This document shows positions 1-64,000 of a stretch of 64,000 nucleotides of DNA, one piece after another. Under the pieces are notes generated by a model that saw only the letters and a program-made list of their open reading frames with translations, was not told the origin of the DNA and ran no database searches. The stretch's first letter is position 1. The number at the start of each line of letters is the position of its first letter. The position numbers and the translations under genes are program-made. Source of the stretch: Ichthyophthirius multifiliis (taxonomy: Eukaryota > Ciliophora > Oligohymenophorea > Hymenostomatida); assembly GCF_000220395.1 (NCBI RefSeq), contig NW_004086072.1, positions 1 through 64,000 on the forward strand. Direction: 5' to 3'.

Positions 1-594
1 AAAAAATTATAAGGTTTTAATAATTAAATAAATATAATGTTTAATTTCTCAAAATAAACGAAAATATTTTCACTTCACATCAATAAAGAATATAAAATAA
101 TACTTCATTAAAAAAAATATAGTTTTTATTCAAATAATAAAAACAGTACTATTAAGCTTTAGCATTCATAAACGACATAAAATACCATAAATTAATCTAA
201 ATTAAATACTAAATATAAGCTCATTAAATACAAAAAATTATATAAATTTAACTAAATATTTACTAATTCATTATATATCATATATTGTATTACTCTTTAC
301 TGAGACTCCTAAGTTAAACCCATAAACTTCTCTCTTTATATTTTTGATTTTCAAAAAATACTAAACAAAAGCTCAATAAATAAATTAGAAAATATAAATC
401 TGTATTTTTACCCTTTTTTTCATTTTATTTAATTTAAAAAAAAAATCTGTTTATTTATTTTTAAAAAAGTATCTTATTTATTTTTTTGAAAAAATATTCA
501 CAAAAATATTTGATTCATAATTTCATAAAAGATAAATTTTTGTATTTTTTACAAGTAGGAGGAAATCTGAAAAATATAATAAAGTAATTAAAAA
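1..594. other. AT-rich flank, no gene recognised
   Basis: No convincing coding frame was found on either strand. A short minus-strand stretch near 300-360 has somewhat protein-like codons but no start or family signal. The window edge may cut a gene here. Confidence 0.4.
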
Positions 595-923
595 ATGAAA
601 TCAGAATAAAATAATTTTTATCAAAGTCGAAATCAAAATTAAAGTTCCAATTTATAGATATTATATTTAAAAAACATTAAAAAACAGATTAAAATGTATT
701 TATTAAAATTAAAACATTCAAATTTAATCCAAAATATAATATTATTCCAATAAATTTAAAAAAATTAATCTAAGTTAAATATATTTTATTTGAAAAAATA
801 TTCGAAATAAAGTAATAATTAAATGTTATTTATTAAAAATAATATGAAGGAGATTTTATTAATAATTTTAAAAATGGATTAATAATTCTTATTGATTAAT
901 AAGGCAATTTAACTTATGAATGA
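595..923 (+). CDS. Short MORN-repeat-like protein, possibly truncated
   Basis: Under the ciliate code an ATG at 595 opens a 10-codon exon (MKSEQNNFYQ). A 32-nt GT..AG intron (626-657) follows, and a second exon (658-923) restores frame exactly to a TGA, giving 98 residues. The last third contains YEGDFINNFKNG, the signature of a MORN repeat (YEGxFxNGxxxG), and ends at a second repeat-like TYE. Third codon positions are almost all A/T, as in the sure genes of this window. MORN repeats bind membranes or structure cortical complexes, but one repeat says little about role. Protein-like peptides continue downstream to about 1050 in shifted frames (for example DFNGKITKDNF). The ORF may therefore be the front of a longer gene broken by a mutation or an unseen intron. 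Confidence 0.4.
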
Positions 924-2332
924 TAATCGAAATATAATATGATGAAATGATTTGGAAAGCATGAAAATTAAATAATTATAAAACTTCACCTTTTAGAATA
1001 AAACGAGATTTCAATGGAAAAATTACGAAAGATAATTTCAAAATAACTTTACGTAATTGATTTTTTCAATGAAAATTTTAAATAGATTTTCAAAATTAAC
1101 TTAGGAACTAATTAAAGTGATTTTTATTAAAACGAAGTTTTTTAATTTATATACTACCTTCTATTATTTTTTCCTACTTTTACTTATTCTTTATTTATAT
1201 ATATATTTATTTTGATAGAAAATAAATAATAATAAGTTAATTTTTATTTTTTTAAATCAATAGTATATAAATAAAAAAATATTAAAGTAAATTCAACTAA
1301 TAAATGTATCATCTTATTTTATGTCTTCTTCTAATGCTTATAAAAATTATTTATTTTAATCTTATATAAATTTATTTTCTTATTCAATTAAAATTTTTGA
1401 ATATATATAATATTCATTTTATATTTTCGTTTAAATTTTAGTAAAACATAAGTTATTGATTTTAGTTGTTCTATTTATAAAATTTGGTAAAGATGGTCTT
1501 TAATTAAAAAAAAAAGTAAAAAATGGTAAAAACATATTAAAAAATATACATTATATAAGTTTATTATATCCTTGGAGCAAGCATTTTGTTTTATTTACAA
1601 ACATGATGTTATTTTATTGACTATTCATTAATTTATCTTATTTTTTTAACATTTTTAAAATGTAAATAAGACTTACTATAATTTTTCTAGTTTTTATATT
1701 AATCTATATCTGTAAATTTTTATGATAAATATTGTTCTCTTAAAGAAGTTTATATTTTTGGAAATAATATATATTATTAAGAACTTAAGATAGATGTATT
1801 TTAACAAGATGTTAGTAAAGATTTTTATTAAACTTGCTTATCTTACATTTATTTCTAAGGTGCATTCTAAATGTCTATATATGTTTTTTTTATGTTTTTT
1901 AAAGTTTTTATTTTTTTCTTATTATCATCATGATTTTCTTGAACTATTTTAAAAAACTTTAATTAATTTGGGCTATATTTTTCTATTATTTATTCATTTT
2001 ACATCATTTTATTATATTTTTTTTGTAGTCTATTTTTACTAAATTATTAAATAAAATAAATATATTATATATATAAATAAATGTAATTTTAAATTTTTAC
2101 TAAATTATAAATTATTTTATTAAGAAATTATTGGAAATGAAATTAAAACTAAAGTAATTAATAATGAAAATTAATTACTGATACTGAAATAAATATCAAT
2201 TTTTTTATATTTTATTAAGTTCGATATTTTATAAGTTATTTTAATTAAAAATTTATACAAAAATATTTAATATATAAATAAGATTTTTATAACAAAAAAG
2301 ATATTATTTATATAAGTATAATAAAAACAAAT
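924..2332. other. Intergenic AT-rich DNA
   Basis: Apart from possible coding relics up to about 1150 (see the MORN-like ORF), I see only A/T-rich sequence with short homopolymers. No gene, RNA or repeat could be supported. Confidence 0.5.
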
Positions 2333-2524
2333 ATGAATATTTAAGATTAGAATTTAAATAACACAAACAAAAATTAAGAAAAGAAGTTAAGACCTTGCTG
2401 CGCTTGTCCAGAAACAAAAATGATTAGAGACCAATGCATATTTAATAATGGAGAAGACAAGTGCACAGATTTTATTGAAGCACATAAAAAATGTTTAAAA
2501 TCTATGGGATTTAATCCTTAATGA
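2333..2524 (+). CDS. COX17: COX17, copper chaperone for cytochrome c oxidase
   Basis: A 63-residue intronless protein. The core RPCCACPETKMIRDQC is the CCxC copper-binding motif of Cox17, followed by the twin CX9C spacing (C..C, then DKCTDFIEAHKKC). Cox17 carries Cu(I) in the mitochondrial intermembrane space to Sco1/Cox11 for assembly of complex IV. All six conserved cysteines are present and the length matches the family (about 60-70 residues). The start is the ATG at 2333 in the only frame open through the motif. Gln codons are TAA/TAG, and the stop is TGA after a final TAA (Gln). The N-terminal 22 residues are Asn/Gln-rich and not conserved. The identification rests on the complete motif and is firm. 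Confidence 0.94.
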
Positions 2525-2929
2525 TGTATATTTAAAAAAAAAAATCATAACAATAGAAGAATAGTATATATAATAATGTATCTTTATTTATTATTAATTT
2601 ATATTTTCGCCTTAAATATTTTATTTATTTAAAAAATAATATTAAATTTAAATATTTCTTTTATTTAATAGCCTATTTAAATTTTTATATCATCTACTAA
2701 AGATTAAAGAAATAATAATAACAATAAATATAGGAATTATAAAATAAATAATATTAACATTTTTGCATATTTAGAAAATATGTATTATATACAAAATAAA
2801 GATTTATAAATTAATTTTAAAAAAAATATATAAATTATTTTAAATTAATATAATTAAATATAATTCTATATTGATAATATTATCTTTTTAAAATTTTATC
2901 CTCTTAATTATTATACTTATCTACAAATT
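2525..2929. other. Convergent intergenic spacer
   Basis: Between the stops of COX17 (+) and the THUMP methyltransferase (-). It is AT-rich and nothing else could be recognised. Confidence 0.5.
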
Positions 2930-4120
2930 TCATTAATTATTTAATAATAATAGTTTATTTTATTTTTGCCTATAGTTTATTATTCTTTTATCACTTTACT
3001 TAATTTTGAAAGCTTCAATAATACATGCATTTGTTCCTCCGATACTAATTTAATTTATATTATTAATTTTCCAATCGAATTTCTTGGAAAAGCATTTAAT
3101 TAATAGTTCATACTCAGTGCTTAAAAGTACAGCCAAACTTCCCACTTAACAAGTTAAACTGAGATTTTTAGAAATAATGGGATATAAATATTAATTAATT
3201 GAATGATTTCCAACTTTTTTACCAAAAGGAAGATCGGAAAAAACTTTATCAAAAATATTTTTTCTAAAAGGAAGTTTCCTAACATCACATTAAATAATAT
3301 CAAAAAAATAAGAAGCGGATTATAATATTAAATTATTAATAGATTTTTAAACTGCTACACTATCGATATCACAGCAAATATAAAATGCTTCTTTTTCTAC
3401 ATATTTCATTGCAATCTCTGCTAAAGTACTACATCCACACATTGGATCAATTACAATATCTCCAATTTTTATTTAAGTCATTTTCGACATTATAAATGAC
3501 AAAGAGGGCCTTAGAGCTGTATGAGTAAGTTCTCGTGTTTTTTCTACTTGGGATAGACCTATGGGAAGTTTAGGAGTTAAGGAATATGAAAAATAATAAT
3601 TATTCATAATTTTTTCTAAATAAAACTTTATTTAATAATCATTTAAATCAGGAATTAAATTTGGATATTTATCGTTAATAATTTCTGTTATTTTTTTTGA
3701 AATTTTATTCTTATCTAGTCTGAATGATTTTGATTCCCTTATTTCTATTTTGAATTATTAATTTACTTTTTCAGTAAATAAATATTTCGTTTCTTTTGGA
3801 ACATTTTTTAGATATTATTTAATTTAGTCTATTACTAAGGCTTCCTCCTCTTCTAGAGAATTCATGTATGTTGTTTGAAAGCTTATTAATATTAAATATA
3901 AATGCTCAATTGATTTGATATAGCTTAGTAAAATTTATATTATTATTATTAAATTATTTTCTACTTCCTCAATTTCGAAAAATACCTTACCTTCTTTTAT
4001 TTTTGTATTTAGTATTTTCAGTTATTTTGTTTATATTTCTAGAAGGTTGTTTGTACATTATTTTTCTAAACCAAGAATGCAAGTGAAATAAAAATAAAAA
4101 TTTATATTTTTATTTTCCAT
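2930..4120 (-). CDS. THUMP-domain tRNA guanine-N2 methyltransferase (THUMPD3/Trm14-like)
   Basis: A single-exon gene of 396 residues (1191 nt, no in-frame TGA). The N-terminal half has a THUMP-like RNA-binding segment (SFRLDKNKISKKITEIINDK then KFYLEKIMNNYYFSYSL). The C-terminal half is a Rossmann-fold methyltransferase. Its SAM-binding motif I is GDIVIDPMCGCSTLAEIA, an acidic CCDID forms the post-motif II, and SDLPFGKK is the catalytic motif IV (the [S/N/D]xPF/Y family, as in THUMPD3 'DLPFGKR'). HTALRPSLSF matches the segment preceding motif I. Such enzymes make m2G in tRNA with a TRM112-type partner. It runs divergently from nothing obvious and tail-to-tail with COX17. Exact orthology among THUMPD2/THUMPD3/Trm14 cannot be settled by eye. 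Confidence 0.85.
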
Positions 4121-4300
4121 TAATATTAAAGATATGTAATAAATTTTTTTAAAATAAAAATTAATTTTTTTATTTTTTAGAAAATTTTTTTTAGAAAAAA
4201 TAAAAAAAAATATAATAATTTATATTCTAAAAAAATATTAAAATAATTTTTTTTTTTTTTTTTTCGTATGTCATTATAATAATAAAAAAAAAGGATATTT

Positions 4301-6311
4301 TCATGTGACAACTTTAACCTTCAAAATGTCACTTTAATCTTAATCATCTTCTTCACTGCCCATAATAACAATTACCTTTTCATTTTTTTAACAAAAGTTT
4401 AATTCTTTAGCTCTTTAAATAGCATAATTAATAATTTAATCGATTCCTAAAAAAAAAATATAATAGTAAAATAATAGTAAAAAAATAAACCTTAAAAAGA
4501 AGGAACTTTTAAACAAACGATTCCACAGCTAATAGCTAAACCTTTAATAGTACCAGCCATATTACTAACTACAATAATATGTGCTTTGGGTCTATATTTA
4601 CAAACCATTCTGGCCATATCTCCATACATAGAAAATATAACAATTGTATTAGCTTTAAGATCAAAGCTCATCTAAACAGCACTTGTAGCCATACTTTCTC
4701 TATCAGATATTTCTCTTTAAAATAAAATATAACAAAAAATTACTAAAAATTATAAAAACCTTACAATTTTCGTTCTATGGAAAAAATTTTAAGCATTATT
4801 ATAACACATTTCAGCTTCAGAAACTAACTTTGAGATTATTTAAATACATTCAACTGGGTATTTTCCTTTAGAAGTCTCAGAAGATAGTAAAACAGCATCA
4901 GTACCATCTAAAATAGCATTTGCAACATCACTTGCTTCTGCTCTTGTAGGCCTAGGATATTAAATCATACTTTCCATCATTTAAGTGGCAGTTATTACTG
5001 GCTTTCCTACTTCTAAACATCTCTCAATAATCCATTTTTACGCTACAAATACTTTTTGAGTAGGAATTTCCATTCCTAAATCTCCTCTAGCTATCATTAT
5101 ACCATCTGATGCTTATAAAATTTCTTCGAAATTCTCTAAACCTAGTAAATTTTCTATTTTTGCAATAATCTTTATGTTATCTCCCCTTGGTGATATCAAA
5201 TCTTTTATTTGTTCTATATCTTGAGCACTAGTACAAAACGATACTGATATATAATCTATTCCTTTTTCTACACCATAATTAATTATATCTTCTTCATCTA
5301 TTTTTTTTTTTTTTTCGAATTAATTTATTATTACCTTATTCACTTATTGTGGGTAAATTTAAATTACAACCCGGTAGTCTTATTCTCGTTTAACTATTTA
5401 GAATTGAATCGTTATCAATTTATACTATTACACTTTCCTTTTTATAAATATTATGCTTATTTTATATAAATTATATTTACCTCTTTTATTTCAATAACAT
5501 GGCAAGATATACTTCCTTATTACATTAATATTTATTAACCTATTTTTACACATTAAGATAAATTTATTGAGCATCCAATTACTTTATTATCACCTTCATA
5601 CTCTTCATTGTCGCCTACTATTTATTTTTTATATATTTTATTATTCGTATTTTAAATTAAATAATATAATTTTACATATTTCCAATAGTTATCCTTATTT
5701 TAATTTTATAGGTTGACCATTTTTTAAATACGAAGTTATTACTTCTGGTCCCTTTTATTGTAAATAAAAAAAAGAAGCAATTTATATATTTATTTATTTT
5801 TCTAAAAAAAATTAAAATAATACCCTTGTGTCTAGCATAATAGAACATTGTAGATGCTTTTTTAATTTAAAAGCTTTTCTTAAATTATTAATTATATTTT
5901 CATAAAACTTTCAAAAAAAATAAAAATATTATATTAAATGAATTTTAATTTTTTTTCTAAACATCCTTTTCTGAATGCAATATGTTTATCCTTGCAACAT
6001 TCATTCCTGCATCAAGCATTTTGCATATAGTTTCTAAATCTGAAGATGAAGGGCTAATTATTTATATTAATATATATTATTATATGTTATTATATTATTT
6101 TCTTATATTTTATTTTATTTATATTATATTATTTTATTATATATTATATTATATATCATTTTATTTTATTTATTTAATTTCATTTTATTATATTTCATTT
6201 TATTTTTAAAAAGGTTAATTACCCGATTGTGCATATAATTTTAGTTTTTCTTTTTGAATAATCTATTTCTTAAAGAATTTTTTGTAGGTTAAAAGTGCAT
6301 CTGAAATTCAT
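4301..6311 (-). CDS. Pyruvate kinase (nine exons)
   Basis: Exons on the minus strand: 6223-6311, 5963-6053, 5824-5907, 5676-5751, 5481-5617, 5335-5437, 4760-5297, 4491-4714 and 4301-4446. Phases close exactly to 496 codons (495 residues), the normal PK length. All eight introns are GT..AG, 37-169 nt. Diagnostic segments in order: [43 protein letters not shown] with the catalytic Lys, [33 protein letters not shown] and [19 protein letters not shown]. The enzyme makes pyruvate and ATP from PEP and ADP in the cytosol. Oddity: the usual NFSH potassium-site sequence reads NILH, so the K+-coordinating serine is leucine. The Glu of DTRGPE that normally marks K+-dependent enzymes is kept. The exon-5 acceptor is a NAGNAG (TAGTAG), so an alternative acceptor would remove one residue. 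Confidence 0.95.
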
Positions 6312-6779
6312 TTTTTATTTTAAATTTAATTATATAGATTTTTTTTAAATAATAAAATTTAGATATTAAAAATTATAATAAAATTAAATTAATTAATTAT
6401 TATTTCAAAATGATGTAAAATAATATTATTTATAAAAATAAATGACATAAATATATTAATTATTTTATTAACAAAATTATATAATATATTTTTTAAAATA
6501 TTTCATCAAAAAAAAAAAGTAGAAAAAATAAAAAAATTATAATTTTTATATATTTTAAACCATTTTAAAAGTTTTTAAATAGAATTATAATTATTGCTCT
6601 ATAAAAAAAATATATTATTATTTTATAGAAATATTTAAAACATATCTATTAATATTAAACACATAAAAAATAAAATAAATAAATACAAATTAAACAATAT
6701 CAACAGGTAAATTAATAAAAATAAATAAATAAATATATATATTTAATAAATATATGCATATAATCTTTATATAATATAC
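6312..6779. other. Spacer between pyruvate kinase and CenH3
   Basis: AT-rich. It contains the upstream region of pyruvate kinase and the 3' flank of the histone gene. No motif could be supported. Confidence 0.5.
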
Positions 6780-7238
6780 TCATTTAAAATGAATACCTGT
6801 TATATTTCTTGTACCCCTAATTCTAGATGCCAAAGCCATATCTTTTGACAATAAAGTAACTCTTTTTGCATGAAGAGCACATGCATAGGCATCTTCAAAA
6901 AAGCTAACCATATAATCTTCACTTACACCTTAAAGAACGCTCAATGCATTTGGAGTCCATCTAAAATTTTGATTTTATTCAGTAAAATAATTACTTGCTA
7001 CATCTCTGACTAATCTTTAAAAGGGTAATTTTCTAATTAATAGTGAAGGGGCTCTATTATATTATTTAAGTTCTTTAATTGCCTTTTCTCCAGGTCTAAA
7101 TCTGCGAACAATTTTATCACGAGTTGATTCATACTTAACTGCTGTAGTTGATCTAATTTATATTTCTTGATCTTGTTTTTTATTTAATTTGGGATTTTAT
7201 GATAATGCAATTTTTGTTTTTGCTGCTTTTCTAGGCAT
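6780..7238 (-). CDS. Divergent histone H3, probable centromeric CenH3 (CNA1-like)
   Basis: A single exon of 152 residues. The histone fold is clear: [19 protein letters not shown], then [18 protein letters not shown], and [21 protein letters not shown] at the end. Three things separate it from replicative H3. The N-terminal tail after MPRKAAKTK is not the ARTKQTARKS tail and is longer. Loop 1 between alpha1 and alpha2 ([15 protein letters not shown]) is about four residues longer than in H3, the usual CenH3 mark. The alpha2 end reads [16 protein letters not shown], with the FEDAY found in CENP-A and ciliate Cna1 rather than FEDTNLCAIHAKRVT. CenH3 marks centromeric chromatin, which in ciliates means the micronucleus. 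The start ATG is the only one before MPRK. Confidence 0.85.
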
Positions 7239-10200
7239 TGCTTTATTTCTTGACTTTTTTTTTTTTTTATTTATTTATATTCTTTGTTTTTTTATTATTT
7301 ATTTATTTTTAAATTTCGAAATTAAAAATTAAATTTTTTTTTTTTTTTTTTGGAAAAATTAACAATTTTTTTTTTTTTATAAATTCAAAAATTTAATAGT
7401 TAATTATTAAATGCACATTTATTTTAATTTATTTTTTTATTAATTTTTTATAAATGACAAAACAACAAAAAAGTTTAACAATTTAAAACAAGCAAAATTT
7501 TTATAATTTATTAATAACAAATATTAGCTATTTTATACTTAAAAAAAAGCGAAAGAAATATAAGAAATTTTATCAAAATATATAAATTAAATAAAGAAGA
7601 TTACATCAAAATCAATCGTTTATTTATTAACTATTTTATCTGTAATATTAATTAATTTTTTTTTGAAAAAAATATTTACTAAAAGTAAAGTTTATTAGAT
7701 AAATCATAAATAGGTTATTTAACAAAAAAATATTAATTTATAATGTTAAAATAAATATTTATTTAATTATTTATTAAGAAATAAGAAATAAAATAATTGA
7801 TTGAATAATATTTAATGTTTTATTAAAAAAGTATTTATTTTTGTTATTTACCTACTTAAAATATATAAAAATTATAATTATTAAATTCAATTAAAAATTT
7901 GAAATAAAATTGTTTAAATTTTATAAATATAAAAAGGTATAAATATTTACATATTTAATATATAGTGTATATATGAATAAATTTAAATGTATAATTATTA
8001 TTTTACTTCATTAAACATAATATTTATTTTTTAATTAATTTACTTTTTTCCATATAAAAGTTTATATCAATCTTTAATATTATTTTTTTTTAATTGTATT
8101 TAATTAATTTATTTTAAATATTTATACATCTGATTTTTAATTACTTTAATAATTATATAATTTATTAATTTTAATTTTTTTTTTAATCATCTTTTAATTT
8201 ATGTTCATTTTGAGTATAATATAATCTTAATTAGTTTTAGTTTTTTTGCAATAATTTTTGTTTTAGAAAGTAAATAATTAATTTCCAGATAAATTGTAAT
8301 TACTTTTTTTGATTATTTTTCTGGTCTTTATCTTTGATGATTTATATTTATTTAAATATATTTTTAGTATTGTTTTTTTCATAAAATTTCCTTTTATTAA
8401 TAAATGTTTTATCTTTATATGACTAAAGTAGTTTATTTAAATTTATGTAATAAATGCTTAGCAATTTAACTATTTATATATTTTTAAAACCAATTTGTTT
8501 TTAAAGGATTAAATAACTTATTTTTACCATTATGATTATGCTTAGTATAATTTTTTTAAAAAAATAAAAAACATTTTAATAACTAAGTAATTATACTAAA
8601 AAAACATATCCATTATAGCAATTCAATTACTATTAAAGTAATTTAATTGAAAAAAACTTAGAATTGTATAAAAAAATTTTGATTCGATCTATCATAATAA
8701 CTTTAAAAGATTTTATATTTATATATTAATTTTCTTTTTTGAAGCATATATTAAGTTTTTAAAAAAACGTATCCATAAGAATTTCAATTTTTATTAAACT
8801 AAGAATATAAAAAATTAAAATTATTAAAAGCATTTAAAAATTCCATAATTTTCAAATTATATTTTTCATATAATAAATTTAAAATTATAAATACTTAATT
8901 ATATAAAAAGGTTTTAATAACTAATTAATTAACTAAAATAAAAATAAAAAAACACATAAATTATTTGATATAAAATATATTAAATAAATATATTAACTCA
9001 ATTTTAGATTAAAAATATATAAGAACATGAACAATTTTTATTTAAAATATATAATTTATTTTATATATTTTTTTGTTTATTAAAAAAATCAAAATATAAA
9101 TCTATATATTATTTTTTCTAGTTTTATTTAATAAAAATTATATTAATAGTTATTTAATTTTAAAATTAATCAAAAAATAATATTAGAAAAAGAAAGAAAA
9201 TATAAATAAATTACAAATTTAAAATAAAAAATAAAATAATTAACAAAATTTATAAAATAATTTTAATTTTTAAAAAATATTATTCATATAAATAATATTT
9301 ATGATAATTTATATATTTGAGAATATTTAAAAATTTATTACTTAGATTAAAGAATGTAAATTATATCAGAAATTCAGCTTACATAAAAATCCAATGATTT
9401 GCATTTTAATTTGTTTATTAAAAATTTTTAAATATTTTTTTAATGTAAAATCAAAATATTCTTTATATAAATATGATAAAATATTTAATAAAATCATATG
9501 ATATTTCTAAATAATTAATTAAAAAATATATGTATTAAAATTAAATAATTATAGTAAACTTTTATAATTATAATAATTTAGTTTATTATAATATAAATTT
9601 TTTATAATATATAGTTAAATCAGTTAATATTATTTTATTTAGAGATAAGATATTATATTTTTATTTATTTTAATTAGTTTTATTATTTATTTTTTAAAAA
9701 AACTTATAATAAAAATTTTTTTTAGCAAAAATGAAATGGCTGTTTAAGCTTTTATTTTTGTTATTTTTTTTAACAAAATAAAGGAAAAATTAAAAATAAT
9801 TAAATCAAATAATATATAATTTAAATTTATTAGAAATAAAAAGTTTAAACTTAAATAATATTATTTAAATTTAAATAAAAAATTAGTTTAATTTTAATTA
9901 TAATAATACTTATTTTTATAATGAATTTTAATTGACTACATAATTAACTAAAAAATAATATATGATTAAATTAATTTAAAGATTATCTAAAAAATAACTA
10001 ATATTTATAAAATAAAACTCATTAAAAAATATATATAAGTAGTATTTTTAAAATAACCTTTAATAAATGTTGTAAAATATTATATAATTTGTTTAAATTA
10101 AATATTAATCCATTTTTATTTTAATATTTAATTGTAAAATAAAAATTATATTATTTTATTTATTATTTATTTTTGAAATATCTTTTTTAAATATATTCTA

Positions 10201-11472
10201 AAAAAATTATATTAAAAAACATTGTAAATTAATTAGTTAGAAAATAAATTTTAATGTAATATTTTTTAAAATTACTTACAAAAAGCATAAGAAAAGTAAA
10301 AGTAATAGGGTCATGTTTTAAGATTATTTTATTAATTTTCTTATTAAATTTATAATTAATTAATTTATTTTTTAATAATATATATTAAAGAAAAAATTGT
10401 TTATAAAAAATATTTTCTTAATTAGTATTATTTAATAATATTTAAAAAGAAAGTTTCTAATCAAATTAAGTATTTATTTTTTTAATTAAAATATAAAATA
10501 AAAATTTACTGAATATATTTAATAATTATTATGTTAAAAAATTAAAAAATATATTAATTAAAAAAAAATTTGAATAGTAGTTTATAAAATAAAAATAAAG
10601 ATATTCTTAACTTAAAAATTAATATTAATAGTATTTAAATTTAAATATATATTATTTATTTTATATATTTAATTAAATAAAAAAAAAATATTTTTGAAAT
10701 AAATGTATCATGAATAATTTTATTATTTTATATATAATAAGTAATTGTTTAATATTATATATGTTTATTACATTTATATTTTAATATTTATTTATTTTAT
10801 TCTGAAAACGCTAATATAAATGTAGAATTTAATTAATTTTATTTATCAAATAAATATATGTAAAAAATTATGAATTAATTAATAAAATTTAATGAATATT
10901 ATTTTTTATTTAAAATAGAAAAATCAAAATAAATAATAAAATATAAAAAAATTTTAATAAATTTTTTAAATAAATATTTTAATGTAATTTTTATTTATAT
11001 TTAAAAATTTAAAGAAAATAAATTTTTTAATAATATTTTTATTAATAAATTTTATCTTATATTTAAATTTATATCCATTTTAAAAATATCGCAATTTATA
11101 AATTAATTTTTTTAAAAATAAATTAAAATCATTTTTTTCTATTTATATATATTAATATAAAATTTAAATTTCATTATATTATAAATTTTGTATATTTTTT
11201 ATATAAAGATTTACACCTTTATAAAAGATATAATAATATTTTTTTTAATTAAATTCAAATAAGAAAGTTCTATTTTACATTAAATACAAAAAAATTAATA
11301 TATAAAAAAACTTAAAATATATTTATTAAATTTATATATAATATGTAGTTTATATATACAAATAATCGAATTTTTTTAATAAATATATTTATTTTAATTT
11401 AATATCAAATTTTACTAATAACAATCAAAAAAACAAAAAAATATAAAATTTAATCAATAAATACTCTTAAAA
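7239..11472. other. 4.2-kb AT desert
   Basis: Almost pure A/T with short T- and A-runs and no gene that I could defend. Two stretches near 8560-8680 and 8755-8820 share degenerate phrases (aacatatccattatagcaat / acgtatccataagaatttc), suggesting an old duplication. Such islands separate genes throughout this window. Confidence 0.5.
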
Positions 11473-12647
11473 ATGTAATAAGCCTCTGGAATTGAAAACA
11501 TAGTTTAAATAAATTAAATGTAATTATAACAGCTAATTTAAAATTAATAAAACTTATAATATGTTTAGGAATAATAACGTTTATCTTAACAATAATTACT
11601 TTTTTAATATTCAAATTTATGCACATCATATTAATAATTGCTAAATTATTTTTCAGAAAGTTGGAATATTTAATAAAAACCTTAATAATATGCTAAGAAC
11701 TATCAAGTAAAATTAGAATTTGATTATAAAGGTCAAATAGAAAAAGACGTTCAGTAAAATATTAAGAACTCATATAAAAATATATAAAATTCTAGCAAAT
11801 TAATTGTAATAAATCCTTAACAAATAGATAATGTTTCTTTATAGGATATTCTTTAAATTTTAAATAAAAAAACTAAGATGAATAAATTAATAATATAAAT
11901 TTTATATTTGATAATTAATAAGAATAAAAAAATAAAAAAATTGAAAATAATAATGATGAAAATAATAAAAATATAAATAATAACAATATATAAAATAATT
12001 CTTCTATATAAAATCCTAATACAAATTAACACTCGTAAGATAAATATAATAATGAAGAAACATTTTCGAAACAATAAAATTCGAGACAAGTTAAAAAAAT
12101 AAAAGGATTTAGGAACGATACTAACTATCATAAAAATATTCTTAAAGGCTTTAGAAGTTATATAAAAATAATAAATAAAAATGATCATGAATTTTAAAGA
12201 AATTTTTAAGATTATTTTAATAAATATAAACTTAATAATGAATTAATAATAACACTTTTAACTGAATCTTAATATAAATAATAATTTGAATAATTTCTAG
12301 AGGAAGATCCAATGTGGTGGATAAGAAGTGCAAATATTATTAATGTAGAGAAATAACTCAAATTTTTTGAAATTGTAAAAAAAAAGATTTCTAAAAAATT
12401 AAAACTAAAAGAAAAAGCTTTATAAGACCAACAATTTAATGAAAAAATATATATAAATATATATATATAAATATATATATATAATAAATTTTAATAAGTA
12501 AATATCTTATATTAAAAAAACAAATTTTTTGTTAATACTCAATATATTTTATTAATATTTATTTTAATAGTTTTTTTTAATTTTTTTTTTTTACACATAA
12601 TTTTATTATAAGTTTTATTTTATATTTCAATTTTTTATAATTTTTGA
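11473..12647 (+). pseudogene. Gln/Asn-rich hypothetical gene with a frame break
   Basis: From the ATG at 11473 the frame encodes a Gln-rich start (MQQASGIENIVQ) and then a more complex stretch (YQVKLEFDYKGQIEKDVQQN, NPQQIDNVSLQDILQILNKK) to about 11875. From about 11880 the protein-like frame is shifted by one base: an Asn-rich linker, then NYHKNILKGFRSYIK, YNKYKL-type helices and FLEEDPMWWIRSANIINVEK to about 12430. The break lies in A-rich sequence without GT..AG borders, so it is either a homopolymer error in the assembly or a real mutation. The listed end is the first TGA in the downstream frame; a 3' intron in the (AT)n tract at 12450-12560 is possible. No family is recognised. Labelled broken only because of the frame change. 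Confidence 0.45.
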
Positions 12648-14455
12648 ATTTAATTATAAGTTTTATCAGAAAATAACATATTTAAATAATAATATAAATT
12701 TTTATAATATAATTAATTTTTATATTATTTTTTAAATATATTTCTAGATTTTTTTATATAATATAAATTAATTTATATCATTTTTTTTTAATTATAGATT
12801 TTTTTAATTATTTTTTAACAATATTTTTTTGTAATATCATATTTAAATTATATTTTATGGAAAATTCTTTTGTTAAAGTTTTTAATATAATTCTATCGTA
12901 ATATTATTAAAATTATTTTAATATATCATATAAAATTCAAAAATTTAAATTAATTGTACATTATTTAAAAAATACCCATAAAAATTTTAAAATTAAATTT
13001 GTATTTTAGATAAAAATAATCATTTAAATTATTTCAATATATTTTTAAATCACAAAAATTAATTAAAATTTACAATAATATAAAGATATAATTTGAAAAT
13101 AGTATTTTTTTTATATTTTTTCATAAAATCTTAGTTTCTAAAATAAAATAAAAATATAATAAAATAATATATAAAAAATTAATATAAAATTATATTTTTT
13201 CTTTCGTTTAAAATAATTACAATACATTTTTTTATATTTTATTTTATAAGTAATAAATTATAAGATTTTTATCTATTAAAATGTTATTTTATTTATGTGA
13301 AAATAAAATATTATGTATTAATTAAAATTATTAATTTTTTATTTTAATTGATTATATTATAGAAACAAATAAATATATTATTAAAAAGTAATTAAATAAT
13401 ATTTTTTTTTTAAAAAAAAAAAAAATATTATACTTTAAAATAATTAATAAATATTTACTTATAATATTAGTTAATTTTTTCTATTTATTATGATTTTTAT
13501 ATAAAAATCAAATTTTAATTTATATTACAATTCTAAAATTTTTTATGTTTGCATTTAATATTACAAATCTAAAGTCAAATTATTGTTGGCTATTTATTAT
13601 ATTTTTTTTTTGTAATCACATTATATACATATTATTTACTTATATAGCTTTATTTATTTATTCAATAATTATTTATAAAAAAAATTCTAGGGTAAGAAAT
13701 AATTATTAATATTTTTTTTTTATGATTTAGTTTTAAAATAAATTGACAGAAACATAAAATAAAACAATATTAACAAGCAATAATATATTCTGAAATAAAT
13801 TGATATTTTATTTAAGTTTTCCTTTTCTAATTTATTAATTTTCATTTATTATTTTTAAAAATTATTACATTTTAATTTATTATTTATAAATTATATTTAA
13901 CACAATTATTGATAAAAAGAATTTGTAACAAAATTATAAAAAATAAAGACTTTCAAAATCAAAATTAAAAAATTTAAAAATTTAATATTTTTATTTATAT
14001 ATTAAATATGAAAAAAAAAAAAAAAAATATTTTTATTTCAATATTATTAAAAAAAATAAAAGATATTTAATCATTTTTAAATAAATTATATAAATTTCTA
14101 CAGTAATATAGTATTTTAAAATATAATTTTAAACATTATTTATATAAAATAATATTTTTTATAATAATTTTATCTTCTGATATTTATAATAAGTAATATA
14201 GGTATATTTAAGCATACTGTTTTTTAACTAGGAAATTATATTTTAATTATTTTTAATAATTTTATTTTAAATAAAGATTTATTAAAATATATATAAAATA
14301 ATTTTATTTCAAATATTAATTGTTTTTTATATTTTTAAATAATAAATTAATAATTTTCTTTATTTTTAGTTATGAAAAAAAATAACAAATTAAATGTATT
14401 ATTATTAGTTTAAACTTAAGAAAATATAATTAATATAAAAAATAATTAATAATAA
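12648..14455. other. 1.8-kb AT desert
   Basis: Homopolymer-rich A/T sequence on both strands. No gene, tRNA or ordered repeat seen. Confidence 0.5.
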
Positions 14456-15729
14456 TCATTTTTTAACATGTGAATAATCATTGAATGTTTTAACAAATTC
14501 ATTATTAATTCTGAAAGTTTAATGATGATTTAATCCATTAGAAGAAGATTTATAAACACATCCATCGTTCTATTTTTCTTACCATAAAGTAATTGCTTAT
14601 TAAGTTAAATAGCTTTCTCCTTAAGGTAAATGTTTTTTTAACTCCTCATCACTTAGGAATTATTATCTAATTAAATATTTAATAATGAAAATATTCTTAT
14701 TAAAAAGAAATACCTCTAAAAGTATCCATGATCTGTTATTAAATCTTCATCTCTATTTTCAGGCCCTATTGGTTAACCATTTTAATTTCTCATAACTTTT
14801 CTACCTATTGTGTTTCCAGCTTATGCATGTTCCTTTTTTCGAAATAAGATTAATTAATCTTTACATTATTTTTTGTTACTTTATGACCATACTCAACATT
14901 ATTTGTTGTTTAAAATTGTCTTTCTTTACTTTTTTCATCAAGTTTTCGTTCTTAGTATTATATTTCATGCTATATTTATTCTATCAACTATATATATTTT
15001 TTATTTAATATTTTATAAGAATTTATATTTTCTTTTATTTAATATTAATTAGTAAAAAAAACGTTTTATTTTTTTATAAATTATAATTCTATTTTTATTT
15101 ACTTGCTTTTAAATAGTTTCGATCCTCTTTCCTTACTTTGGGAATTCATCTGCTTTGTTTTTACCTTTATCAAATTAATTTTAATATTTTTTTATTAATT
15201 ATTTTAGATATTTAAAAGTATATACCTGTTCCATATTCACTATTGAATGTTTAAGGAATATGATTATATTATTTCCCTAAACATCTTTCACTTGTTATAT
15301 TTTATTATACACTTTGTGTTTTATTAGTTTCTTATAAAGGTTCATACAATGACTTAGTATTTTTAGTTGTATGAGAACATGGAATTGTTCTTCCTACACC
15401 AGTTAAATCTCTTAATACTCGTTCTTCGTACCAATTTCCTATCAAAGTACCTATTTAAAAATAAATAACATATTTTTAATATTAATATTAATAACAATAA
15501 TATATATCTTTAATTTGCTATATTTTTTTTATTAATATTTAAAATGTATTCTAATTAATAAAATGCATTTGTTTTATATTCCAAAAAATATATAATTTAA
15601 ATAATATCTTTGTTAAATTAAATTAATTTATTAATTTGTTTCCATATATAATTATTATTTTTTTATGTTACCTTGATTTTGATGTGTGTATTTATTATAA
15701 GATTCAAGAGTGGTTTAATTTAACTCCAT
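14456..15729 (-). CDS. Conserved hypothetical, candidate axonemal/ciliary protein (six exons)
   Basis: Exons: 15672-15729, 15226-15450, 15103-15164, 14865-14969, 14714-14832 and 14456-14666. Phases sum to 260 codons (259 residues). Introns are GT..AG, including one of only 32 nt. The first conserved block is GTLIGNWYEERVLRDLTGVG followed by RTIPCSH; later come NTIGRKVMRNQNGQPIG and HGYFQRQQFLSDEEL, and near the end GCVYKSSSNGLNHHQTFRI. There are no membrane segments or catalytic motifs. The GNWxEER phrase resembles short microtubule inner proteins such as CFAP107. That resemblance is from memory of the family and is only suggestive. The gene start faces the BCKDH E1-alpha start 203 bp away. 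Existence of the gene is well supported; its function is not. Confidence 0.72.
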
Positions 15730-15931
15730 TGTTATTCTATTTTAGTTTTAAAAAATATTAAATGTAATTTTTTATTAAAAGTTATTATTTTTATTTAAAA
15801 AAAATAATAAAAAATAAAAAATAAAAAAGAAAAAAAATTAACAATTCAGCTAGATTATTTTTTTAAAATATAAGTAAATATTATTCAAAATAAAAATATA
15901 TATTTAATTAGGATATTACTTTTTATAAATA
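15730..15931. promoter_or_regulatory. Short divergent intergenic region, likely bidirectional promoter
   Basis: Only 202 bp of A/T-rich DNA separate the ATG of the minus-strand hypothetical gene from the ATG of BCKDH E1-alpha, so both promoters must lie here or within it. No defined element could be named. Confidence 0.4.
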
Positions 15932-17412
15932 ATGATAAAATAATATAGCAAGCTTATAAAGCTATCTAGTTAATTTAAAAGTCAAATATCAGTAAATTTT
16001 ACTACATAAACATCTAAAAACACTTATCAAGACGATTAGACATATATTTATAAATTAAAAAACGCTGACATACCTTCTTAAATTCCATCTTGTAGAGTAA
16101 TTGATTTAGAAGGAAATTTAGTAGCTCCAGGATATGACAATATACCATATGAGATATTGAATAAAATATATGATAAAATGCTGGAAGTAATAAAAATAAA
16201 TAAATAAATAAAAAAAAAATTATAAGCTTGAAGAAATAGATATTATTTTAAACATGTCATAAAGATAAGGAAAAATATCTTTTTATATGCCTTCTTTTGG
16301 TGAATAAGCAACAACAATAGGAGTCGGAGCAGGGCTAGAAGATCATGACTTAGTTTTTCCTTAATATAGAGAATAAGGAACTCTCATATGGAGAGGATAT
16401 ATAGTTAAGGACATGCTTAATTAATGCATGGGAAACACACACGATGTAGGTAAAGGCAGACAAATGCCTATTCATTATGGTTCTAAGAAACTTAACTTTG
16501 TTACTGTTTCTTCACCATTGAGTATTTTTTTTTAATTAAAGATAATATTTTATTTAAAATTATTAGCTACTTAAGTTCCCTAGGCAAGTGGAAGTGGCTA
16601 TGCCTTTAGATTGAATAATGAAAATAGGGTTTCTGCCACATTTTTCGGAGAAGTAATATTATAAAACATATTAATTTTTATAATTTATAAAAGGGAGCTG
16701 CTTCAGAAGGTGATTTTCATGCTGCTTTAAATTTTGCAGCTACTTTACAATGCTAAACCTTATTTTTATGCAGAAATAATAAATATGCAATATCAACACA
16801 TTCAAGTTTGTTTTATATTTGTTTAATTAATTATAAAAAAAAAAATCTTAAAAAATAGGTGAATAATATAAAGGAGATGGCATAGCAGGTAAAAGTATTG
16901 GATACGGGGTTTAAACTTATCGAGTCGATGGAAACGATGCTATGGCAGTTTATCATGTAGTAAAATAAGCTAGAGAATATATAGTAAAAAATTAAAAACC
17001 TGCTTTTATTGAGTTCATGACTTATAGAGTATTTTATTAATATTTTATTTTTATTTATGTACAAAAGATTGGTGACCATAGTACTAGTGATTACTCTGTC
17101 TTATATAGAAGTGAAGAAGAAATTAATTTCTATAAATAAAATAACCCATTAACAAGATTAGGATTATATTTAAAAAAAACGGGAAAGAGACAATTTGATG
17201 AAGATAAAGATAAACTTGAGAGAGAAAATATTAGAAAATAAATTAGTTAAGCATTAAAAGAAGCGAACGAAACTAAACTTCATGGAGTAAATTCTTTGTT
17301 TGAAGACGTTTATGATAATCTTACACCTAATCTTAAAGAATAATAAAAGTAATTAATTGAACATTTAAAGGAATATGGAAAACATTATAAACTTGAAAAG
17401 TTATAATAATGA
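15932..17412 (+). CDS. BCKDHA: Branched-chain 2-oxoacid dehydrogenase E1 alpha subunit
   Basis: Exons 15932-16186, 16227-16521, 16567-16652, 16694-16805, 16859-17028 and 17068-17412 give 420 residues. The five introns are 39-53 nt. Mitochondrial-type N-terminus, then [52 protein letters not shown] and [12 protein letters not shown]. The thiamine-diphosphate motif runs from [18 protein letters not shown] to [10 protein letters not shown]. The complex decarboxylates the keto acids of Leu, Ile and Val in mitochondria with E1-beta, E2 and E3. The regulatory phosphorylation loop is present as [16 protein letters not shown]. The serine is kept, but the residue two places before it is Asp where animals have His. 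The C-terminus ([22 protein letters not shown]) matches the family to its end. Confidence 0.95.
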
Positions 17413-17807
17413 ATTTAGATTTTTTGAAAATTTTTAATCATTCATTTTTTATTTTATTGAGTAAATATTTAGAATAATATTTTTTTAAAATAAAAGTTTA
17501 CAAAATAATATATAATATATAAAAAAAAATTAATAAATTTAATATATATATATAAATATAGTATTTATTAAGAAAATGATTTTTATATATATTTTAATAA
17601 AATTTTTATAAAAATAAAAATGTATAATATTTTTCAAATGAATTTAAGAAAAGAATAATAAATACAAACAAAATAAATAATCTATATGTATTTATTTTTT
17701 TAATTCTTTCTTTTTTTATTTATTCATTTTAAAAAACTTAAAAAAATTGCAATCTATTCATAATGAAGTAAAAATAAATAAATAAAATATTAGAAAGAAA
17801 ACTTGAT
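17413..17807. other. Convergent spacer
   Basis: A/T-rich DNA between two convergent stops. Nothing recognised. Confidence 0.5.
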
Positions 17808-18116
17808 TCAATATTACATTAATTTATTTAATGTAATTGATGCGTTGCTATTTACTTTATTAGCTACTCTTTCGTAATGGGATCTTGATTAATGAGTATA
17901 TAAGCTGGTTAAAAGTCCGCCTACAAATAAAGAACTTACTGTTGTTATAATTGGAAAAGGTTTCAAATGTCTTCTAAAAATGAATTGTGTGTAAGCCCAA
18001 CCACCTAAACCTAACCAAAATCCTAATTTTTCATCATTTTTTAACGAAATGTATGCTATATTTAATTAATTCATGTCGTTATTATCGTATTAGAAATCTT
18101 CTTATTATTAAGTCAT
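17808..18116 (-). CDS. Small two-span membrane protein, hypothetical
   Basis: A single exon of 102 residues from the ATG at 18116 to TGA. After a polar N-terminus (MTQQQEDFQYDNNDMNQ) come two hydrophobic segments, LGFWLGLGGWAYTQFIF (about 38-54) and PFPIITTVSSLFVGGLLTSL (about 61-80), joined by a basic loop (RRHLK). The tail is polar (SRSHYERVANKVNS). Size and hairpin topology recall small mitochondrial inner-membrane proteins, but I recognise no family. The upstream sequence stays open in the same frame back to about 18539. It could therefore be the last exon of the unresolved gene next to it rather than an independent gene. Confidence 0.6.
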
Positions 18117-18359
18117 AAATGTATTTTTCTTTTTTTATTTTTAATATTTTTCCTTCTAATTAAAAATATATTAATTTGTATATTATTATTTTTTATTATA
18201 CTTATTTTTATATTTTTTGTAAAAAATAAATAATTACTTCGCTTTTAAATTATTAATATATAGATAAAAAGTTATTTAATTAAAAAGTTTTTTTTATAAA
18301 AACAATATTTATAAATAATTCCATTTATTATATTAAATAAATAAACTTTTTATATGTCT

Positions 18360-19013
18360 AAAATGAGTTTATATAACTTTTAATTGCTATTCATAAACAA
18401 AATATTTATTATCCCAATAATACATCTTAAATAACATACATTTATAAAGGTAGAACTACTTTTTCATTATCTAAAAATCTTATAAGATTTCTACATGAAC
18501 CAATTTAAAATTTTTAATTTCGTTTTCCTAAACTAAGACCTATTCATTAAATATCCATTATAAATGTAAAATAAAACCATGGCATCGCATCTTAGTGAGT
18601 TTTTTATCTTAATCTCGAAAAAATAAAAGGTTTTTAACCTAAAAAAAAAAAGTACAGTTTATTCAAAAATTTATATTTTTGTTCTTTCATGAAGTTATTC
18701 ACCTAAAAATTAACTTTTCCTCAATTAGAATAATCTACATATTTTTAGAGTCACACTATTTTTTTGCACAAATAAAATAGGAAATTATTATTTCTATTTC
18801 AAAAACTGTTTAAAAAGTGTAATATTACTTTTTTTTTAGACATAATATATTTCATAAGAAAGTTTTATTACACTTTGTGTATTACACATTATAATATTTA
18901 TAATAAGAAAAGCTAGTTTTAGGAAATTTTATAATAACAACTTTTTTTTCTTCTGCTTACCATTACCATAATAAAGTAACTTATTTTAAAATTTTTTCGA
19001 ATTAAAGAATCAT
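18360..19013 (-). CDS. Unresolved spliced gene, no family recognised
   Basis: Base composition and codon third positions show coding sequence on the minus strand, but only with introns. A workable model starts at the ATG at 19013 (MILQFEKILKQVTLLWQ, then AEEKKVVIIKFPKTSFSYY). It removes a 66-nt GTGTAA..AAG intron and continues FEIEIIISYFICAKKQCDSK to EEKLIFR. It then skips 18639-18702 to LKTFYFFEIKIKNSLRCDAM, skips 18540-18577, and ends VLVQENEIKNFKLVHVEILQ and beyond. No TGA follows in that frame until the end of the 17808-18116 ORF, so the two may be one gene. Alternative frames here also look superficially protein-like, including one that would need several in-frame TGAs. I treat the model as tentative. 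Confidence 0.3.
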
Positions 19014-19146
19014 TTATTGAGTATAATTTAAAATCTAAATAGAGACAGACTTTATTCATAAAATCAATTTTAGATAAGAATTTTAAGTGGAATCTGAAAA
19101 AAATAAAGATTATGGGAAAATAAGTTTAAAAAATTTACAACACATA

Positions 19147-20257
19147 TCATTTTTTTAATTTTTTAAAATTTTTTTTCTTTTTTTTTTTTTATTATTATTT
19201 TTTTTATTTATTTTGTTATATTTTGTTTATTTCATCTTATTAATGTGCTTTCTCCTCTTCTTATTTATCTATTTATTCCTAAATTGTAATTTCTTTTTAT
19301 TCTATCTCTTTATTTATTTGGGTTTCTTAGATTATTTACAATTCTTTAGTTACTTAAAAATTATTATTTATTAATGATTCATTGCTAATTTTTTCTTTAT
19401 TTATATCGTCAATTTTAATTATTTTTTTTTATTTTTTTATTTCATTATTTGTTCCAATATCTTTAAGAATATTTTAAAATTATCTTTTTCCAAAAGTAGG
19501 ACAAATAATTTAATTAATAATCTTTCTTGTTAAAACAATCTCACTCTATTAATTTCCTTTACATAACTAATGTAACACCTAAATTTCTTATTTAATTTTT
19601 TTAATATGTTTTTACAAACTTTTTTCATCAAATTTTTCTAGAATATTTTAATCATCATCATTATATTTATCTTCTTATTTATTATTTAAATTACTTATAT
19701 AAGATTAAGAATCACAATTATTAAGTTTTTTTTCAGTCACTTAACTGCTTTTATTAATTATTTCTTCTTATTTTGCTAAATCAGACCAAATTTAATCAAC
19801 TTTTAATATATTTTATTCATTTTAAAAATAGCTAATTTCTTTTATTAATTTTGATAAATTTTTTCAATTAACTTTTCCTTTTTAACTTCTTAATTTTATT
19901 CTTGACTATTGTTTTTTATTTCTTCATCAATCTATTTTTATTTTATAATTATATTATTCAAAAGTCCTTTATTTTATTTTTCTATATTCATTTTAATTAA
20001 ATCCATTTTTTCAAATATTTAACATTAAAATTAATTATTAACTCCTTACTTTTTTTATTTCATATTGTTTCTAATATTATTCAAAGAAATACTTTAAATT
20101 TCATATTCAGTTTTTGTATTTAAATTGTTCAAATTGCTATATTTATTAATTTTGTTTTACTATATATTTGTATTATTATATTTTTTAAAAATTTTTTGTT
20201 GTAAAAATTGTTTTTCAGAAATACTAATTTAATATTATAATTCTTTAAAATTATCAA

Positions 20258-20309
<52 letters not shown>

Positions 20310-20705
20310 TTCATTATTTATCGTTATTTTGTTGCCTTAATTAATTAAAATTTTTTATTATTATTATTTATGTTAATTTTTTATATAATCTTCTTCTTCT
20401 TTAAAAAAATTTACTTATTTTTTTTTAAAAATATTCTAATCCTTGTTAATTGTCAAGGATGGTGATTATGATGAATATTTTGTATTTTTATTCTGTTATA
20501 AATCAAAAGATTAAAGAAACTTTATTTTATTTTATGAATGGATTTCTTCTAAAAAAGAATATGTTTAACGATTTTTTTATTTTTAGGATGGAGTATTCTA
20601 TAATATTTAATCTAATAAGTTTGCTTTGTATTTATTTTTTTTCTTTTGCAATTATGGTCTTTCATTTCTTAAATAATTTTAAAAATTATAATTCGCATTT
20701 TCCAT
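19147..20705 (-). CDS. Coiled-coil/Asn-rich hypothetical with one 1-bp frame break
   Basis: From the ATG at 20705 (MENANYNFQNYLRNERPQLQ) the frame runs through polar, Gln/Lys-rich sequence and an Asn run of about 17 residues encoded by (AAT)n. It continues to EVKKEKLIEK at about 19865. One A is missing in the run at 19859-19864; with it restored the frame continues to a TGA at 19147, and the total becomes 520 codons, exactly divisible by three. The second half has KVDQIWSDLAKQEEII, then a conserved-looking block (FDEKSLQKHIKKIKQEIQVL, CPTFGKRQFQNIL), and ends in a Glu/Gln/Lys coiled coil and poly-Lys tail. No domain is recognised. The break is most simply an assembly error in a homopolymer; a programmed frameshift is possible but unsupported. 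Confidence 0.6.
20259..20309. repeat. (ATT)n microsatellite, about 17 units
   Basis: Lies inside the coding region of the 19147-20705 gene, where on the minus strand it encodes a polyasparagine run. Confidence 0.9.
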
Positions 20706-22775
20706 ATTTTTATTAAGTATTTTTAAAAAAATGCTATTATTTTTTAATTCGAAATTTCAATGAAATTATTATTTTGTAGCAAATTAAATTTTGAAATTTT
20801 AATTTTTTTTATATTAATATTTTGAAACAAAGTTTTTTGAAAATAAAAAAAATATAATAAATATATTAATTTCTTTAAAACAATATATACATATATTATT
20901 ATTAATTTCAAAATTATTATAATAAAATATCTATAGTTTCTGTAAATTTCTCTAATATTGATTATATAATTTTAATTTAACAATAATTCATTATATAAAA
21001 TATATAAAAAAAAACTAAATTTATTTTTATGGAATACTTTTAAAAATAGCTAGATAAAAATTCCATGAAAAATCTCAAATTTTTTAATATGTTTTTTAAT
21101 TTTATAAAGTTATTTATCTATAATAATAATTAGATAATTAATTTCTTCTAAGTAGTTAATATAATAAATATAAGAATTTTTTAATTTAAACATTGTTTAA
21201 TCATATAATCTAAAAACTAAATATTATTATTTCCTAACCTCTTTATTAAAAATAAATTTTTGCCATTCTTTTTATTTTCACATATAAAGCTATAATTTTA
21301 ATTTTTTCTTTTATAGACTTAAAATTTATTTATAAATTAATCTAAGATATAATTTTAGATATAAATATAATATTTAAAAATAAAAGAATTATATTTTTTT
21401 TTTTCCTTTTACCAAAGTATATATAAAATAAAAAACAATTATTTAATTTTAAAAATACCTTTTATTCTATTATTTATTTTTCTTTTTTTGATAGGCAGTT
21501 TAAAAAAAATTATTTATTAAAATAAGTAGTATATTATTTTATTAAATATTTAATCCTAAATATCTATATATTATAAATTTATTTTTCTATTATGCTAAAC
21601 CTTTTTGAAAATTAAAGTATTTTCAATTTTTATAATATTTAATACTTCAGCTTTTTTAAAAAAACAGATAAATTTAAAAACATAATAAATTATTAGCCTT
21701 AAGTTTTTTCTTAATAAAACTACTTTAAAAATTATAAACTTTAATTATAGTTTTTTTATTTTTTTTATTCACATTTAATTATTAGTTATAAGATTATTTA
21801 ATTTAAATTATTTATTTCATCTAATATTTTTTTATATATATGATTTATGAATAAGGAATACTTATTTAAGAATAAGATTGATTTTAATAATAAGTATAAA
21901 ATTAAACTTATTACTATAAGTTATATAAATTATTTTTATATTTAATTAATACAAAATGTATTATTTTATATATATTTAAAATCAGGGTAATTTTTATGAA
22001 ATTATAACGTTAAGACTATATCAGAATTTTAAATAGTTCATAACAACAAGTAAAGAAAATAAAAAATGAATAACAATATATATTTGAATTTGCTACTTTT
22101 ATATAAAATTTATAATTTAAAATCTAAAAATTAAAATAAAATGCATTTGCTGCGTTAGAAGTGTAAAAAGTCTTAAAAAATTCTAGAATATTAATGAAAA
22201 ATGTAAAAAGTACAACAAATTTATTTATAAAAAAAAAAAATTATTAACATTATATATTTTTATTAAAATTAATTAGTATTAAATATTTTTATTAAAATTA
22301 AATTTGTAAATAAATCCATATCTTTATTTTTTATTTTAAAATAAATAATTTATTATTTTTATTTAAATAAAATATAAATGCAAAATATTTTTATATTATT
22401 CTTAATTTTTATCTTTTTTAAATAAAAATAAATAATTTTAATATTTATATTATGTTTTTTTTTATTTAATTTAATATTTTAATAGAAATATATTAAAGTA
22501 AAATTATTATCATAAAATAAAATATTAAATATGAAAACAATTTACAAATAATTATATATAAAAAATTTAATATTTATATTAAATTTATATTATTTAAAAT
22601 AATTTATTATAAAATAGAATATTAATCATTATTTTATTCTATATAAATTTTTCATTTATATTAATTAATCTATTTATAATCTTATTATTTATAATTTATA
22701 TATTTTTAAAAAATAAATTAAACTTTTTATAGTAATATAGTAATAATATAATTTAATTTTATACATTATAAATAA

Positions 22776-22830
22776 GAGATAAAATAATATATGCAAGGGA
22801 TAAAATAATATAAGGAGGGGATAAAATAAC
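22776..22830 (+). repeat. Three short direct repeats of (G)GGATAAAATAA
   Basis: Three copies of GATAAAATAA, preceded by AGA, AGG and GGG respectively, spaced about 20 bp apart. The G content rises from one copy to the next, which is unusual in this base composition. Confidence 0.6.
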
Positions 22831-24048
22831 TTATATATTTAATTAATAGAATGTTTATTTTATTTAATTAAAAATAGCATTTTTACCCTAAAAAATTATT
22901 TCTTTTCATAAATATAATTTATTTATAGCATAAAAAATTTAAAAATCCATTTAAACAAATTATTATACTTTTTTTATTATTTTCATTTTATATTTTTTAA
23001 ATATTTATTGAAAATACTAAACGAATAATTTATTATATTAATTTATAAAATTAGTCATAACCTATTTATGAAGATAAAATTAAATTATTTAAAAAATATT
23101 TAATCATAAACAAAAATTTTAGCTATACAAATAATTTATTTTTCGTATTATCAGTTTTCAAAAGTTCTTCTAATATCCAGTTCTTCATTTACTTTAATTA
23201 CTTTTTATTAGAATATATTTCATTTATTTTTAATAATTATCAAAATTTCATCTTATTTATTTTAAAGTGTGTGAGAAATTCAAAACTAATAAAAATAGCC
23301 TTTAATATAAATATATAACAGCTCTAAAGTTTATTAAAATAGCAATATATAATTTATATTAATAAATTATATAGATCATGGATAAGTAATCAGTATTTTT
23401 TACATATATACATACATATATATCTTTATATATATTATATTTATCTTTAATTTTAATATATTTTTTTTTATATTGAATCTAAAATATTTATATCATAAAA
23501 AATTACTATAAATATTCGACTATTTTATTATTTAAATAACCATCTGATACAGCAAAAATATAATTTTACTTTATATTAAAAATAATTTATGTTTAATTCT
23601 TTTATGCTATCTTGCAAATATAAAATTTAACACTTATAAGAAAAATAATATTTAAATTATTATATAACTAATATGTTATATTTATTCAATTACTAAAAAT
23701 TCTATATGATTATATATTTAATACAATATTTAAAAAAATATAATTTTTTATCATCTTAAAATAAAAAAAAATTTATATAATAAATAATCAATAGATTTAC
23801 ATAAATATCAGATTAAGTGCAGTATTTTTTAATTTTTATTTATATATCACTTAAAATATTTAGAAAAGTAAATAAGTCTAATCTTTTAATGATTATAATT
23901 AAAAAAACATATTTATACTATTATAAATATATTTTAATTTTAATTAGGTATTATAAAAATAATATAAATGAATAGTTTTTAAATAAATTATTTTTATTAA
24001 TCATTATAAATATATAAATTTAATATAATATTTTTTTGTAATAAATTA

Positions 24049-24052
<4 letters not shown>

Positions 24053-24088
<36 letters not shown>
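24053..24088. repeat. (AT)18 microsatellite
   Basis: Uninterrupted AT dinucleotides, 36 bp, in intergenic DNA. Confidence 0.95.
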
Positions 24089-24090
<2 letters not shown>

Positions 24091-24390
24091 TAAATTAATA
24101 TAATGATCAATTTTTTTATATATTCATTTTTATTTAAAGATATATATTTATATATATATTATTATTTTTTATATATACATTAAAATCTATTTATATTCTT
24201 TAATTTTTTGTTATATATATTTATCACTAATATATTTATTAATACTTTCAGTATATAATCATATACAAAAGTATATTTATTTTTTTCTTAAATTTCTTTA
24301 AATTTTTTTTTATTATATATAATATATTTTACTAAATAATTTATTATTTTAAAATAAATCATTTTATATTATCATCTAATTATATAATTA

Positions 24391-25598
24391 ATGTAAGAAA
24401 AAAACATATACTTTGGTGTATTGATAATAGGTCCTAGTGGATCTGGCAAAACCACTCTTTGTGCTGGTTTTTAACAAATTTTTAATTAATTAGAAAGGTC
24501 ACATTTAATAATAAATTTAGATCCAGCAACTGAATATACAAAATATGATAAAGTAAAATTCTCTATAAGAAATTATTAATTTAATTAAATATATTTTTAA
24601 GGCTGATATTGATATAAAAGATTTAATATGTATAGATGATGTAATGTAGGAGTTAAATTTAGGTCCTAATGGTGCACTATTATATTGTATGCAATTTTTA
24701 GAAAATAATATTAATTGGTTAATAAATTAAATAAACTTACATAAAAATAAATATTTAATATTTGACTTTCCTGGTATTTAAATACATTTATTAAAAATAA
24801 AAATTTAAGTATATAATAATAATATTTTAATTTTAAAAAAGGATAAATAGAGTTATATATGTGTAGTGACCATGTAAAAAACATAATTTAAGTTTTGTAA
24901 AATAATCAAACTTTTGAAAGCCAATTAACAGTTTTAGAACTCTTTGATTCTTGTTTTTGTTATGATTATTCAAGTTTTATAAGTCTTTCATTGCACGCAC
25001 TTTCTTCATTAATGAATTTAGAAATGCCACATATAAATGTTATTTTTTAATTTAAAAATAAAAAAAATTTACAATAAAAATTAGATATTGAGTAAAATCG
25101 ACCTAATGAAACAAAACGGAAAGCCTCCTATGAGTTTAGAACATTATTTAGAAGCTAAAGATTTGGCAGGAATATATGCTTTTGATTGTGAAGAATATAA
25201 AAAAAGTTTAAGTAGTTTTGATAAAAAATGCTATAAGTTAAATAAAGCTATTGCTGAACTTTTTGATGAATTTGGTTTGATTAGCTTTTATCCTTTATAT
25301 ATTAATAACAAATTACTTGTTTCAAATCTTATTTATAAAATAGATAAAAGCAACGGATTTTTATTTTATCCGGGATATGTATTTTATTAAATAAAATATT
25401 TTTTGATTTATGTAATGTTTTTAAAAGAATGAGAAATATGGAGACTTAAGAAATCAAATTGCAGAAAGTGATGAAATATTTGCAACTAATTAAATAGCAT
25501 AACTAGAACTTGATCTATTTGAAGATAATGATGATTGGAAAAAAGACTTAGAAATGTGTAATTAATAAAATGAAAGCGATAATGATAATGATAATTGA
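24391..25598 (+). CDS. GPN2: GPN-loop GTPase 2
   Basis: Exons 24391-24552, 24602-24773, 24842-25038, 25085-25378 and 25428-25598 give 331 residues. All four introns are GT..AG, 46-68 nt. P-loop GPSGSGKTT near residue 14, then INLDPATE. The family-defining Gly-Pro-Asn loop lies in ELNLGPNGALLYCMQ, the DFPGQIELY box follows, and SKIDLMKQNGK is the G4 region. GPN2 rather than GPN1 or GPN3 is favoured by MPHIN just before the G4 box, by EFGLISFYPLYI, and by the IDKSNGF segment near the end of the fold. GPN proteins act in the cytoplasm in assembly and nuclear import of RNA polymerase II. The acidic Asn/Asp-rich tail (residues 275-331) is lineage-specific. Confidence 0.92.
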
Positions 25599-25932
25599 AT
25601 ACTTTTTTTTGTAAAAATAATAAAAAAAATATCTTTATTTTTTTATAATAATAAAAATGTAAAATAATCTATTAAAGTTAAAATTTTTAGTAAATATATA
25701 ACAATGAAAAAAGATCTATAAATAATTAAATTACTTCAAATACAGAAATAATTATGACTGAATTATTAATTTTCTTTTTAGATGTTTTTGTATTTATTTA
25801 ATTCTATAAATTTTCCTTTATATTAAATTCTGAATTTTTAACTTTTAGATTTATAAAAAAAAATATTTCATTATTTTAATATTTTATAAAAATTAAAAAT
25901 AATCTTTTAAAAATTATCTTTTTCAATTTTAT
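25599..25932. other. Convergent spacer
   Basis: A/T-rich, between the stops of GPN2 (+) and the unresolved minus-strand gene. Confidence 0.5.
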
Positions 25933-27067
25933 TCAAAAACAATTTTTAGCTTCAAATAAACTTGATTATCTACCAATTTAAAAAACATTTTTAGTAAGTT
26001 AATTGATTAAATTAAACCTACTTCCTTAAAGAATCTTCTTCGCTTACAAAACAGTTATTAGGATGAATTTTTTGTTCTTTTTATTTAATAAAACAAAGGA
26101 TAAAATTAACAATTAAATTTTAAATTTATTGTTTAGACATTCGATATCTATTTATTTGAAAATACTAAGGGAATTTAAAATCAAAATAATTTATTGTAAT
26201 ATTACAATGTAAAAATATCACAACTATCTATTATGTACAAATTAGCAAACATTTAAAATATTTTAGACATACCAATAATTTTCGGAAGTAAAAGATTATA
26301 ATTCATAATATAAATATTTAATTAAAAATATTTTTAATAAGAATTTTAGTGTGTTTCTATATGATCTAAAAATTATTTTTCTTATTTATATAACATACTC
26401 TTCTTAATTTTTTTTTTAAACAATATTTAAATTATTAATCTTTTATTGGATTATATTTATTTTCTAACATCACATCGAAGGGCAATTCATAAAATTTTGT
26501 TTTTAGGACTACTTTTTTACGATTTATTTATGAATTTTCTTGTAATATAAATAACAATCATACAAATAAAATTTTTTACCAAAAATGTTTATTATATTTT
26601 CTTATTTAGAAAAATTATATTTATTTATTTTTATCTATCTGATTATAGTTAATTTTTTTTATTTTTTTAGTATTATCCTTAAACTATTTCTGAATTAGTT
26701 TATTTTGGTTCAATTAGTTCTGTTGAATCATCTTACAATACAAATAATATTATACTATTAATTTTATAATTCTATATTATTCTAAATTGTTTCCTATATA
26801 GTTTACTTGAATATTAACACAAATTTATTTACAGTTATTATTTTTTTTATTATATATAGCTATCTAGTTTCACAAAATCTGGCTAAATTTTTCTTTTAAG
26901 CTTTGTGTTTTTATTAAGTTGTTGCTAACTATTTCTAATTTAAAACATAATTTAAATTATATTTTATTCATTAAGGCAAATAATATAATTCTCTTATTTA
27001 AAGAGGATAATTCTTTGGGATTTTCTATATTTTTTAATTATAAATTTTATTATTAGTTATTTTGCAT
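25933..27067 (-). CDS. Unresolved multi-exon gene, no family recognised
   Basis: An ATG at 27067 opens MQNNQQQNLQLKNIENPKEL and a hydrophobic-rich exon (RIILFALMNKIQFKLCFKL). After a GTGAAA..CAAG intron comes an exon with QDDSTELIEPKQTNSEIVQG. Further coding-quality blocks follow (YELPFDVMLENKYNPIKDQQ; NLLLPKIIGMSKIFQMFANL) in frames that need more small introns. The end is best read as EEDSLR joined across a 52-nt GTAGG..GTAG intron to KQSSLFEAKNCF and TGA at 25933-25935. A/T-biased third positions support coding throughout, but I could not fix every exon. No family or motif is recognised. Confidence 0.4.
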
Positions 27068-27614
27068 TATTATATTATTGTTTTTATAATTATATTTTTA
27101 CTTTTTATTTTTTTTAATTTTAAAAAATATTAATTTTAAAAACTTAATATTAGTAAACTTTGGAAGATTTCAATATAAATTTTTAAGCTTAATTTTAGTG
27201 ATTATATATGCAATAAAATTTTCATTAATTAATATTCACTCCATTATTTTTATATATTTGATTTTTCTGTAATTTTTTTAAAAAAACTTAATAATAAAAA
27301 AAGCAAAAAAAAAAATATATATATAGCAGCTTTTTTTATTTTGATTAATTTTTCTAAAAAAAAATATGGATAAATGATATATAAGTTAGGAAAATTTTTA
27401 TTTAAAATGATTATAATTTTAATATAAATTAAAAAATATAATAGTGATAAGCTAACATTTTATATAAAAATTAATCAATTATTTACATAAAAAATATTTA
27501 AATATTTTATATATAATAAAAGTATTATTCAGCATATTCTAAAGAAAGGAGAAAAATATAACTCAAAATAATAAATTAGATAAGAAAATTTAAATAATAA
27601 ATATTAAAATATAA
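27068..27614. other. Divergent spacer
   Basis: A/T-rich region between two genes transcribed away from each other, so it should hold both promoters. No element identified. Confidence 0.4.
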
Positions 27615-28655
27615 ATGAAGAATTATAAAGTTGCTTTAAAGGAGCCAGATGAACCTCCAGACGATGAATTAATATTTAAAGGAGTTTATTTTAATCCTCA
27701 CGGTCCTCCATAAGAATTTATAGATTTAAAATAACAAAATAAAAGTGATAAGTAAAAAAAGCTAACAGATATGTATAAGAAGCTAATATAAAAATAAGAG
27801 TAATTTTTGTTATAAAATCAAAACAAAGAATCAACAATAAAAAAAGTGAATGAAGAATAAAATAATAAAAAAGATTAAAATTGTTAATAGAATAATTATT
27901 AATAAAAATAATATAATAGATATTAATAATAGAACAAAAATAAATAAATAGGATTAATTTAAAATAATAATGATAATACTTAAAATTCTAGTAATTCTGT
28001 ATTAAATCCAAATCTAAAAAAAAATCTTAAAGAATATGAAATTGAAAGAAATACAAATTTTAATAAAATAAATAAAAATAAGTAAGAGATTAATAATTTT
28101 AGCAATATAGAATAATATTCCTAAAAACAACCGAAACAAGAATATTAATAGAAAAACTCTTAAAATTAAAGAAAATACAAAAAACAATTTAATTCTTAAA
28201 ATTTAAATTAGCATATAGTGCAAAAAAAAATCTAATATTAAGATAAAACATTAATTACAACGCAAATAAATTTTTAAAATGAACTTTTAGAAGATGATAT
28301 AGAAGAGATAGACATTCCAATTATTTCTTAAAATTAAATTGAATAAAAATAAACTATCAACTAAAATGCATATTATGATTTTTAAAATATAAAATAAAAT
28401 ATTTAATATAATAAAGTCTTTGCAAAAATATTAAGCATAAACTAATATCCAATATAAAATATAAGTTTATAGATACTTTAAATTGAAAATTGTTGTTAAG
28501 AAATTTGTAATTTGAATTTAAAATAATATAACACATATGGAATATTTTAAGATAAAAATTAATTTTTATAAGAAAACCAACTAAAATATTTATTTTTTAA
28601 TTAATTTGATTTACAAAATAATAATTTGATTTTATATATTTAAGAATTTTAATGA
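27615..28655 (+). CDS. Gln/Asn-rich hypothetical protein
   Basis: An intronless reading frame of 346 residues, ATG to TGA. The first 40 residues look folded and conserved (VALKEPDEPPDDELIFKGVY then FNPHGPPQEFIDL). The rest is dominated by Gln, Asn and Lys, with most Gln encoded by TAA. There are short acidic patches (NELLEDDIEEIDIPIIS) and a cysteine-bearing segment near residue 300 (IENCCQEICNLNLK). No signal peptide or membrane span. The N-terminal proline-rich acidic block could be a binding motif for a partner, but I know no matching family. Confidence 0.65.
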
Positions 28656-28789
28656 GTCAAATATATATAAAATTAATAATACCATAAACATAAAATTAAA
28701 AATAAGATAAAAGCTAATTAATAATATTTTAAATATAAATAATTGAATTATTTTTATATATTTAAATATTAAATGTTAATAATTTTTCA

Positions 28790-29173
28790 TCATTAATTAA
28801 TTTAATTTAAATCAATTTTTTCTTTTTATTTTTTTTATTAACTTAATATATTAACATGATAAATTTATTTTTGAAAATATTTTTAAAGGCAACTATTATA
28901 ACAAGATTTTTTAAAAAAATAGATTTTACTTTTTTTATCCTAAACATAGTATTAAGGTTTTTGCTAAATGCAATAATCACACCAATCAAAGTTAATTATA
29001 TTATTAATTTGTTATTCTAAACGATGAATTTATTTTATTAAACTCTACTTTTTTTCTTTGTAGAGGTTTTAATTGTATTGTGGTGATAATTAATTTTGTA
29101 ATTTTAATATTAATGCATCTTAATCCTTGATTTTTAAATTTAAATTATCAATTTCTTTCTGTTAATCTTTCAC
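28790..29173 (-). CDS. C-terminal part of a coiled-coil gene (5' part uncertain)
   Basis: On the minus strand an open frame of 128 codons ends in TGA at 28790-28792. It begins, within what is probably an exon, with QKEIDNLNLKIKDQDALILK and QNQLSP, a leucine-heptad coiled coil. It continues IKQIHRLEQQINNIINFDW, CDYCIQQ, and a basic Gln/Lys-rich tail. There is no ATG in this exon. The upstream exons appear to lie in the duplicated contig ends that follow. In the second copy, minus-strand frames inside the 431-bp segment (ATG at 30406; SELNKLEIRKQIIEKK; EQQIIEKLISEIPQQLK) have the same coiled-coil character and may be its N-terminal exons. Gene structure is therefore confounded by the assembly join. 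Confidence 0.5.
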
Positions 29174-29772
29174 AATTTATTATTTATTTATATTAACTTT
29201 AATTTTATTTAAAAATAAATAAATAAATTAAAATAATAGGCATTAATAAATTATATTTAACATAGATTTAATATTATATTATAGTGAAAAAAACAAATTA
29301 GTTTTTAGAAAATTATTAAAATAGCCAATCTAAAAATTATAATATTGCTTATTCAAATTCATTAGCTTTTTATATTTAAAATGCATTTTCTTACATTTTT
29401 TTTATTATTATAATATATATTATTTTAAAAAAAAATTAAAACAAAAGAAAAAAAAAGAAAAAAAAAGAAAAAAAATAAATAAATGATAAAATAAAATAAT
29501 ATAGCACATCTCTAACAATAATGCCAATAATAATAAAATCATTAATAAATTTTTATACAATAAATGAAATATTAAAAGTAGAATTACAAACAAAAACAAA
29601 ATTTTGTAAAAAAAGGGAAATTATTAATGAATTGTGATGGTAAATAAGATTTTAATTTTTTTAAAAATATATTTTTACATGTTTTAAAAAATAAAATAAA
29701 TATAATAAGGAATAAAATTTATTGTATATGATTACTATAAACTAATAAAGACTATTGGAAGTGGAGCTTATG
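29066..29772 (+). repeat. Contig-end copy A of a duplicated locus (431-bp segment absent)
   Basis: This 707-bp sequence reappears at 29794-30930. Outside the 431-bp segment the two copies agree base for base as far as I compared, and their lengths differ by exactly 430 bp. It ends directly at the N gap in the MAP-kinase reading frame (GGAGCTTATG). Best read as the end of one contig overlapping the start of the next. Confidence 0.9.
29627..29772 (+). pseudogene. Truncated copy of the MAP-kinase 5' end
   Basis: Same ATG, first intron and beginning of exon 2 (to IGSGAYG) as the full gene at 30785, cut by the N gap. It is an assembly duplicate, not a second gene. Confidence 0.85.
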
Positions 29773-29793
29773 NNNNNNNNNNNNNNNNNNNNN
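29773..29793. other. Assembly gap, 21 N
   Basis: Run of N between two overlapping contig ends. The true distance is negative: the flanks overlap by about 0.7 kb. Confidence 0.99.
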
Positions 29794-30930
29794 GTTTTAA
29801 TTGTATTGTGGTGATAATTAATTTTGTAATTTTAATATTAATGCATCTTAATCCTTGATTTTTAAATTTAAATTATCAATTTCTTTCTGTTAATCTTTCA
29901 CAATTTATTATTTATTTATATTAACTTTAATTTTATTTAAAAATAAATAAATAAATTAAAATAATAGGCATTAATAAATTATATTTAACATAGATTTAAT
30001 ATTATATATTATATACTTATATATAATTTTATACGTAGTTTTTCTTTTAATTGTTATGGAATTTCAGATATTAATTTTTCTATTATTTACTATTCTTAAT
30101 TCTAATAGTTTTATAATTGAAAATTAAAGATTTATACTTTATTATCGAAATATTGATTACAATAATAATTCATAATTAAAGATATTGATTATAGAAAAAA
30201 TAATAGAAATGTTTTTTAACTTATTTCATTTTGTAATACATAATATAGTAAAAATAAAAACAAAGCTAAATTAATAAATTTAAATAGCTACATTAAAAAT
30301 TAGCATATATCAATTTTCTTCTCAATTATTTACTTCCTTATTTCTAACTTATTAAGTTCTGATTTAATAGCTTTAGTCAAATAGGTTGATTATTTTTCTG
30401 AGCCATAGCTCAAATAAAAAACACAAATAAGTATACACATAGTGAAAAAAACAAATTAGTTTTTAGAAAATTATTAAAATAGCCAATCTAAAAATTATAA
30501 TATTGCTTATTCAAATTCATTAGCTTTTTATATTTAAAATGCATTTTCTTACATTTTTTTTATTATTATAATATATATTATTTTAAAAAAAAATTAAAAC
30601 AAAAGAAAAAAAAAGAAAAAAAAAGAAAAAAAATAAATAAATGATAAAATAAAATAATATAGCACATCTCTAACAATAATGCCAATAATAATAAAATCAT
30701 TAATAAATTTTTATACAATAAATGAAATATTAAAAGTAGAATTACAAACAAAAACAAAATTTTGTAAAAAAAGGGAAATTATTAATGAATTGTGATGGTA
30801 AATAAGATTTTAATTTTTTTAAAAATATATTTTTACATGTTTTAAAAAATAAAATAAATATAATAAGGAATAAAATTTATTGTATATGATTACTATAAAC
30901 TAATAAAGACTATTGGAAGTGGAGCTTATG
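29794..30930 (+). repeat. Contig-start copy B of the duplicated locus (431-bp segment present)
   Basis: Begins at the same base as copy A (gttttaattg) and ends where copy A ends. It carries the extra segment 30008-30438. After it the MAP-kinase gene continues uninterrupted. Confidence 0.9.
30008..30438. other. 431-bp presence/absence segment, candidate internal eliminated sequence
   Basis: In copy A the sequence passes from aatattatat through a single t to atagtgaaaa (29271-29290). In copy B those same flanks are separated by 431 bp. A perfect 9-bp inverted repeat lies four bases inside each end: TATACTTAT at 30012-30020 and ATAAGTATA at 30427-30435. TA-rich direct repeats surround both junctions. 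This is the geometry of a ciliate IES seen in retained and excised form. The segment is not junk in content: on the minus strand it holds protein-like frames of coiled-coil character belonging to the 28790-30406 gene. Excision would thus remove part of a gene. Alternatives are an ordinary indel allele, a germline-contaminant contig, or a misassembly. Confidence 0.6.
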
Positions 30931-32422
30931 GAGTAGTATGTAGTGCTATAGATTAAAGAACTGGATAAAAAGTAGCCATAAAAAAAGTAAAATATTAAAT
31001 TAAAAAAAAGAAAAATATAAAAAGATATTATTTAATATTATGAAAATGATTAAATTTTATTATTACATTGTTAATATTCTTTTAATTTTAAATAAAATTA
31101 TTATAAAAATATTAATTATAAATAAATTATTATAATAAAATATATTCTAATTATTTTAATAATTTAATTTATAACAAAAAAAAAGATTTAAGATACTTTT
31201 AAAGACCCTATAGATGCTAAAAGAGTATTAAGGGAAATTAAACTTTTGAGTAAAAACTATAATAATTAATTTATTTTATTTTATAAAAAGACTTTTTTAA
31301 ACACAAAAATATAATCCAAATTATTGATTTAGTAAGACCAGATTTTTGTACAGGTTATTAGGATATATATCTAATTTTAGAATTCATGGATACAGATTTA
31401 TAAAAAATAATATATTCAGCATAACAAATAACACAAAAAATGACAAAATATTTAATGTGGTAGCTTTTAAATGGCATATACTATATGCATTCAGCAAATG
31501 TAATACATAGAGATTTAAAACCAAATAATATTCTCTTATAAAAAAATTGTACTTTAAAAATTGCAGATTTAAATTTAGCTAGAAAATTTGAAAATATTGA
31601 ATATATAACAGAGTATAATATTTAAGTATACTCTTAAATCTCATTTAAGTATATATATATATAAAATTGTTTTTCCTATTTTTTTGTATTTTTAAAAATA
31701 AAAAATAAACAAATCTTCTTATTAAAAAGCTATGTTGTAACTAGATGGTATAGAGCACCTGAAATATTGATTTCTAATTAAAATTATACATAAGCTATAG
31801 ATATATGGTCTGCAGGTTGTATTTTTGCAGAAATAATGGGAAAATGCCCAATTTTTGAAGGTAAAATTTTTAATAATTTTTTTTAAAAAAATAAATGAAA
31901 AAAGGTAAAGATTTTTTGAATTAATTAGATAGAATTATAGCTATTTTAGGAACTCCAGATTTAACTAAACTTTCATATTAAGTTTAAGAATATTCTGCTA
32001 AGTATATAACGCAATTATAATTTAAAAAGCCTGAAAGTTTTTTCGAAATATTTAAAAATTAAGATCCTTTAGCAATAGATTTGTTATGTAAAATGTTAGT
32101 TTTTGATTTCTAAGATAGATGGACTGCTGAATAATGCTTATATCATGAATATTTTAGTGAATATGATAAATCTTAAATTATTAAATGTGAAGATGTATTT
32201 GATTGGAAATTCGATGAAATCTTACCTAAAGTTAATCTTATTGAAAAAGCTATTTATGATGAAGGATGTAAATTTCATCCTTTTGAAGAAGATGCAACTG
32301 AATAAGAATTTTAATAGTTTTTTTAATAATAATTAAAATAAGGTAAAAATGAATAAGATAATAGTTAAGAAAATAGATAGAAAATTATTAGTTTTGGAAT
32401 GGATATTGAAAATGAAAATTGA
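30785..32422 (+). CDS. MAP kinase (TDY activation loop, DLN in place of DFG)
   Basis: Exons 30785-30797, 30868-30986, 31186-31249, 31291-31612, 31730-31860 and 31905-32422 give 388 residues, with all phases closing. Kinase landmarks in order: [14 protein letters not shown] (Gly loop), VAIKK (catalytic Lys), [10 protein letters not shown] (alpha-C Glu), [28 protein letters not shown] (catalytic loop), then [27 protein letters not shown] (activation loop with TxY = TDY) and [13 protein letters not shown]. These are MAPK-specific (CMGC insert, WYRAPE). Two oddities: the metal-binding DFG is DLN, keeping Asp but losing Gly, and TxY is TDY rather than TEY or TGY. The tail after residue about 330 is acidic and Gln-rich. 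The first coding exon is only 13 nt, so the start is the least certain part. Confidence 0.9.
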
Positions 32423-32943
32423 ATTTTTAGAAATTTATTTAAAATAAAATAACTAAATAAAACTGATAAAAATAATATAAATATATATAAATTAATTTTT
32501 TTACTTTTTTTCCTCAATTTCTTATAAATGATTTTTTTTTTAATAAAAAAATAAGAAAAATTTTATTTTATTTAAAAGAATATAAAATATTTTAATTAAA
32601 TAAAAACTTCGAACTCTATAACGTAATAGTAAAAAATTATTAATATAAACTCAAATCGTGAAAAAAATGAATTAACAATAAAACTACTATTGTCTGAATA
32701 CCTGTTTTTATTTTCATATCATATCAAATATATACAATACGATAAATGATATTTTGAAAATTTATTTAATTAAAAATTTGATAGAATGATTATGTAATTA
32801 CGCAACTATCAATATGATACATTGGCTTAATATATGCGCGCGTGTATATTTAATTAATAAATATAATCTAATCGTATAAAAATTTATCACTTTTTAAAAC
32901 ATGATAGAATAATACAACATTAAGTAAATTGTTGTTTATAATA

Positions 32944-32961
32944 ATTTCTTAATTAAGAAAT
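32944..32961. repeat. 18-bp perfect palindrome ATTTCTTAATTAAGAAAT
   Basis: Self-complementary, with TTAA at the centre flanked by symmetric arms. Lies within the compositionally odd stretch downstream of the MAP kinase. Confidence 0.8.
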
Positions 32962-34599
32962 AATTAAATAAATATTTATTAGAAGTTAGAAATACCTTTT
33001 AATAAGTTGTTCAAAAAGGTAAGGAAGGCATAAAATTGTACTATTAAATCAGTTTATTCAATTCTTAATAAACTCCAAAAGGGAGAAAATTGAGAATAAA
33101 AAAGTTAGATTTGACAAGAAAAAAAAGTTCATTAGCCAAAAAGAAAAAGAAAATTAAAACATCATTCATTATTTTGATTGTTATTGAAAGAATCAAAATA
33201 GACTATTCTCAACTTTATATTTAAAATGATTTTATGTAATGGTGCATCTTTATGAAAAGATTCTTCTTACTCAATTTTAAAAATCAGAAACAATAAACTT
33301 GAAAAATAATCAAAATTATAATATGAAATTTGATGATGAGATAAAATTGGAAACATTTTTTTAAAAAAATGATAACCTAAAAATTTAACTTCGAAATACC
33401 TTTCTCCCCCAAAATATTTTAAGAAAATTAATTTCTAGTAATCTGTAAGCTATTCGCAAAAAAATTATTTGCATATCTTAAAAAAAAACAATAAGAATCT
33501 TTAATAAAAGAAGATATAAAAAAATACATATAAAAATGAAAAACATAGAAAAGAAAATTTAAATAACTATGATAAAAAATACTTAAAAAATTATTCAAAA
33601 TATAATGAATTTTAGAAAAATAGATTCTTATATCTATTATTCAAAAAAAGTGGAGACAAATTTATTATTAAAGTTTATTTTGTATATCAATCATCATATA
33701 TTTGTGTCAGTATTGAAAAGTATTTTTATTTCAAAAAAAAAATTCTTTCAATTTGTTTGCTGTAAAATCTGCAAAATATCCATTTATTTGTATACATATT
33801 TATAAAAAAATAAAAATTAATATTAAAATTTAATTTTCAAAAATCTTAAAGAAAACAAGCTTTTATATTTTAATTTATAAATAATTACACATATATTTTA
33901 TTATTTAAATAATAATATAAATATATACATATTTTAAATATATTTATTTATTAAGAATTATTTATATTTTATTAGATATTTTTTTTTCAAAAAATTACTT
34001 CTAAAGTTTTAATTTAGTAACAATCATAATCTGTATCTAATATTTAAATAATAGCAAAATATAATTTAACTTAATCTATTGTAGAGTTTTCTCACGTTTT
34101 TTTTGAATAAATTTATTAGATAAAGATAGATAATTTTCACTAAATATTTCTTATATATTTTTATTATATATTAAATATAAAAAAAATATTTATATTATTT
34201 TATATAAATTATTTATTTAATTTTATTTAAATAATTTCGTATAAATAATGATAATTAGGGTATTTGTGTAAAAAAAAACATTTTATTTAATATTTATCAT
34301 AATAAAAAAGATTTAAAATATAATCTTAAATAATAATAAAAAGAATACAATTAATACAGCATAAATAAATAATTTTAAAGAGATTTATGTAATTAATTTT
34401 ATTATCAATTTTATAGTTATATGAAACAAATTTTAAAAAAAAATATTACTACTATAACAAACTAATTGTATCTAAAAATAAATAAACTTAAATTGAATTT
34501 GATAATAGTTAAAATCATTGTGAAAAAAATAACTTAAATAATATATACATATTAAAATGGAAAATAAAAAATTAAAGAAAAAATACCTTTATGTATTTA

Positions 34600-34605
<6 letters not shown>

Positions 34606-34651
<46 letters not shown>

Positions 34652-34677
34652 GTATGTATGTATGCATGTTAGTATGT
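34606..34677. repeat. (TA)n followed by (TATG)n microsatellite
   Basis: About 42 bp of TA dinucleotides, then TATG repeats broken by one TGCATGTTAG unit. Confidence 0.9.
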
Positions 34678-35611
34678 ATAAATATGATTGATATGTATAT
34701 TATTTAAGTTTGCTTGAAATTATAAATATACATTTATAATACTTTATTTCTATATATTGATGCTTAGGTAGTCTATAAAAATTTATATTTATGATATTGT
34801 AATTAAGGAATAAAGGAGATATATTAAGTTGATATCGATAAAAAAGATATTCAAAATATATATTAAAAATATAATATTTAATAATTATAATTATAATTAT
34901 ATTTATATATTAAAAATAAAAATTATATAATTAAATTTTTAATATATATTTTTAACATATTCATTTTATATTATATATATTTCTAAAATTATTTTATGTT
35001 TAAATTAATTATATTAAAATTATGTAAAGAACTTATGATTATGATTTTCAAAAGTAAAATTAACATTTAATATAATTTTTTTATATAAAATTTTATGGCT
35101 TATAAATTATTATTATTTTTTGTTCTAATTATACTGCTTTTATTTTTTTATTATAAAAATCAATAAAAAATTATATAAAATATATAAAAATTAAAAACAA
35201 AATTTAGATAGGTTATTATTAGTAAATAATTCTATTATTTAATATTATTATTTTAATATAATAATTATTTAATAAAATATTAATGAATCTATGAAATATA
35301 TTAAAATAATATTTAATTAATAAATCATTTAAATTTATTTTAATATAATCATATAAATGCAAATTTTTAGAAAAATTATTGATATTCTAATATTTCTAAA
35401 AATAGTTATTAAATTTATTTAAATTGTTTATAATAAATAAATATTTTTTTTTATATTTATTTAAGAATTGATATTTTACTTATATATATAGTATAAAAAT
35501 TTTAAATTATAATTTAAATAAATTATTCATTTTGTAAATATTTTATAATAAATATTTATATAAATTAATGTAATTTTAAAGTATCTTTATATTTTTTTAA
35601 AAAAATAGGTT

Positions 35612-36028
35612 TCATTAATTTATTATTTCTTCTTTTAATGAATTTATTAAAATTTTAATGCCATTATCTATATCTTCATTATCTGTTTATCTGTCATTAT
35701 CTGAATAAGAATGTACTATTTGTTTTTAGAATTTTTGAGGAATTTGTAATTATTCTTCATCAAAGCAATATATACGATATGTTTTTTTTCTTTAAATATT
35801 TTAAAATCTTAAAATCTTAGAGTATTAATTATGAGATTGAATTTATTTAAGTTTTTTGGGATAAGAATTATTCACAAATTAAGAAAAGTTAGAAGCAGTA
35901 GACTCGTTATCACAAAAATCATTATCAAAATCGTTAAATTAACTATCATATTCTTCTTTTTGTTATTTTTTTATAGTTTTTTATTTTTTAACAAGCATTG
36001 TTTATAGAGATTATCTTTTTTTAGCCAT
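35612..36028 (-). CDS. Small basic/acidic hypothetical protein
   Basis: A single exon of 138 residues, MAKKRQSLQTMLVKKQK at the start and TGA at 35612-35614. A basic N-terminus is followed by an acidic stretch (EEYDSQFNDFDNDFCDNES), a middle basic part (NIQRKKTYRIYCFDEEQL) and a second acidic stretch (SYSDNDRQTDNEDIDNG), then a short helix. The alternation of charged patches and lack of membrane segments suggest a nuclear or RNA-associated protein. That is only a guess; no family is recognised. Confidence 0.6.
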
Positions 36029-36839
36029 TTTATCTTTTTTTTTATGAATTTTGTATTAAATTAATTCTTTTTATAATTTATAATTAAAATTATATGAAAA
36101 TATATTGCATATATATTTAATAGTCTTTTTATAATTTTATAAATATATATATTTGTATGTATAAGTTATTGCTATTTTTTTAATAATATTTTTATAAAGA
36201 AAAGAAAATTATAAAATTAACAGTTTATTAAAGACAGTATGTGTTTCTATATTAAATATGTTATTTCTTTCATATTTAAATTTTTCTTTTTTAGATTGAA
36301 ATAGAAAAATAATTAATTAAAATATATTTAAAAATATAAATGTAAAAAAAAAAAAATTTATAAAATAAAACTTAATAATATATATATATATATATATTTT
36401 ATAAATATATATGGATATATATATATATATATATTTATATGTATATATATATATATTTTATAATATTTTTTTTAATATTATATAATATAATATATTTTAA
36501 ATTAAAAAACCATATTTATGTAATTTTTGTTTTGATATGAATAATTTATTTTTTATCCATTTTAAAATTATTAAAATTATAAATTTTAGAAAATAATTAT
36601 CTTTTAGTTGATTATTTTTATTAATAAATGTAATGATTATAATATAAAATAATACCATTTTTATATATATTTAATTAAATAATAATTTGATTTCCTAAAT
36701 AAAAAAATTATCCTATGTATATAAAAATTATGGTATAAATTAAATATTAATTAATTTTATATATAAATAAAATGAATTTCCTATATTAAATCTATAAAAA
36801 AATTAATAAAATATAAAATACTTTTATATCAAATAATAA
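36029..36839. other. AT-rich spacer with TA microsatellite
   Basis: No gene found. Contains the interrupted TA tract at 36377-36458. Confidence 0.5.
36377..36458. repeat. Interrupted (TA)n tract
   Basis: Several TA runs separated by TTTTATAAA, GGA and TTTATATG. Confidence 0.85.
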
Positions 36840-37424
36840 TCAATTCTTTAGTGGTTAGCCTTGAGCAAGATTATGTAAATAACCGTATTCTTATTAATAT
36901 AATTTAATAGATTCTTCAATAACTTTAAAAGCAACTTCCTTCCCTTCACATTATTATACTTTGACATCTTTTTTTTCTAATTTTTTATAATCTTCGAAAA
37001 ATCTTTCAATTTGTTTAGTTAAATATTAAGGTAAGTCATGAATATCATTATAATGATTTACAGAGCTATCATTAGCAGCTACAGCAATTATTTTATCATC
37101 AATTTAACCACCATCAATCATATGCATTACTCCAATTACTTTAGCATCTACTAAACATAAAGGTTCTACATCAATACTACATATAACTAATATATCCAAA
37201 GGATCTTTATCATCACAATATGTTTAAGGAATAAATCCGTAGTTTGCAGGATAATGTACTGCTGAGAATAGTACTCTGTCTAATTTCAACATCCCTGATT
37301 CTTTATCTAATTCATATTTGGCTTTAGATCCTTTTGAGATTTCAATAACAGCTGTTACTGTGTGAGGAACTTCAGTTCCATATGATACATAATGCCAAGG
37401 ATTTTTAGAATATTTATGAATCAT
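36840..37424 (-). CDS. Soluble inorganic pyrophosphatase (family I)
   Basis: An intronless gene of 194 residues starting [16 protein letters not shown]. Family I active-site features are clear: [19 protein letters not shown] (substrate-binding Lys), [19 protein letters not shown], and the signature [10 protein letters not shown], whose three Asp bind Mg2+. Also [20 protein letters not shown], and near the end [20 protein letters not shown]. It hydrolyses pyrophosphate made in biosynthetic reactions. The length (about 190) and sequence resemble the short bacterial/plant-type enzymes rather than the 280-residue animal/fungal type. No transit peptide is evident, so it is probably cytosolic. Three residues (PLK) extend past a Gly-Gln where related enzymes end. 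Confidence 0.95.
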
Positions 37425-37866
37425 TTGTTTTAATTTCTTTTTATTTTATTTTATAAATCTTATTTATTTTTATATTTTTTATTAATCTTTTCTTAAATTT
37501 AAATTTAAATGCAAAATAAACCCTTTATTTTAAAATATACACTTTTCTATATAATTTATCTATTTATTAACTTTTATATTTAAAAAAATTAATTTTGTTA
37601 ATTTTTATTTTATTTTTTAAAATTAACCAATATGCTTAATATGATTTTATTAAAAAAAAAAAAATTAAGAAGAAATTGAAAAATGCTTAAGATTAAAAGA
37701 TGATAAAATAATCTACTTATTTGGTGTATCTTTTTGTGAATTAAATTTAATTTAAATACGAAAACAATATTCATTATTATTTAGTGAGTCTTACTTTAGT
37801 ATTTGATATAAAAACTTTGTTAATATATAAATTTTAAAAAAACAAAGAATACATAAAAAATTTAAA
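37425..37866. other. Divergent spacer
   Basis: A/T-rich DNA between the pyrophosphatase start (-) and the cysteine-rich protein start (+). Both promoters should lie here, but no element was identified. Confidence 0.4.
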
Positions 37867-38786
37867 ATGATAAAAATGAAAGCTTTCTATCTGATTTTTT
37901 TAATAAAACATTTTTTTTTATAAAAATATAATAATGTTTTCAGATTATAGAAATTTGATTGTTAAAAAACAATTTTAGCTAATAATATTGTTTATACAAA
38001 TGTAGCCTCTACTTTATAGTAAAATAATTGTGTATTTTAAGATGAAAATGGAAATAAAGCTTTGAAATTAAATCCAATGGAAGAAATAAAGTTAGCTAAT
38101 ATGAATTTCAACAATTAAATATTATTAGAAGTACACATTATAACTTAAAAAGAAACAGATAATTAAATAAGATTTTCTTTAAATGAAACTGAAAATATAT
38201 ATAGTAATATAACCTTTTATAATGAAACTGGATAAAATTTTTAACATTTATAAATGATATTAAAGATAAAAACAAAACAAACAGTAAATATAATATTTTT
38301 ATTTTTTATATTTCGTAAATTAATTAAAAATATACAAAGTAACTAAAATTATCATTTTCTAAAACAACATATATATATGATATATAAATATTTGAATATT
38401 CATGTAAAGATATAGATATATAAGCTACTTAGTAATAGATTTTATATAAATGTGAGAATAATTGTAATAACAAATTTTTTGAAAACAGAGAATTATGTAT
38501 TTAATGCTAATTACATTTATTATGTACTTAAAAATGTATAGAAAATAAATTGTAGGAAAATTTGAATATTTGTATAAAATGTGGATAAGACCATTTTTAA
38601 ATTTAAGATAAATGTGTATAAGAATGTCCGCATGGTTATTTTTAAAAATAATACTAATGTATAAAATGTGCTGACGACAATTGCCATTCATGTAATAATA
38701 ATATTAGTTGTATTAATTGTTAAGATAATTACTTTTTTTTTAAGAAAATTAAAATAAATCAGATGAAAAAATAATTGATGTTTAAA

Positions 38787-38826
<40 letters not shown>

Positions 38827-41449
38827 TAATATTAAGATTAAAATTAAGATTAAGATTAAAAATATTAAAAAGAAAAGAATAAATAATAAACTGAAAACAA
38901 TACTTTGGAAAATACAAAAAATCATTAAGAAAAACAGGAAATTTAAGTAAATTAAGGTATCTAAGGAAAATAAGAAAACTAAGATATTGCTATAATAAAT
39001 AAATCTATCAAAGAAAAAGATTTATAAATGAATATTAATTTAGAATAAGAGAGTCAAACATAAAAAGAAGAAAAAGTAAAATAAGATTAAAAATTATAAA
39101 ACTCTTAAGAATATAAACAAAATCAATAAAATGATATGTATTAATCTAATTAAAATTTAGATAATTAAAATGAATAAAATTCTAAATAGGATATTTTAAT
39201 ATCCAATAAATTAAATCAAGAAAAAGAAAGATAAAAAAAAATAATAAGGAATCTTTAAATTACCTCACAATAATACACAAATCTTAATAATAAATGCCTT
39301 TAATGTCCACTAAATCCAGAAAATGAATGTTTATAAAAAAATGAAAATTGCTTGAAATAATGTGGATAAAAAATAGAATAAAAATTAAATTAAATAAAAA
39401 GCAATCCCTATAAAAATAAAAAATTTTATGTCAAAAAAGAATGTGATAAAGTAGAATAAATTTAAGATAACGATTGTTTAAAATGTAGAAAAGATTGTGA
39501 ATCTTGCTTAACTTTTGAAAATTGTACAAGATGCAAATAAAGTCTTTTTTTATAAACTTAAAGTACTTTGTGTCTACCCTTTTGCGTATATCTTTAATAT
39601 TTTGATATGATAAATAGAAAATGCTAAGTATGTTCAGTATAATTATATTATAATTAAACTTTATAATAATGTACGCCTTGTAAAGTTAGAAATTGTGATT
39701 ATTGTTAGCAATATTAACCTTCTGCTTGTAGAGTTTGTTCTTAAAAGTTTAAAATTTACAAACAAAAGTGCATTCCCTTAGAAATAGGTGCAGAAAAATA
39801 TAGTTATATTTAAAAAAGTGAAATAGAAATTTAATTAAAAGTGACTTTTTTAGAAAATTTCATGGAAGATTTTTACGAAAATAAGGATCTTCAAAATTAT
39901 TTAAAAGTTAACTTTTTAGATTGTTAAGATTGTTCTTTTAATTTTATCTAAAACATAAATAAAGAATAATAAAATTTTTTATATATTAACTTTCTATAAA
40001 ATTAAATGAAAGATTTTAATGTAGATATTATAGTTTAGCTTGAAGATATTATTTTATAAAAAGAAAGTTTTCATTTTATTTTAAAATAAAAATAAACAAA
40101 TTAAAATAATTAACAAAATAATGATAAAGAAATAAATTAAGCTACATAATAGTTTATATCTTTTTATGGATAATTCTAAAATATTGTCAATAATATCAAT
40201 TAAATAGTGTTTTTTCCTCTTTAAGTTTCTGGAGCATTTAAGTTTATTGCATCTTTAATTGATATTTCTTAACTTATTTATATTATGTCTTTTATTAATA
40301 TTAAGTAACTTTTTTTATTTTTTCTTATTTAATATTTATTTTAGTTATCCATCTAATTTAGATAATTTTTATGATAAAATGTAAGGATTTGAAATGGGAT
40401 TTCCAAGCTTTTTTGTATCTTTTGATTAAAATTATGATATATAAAAATAATAATTTTAAAAAAGATAAATTAATGGTTTTTTTTTAGAGAATGCTGGTAT
40501 TTAATTTTTATAATTTTTTTTTTATAAATAAATATATAAATAAGGATCTAATTTGTCTTTATTATTAATGATTTTTGTTTTCAATTATATATTAAAAATT
40601 TTTGGAAAATTCTAAAAAATAAAAAGAATAAAAGAAATTATCTTCAAAGCAGATTTATATTATGATTTATTATGGACTATGTATTTAGACTTTTGTTTTT
40701 TTATTTTTCTTTAATTAATATCTTTAAGAAATCCATAAAATTATGGAGATTACTTCAATTGTTTTATATTTACTTTTTGTAGTTTTATTCCTTTATTACC
40801 CATTTTTCTTTTGCATTTAGTTGTCAAAAAAGTCCACTTAGAATAAATTTGTACCAAAGATAATCATTTCAAATATTTTTTTATAATTTTATATTTGAGA
40901 AAGTTTCTTTTTGTTTTTTTTGTGACTTTTTTATATGAAAATCCATTATGTATTTTATTATTTTTTATTATAGGCCATTTAATTATTACTTTTTTTGTTT
41001 ATAAAACACATCCTTATGAATAGAAATTTAAGAATATAAGTTTTTTAATGGAAGAATCTGCTTTTTTATTGTGTTCTTTTTGCTTAATATTTTTACTGGA
41101 TGAAGAAAAATATTCAGAAAATTCAAGAAATTTAATTGGATATTTTATTATTTCCATATATTGTATTATTATGTTAATTGAATTAGCAGAATGTTTAAAA
41201 GAATGTATATTGTCAGGTGTTGAGATATATAAAAAAATATAAGACCGAAAAAATAAAAAGAAAATTTTACCTATAAATACAAAACATGAGAATATTCTTA
41301 AAGAAATTCATAAAGTTAATGAAAAAAAAAGAACTATTAGCTTTAGTATTGACAAACAATAATATAATTTAGCAAAAAATAGAAAAAAAGATCAACAAGC
41401 TAACTTTTCATAAATAAACTCTTTGGTATAAATTAATTATAATAAATGA
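37867..41449 (+). CDS. Large cysteine-rich, multi-span membrane protein (furin-like repeats)
   Basis: The N-terminus (MIKMKAFYLIFLIKHFF) can act as a signal peptide. After a mostly beta-like ectodomain with N-glycosylation-type sequons (SNITFYNETG) come repeats of the CxxC furin/growth-factor type: CIKCGQDHFQIQDKCVQECP, CADDNCHSC, CLKCRKDCESC, CTPCKVRNCDYC. The last third (from about 40500) has a series of hydrophobic spans (LLLMIFVFNYILKIFG, FCFFIFLQLISL, FVFFVTFLYENPLCILLFFI, ISIYCIIMLIEL), then a basic cytoplasmic tail. Introns: 38284-38339 and 40305-40344. Ciliates have large families of this kind, often mislabelled zinc-finger LSD1; the function is unknown. The frame is disturbed at 38732-38830, in a T9 run and an (AAT)n repeat, where SDEKIIDVQK only joins if a base is gained. 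The total length is therefore approximate. Confidence 0.7.
38787..38825 (+). repeat. (AAT)13 microsatellite
   Basis: Within the coding region of the cysteine-rich protein, exactly where its reading frame becomes ambiguous. Confidence 0.9.
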
Positions 41450-42640
41450 ATTTATGATATACTATTACATATTGTTTTTTTATATTTTTTTTGTAATTTT
41501 TTGTTAAAAAAAAAAAATATTAATAGATTATAATTTTTAAAAAAATCATTCATTATTTCCAAATTATAAGTGATTGATCCATTTTTTAATTTGGAAAAGT
41601 AGAGAAAATAAATTTTAATTTAAAAAATGATTTGTTTATTATAGCCTATTTTTCTATTAATTAATTTTTTATTTTTTTTAAATAAAAAAATATAATATGT
41701 ATAAGTAATATTTTTATTTTATCTTATTTAATTTTGAATGTGTCTAAAAAATAAATTTTAATTATTTATTTTTTAATTTTAAATAATGTCTAATTATCTA
41801 TTAAATACAAAATTTTATTTAATAAATATTAAACTATAAAATTTATTTTAGTTTATATTTCTAATCTGGTTTTTATCATTTCATTTTTAATAAAGATTTA
41901 ATTGATTAACTTTTATAATTCAAATACTTTTTTTTGTATGTTAATTTGTATATTAATAAAAAACATGCCTTTTTTTTTAATTATAATCATAAAAATAATT
42001 TAAAACATTAATTTTTTATAAAGCATTGTTTAATAAATACTATTATATTTACTTGTAAAAATAAAATTTGCTGTCCTATTTTTATCTTCAATTTAATTGT
42101 ACTTGTTATGTAATAATTACATTTTTTATTTCATTCTATATTTTAAATTGCGATTTCTAGCAATTAAGAACTAAGTACTTTGTTTATATTTTTTTACAAA
42201 AGATAAATATTTTTAATTTTTTAGGAAAAAAATTTTTGAAAAAAAAAAAAAAGATTGACTTGAATTTTAATTTGTGAAATGAGATTTAGGTATATTTAAC
42301 TATTTTTTTATTTTCTTTAATAAAATAATTCTAATTAAATTATTTTTTTACAATGTTAAATTAAATAAAATTTCGTTAAAAAATTCTATATAAAATTTAT
42401 TAGATTTACAAATAATAAAAACCTATTTTTAAAAACTTTTAACAAATAATAAAATTTATTTAATTATATGTAAAAAATATTAAATAAACAAAAAAAAGCA
42501 TATATATTGCATTTAAATTAATAAAATAAATAAATAAATATCAATAATAAAAAATTAAAATATAAATAATTTTTATATAATTATAATTTTAGAAAAATAT
42601 AGAAAACATATAAATAAATTAATCCAATATTTATATAATA
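41450..42640. other. Convergent AT-rich spacer
   Basis: 1.2 kb between two convergent stops. No gene, RNA or repeat could be supported. Confidence 0.5.
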
Positions 42641-43540
42641 TCATTAAAAATTATTAGTAGTATCCGTAAAAGTCATTAATTGCAGGAATTTGTTTTATGT
42701 GTCTTCATAATCTGCTATAATAGAATCTAGGTAATTAAGAAATATATCAAATGGTGAAAAACATATTTCTCCACAATTAAATCCTTTAAATACCATATCT
42801 CTTAATCTTAAAGGAGAATGTTATTTGAAAGTACTTTTAGTTGAATTTCTTTAAATATCTGTTTGCTTTTATTCCACATTAGTAGAAATGGGATTTTATT
42901 AAATTTCATTTAATATATTTTCATCCTAAAAAGTGCTACTTTCAGAATTAAAGGTTTCTGAAATAGATTAAAGTTAAGATTTTTCTTTTAATTTTTCTTT
43001 AATTTATTCTTCCTCTTATTTAATTTCTTCAGGTAAAACTTCATATAATGTATGAATAACATATTCCCATCCATTTCTTTTTTTTATACTAAAAAATTAT
43101 TTATATTTTCCTAATTTTAAGATCATAATAACTCCCCAATTATCTTATTTTTCTAAAATTATTTTATTTGTATAAAAATGATTTAGTTCCTATTTAAATG
43201 CTTCACTTAGTTTTTCAAATTTAATACCTGGAGAAACATTTTCCTTTAAATTAAAATACTCTTTTAAATATTTAGGATTGTAATAAAAATGTTCTCCTTT
43301 ATCAGCCTTTAACTAAGCTATTTGAATTAATTTTGGTAATGAACGCATTAATCCTTAACATCCTTCCTGCATATAATGAACAAATTGAACGGATAATGAA
43401 TTTCTTTTTGGATTAAAATCTGTTAGCTTTTCTAATACACTAAAGTATTCAGGCTTTTTTATGTTTGGTTGAGATTTCAGATTTGAGTCAGTGGATATAT
43501 TTTATTTATCTCTATTACAGCAAGTATTTTGACCGCCCAT
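42641..43540 (-). CDS. Hypothetical protein with myristoylation/palmitoylation N-terminus
   Basis: An intronless gene of 299 residues. It begins MGGQNTCCNRDK: Gly2 with Thr6 fits N-myristoyltransferase, and the adjacent Cys7-Cys8 would be palmitoylated. It is therefore likely tethered to the plasma or ciliary membrane. The body holds helical segments (SLPKLIQIAQLKADKGEHFY, KFEKLSEAFKQELNHFY), a tryptophan-bearing region (KQDNWGVIMILKLGKYKQFF, RNGWEYVIHTLYEVLPEE) and a charged coiled coil (EEEQIKEKLKEKSQL). Later blocks are LRLRDMVFKGFNCGEICFSP and FLNYLDSIIADYED. No membrane span is present. I do not recognise the family. The neighbour at 43960 starts 419 bp away on the other strand. Confidence 0.75.
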
Positions 43541-43959
43541 TTTTATATATATATACGGAAAGCTATAATATATGATTTTATATTTTTATATATTTTTTTA
43601 TATATACTTTATTTTTTTTTAAGTTTTTTTTTATTTTATTAAATTTTTTTTAAAAAAAAATAAAAATTGCAAAAAAAAAATTATCATCATTTTATATGTT
43701 TTCTTTCTATTTATTTTTATTGTTTAGAATTAATCGTTTTATTAATCATCTTTTTTAAAAAATTGACTTTATTTTAGAATAAATTTTAATATTTATAAAG
43801 AATTAAATTTTAATAGAATAAAGCTTCAAAAATTAGTTAAAAAATGTTTGTTAAAATAAAAAAATTCTTTAATTTTTATATTAAAATAAAAAATCTAAAA
43901 ATATATATATAAAACAAAAAATTAAAAATAAAATAAAAACATAAATTTAATAAAAAAAA
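43541..43959. promoter_or_regulatory. Divergent promoter region
   Basis: 419 bp of A/T-rich DNA between the start codons of the myristoylated protein (-) and the karyopherin (+). It must serve both genes. No recognisable element beyond long T- and A-runs. Confidence 0.35.
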
Positions 43960-46900
43960 ATGTTTACAAAAGATGAATTTATAAATCAATACAATATCTT
44001 ATCCTAAAGTAGTGATTAAAAGGAGACAATAAAAGCAAACGAATATATATTAGATTTATAAAAATCAAGAGAAGTATGGATGATATCGAGATAACTAATA
44101 GAAGAATGTGAAAATTCAACATTTCAATTTTTAGGAGTGAAAATTCTTTACAAAAAAGTAAAAGAAGATCATTAATAATTAAATAAATTAGAAAAGGAAT
44201 AATTGAAATTGTTTTTATTCCAAATATTGGAAAAAACATCATCCACTATATAAGAAAAAGTAATTGAAGAAATATCCAAAATAATTTCTATTTTAGGAAT
44301 TATAGGAGTGTTTTCTGATTGGTAATTATTTATTGATGATATTATTGAATATATGAAAAAAAGTACTTTTTTTTATTTAAAAAATAATTATATTTATTTT
44401 TAAAAAAGATAATTTTCAATTAATAAATGGAATAAATATATTTGAAAGTGTCGCTTCTTTAGAAATATAAACAGTAATAAAAGACATGAAGTAATTTTAA
44501 AGAATCCGTTCTTTATTTTAACAGAACTTTTAGAAATTTTCTGAAATTTTCGAGAGTCTATTATCATATTCTGACGAAAAAATTATTAAAAAAACTCTTT
44601 TTTTGATACATTCATGGTGTGGGAGCTAATTTAAATATTAACTATTATAAAATATATAATTAGTAGAAAGGCTATTATATTTTTTAGAAATTACCGAAAA
44701 ATAAAATACAGAGAAAGTTCAAGAAACAATACTATCAATATTTATTGAAAGTGTAAAAAATTCATAAAACAGCGATTTATTAGAATACAGTAATAATTTA
44801 GTAAAAGCTTTTCAACAAATGAATGAAAAAGAAGCATTTTGTTTAAGAAATTTAATAAGGTTTTTATTTGAAAAAAAGGAAATATTTTTAAAAACAAAAA
44901 GATTTTTCGCTGAATTGGTGACTACATTAGGATAAAAATTCAGTATATTAATATTAGAAAAAAGCGAATATTCAATTGCACTATTGAAATTAATTTTATT
45001 TTGTACATAAGATTCTAATTTAAATATTTCATAAATATCTTTTGATTTTTGGACTTCTTTTTTCCCTGTATTAGTTTAGTTTTAGCGCGAAATTAATGAA
45101 GATTGGCTCATCTAACCTTATATCGAAGTTTTTAAAATTCTACTGTAAAAATGTACGTTTGATACAACAAATATTATTGAATAAAATGAAAATGAAGATT
45201 AATTTTAAGAATTTTTACCACAAGAAGAATTCACTTTGGATGAAATTTCACAAAATATGTGTATTAAAACTTACAGAATGTACTCAAAAGACGTTTTTGT
45301 AACTGTTTATAATATTTTGGTTTAATTTAGGTAAACATCAGGGTTAAAAATACTATCTGATATAATATTTTAGGTATTAAATTAATCTTAAAATGACGTT
45401 TTATATCATTTTCAAGTAGAAGTTTGCCTCTTTTCAGTATAAGTAATGTTTGATAATATGCTTTTGGGCAAAGATGATGACGAAAATTAATGCTAGAGGT
45501 CTTTTTTGGAAAATGTATTTAATTTTGTGGTAAATAATGAACTTTTTCCACAAGAAGAAGTTACTGTTTTAACTGGATTATAGTTTATTTAGTAAGTTTA
45601 ATGCAAAAAAGATTTTCCAAAAACCCTTTAGTTTATTTTAAAATACGTTTTTGTAGAAAAGCTTTAAGTTTTGGTCTGTTAAACATTTGCTTCAGTAATT
45701 TAAAATGAAAATTTTTATGAAGAAAAAAAAGAAGAATATGCTAAAATATTTGCTGACTTATTAGATTTTTGGAAATAGAAAATTAATTTTATTAAAAATT
45801 AAACTGCTTTAGAACATATAATGTTTGCTTTGGTAGAATTTATGAATAAATTTTAATAAAGAGAAGCTCTAAAATAAGCTTTTTTGCTTATTTTGGATAT
45901 TATAGATTCTAATAAGGAATAAAAAGAGGTTTTTATTGGTATTTTATAAGGATTTTTATAAGCTTTTGTAAATAAAAGTTTACATTTAAATGAAGATTTA
46001 GTTAATTATTTATAGGAGTTTTTGAATGAAAAATTAGATTTTTTAATGGAAAATTTAAAGGAATTTTTACTAGATAAGAAAATAAAAATTTAGTAATTTT
46101 TATTGATTTTTAAGTTTTTTTTAAGCGTGTTTTAAAAAAAGGCAGGTAATGCATTTACAGGTTGTTTACTAAAATTTTTGGAAGTTTCCTTTTTTTATTT
46201 TAGAAAAATCCTAGTTTTTATTGTGAAGGAATTAAAGTATTTGGACTTCTTCTAAGCTTTTTTAAAGAATAAGGGGTCCCTTTTTTAAAAGGGTGGCTTG
46301 TTTAAAATCTGAATGATTTAAATAGATTTTTCTTAGATTATTTCATGGCTAATATAGGAAGTGAGGATCCAGAAATAATAGAATACTTTTATGAAATTTA
46401 AAAAAATCTCCTTTTATATTATAAAGATGTCTGTTCGGAATAACCTCTGTTTTTTAAAATAGTTGACTTTTCAGTTTTATGTATAAAAAATATCAATCAT
46501 TGTAATATGGCATTTAACATTGTAGACTTTTATTACACTTTTGTACAATTTTGTACAGATTTTTCAAAATAATAATAATTTCAGTAATATCTTCTGGTTG
46601 TTATTAGAACTCTATTTGATATCTTATCTCTTTTTAATCCTTAAATTTTACATAATATATCTTTTGTAATTATTAAATTTCTATAATTAAACAAAAACGA
46701 ACTACCTTAAATTAAAGAGTTCTTCTTTTCGTGCTTAAATGATAATCCTGATTATAATATTTTAGGAGTTTAGCAAAAAAAAGTATTTATTGACTGTATT
46801 ATAATGTATTCTTTATAAAATAATAATCTCAATGCTCTTAAGTCAATTCTAAACGAAGTTTCTTAAGTTTTAAAAGATTAAGATTGTGTTTAAGAAACTT

Positions 46901-47001
46901 TTATTTAGATTGAAATCAAACTTAAATTGGCCTAAAATCAAGTATAATAAAATAATAATTAAATCAACTTTTGTGAAAATGTGCCATAGTATAATCATTG
47001 A
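43960..47001 (+). CDS. Transportin-3/importin-13-like karyopherin beta
   Basis: Exons 43960-44362, 44409-46183 and 46204-47001 give 991 residues, close to TNPO3 and importin-13 (about 920-960). The start is typical of this branch: KETIKANEYILDLQKSREVW, with the ANxxLxxFQxSxEAW pattern, then FLGVKILYKKVKED (the importin-N region). HEAT-type helical repeats fill the rest, for example LIHSWCGSQFKYQLLQNIQ, ILFCTQDSNLNISQISFDFW and VYNILV. The acidic/exposed middle (LLQKCTFDTTNIIEQNENED) and the VLNQSQNDVLYHFQVEVCLF block match the TNPO3 layout. These receptors carry SR proteins or other cargo into the nucleus with Ran-GTP. The second intron would be only 20 nt (46184-46203), or else there is a T-run indel there. 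A 54-nt GT..AG stretch at 45321-45374 is in frame and left as coding. Confidence 0.87.
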
Positions 47002-48231
47002 ATAAAAATTTTATTCTATTAAGTATTTATATTACTTTTTTATTTTATTTTTTCTGTAATTTATTTTTAAAAACTCAATTAAAAAAAAAAAAAAGCGAGA
47101 AATATGGATAACTACTTATTTTTTTATATTGAGTTTTAAATAAAAAGAAATAAAATAAAATATAAATAAGTAATACTTATATTATTTTTATGGTTTAAAT
47201 GCTTTTTTTTCAACTTTTTAATTTTTATTTTATTATTTTATAAAGAAATTATTTATTTTTGGAATTAAAACTATTATATTCAGTATTTAGATATATTTTA
47301 TTATTGTAATAAATATTAATATTATTAATGATTATATTTTTTTTTTTTTTCAAAAAATAATTAAAATAATTGAATTAATTTTTGAAATTATTAAGAAATT
47401 TATATATTCATTAAATATATAAAAAGAAAATAAAAAATGTATTTATTATATTATTATGATTTAATAATTTTATAATATTTATTTAATATGTATGTTTTAA
47501 TGTTTTTATTTTATATTAAATTAATTAAAAACATTATAAAGGTTTTATTCTAATAAAAAGAAAATAACTAATAAAAAAATGATATAAAGTGGCTTCCAAT
47601 ATTAAATTAAATGATAATAGGCATCATAATAATGAAAAAATATATCATAATAGATAAAAACTAAATTAAAAAATAAATATTGAAATAATTACTTAAAAAA
47701 ACAAATAAAATATAGGATATAATAATAACTTAGAATGTCTTCAATAATTAATTTATAAATAATCTTTTTATACTACTAATAATATATAAAAATAAATTAA
47801 ACAGTAAATCTGAACCCTTAATTTTATAGAGAAGCTATAAAATACTTAGAATATAATTAAATAGACTAAAATAAATATTGTTGAAATTATATAAATAAAA
47901 AAAAGAATATTAGATTAATAAAGAAAAACAATAAAGTTAGAATTTATAGAAATTTTACATAGTTTAATATCTATATATATAAAATGAATGAAAATTTTAA
48001 ACTAACAATTAGTTAATAAAATAATAATAAATTTATTTATTTCATTATTTTTTATTCCAAAATCAAAGATTGATCTGAAAAATTAAAGCGTTGAAAACAT
48101 TTTTTTATTAATTCTTATATTTATATATAATATATAAAAAATTATTCAGTATACTAATATTATTTCTAATAAAATAAAAATACATTATTTAAAAAAAATT
48201 TAAAAAATAAAAAAATATAAATTAATATATA
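47002..48231. other. AT-rich spacer
   Basis: 1.2 kb between the karyopherin and 14-3-3, which are on the same strand. Nothing recognised. It should include the 14-3-3 promoter. Confidence 0.5.
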
Positions 48232-49039
48232 ATGGCCGATAAATAATTTTAAAGACCAGATTTTGTATTATTAGCTCAGTTAGCTTAAAATACAGAAAGA
48301 TTTAATGATATGGTAGATTTTGTGGGAAAATTTGTATAATAAAATAGTTAATTGACATAAGAAGAGCGCGCATTAATATCAGCAGCATATAAAAATTTAG
48401 TAGGAAATAAAAGAGCAGATTTGCGTGTATTAACAGCAATAGAATAAAAGGAATCTCGAAAATAGCAAATATCTGAATAGAATAATTATTTAGTATATAT
48501 AAGAAACTATAAAATAAAAATAGAAAGAGAGTTAAGATTATATTGCTCTGATATAATAAATACTTTAGATACTTTATTAATTCCTAAAGCTTAAGATGAT
48601 GAAAATTTTGTTTTTTATAAAAAAATGAAAGGCGATTATAATAGATATTTAGCCGAATTTCTGCTTGATGATGAATATAATAAAGTTGTTGAGGCAGCTT
48701 AATAAGCTTATAAAGAAGCCAATAATAGAGCTTAAGCTTTAGAACATACTAATCCTATTAAATTAGGGCTTTTATTAAATATGTCAGTATTTTATTATGA
48801 AATTATGTAAAAAACTGATCGTGATGGTAATTTTTTTAATTTCTTTATCATTTTATTTTACTTTTATTATAGGTTAAGCAGTTAAAATTGCTTAAGATGC
48901 CTATAATAATGCTATTACTAGCATTGATAAAGTAAAAGATGAACATTATAAGGATACTGCTTTAATTATGTAACTTTTAAGAGATAATATTACACTTTGG
49001 TCAACTGAAACTTAAGTTGATGATGGTTAAAATGATTGA
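48232..49039 (+). CDS. 14-3-3 protein
   Basis: Two exons (48232-48826 and 48873-49039) with a 46-nt intron in the usual late position give 253 residues. Classic signatures: FVLLAQLAQNTERFNDMVDF, then ERALISAAYKNLVGNKRADL, MKGDYNRYLAEF, NPIKLGLLLNMSVFYYEI, and near the end ALIMQLLRDNITLWSTE. The phosphopeptide groove is intact: the Lys in AYKN, the Arg of KRADLR, and Arg-Tyr in NRYLAE. 14-3-3 dimers bind phosphoserine/threonine motifs and regulate kinases and other proteins in the cytosol. The conserved WR of RRASWR reads ADLR here, a small divergence. The tail VDDGQND is short and acidic, as in the family. Confidence 0.96.
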
Positions 49040-49396
49040 AATTATTTATTATTTATGTTATAAATATTATTTAATATTATATATATATATATATTATTTA
49101 TTTAGAAATATTTTTTTATGATTAAATTTTTTATTATTGTAAAATGTTTTATTTTGTTTTAAGTAATTACTAAAATTTAAATGTTTATATATATATATAT
49201 TTTTATTATTAAAATATAATTTATTTAATTATATATTAATTTTATATATAATAAATGATTTTATAATATTTAGTTATTATATATATGCTTTTTATTTAAT
49301 TTAAGAAAATAAGCAAATTAATAAATTATTAAATATCAAATTATAAAAAGTTATTATATACAAAAACCAATAATTTAAAATTTTAAATAAATTAAA
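49040..49396. other. Spacer with TA-rich tracts
   Basis: Same-strand spacer between 14-3-3 and the PUB-domain gene. A/T only, nothing recognised. Confidence 0.5.
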
Positions 49397-50860
49397 ATGG
49401 GTTGTTTTAGTTCATAGTAAATATTACCATACACAAATTTCACATTAACAGGTAGACGAATAAAATAAACCTACAATATATATGGTAAATTAGATATAAA
49501 AAACGATTAATAAAAATCGCCAATATATTACATAAGAGATACATTATTAATAAATGCATTAACAAAAGAAATCACATATCGTTTAAAATAAAACGTGTCA
49601 AAAAACTAAGAAAATGAATTTATAGATTTAAGAACTACAGAAGAATATTAGAAAATGCATTTATATTTGTTTATAAATTTAGATATAAAAAACCAAAATT
49701 TAGAAATTTTAAATAATGAATAAGCTTTAAAGATTATGTTTGATTTTAAACATTTATATTTTATTTGTAAAGAAATTTAAATATCAGAAAATATTCCAGA
49801 AAATTTATAATTTTTAATAAATGCTTTTAATGAAAAAAACATCAAGGTTTTAAGCTATAATATTCTTTTTAATAATATAGATTCGTTTTGTTAATAATAT
49901 CCACTTTTTACTTTTTAAAGTTTATAAAATGATAAATAAGCGGCTTCTATAATTGATAATTTAGCATTATAAAATAGTATTTTTGCAAATATTTAATATC
50001 CAATACATATTTATGATCATTAAGATTTAATAAAAAGTAATAAAAACCTAAAAAAGAATACTAATTGTTAAATTTTATTATAATCAATAAATTCTTATTA
50101 GAAAAATATAGAATTCAATAAAAATTATTGCAATCAATATTTAAATATAAAACACACATACTTCACAATTTAATAATAAAACAAAAATAATGAAAGCAAT
50201 GTTATTATTTTAAATAATAATAAATAAAATAAAATAAAACTTATGAACACTTTATTTTATCAATTAGAATAAAATCAATCAGTTCTAATAATCAGAGATA
50301 ATTCTAAAGAAAATTTTCTTGATATTATGCAATGTTTAAAAGGCCTTTTATATGAAAAATATCAAGTTTTTATTGAATAAATTTAAGAATATTTTAATGC
50401 TAGAATACCTAAAAGTATTTTCTAATCTATTAATAATTTTGAAGTTAATAATTAACTAATTGCAGGAGGAAACAGTAAAAGAAATAAAGAAAATAACAAT
50501 AACAATAAAGAAAATGAAAAATAAAATAGATGTGAATAGATTTAATTATTTCTTAAAGAAATTGTAAAAAACAATAAAAAAAATAATCAAAAAAGTTAAA
50601 ATTTTATTGATATGCTTGATAAATTACTTGATAATATTATCAAAAATCCAAATGAAGAAAAGTTCAAAAGCTTTAAAAAAGATAACTAAAAAATAAAAGA
50701 TAGTATCTTGTGTTATAAGTAAAGTGAATAAATTCTATTTTTATGTGGTTTTATTGATAAAGGTGATAAGTATTTAAATGGTCTTACTTCAAAAGATCTT
50801 ACCATTATTAAAGGCGATTTAGATTTAGCTTTTAAAAATGTTTTATGTGAAAAATAATGA
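49397..50860 (+). CDS. Lipid-anchored PUB-domain protein (hypothetical)
   Basis: An intronless gene of 487 residues. The N-terminus MGCFSSQQ fits N-myristoylation of Gly2 and palmitoylation of Cys3. The middle is Asn/Lys/Gln-rich with helical stretches (FDFKHLYFICKEIQISENIP; LYEKYQVFIEQIQEYF). The C-terminal 90 residues look like a PUB domain: MLDKLLDNIIKNPNEEKFKS, FKKDNQKIKDSILCYKQSEQ and ILFLCGFIDKGDKYLN, matching the NPxxxKFRxIRxxNxxixxxL...LxxLGF pattern. PUB domains bind the C-terminus of the AAA ATPase p97/Cdc48. A membrane-tethered p97 adaptor is a reasonable inference. No UBX, UBA or transglutaminase (PNGase) domain was seen. Confidence 0.7.
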
Positions 50861-51308
50861 TTTATTTCTATTTTAGAAAATAAAAAATTTATTTAAAATA
50901 CATTTCTTTTATTCCAATTATTTAGTTATATATATTTCATTATTTTAAATATTATTAATTGATTTTTTTATATTTTTAAAAATAAATATTCCTTTTTATA
51001 TTTAATTCAACAAATTTAATTCTTAATATTATTATATTTTTATTAAATAAAATAAAAGGATTTAAAGAAAAATATTATATTTTTAGTAATATTCATATAA
51101 TTAAATAAGTTTTATTATTTTTTATTAAAATGTTAATTATATGATCAGCTATTACATATGTCCTTATAATAAAAATAATTTAATAATTAAAATTTATCAT
51201 TTTTATTCATATTCATAACTTATCTAATTTTTTATCAAATCTTCAAATAATGAAAAAATAATTAATTTAATTAATAATTAAAATATATAGTAATACAAAT
51301 TTAACAAA
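50861..51308. other. AT-rich spacer upstream of tRNA-Pro
   Basis: Nothing recognised in these 448 bp. Confidence 0.5.
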
Positions 51309-51379
51309 GGGCTTGTGGTTTAGTGGTAGAATACTAGTTTCGGGTACTAGTGATCCGGGTTCGATTCCCGGCAAGCCCT
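51309..51379 (+). tRNA. tRNA-Pro (anticodon CGG)
   Basis: A complete cloverleaf stands out by its GC content. The acceptor stem is GGGCTTG/CAAGCCC and the D arm GTTT/GAAT. The anticodon stem is CTAGT/ACTAG with loop TTCGGGT: T33, anticodon CGG at 51341-51343, and G37 as usual for proline tRNAs. The T arm is CCGGG-TTCGATT-CCCGG, containing the B box. No intron. CCA is not encoded. Confidence 0.93.
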
Positions 51380-51387
51380 TTTTTTTT
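51379..51387 (+). terminator. RNA polymerase III T-run terminator
   Basis: Nine Ts directly follow the acceptor stem of tRNA-Pro. The first T may also be the discriminator base. Confidence 0.85.
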
Positions 51388-51693
51388 AATTATATGACTA
51401 AATAATTAAATAATTATTAAATTTTAAATAAGATAATAAAAAAAGAAAGTATTAATTTAATTATATAGTAAAAATAAGAATTTTATATATATAATAATAT
51501 TATGTGTCCATTTGAATTTAATTTCCATATATTTTTTAAAAATATTTATAAAAAAAATCTATAAATTATTAATATATTTTTTTATTTTAAGAGATTTAAT
51601 TTATAAAAATTTATATTTTTACAATAATTATTTTAAAAATATATAATTAACTTTAAATATAATAAAAATACAATTTTTATTTATTTATCGATT
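51388..51693. other. Spacer between tRNA-Pro and the carrier gene
   Basis: About 300 bp of A/T-rich DNA, nothing recognised. Confidence 0.5.
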
Positions 51694-52743
51694 TCAAAAA
51701 TAATTATTAGGTTGTTTTCTAATATACTTAGCCCATTAGTCTGCTAAAATAGTTTAAGTTATTGAACTTAAAACAAACTTAACACATGAAACTGTAAATC
51801 CGCCATAAAAAGAACTAACTCCTTCATTTTGATACATATATTATATACAAGCTTTAGTATTTTTAAATGTATAATTCTATATATATCCATCCATTTACAT
51901 TCTTCTTCTAAAATAAAATAAAAATAATAGATAAAATTTTAAATTAAATTTTTACTTAACAGTATCAAGAGGATAAACAAACATATTTGCGAATAAGCCT
52001 GCAATAGAAAGAGGCGCAAGATAAGCAAATAAATTTTGATAATTTTCATATTTCAAATTACTTTAAATAATTTAAAATGTTCCAAAAACAGTTAAAAAAT
52101 ATGGTAAATTACTTACATTTGCAATCAAAAATCCATTATATAATCCTACAACGCCTTATTTTCTTCTAATTTTATTAAAGGTTTAGAAAACACCTTTATA
52201 ATTTTATAATTATTTGTCACTTTAAAATTCTAAAGATTATCTTGTTCTAATAAAATCAAGTGGATAAGTCAATAAAAGTGTTAAAAATCCGCAATAAACA
52301 GAAGATAATAATTTTTTAGAAAAAAATTCGAAATCAGAAATATTTGTTTCTCCTTTATCAAATAAAAAGTTATTTATATTTTCTAAAAATCCAAATTATG
52401 CTATGCTTCTAGGGATTATAATTAATATATTTGTAATATTTCCTTTCCATAATGATTTATATCCTTAGTCCGCTGTTATTCCTATTTTTATTTATTTATT
52501 TTATTTTATTTTATTATCAATATTTATACGCATATAATATTAGAATATGTTCGAGAATCTCTTTTATTATTAGAAAATAATTTAATTTTGAGCTTGTCGG
52601 ATTATTTTATATCTTTCTAACGGCGCATATATTGTTTTATTTACTGATGTTATTATTCCAGCATTTAATAAATATCTTTAAAAATCTACAAATGCTGAGT
52701 GCTGGTTTTATAACTATTATTTTTATGTATGCATTTACGACAT
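51694..52743 (-). CDS. Mitochondrial carrier family (SLC25) protein
   Basis: Exons 52530-52743, 51956-52481 and 51694-51907 give 317 residues, the standard carrier length. The three-fold repeat is visible by its Px[DE]xx[KR]x[KR] motifs: APLERYKIIRQ, YPLDFIRTRQ and YPLDTVKRRM. Each is followed by an aromatic-Gly turn of the repeat (YKSLWKGN, VVGLYNGF, VSSFYGGF). Six membrane helices are expected in the mitochondrial inner membrane. The RRM after the third motif is followed by QMDG rather than MM, so it is not a standard ADP/ATP carrier (RRRMMM). The hydrophobic IITSVNKTIYAPLERY start still recalls the nucleotide-carrier branch. Substrate cannot be assigned by eye. The start ATG at 52743 gives a short Gln-rich leader. 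Confidence 0.9.
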
Positions 52744-53822
52744 TTTTATTATTAAATAAATTTAATTAAGTATATACAATACACTTAGATTATTTTAATT
52801 AAAAATATCTTTTTTAATTATTTTATTTTTAAATAAAATATAACATTATTTAATTAAATTTTACCAAATTTATTTATAGTACATATTTTTTAATTTGAAA
52901 TTATTTTATTATATCTTATTTTATTAAGTTTATTAAAAAAATTTGAAAGAAAATATACTCATAATAAATATAAATAGACTAATTAAATATAGATTTATGA
53001 TAAATTTAGAAAATTTAAGATTAATAAAAAATAAAAGAATAAATAAATACAAAAATAATAAAAATAATATAAAAATAATCTAAAAAAAATATAATTGTAT
53101 TAAATTATTATTAATATTTAAATTATAATAATTTTTTTTTTAATTTTTAAATGAAAAAAAAATTTATAATAAAAATAATATTTATATCTTTTAATACAAT
53201 AAAAAATTATATTTTTTTATATTACAAAAAAATAAAATTAAAAGAAAATACAAACTTTTAAATTATATAAAAAAAAATAATTTGATAAAAAAAAAAAATA
53301 TTCAAAAAAAATAATAAAAAATTATTATAAAAATATAATATAAATATTTAAAAAAGATTATTTATAAATAAAAAATATATATATAACAAAATAATATAAA
53401 AATTCAAATTATGAAAAATAAAATATAATTATTAAATAAAAATTTATTTATTTATATATTAAAAAAATATATATTTTTATATATTAGTTATTTATTTATT
53501 TTATTATAAATATAATAATAAATATAAAAATAATAATATTAATAATAATTATAATAATAATTATAATAATCATTATTATATACAAAATATATTAATTATT
53601 ATTTATATTATTTAATTTTAATAATTTTTTTTTAAAATTTTTTAGTTTATATATAAATAACATTATTTTTAATATTTAAATTATTAATTATAATAATACT
53701 TAATTCTTTTACAAAATTTATTTTATTTTATTTTTTAAAACTTATATTATAATGATAATATAATTTAAATAATATTAAACTTATATTTTTTTAATATAAT
53801 TTAAAAAAATAAAACAAATATT
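52744..53822. other. 1.1-kb AT desert
   Basis: Mixed AAT/TAA-rich low-complexity sequence between the carrier start (-) and the M16 protease stop (-). No gene found. Confidence 0.5.
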
Positions 53823-56800
53823 TCAAATTAGAAATTCACAATAAATATTTTCATTTTTTGAATAATTTTTTATATCACTTATACTTTCTATTTCTTTTAT
53901 TTTTTATTAAATATTTTTTATTTTTTATTTATTGTTCTATGAATACATTTAAAAGCTTATTTTGCTATTATTTTCAATAAATTTTTCAATATAAAATTAT
54001 TATAATCCTTTTAATGTAACTTTATTTTATTCTATTCTATATATTATATATTAATTAATATCAAAAATATATTTCTCTGTCAAAAATTCATTTTTGACTA
54101 TTGATTAATAATCTTCATCATTCATTTTTATTTTATTTTCTTTTAAAGCAATTAATTATTATAAAAATTCTTGTTCTTTCATTTCCTATATTTATTTGCC
54201 TAATAAAATAATTCCTTATTCTATAATTTAATCTACTTCGAATGGAATTTTTTAATCCCCTTAAAGAATTATTTATTAATAATCAACACATTATTAAGTA
54301 ATTCTTTTGGAACTTGCTATATAACCTAACATTAAATCAGATCTTAAATACTTAAAAAAGAAAGATTTCATTATATTATTCAAAATTGATTAATAAATTG
54401 TATTATAAAGAGTTCTTTTACCAATTTAATAAATATTTATTATTACATGATTCTAATCATTTGGATTAGGATTCAAAAATCTTTATATTTATTTTATAGT
54501 AAAATAAAAATAATTTATTTTACATTTTCACAAATTATTAATTTTAAAATTAGCAATTTATTAATATTTTGGTTTTCTTAATCTATTTCTTACATTTTCT
54601 CTTGTTTAAAGACTTCCTATATTTATCTTTTAGCTCTTAACTATATTCTGGAGTTGAATTTCCTGTCAAAACTAAATTAAATTAAGCATTTTCATAGAAT
54701 TTATTTGTCAATGTTTCTATTTGTTCAAATTTAAAACCTTTAATATATTCAACTCTCTATTCTCTTGTTAGATATTAATAATCAATCATTTTAGGAATTT
54801 CGAAATTTATAATTTCTTAAATTCTTTACATGTTAAAATTTTATTCATAATTAAATCAATCGTATTTTATTTATAAAATTTCAAATTAATTTTATTCTAT
54901 ATTCGCATCTTTTAATATTTTAAGTAATTTTTCAAATACTTGAGTAAAGTTTTAACTCCAACCCTTTAGTTAAATTGATACGCCTTTAATTTTTTTTTTA
55001 AAGAAAAAATATTTTAATAATATTTATACCTTTTTCATGCATATTAATTTCAAATTAATATCCTGATTAAATCGCATTTTATAGTTATGTATTTAGATTT
55101 CTCAATACAATATAATTATATATTGATATAAAAGCCTAAATTTCTTTGTCAAAAATAGCTTTTTTATTTGAAATTGATAAATAAATATGTGTAATTGGAG
55201 TGTTCTGTCTTGAATCTATTTAATAAAAGATCTTTAAATATTATTAGCTTTATTACAATAGAGGAGTAATGTTTTCTTTATTTTAAAATTTCTAACATTA
55301 TTAATTAAATTTCTCTTAATCAAATTTTATTTAATTAAGAATTTGATTGGTATCCAAATAATAAGGATCTATAGAATAGTTGACTTAAACTTTTTATTGT
55401 TAAAGTTAATTGTGATTTTTGCAGACATTAATAATATCTAATTATTCAGGAATTAAACATAAATTCAATTGTATTTATAGTTAGCTTTCTTCATAATCAG
55501 ATTTGAATAAATTCTCAAATTTTTTAGAATCTTAAAACGAATGGATTTCTTAAAATTTTAAGTTATACATTTTTACTTCATTGTCATAATTATTATCCAA
55601 ATTTTTAATATTAAAAGAATTTAATTTAATTTAAGGATCAAAGTTATCAGATTGTAAAAGGAATATATATTCCTTAGGATTCCTTAGCTTTTATAAAATA
55701 TAAAGACTTTCTTAATCATCAAAATCCTAATAATAACTTCCGAAAGTGAATAATTTTGAAGAATCTTTTAAAAAATTAAAGTTTTGAGCTAATCCTTAAA
55801 CAAACCCTTAATTAAAATTAAAATTAGTATAATCAAATTTCAAATTATTTAATTTCTTTTATTTTATATAATTTTCTTTATTAAACTCTAATTTTTTCAA
55901 GTAATTAAAATAAAGTTAAAATATTTTCTCAAAATTAATATATCCTTCAGTAGTTAAATTAAAAACAACACTATATATTTAAAAATATTTCAAATCATTG
56001 TTAAATTCAAATTCCATATTTATTATAAGCCCTTTTCTTTTCAGATATTCCTAAAATCCATTATAAGCTTAATTTAAAAGTACTAAAGATATATAATCAA
56101 CTAAGTCATACCTTATGTTTTGAACATTCTTTGCTTCTATAAATATTACGAATTTTAACTTTTTTTAATTTTCTGCCACTTTTAATTTATATATTTTTCC
56201 AAGAGTATCCTATTTTTTTATTATAATCTATATTAAATAAATATGTTTTATTTTTAACTTATTTTAATGGCAAACCATTTTTTTAAAAATCTTCTAAATT
56301 AAAATCATTATTGCGAATATCTTAAAATTTTGCTTTCTCAACAATTTCTTTTAATTCTTTAATTTCTTTATTACTATAAATTACTAAAGCCATTATATTA
56401 GAAGAATATTATTCTAAATCGTAGTTTCTTAAAGCGTTAAAAATATCTATATTTTTCTTAAAATAAATAATTAAATATATGAATTTTTAAAAAAACATTT
56501 TAAAATTACATTTCCTAATGTTTATAAATTTCCACATGAAAATTTTTTAAAAGGATGTCCTTTTTCAGACAAATGTTGAGTTAAGTAATGCTACATATAT
56601 TAACCATTATTTAAACTCATTATGAATTCATTATTAACAGCAAATATTTCTTTTTCTACATTTTCTTATTTATATTCATAGTTAATAAAAAGGTGACTAA
56701 ATTAAACAATAGATTCTTATAGTCTATTATTAATGACTTCGAAGTAATAATTTGTATTTTAACTAGATGTATAAGCATTAGTAAATCCTTAATTCTGGGC

Positions 56801-57286
56801 CAAATAAGTCTATAATTATCCAGGTTCATGATATCCTTTAGAATAAGCCTAAAATTTCATATGTTCTAAAAAATGAGATATTCCAGCTATTTACTCTTCA
56901 TACCAATAACCGATTTTAACATCTAAAGATATAAAACTTTAAGGAGTATTTTTATCAGATATCAAAAGAACTTTTAATTTATTTTTTAAAGTATATATAC
57001 TGTATTCTCTTTCATCTATTATAGGTTTTTTTATTTAAATTTATTTATGTTTTTAATTATAGTTTTTTTATATAAGTGATGTCTTTTAATTATGTCTTTT
57101 TTTTGTCATTAGCTGAAACCATGATATTTATAAAATCAAAAAAAATATTATAGATGCTAAAATTATTTTTATTATTTTATTAAATTCATTCAACTTTTTT
57201 GCTATCGGCTTTTCTTTACTTTCTTGACATTAATTTAATAATAGAATTCTTTCTTCAGTATTATTATTTTACATTTTTTTTATCAT
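53823..57286 (-). CDS. M16 metallopeptidase, insulin-degrading-enzyme-like, membrane-anchored
   Basis: Exons 56510-57286, 56259-56456, 55030-56209, 54524-54983 and 53823-54480 close in phase to 1090 residues (insulysins are about 990-1020). The inverted zinc motif HxxEH is in GISHFLEHMKFQ, followed by the active domain (NQGFTNAYTSSQNTNYYFEV; EKEIFAVNNEF supplies the third Glu ligand). Later M16 domains follow: VIFIEAKNVQNIRYDLVDYI, LKRKGLIINMEFEF, FFKYLRSDLMLGYIASSKRI and GDQKIPFEVDQII. Before the protease domain the N-terminal about 60 residues contain a hydrophobic segment (IIKIILASIIFFLILQIS). This suggests a signal anchor that would place the enzyme in the secretory pathway or at the cell surface, unlike cytosolic insulysin. 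The start could be at 57286 or the next ATG (57274); a third in-frame ATG at 57109 would omit the anchor. Confidence 0.92.
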
Positions 57287-57745
57287 TTAATTATTATTAA
57301 CTAATTAATATTTTATTATATTATTTGCTTGATATAATGATCATATTATAAATACTAAAAAACAAAATAAAACATATACGTTTTTTAAAACATTGTCAAT
57401 TAAAAACATAATTATTATTAAAAACTTTGATTTATAGTTTATTTTTATTAATTAAATAAATAAAAAATACTATACTTTAAATTGGTTATATTTAATCCTA
57501 TTATTAAATTATTATAAAATAAATATGATATATTATATGATATATTATACTAAACATAATAATAAAAAATTAAATATTATAATATTTATAAATAATTAAT
57601 TAAGCATTTTATTTATATTTTTATATAAAATTAAAAATAAAATTTATAATCACTATTATTTAAATTAAAATATATATAATATTTATATTGTTTTAATTAA
57701 TAAATATATGTATATATATAAATATATATTTATATATTATATACA
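57287..57745. other. Spacer upstream of the M16 protease
   Basis: A/T-rich, same-strand spacer that should hold the protease promoter. No motif identified. Confidence 0.45.
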
Positions 57746-60071
57746 TCATTTTTTTTGTTATGTATATCTTCTTTAAATGAATTTGTCAACTTCTTTAAAG
57801 CTAATTCCATATTTTTCTTTTTTTTTTTGAATATTTTGCTTTACAATTTATTTTTCAAAAATGTCCATTATACTTATTTTTTTTATAAAAAAAATCAATT
57901 TATTTACTTTTTATAAAATACCTAGCTTTTTCATAATAAGGTTCTTATTATATTTATATCTATTTTATTATGATTTCAGATTAGTTTCTTAATTAATATA
58001 TCTTTTTTAAAATTTACTTTAATATATTCTTCGTTTAATTTTAAACATTATCTGAATAAATATAATATATATTATTATATCCCTTTTTAAATAAATTAAT
58101 AAATATATAAATAAATAAAATATTATTATATAACATTTTCTATATGATTAATAATTTTTCCTGTAAAATCTTTTATATTAGGTAAGTTAAGAGATTCTTC
58201 AATATCTAATATAACTGCCTAACTATCTTATATTGCTTATTAAATATCTTCTTCTTTTAAATTCTACGCTAGATAAATTCTTTTTTCTTGTTATTTGATA
58301 ATCTATTATGTTTAAAAATTAAAAAAATAAATAAGAGAAATTTTTTACTTTTTAATAAATAATTTAAGCTTTTCCTTTTAAATCACAAATATTTTCTTCA
58401 TAAATGATAGTTATTCCTTTTTCCTAAAAACTAGGAAGAGAAACATTATTTTATTTCCATTTGAATACTATTGGATTTAAATTTCCAAAACAAAGACATT
58501 AATTATTATCTTTATCAATTTCTATAATTTAACTAAATTTCGATTGATTTGAATCATCTCTAATTGTTGAATCATTTCTAATTGTTTAATCCTTTCTAAT
58601 TGTTGAAACAGAGCTAAATATACTATTATTAGTCATTATTCTTAAAGCAGCTTTACCAAATGTGGATTATTATAAAGGACTATTAGGGGTAATATTATTT
58701 TTTTAGGTTTAAGGTTCTATTCTGAATTATTTATTAAAAAAAAAAGGGCTGTTTTAAGTTTATTTAGGAGCACTTAATACTCCAAAATATTAAGAATATT
58801 TAGAAATTTAATCAAAAAAAGTTTATTCTTATTATAAATTATCATTTAAAAATTTCTAACATCTATAACATTTTCCATTTTTCAAATTAGCAAAAACATG
58901 AGTATCATTAGTATTTTTTCTACATATTATTGGCCCATTTATAAGCAGATTTGCACAAGAAAGCATTTTTTGTATGTTTTTTCCTTATATTATTATTTTG
59001 GGGATTTTTTAAATTTTCATTAAAAAATTACAAAATCCTTCATCTGTAAGTACTTTATCTGTATTGATTTTTGTTTAATTATATGTTTTTATTTATTCAT
59101 TGTTTTAAATTAGACTTTCTTTTTGAATTTTTCCAGTATTTAAAAGTAATATTTTGCATTTTATATTTGTGTAGTTTTATAATATTTAAGGCGATCTTAT
59201 TTCGTTAGGATCTTATATTACATATGATTCTTTTGGAATTTTTTAATTATTTATTTTTATATTTAAATTAATTGATTAATCTGCTTGTATGTTAATAGCC
59301 TATACTTCATATAGGCTTTCAAATACAATTTCACCTTTTAATGTCATTATTTGACGTAATAATATACTCCCTACTACGCGAAAAAAGTAACCTATAGTAG
59401 ACAAAGGAGGATAACCTTTACCATATGTTAATAATTCTTTTAATACTTTTGTTTTTAATATATCCTTGAAATATGGGAGAATTTCTTTCTTATCATTATT
59501 TCCTTTTTTTTTATTAGAATGATATAAATAATAATTCTAAATTTTTTTTATTTTTTTTGAATTAATTTTATATTATAATTCATTTTATATTTACAATTAA
59601 ATCACTACTTAATGTTTCATTACCTTCAGCATCTAAAACTATATAGTTTTCAAATAAGTTCTTTTTTAATTAAATAAAAATTATAATTTAAAATTTAAAT
59701 TATTTCCGTTTAAAAAATACTTCATAATCACAAAAAGGTTCTTTTAAAAGTAACTTTAATAGATTAATAGCAGTATCGTAACCGTCAATTACTAATATTA
59801 TAATATTTTATTATATATTATATTATAATTGAAAATGTTTTAAATTATAATTAGATAATTTTTACATTAATTTTCAAGTTTTCCACAACCAAAATATTTA
59901 CCTTTTTCAAGTATTAATATTCCATTTCCTTTAAATAACTCTAAAAAGCTTCGATTTATTTTAAAAAAAAAAATATTATATAGATTACTGTCCTTCTCTT
60001 ATTAAATTAATAAAAAATTTTATAGTAGTCGGACCTCCACCAACAATTACTAGATCTTTGATTATTTCCAT
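57746..60071 (-). CDS. Rossmann-fold flavoprotein-like protein (seven exons), function unknown
   Basis: Exons 59989-60071, 59866-59948, 59595-59791, 58349-59536, 58135-58302, 57922-58082 and 57746-57872 give 668 residues with every phase closing. Introns are 40-74 nt. The start MEIIKDLVIVGGGPTTIKFF is a dinucleotide-binding beta-alpha-beta (GxGxx[G/A], here GGGPTT), with a GNGILILEKGKYFGCG segment soon after, as in FAD-dependent proteins. Other notable parts: LTYGKGYPPLSTIGYFFRVV, VFANLKNGKCYRCQKFL (a CxxC), a Ser/Thr-rich run with DSTIRDDS repeats, and LPNIKDFTGKIINHIEN, which resembles the 'P.I.GF.G..IHS' turn of monooxygenase-type enzymes. The C-terminus is basic. A true FAD enzyme, or a Rossmann domain reused for structure (as in CFAP61-type axonemal proteins), are both possible. 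Confidence 0.7.
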
Positions 60072-60310
60072 TTATTTTGTCTATATATATTTATTTATAT
60101 ATAAAATGCAAAATTAAAAAAAATAAATTTAATAAAAATGTGCATTTATGCATTAAAATAATTTTTATTAAAAAACATTAATTATTAAAAAGAAAAATAA
60201 TAACATAAAAATATTTACAAATTTATTTTTATTAATATTTTATTTATTAGCAATATAATCATTTATTTTAAGAAAATATTTTATTAATATTTAATTAAAT
60301 AAGAATATTA
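60072..60310. other. Short spacer
   Basis: A/T-rich; lies upstream of the flavoprotein gene start. Confidence 0.5.
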
Positions 60311-62575
60311 TCATTATTAATAAAATTATTTCGAACATTTTTGCTATTGTAAGGTTTTTAAAATTTTTTATTATTCTAATTGAAAGTATTAATGTTTTTT
60401 TTACTTATAAATTATTAAAAAAATCATAAGGAAAATAATGTTTCTTTTTTTAATTTAGATTTCTTTTTAGTTTTCATTATCTTCTAATGCATTTTCTATA
60501 TTTTATTTACTTTAATTAATTTAATTTTCATGAAATTCATTATTTATATTATTAATTTATTTCTAATATTATTTATGGAAATCTTTTTCCAAATCGATTC
60601 CTGAATCGGTTTTAACTCTTAAATTTTCTTTATTCTTAATTTTTATTTTATTTGGTAAAGGGGGCATGCTATTTTTTTATTTTGATAGAAATAAATTGTT
60701 TTATTAAATATTTTGATTTAAAGAGCATTAAAATTCATTTTCTTCTTAAATAACATTTTAAATTTATTGTTAATTTAAAAAATTTTATTATAATATTTAT
60801 TGCTATTTTTATATAGATTATTTTTAATTATTAATTTCTTAAACTAAATCTATTCCACTACTTAAAAAAGAACATTAACTTCCATGTATAATTTAACTTA
60901 TCTGTTCTTATTTGAAAATTTTTGAATGATCTTTATTTTCAATATTGTTGTTTGTAAAAGAAAGGTCTAAACTATTTTTTTCGATTTAGTTTATTTTCTT
61001 ATTTTTGCTTTATATTTATATTATTTAATTTGGTTCAATTATTTGTGTTTTTTCATTTTAAATAGTGTTTTTTTATTTTAAAAAATAATTTTATAATTAT
61101 TATTTTTTCTTTAGAAATTTTAATTTCACTTGCTAAATTTTTTTTTGAAATAATTCTTTTTCTTATTGTAATTTAATTAAATAAATACTATTTTTTATAT
61201 CTGCTTTTTAAATCATTTAAACCTAATTATTTTCATCAATTTATTCACTTTATTTATATTTTATTTTTTCTAATTCAGAAGAACTTTTACGACTATTTTC
61301 TTTTTATTAAGAATTAATCGCTCTAATTTAATTCAAAAAACTTTATTTTCCCCATTTTATTAAATTAAAACTTCCTTTATTTGCTTTATTATTACTTACA
61401 CTATTTGATTCTCTAAAAATTTATTGTTTTTAGGAAATATCATTTTTATTATTATTAGCACTTTTAACTGAATTAATATGAACATTTTTACTATTTAAAA
61501 AATATATTTTTTCTACATTTTTATCTTCAATTTTACTTTATTCATATGTTTGTTTATGTTTTTTATTATTTACTTTGTATTTAGGGTTATATGGAGAATC
61601 ATCATCTTCAGTTTTTGTAACTGATATTTTTTAGTTTTTGTATAACTTTTTATATACACTAAATGAGCTTTATAATGCTATTTTACTTTTTTGTTATACG
61701 TTATTTATATTTTTAGAGTTTTAAATATTATAATCCATTTTAAAATCATTTTCAGTTTTTATACGTAGAAGGTGTTTATATTAATTTATGTTTATTTGAT
61801 TTTTTTTACGAATATTGCTTTAGTTTCTAAAATAAAATCTACCACTTTGTTAAAATTATGAGTTATCTATAGTTTAAGTATGGATTTAATTGCTTTAACT
61901 TCTAAATTTATTACTTTTTTTTTATATTTAGAAAATAGAATAAAAAATTGTTATTTTTACTTTTTAAGTTATTTTTTAATTATTATATCTGTTATTTATT
62001 TATTATTTTATTATATGTCTTCAAAATTCTTTTTTTTTTTTTTTTTTCGAGAAATATTTATATCGTATTGTATTATGAATTTACGTTTTCTAATTTTAAT
62101 GAAATTTTTCTATGTTTTTTGTTTTTTTTTGGAGAATCTACTGATTCTTTTGTTTCTATATTTTTTGTTTTTAATTTTATGTGATTATTTTCAATAAATT
62201 TAATTCTATATCTTATATTTCTATTAAAAAAAATAATACATAATAAGGAATATTAATATTTTACATTTTATTTTTATTTGGGGTCGGTAAGTTTTAGCAG
62301 GCGCTAAGTTTGCTTTAAAAATATTTTATGTTATTTTAGTATTTATTAGATTGTGGCATTAAAATTAATTAATTCTAACTGTTTTAATAAATTAAGCATT
62401 TTTATGAAGAAGGTCTTTTTTGTAAAAGAATATTTTTAGCCTGTTTAGAATTAACAGAGCTACTATTTATTTTTAGATTTTATCTAATTTTTTTATTTGA
62501 CAAAGTTTAAAAATTATATTCTAAAATTGGGTTATTAAATTGAGGAGAAATATTTATTTTTTTCTGTAAATTCAT
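60311..62575 (-). CDS. Long low-complexity Gln/Asn/Lys-rich protein with frame disturbances
   Basis: From the ATG at 62575 (MNLQKKINISPQFNNPILEY) to the TGA at 60311 the span is 2265 nt, divisible by three. The best coding frame changes inside, however. Coding-quality segments in order: KQAKNILLQKRPSSQK; IETKESVDSPKKNKKHRKIS; VINLEVKAIKSILKLQ; KISVTKTEDDDSPYNPKYK; NSVSNNKANKGSFNLIKWGK; SFLSSGIDLVQEINNQKQ; RVKTDSGIDLEKDFHKQYQ. One change coincides with a 17-base A run (about 62031-62047), others with A-rich tracts or possible introns. The composition is that of a disordered or coiled-coil scaffold. No domain recognised. Plus-strand ORFs over this region are shadows. Confidence 0.5.
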
Positions 62576-63105
62576 AATTTAACTTTGAATATTTTTTATT
62601 AAGATCTATATATAAATTGTATTATTTGTTTAAGTGTTTAATACTAAATATCTCTTTTTTTTAGTATTTTATTTTTAATGTCTAAACTACTTTTTATTTA
62701 TTTTATTAATAAAAAAAACTTTTCGTTATAAATAGAAAACAAAATTATTAGTTGCTTTTACAATTAAAATATATTTAAAATATAAAGTAAAAATTAGCAT
62801 GTAATTAATATTATTAAAATATTAATTATTTATAATAAATTATTTTAAAAATATAAGATTATATTTTTCTCTAAATATAAGATTATATTTTTCTCTAAAT
62901 ATAATTAAAATCTTAATTTATTTTTATTATTGCTTCTTTGGTTAATTTACTCCTTTTCTTTTCTTAAAATCTAAAAAATATATCATATGCCTTATTAAAT
63001 TTTAATATTTATGATATTTTTTTTTTTAAAAAAATATTATTTTGTAAAAAATAAATATAATTTAAAAATTAAACAATTAAAAATATTTATCACACAATTA
63101 ATATT
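62576..63105. other. Divergent spacer with a tandem repeat
   Basis: Between a minus-strand and a plus-strand start. Contains the 24-bp tandem duplication listed separately; otherwise A/T-rich. Confidence 0.45.
62851..62904 (+). repeat. 24-bp tandem repeat, 2.25 copies
   Basis: Unit ATATAAGATTATATTTTTCTCTAA twice in direct tandem, then the first six bases again. Confidence 0.9.
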
Positions 63106-64000
63106 ATGTCAATAAAAATATAGACAATTCCTTGCACATAAGGTAAATTATTATAATAAATATATCTAAAAATAAAAAGGTACGTAAACCCCACTATAAA
63201 CAGAAGGACATACAGCCACATTTATTATTTCAATAAATAAAATATTATTATTAGGGGGTTAATCTGGATAAAAGTTAAATGACTTGCATTTGCTTGATTT
63301 AAGTTTTAATAATTATTTTTTAATATATTTTTACAAAATAAAATTAGAAACATTAAAGTGGAGTATATAATAAACTTATGGTTCTCTTGGATCTATTCCT
63401 ACTTAAAGATCTTACCATACAGCATTTTATGATGGTTTTTTAAAAATATTTTTTTTCAATTATAAATTTTTTATTTATTTAAGAGGATATGAATATTTTT
63501 GTCGTTTATGGTGGATTGGGAGATAAAAATAAATCACTTGATGATTTTTATGTTTTAAATATTAGTAATTGGTCTTGGAAAAAGTTATTTATAATGAATG
63601 TTCCTTAATAAAGACATTAACACTCTTTATGTGAAATTTGTAAATTTTATATATAAAGTTATTTATTATAGCTATAATAATTTAATAAAATAAGAAAATG
63701 GATAAAAAGACGTAATCATATTTGGAGGATTATCTTTGCCTGAAAATAAGCTTTTTAATGATGTTTGGTTATTTAATTATTAAAGTATTACAATGTCATC
63801 AAGTTTACCAAATATTACAGGAGTATAATAAATATATTTTATAATTTATTTTATTAAAATAAATATAAAATATAATGTCAAATAAAAAAAAATTTATTAA
63901 AATATAAATTAGGCAAATTGTAAGTGCTTATAAACTAAAGGTGATATACCTTATCCAAGAAGAGGTCACTAATCATTTGTTTGTGATTAATTTTTCTATA
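63106..64000 (+). CDS. Kelch-repeat protein, 5' part (runs off the window)
   Basis: An ATG at 63106 begins MSIKIQTIPCTQ. A 37-nt exon is followed by GT..AG introns, with six exons in view. Kelch-blade features repeat: GHTATFIISINKILLLGGQS, LNDLHLLDL, RSYHTAFYDE, NIFVVYGGLGDKNKSLDDFY, NWSWKKL, VIIFGGLSLPENKLFNDVWL and DIPYPRRGHQSFVC. Each blade has the paired glycines followed by aromatic and Trp positions. Kelch propellers are protein-interaction scaffolds. Nothing before the first blade indicates a BTB or F-box domain. The gene is open at the window edge, so the C-terminus and total number of blades are unknown. The intron at 63653-63707 (from GTAAAT to AATAAG) is required by phase. Confidence 0.82.

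Follow-up and report, generated by a model that had tools for sequence, protein, structure and literature searches.

Two forms of one locus upstream of a MAP-kinase-like gene in Ichthyophthirius multifiliis: a candidate internal eliminated sequence

In Paramecium, internal eliminated sequences (IESs) are excised exactly between two TA dinucleotides, of which one TA is kept, and an end consensus exists for them. For Tetrahymena, passages of one report state that 82% of the high-confidence IESs are intergenic and that nearly all are excised imprecisely; a terminal direct repeat is lacking at 28% of the junction sites there and is 1-4 bp long at 47% (PMC5182062). Imprecise excision is likewise described in excerpts of a further paper, where a figure legend draws full retention as one outcome (PMC10868616), while a section on inbred Tetrahymena lines gives boundary variation as very limited for most deletions (PMC6547420). 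For subsets of Tetrahymena IESs, inverted repeats that lie in the flanks, equally far from either end, are described. Incomplete excision is also on record for Paramecium, with a few hundred IESs affected under standard conditions according to a passage of PMC8467633.

For the fish parasite Ichthyophthirius multifiliis itself, SIGAR is the only survey of DNA rearrangement among the literature matches listed for germline, elimination, IES and PiggyBac. As its passages on this species put it, whole-cell reads were used to infer rearrangement junctions, the pointers of which were TA-rich; 10-bp TA runs were among the most abundant of them, and intergenic IESs were, by its own account, beyond its detection (PMC7586852). 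The locus treated here lies in a window of 64,000 nucleotides of I. multifiliis DNA. Its features are as follows.

29066-29279, plus strand: left flank of copy A (the short form), identical to 29794-30007 in 214 of 214 bases.
29280, plus strand: junction T of the short, excised-like form, matching neither end of the segment in a plain comparison.
29281-29772, plus strand: right flank of copy A, identical to 30439-30930 in 492 of 492 bases and carrying a truncated second kinase start (ATG at 29679).
29773-29793, no strand: scaffold gap of 21 N between two overlapping contig ends; both copies abut it.
29794-30007, plus strand: left flank of copy B (the long form), defined by its identity to copy A.
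30008-30438, plus strand: candidate IES of 431 bp, in the long form only, defined by comparison of the copies.
30012-30020, plus strand: left arm TATACTTAT of a subterminal inverted repeat, 4 bases inside the left breakpoint.
30427-30435, minus strand: right arm of this repeat (ATAAGTATA on the plus strand), 3 bases inside the right breakpoint.
30439-30930, plus strand: right flank of copy B, running into kinase exon 1, defined by its identity to copy A.
30837-32422, plus strand: MAP-kinase-like gene (protein P0001, 394 aa) with introns and with TAA/TAG read as Gln, placed by protein mapping and Pfam.

A long and a short form of the same locus are both present in the assembly, on a single scaffold and on either side of a gap. 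The flanks of the two copies are identical in all 706 bases, with 0 differences, and the 431 bp of copy B stand opposite the single T of copy A, just as the initial annotation had described them. The breakpoints are unambiguous, as the maximal matches on the left and on the right do not overlap. The segment has 16.9% GC and the window 15.7%; the macronuclear genome of the species is given as about 84.1% A+T in a passage of PMC7586852. The gap is the only one in the window; the match of copy A reaches right up to it and that of copy B sets in immediately behind it, with 0 bases in between. The short form is continuous with the left contig and the long form with the whole right contig. The two contigs, which carry different forms, overlap by these 706 shared bases, and the assembler left them unmerged across the indel.

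Short runs of N stand for negative gap estimates in assemblies. We read the apparent duplication as most probably an artefact of scaffolding, in which two overlapping contig ends would represent one locus; nothing about a true tandem duplication would make both of its copies stop at the gap. The earlier view of the copies as one locus in two states is borne out by the identity of the flanks and by contig ends that lie exactly at the gap. If the 5' region of the kinase had truly been duplicated in tandem, and one copy had lost or gained the segment, this would account for the assembly as written, which does have two copies; against it stand the end of both copies exactly at the gap, the flanks without a difference and the kinase start of copy A that the gap cuts off. 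We regard a tandem duplication as ruled out for practical purposes and give it next to no probability. The search for further gap overlaps in 267,157 bases of examined loci, some of them overlapping, returned five gap entries, all of which are this same gap.

The position of the segment with respect to the neighbouring gene can be given from the protein alignment. The kinase exons match the I. multifiliis protein P0001 with 317 bits compared to 199 for the next protein, and P0001 maps from its start codon at 30837 to 32419. The ciliate origin assumed from the letters alone was correct, the kinase being a named Ichthyophthirius multifiliis protein. The Pkinase domain (PF00069) was found in three exon pieces with 139.8, 20.2 and 29.9 bits, one of which is over the curated cut-off of 31.7. 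The start codon lies 398 bp downstream of the segment, and the segment is outside the coding exons. Removal of the segment would alter the upstream region of the kinase gene and not the kinase protein, so that the statement of the initial annotation that its removal would change a gene does not hold.

The same annotation had regarded the minus-strand frames of the segment as protein-like. One frame per strand is indeed open across all 143 codons of the segment, because TGA is the only stop in this code. Among 5,000 random stretches of 431 bp, 89.8% have an equally long frame on one strand or the other; of 2,000 sequences drawn from a first-order Markov model of the minus strand, 23.5% do as well as the minus frame. 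None of the three minus frames (one spanning the segment, one overlapping its last 29 bp, one in copy A) matched Pfam, and none of 720 candidates was a homologue of the long minus frame (part inside the segment) at E 0.001. Frames of this length are what chance gives, the long one is without Pfam or homologue match, and we rejected a coding segment. Upstream of the locus the window contains an open, Gln/Asn-rich frame in code 6 (27411-28655, plus strand) without a Pfam match, which may be either the gene of a low-complexity protein or chance.

To judge the ends of the segment we considered the inverted repeat and the junction separately. The 9-bp inverted repeat is perfect, and over 19 bp the inverted arms are 79% complementary. 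It had been placed four bases inside each breakpoint, which is correct for the left side, the offset on the right being 3. Two tests were used: the tight test demanded both arms within 6 bp of the ends and offsets equal within 2, and the loose test allowed any offset up to 12 bp. Of 20,000 draws per test at random window positions 431 apart, 0.66% contained a perfect run of at least 9 in the tight test and 6.4% in the loose one. In AT-matched draws with spacings of 300-599 the values were 0.71% of 8,000 (tight, P 0.007) and 5.7% of 3,000 (loose, P 0.057), decreasing to 0.19% and 1.3% if a G or C was required in the run. If the ends are regarded as 20-mers, the best match of 15/20 was equalled in 15.4% (3,084) of 20,000 draws (P 0.15).

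As these tests were picked after the repeat had been seen, the 9-bp inverted repeat is suggestive only as a sign of excision ends. Furthermore, 30 inverted pairs occur in the 521 bp around the segment and several are longer than the 9-bp pair: one of 25 nt at 76%, with one arm across the left breakpoint, and four of 20 nt at 70-75%; a perfect 12-nt pair lies inside the segment. With so many pairs in so short a stretch, inverted repeats as such are cheap here. Allowing up to 2 mismatches, the left-end motif occurs 2,237 times (1141+1096) in the whole genome, compared to 1,917 times (934+983) for the reversed control, i.e. 17% above it.

The plain junction has an overlap of -1, with no shared bases, no direct repeat and one extra T. 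The three bases ATA become common to both ends only when a TA unit in the left flank is counted as a second difference. The lack of shared bases and the extra T indicate that an excision, if there was one, was neither precise from TA to TA nor placed on 10-bp TA pointers. For inverted repeats in the flanks beyond the ends, P was 0.20 for the best pair of 10-mers, which matched at 9/10 positions and lay 27 and 29 bp away, and 0.62 for the best pair of 14-mers (1,000 draws each).

Compared to the described systems, the segment resembles the Tpb2-excised IESs of Tetrahymena thermophila, as they appear in parts of PMC5182062 and PMC6547420, in being intergenic, AT-rich and uncleanly joined. A junction with no or a very short direct repeat and the existence of present and absent forms are further likenesses to Tetrahymena IESs in these accounts. 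Unlike those, it possesses no significant flanking inverted repeat, and it is known here from the assembly only. With Paramecium IESs, as excerpts of PMC8467633 present them, it shares the short AT-rich segment, the TA-rich ends and a possible partial retention; in contrast to them the short form is not joined TA to TA, the bases outside the arms are gone and one T is extra. The SIGAR junctions come from the same species and are TA-rich as well (passages of PMC7586852), although segment ends that share at most ATA, and this only if one TA of a flank differs, are unlike the 10-bp TA pointers given there.

An IES seen in its retained and its excised state is a plausible account of the segment. 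More specifically, we put the probability that it is an IES which some of the macronuclear copies have kept at roughly 0.45. Developmental DNA elimination would then remove the segment from some macronuclear copies and leave it in others. The cut would be made a few bases outside the short inverted repeat in TA-rich DNA, the ends would be rejoined imprecisely with one odd T, and amitotic propagation would maintain both forms in the sequenced cells. Presence or absence of the segment would change only the region upstream of the kinase gene. Arguments for an eliminated sequence are the one clean difference between identical flanks, the intergenic position that most Tetrahymena IESs also have, the lack of coding potential, the subterminal repeat in the tight test (P 0.007), the precedents of imprecise excision and of retention in Tetrahymena and Paramecium, the SIGAR junctions of this species and the Piwi domains of its genome. 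Arguments against it are the same repeat in the loose test (P 0.057) and as a 20-mer (P 0.15), its rank as one of 30 inverted pairs, an end motif slightly above the reversed control, ends without a significant flanking repeat or 10-bp TA pointers, the limited boundary variation among inbred Tetrahymena lines and the report that PiggyBac was not detected in this species. A heterozygous indel or a plasmid-clone deletion of AT-rich DNA would give the same picture.

According to the sections of the genome paper that describe the sequenced material, the line was derived from a single tomont to minimise heterozygosity and was passaged for years after cloning; separation of the nuclei was not established, reliance being placed on a macronucleus of up to 12,000C, and either tomonts or the macronuclear fragments in lysates served as the source of DNA (PMC3341644). 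The same sections give 216,200 Sanger and 2,008,917 454 reads as contributing to the Celera Assembler run, and a final assembly of 2,274 contigs at 19x, with 49.0 Mb and gaps within scaffolds (PMC3341644). From the 19x, micronuclear DNA is expected at a depth of about 0.003x at 12,000C, and at 0.19x even at 200C. Both forms are more likely macronuclear, because micronuclear reads would be present at only about 0.003x. The years of passage are an argument against a segment retained in part of the copies, as assortment could have fixed one form.

If the macronucleus were fully excised, the long form could be a contaminating micronuclear read. Some germline contamination could not be ruled out by the genome authors in the passage concerned (PMC3341644), and a few such reads may be expected across thousands of sites. 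For one given site, a stray germline read is the poorer explanation because of the expected depth of about 0.003x; in addition, the long form runs on without a break into the entire right contig. We consider this origin very unlikely.

Two macronuclear forms would also follow from a germline indel allele, where the micronucleus is heterozygous and both alleles reach the macronucleus without any programmed elimination; one allele could have undergone a deletion, or the other could have gained a small transposon-like insertion long ago. Such an insertion would agree with the subterminal inverted repeat, and the shared ATA would resemble a short target duplication, provided that a TA unit in the left flank counts as a second difference. 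The origin of the culture from a single parasite, as given in the same part of the genome paper (PMC3341644), speaks against it, yet a single diploid can be heterozygous. Further points against it are that 0 of the 706 flank bases differ and that related full copies are lacking. The search covered 44,957,332 bases in 937 contigs, with about 4 Mb of the published 49.0 Mb outside this set, and since simple repeats are skipped its match counts are lower bounds. In this set the search detected no further copy over the full length of the segment. The other matches (at least 5) are partial, 67-80% identical over 66-221 bases; of such matches the left flank has at least 15, and the right flank at least 61 (40 of 122 candidates scored). 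A repeat family or MITE with related copies is not supported, the only full-length match of the segment being to itself. Taken together we judge a germline indel allele to be somewhat unlikely.

Finally, the cells may hold one form only, and the other may have arisen in cloning or finishing, by a plasmid-clone deletion of AT-rich DNA or by a chimeric finishing read; either the short junction of copy A would be false or the segment of copy B would be extra. The locus lies at a gap of the kind at which, by the account of gap closure in the genome paper, plasmid end reads and primer walks on gap-spanning clones were used (PMC3341644), and one long read could supply either end. This explanation is less easily reconciled with the breakpoints, which show no direct repeat in the plain comparison and have matching inverted arms 4 and 3 bases inward of them. 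The complete segment is present only once in the 45 Mb searched, so it is not a chimera from another contig there. An artefact of this kind appears unlikely to us.

For the machinery encoded in the genome we report profile matches. Piwi domains gave 9 matches on four contigs (C471, C233, C662 and C796; loci L043-L046), 8 of 9 over the cut-off, with 1 of 14 control genomes matched; I. multifiliis may thus possess a small-RNA system able to guide DNA elimination. PF13843, the PiggyBac-type DDE family, had 0 matches in the genome but likewise 0 in the 14 control genomes, so that its absence says nothing by itself; PF12762 also had 0 matches, with 1 of 14 control genomes matched. Unlike the situation in Tetrahymena, no homologue of PiggyBac was detected in I. 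multifiliis according to a passage of the Blepharisma genome paper, and because of this the usual oligohymenophorean excisase may be missing from the species (PMC9942806).

The DDE_3 family (PF13358, Tc1/mariner-like) yielded 8 matches, all of them over the cut-off, with 3 of 14 control genomes matched; one contains internal TGA stops, and two are in open frames of 246 and 266 aa. The frames read in code 6 are L047:1285-2022 (C852, about 57.9-58.7 kb; E 3.5e-22) and L048:1162-1959 (C262, about 30.9-31.7 kb; E 1.6e-17). By eye, D, D and E motifs can be made out in the L047 frame. Both frames may represent either a retained transposon or a domesticated enzyme; clear transposase contamination was not seen by the genome authors (PMC3341644). 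The 9-bp end motif was absent from all four DDE_3 loci examined and from all five loci examined in total (L043 and L047-L050, about 1.5 kb on each side only). We give only a small chance to the more specific proposal that the segment is an eliminated sequence cut at a short inverted repeat in TA-rich DNA by a non-PiggyBac enzyme, e.g. a DDE protein of Tc1/mariner type with its gene in the macronucleus, in an oligohymenophorean that has lost PiggyBac excisases, the upstream region of the kinase gene then varying between cells.

The observation of two forms is real, and an IES is the leading but unproven account of it; the locus is useful as a test site and not a surprise by itself. Caution is called for where this assembly repeats a sequence across a gap, since the two copies can be forms of a single locus. 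One site with both junctions known offers a direct test of whether, how precisely and by which enzyme the parasite eliminates DNA. The candidate gains some value because a PiggyBac homologue was, in the excerpt cited above, not detected in I. multifiliis (PMC9942806). If the proposal of a non-PiggyBac enzyme were true, the locus would represent one resolved site of programmed DNA elimination without a PiggyBac excisase.
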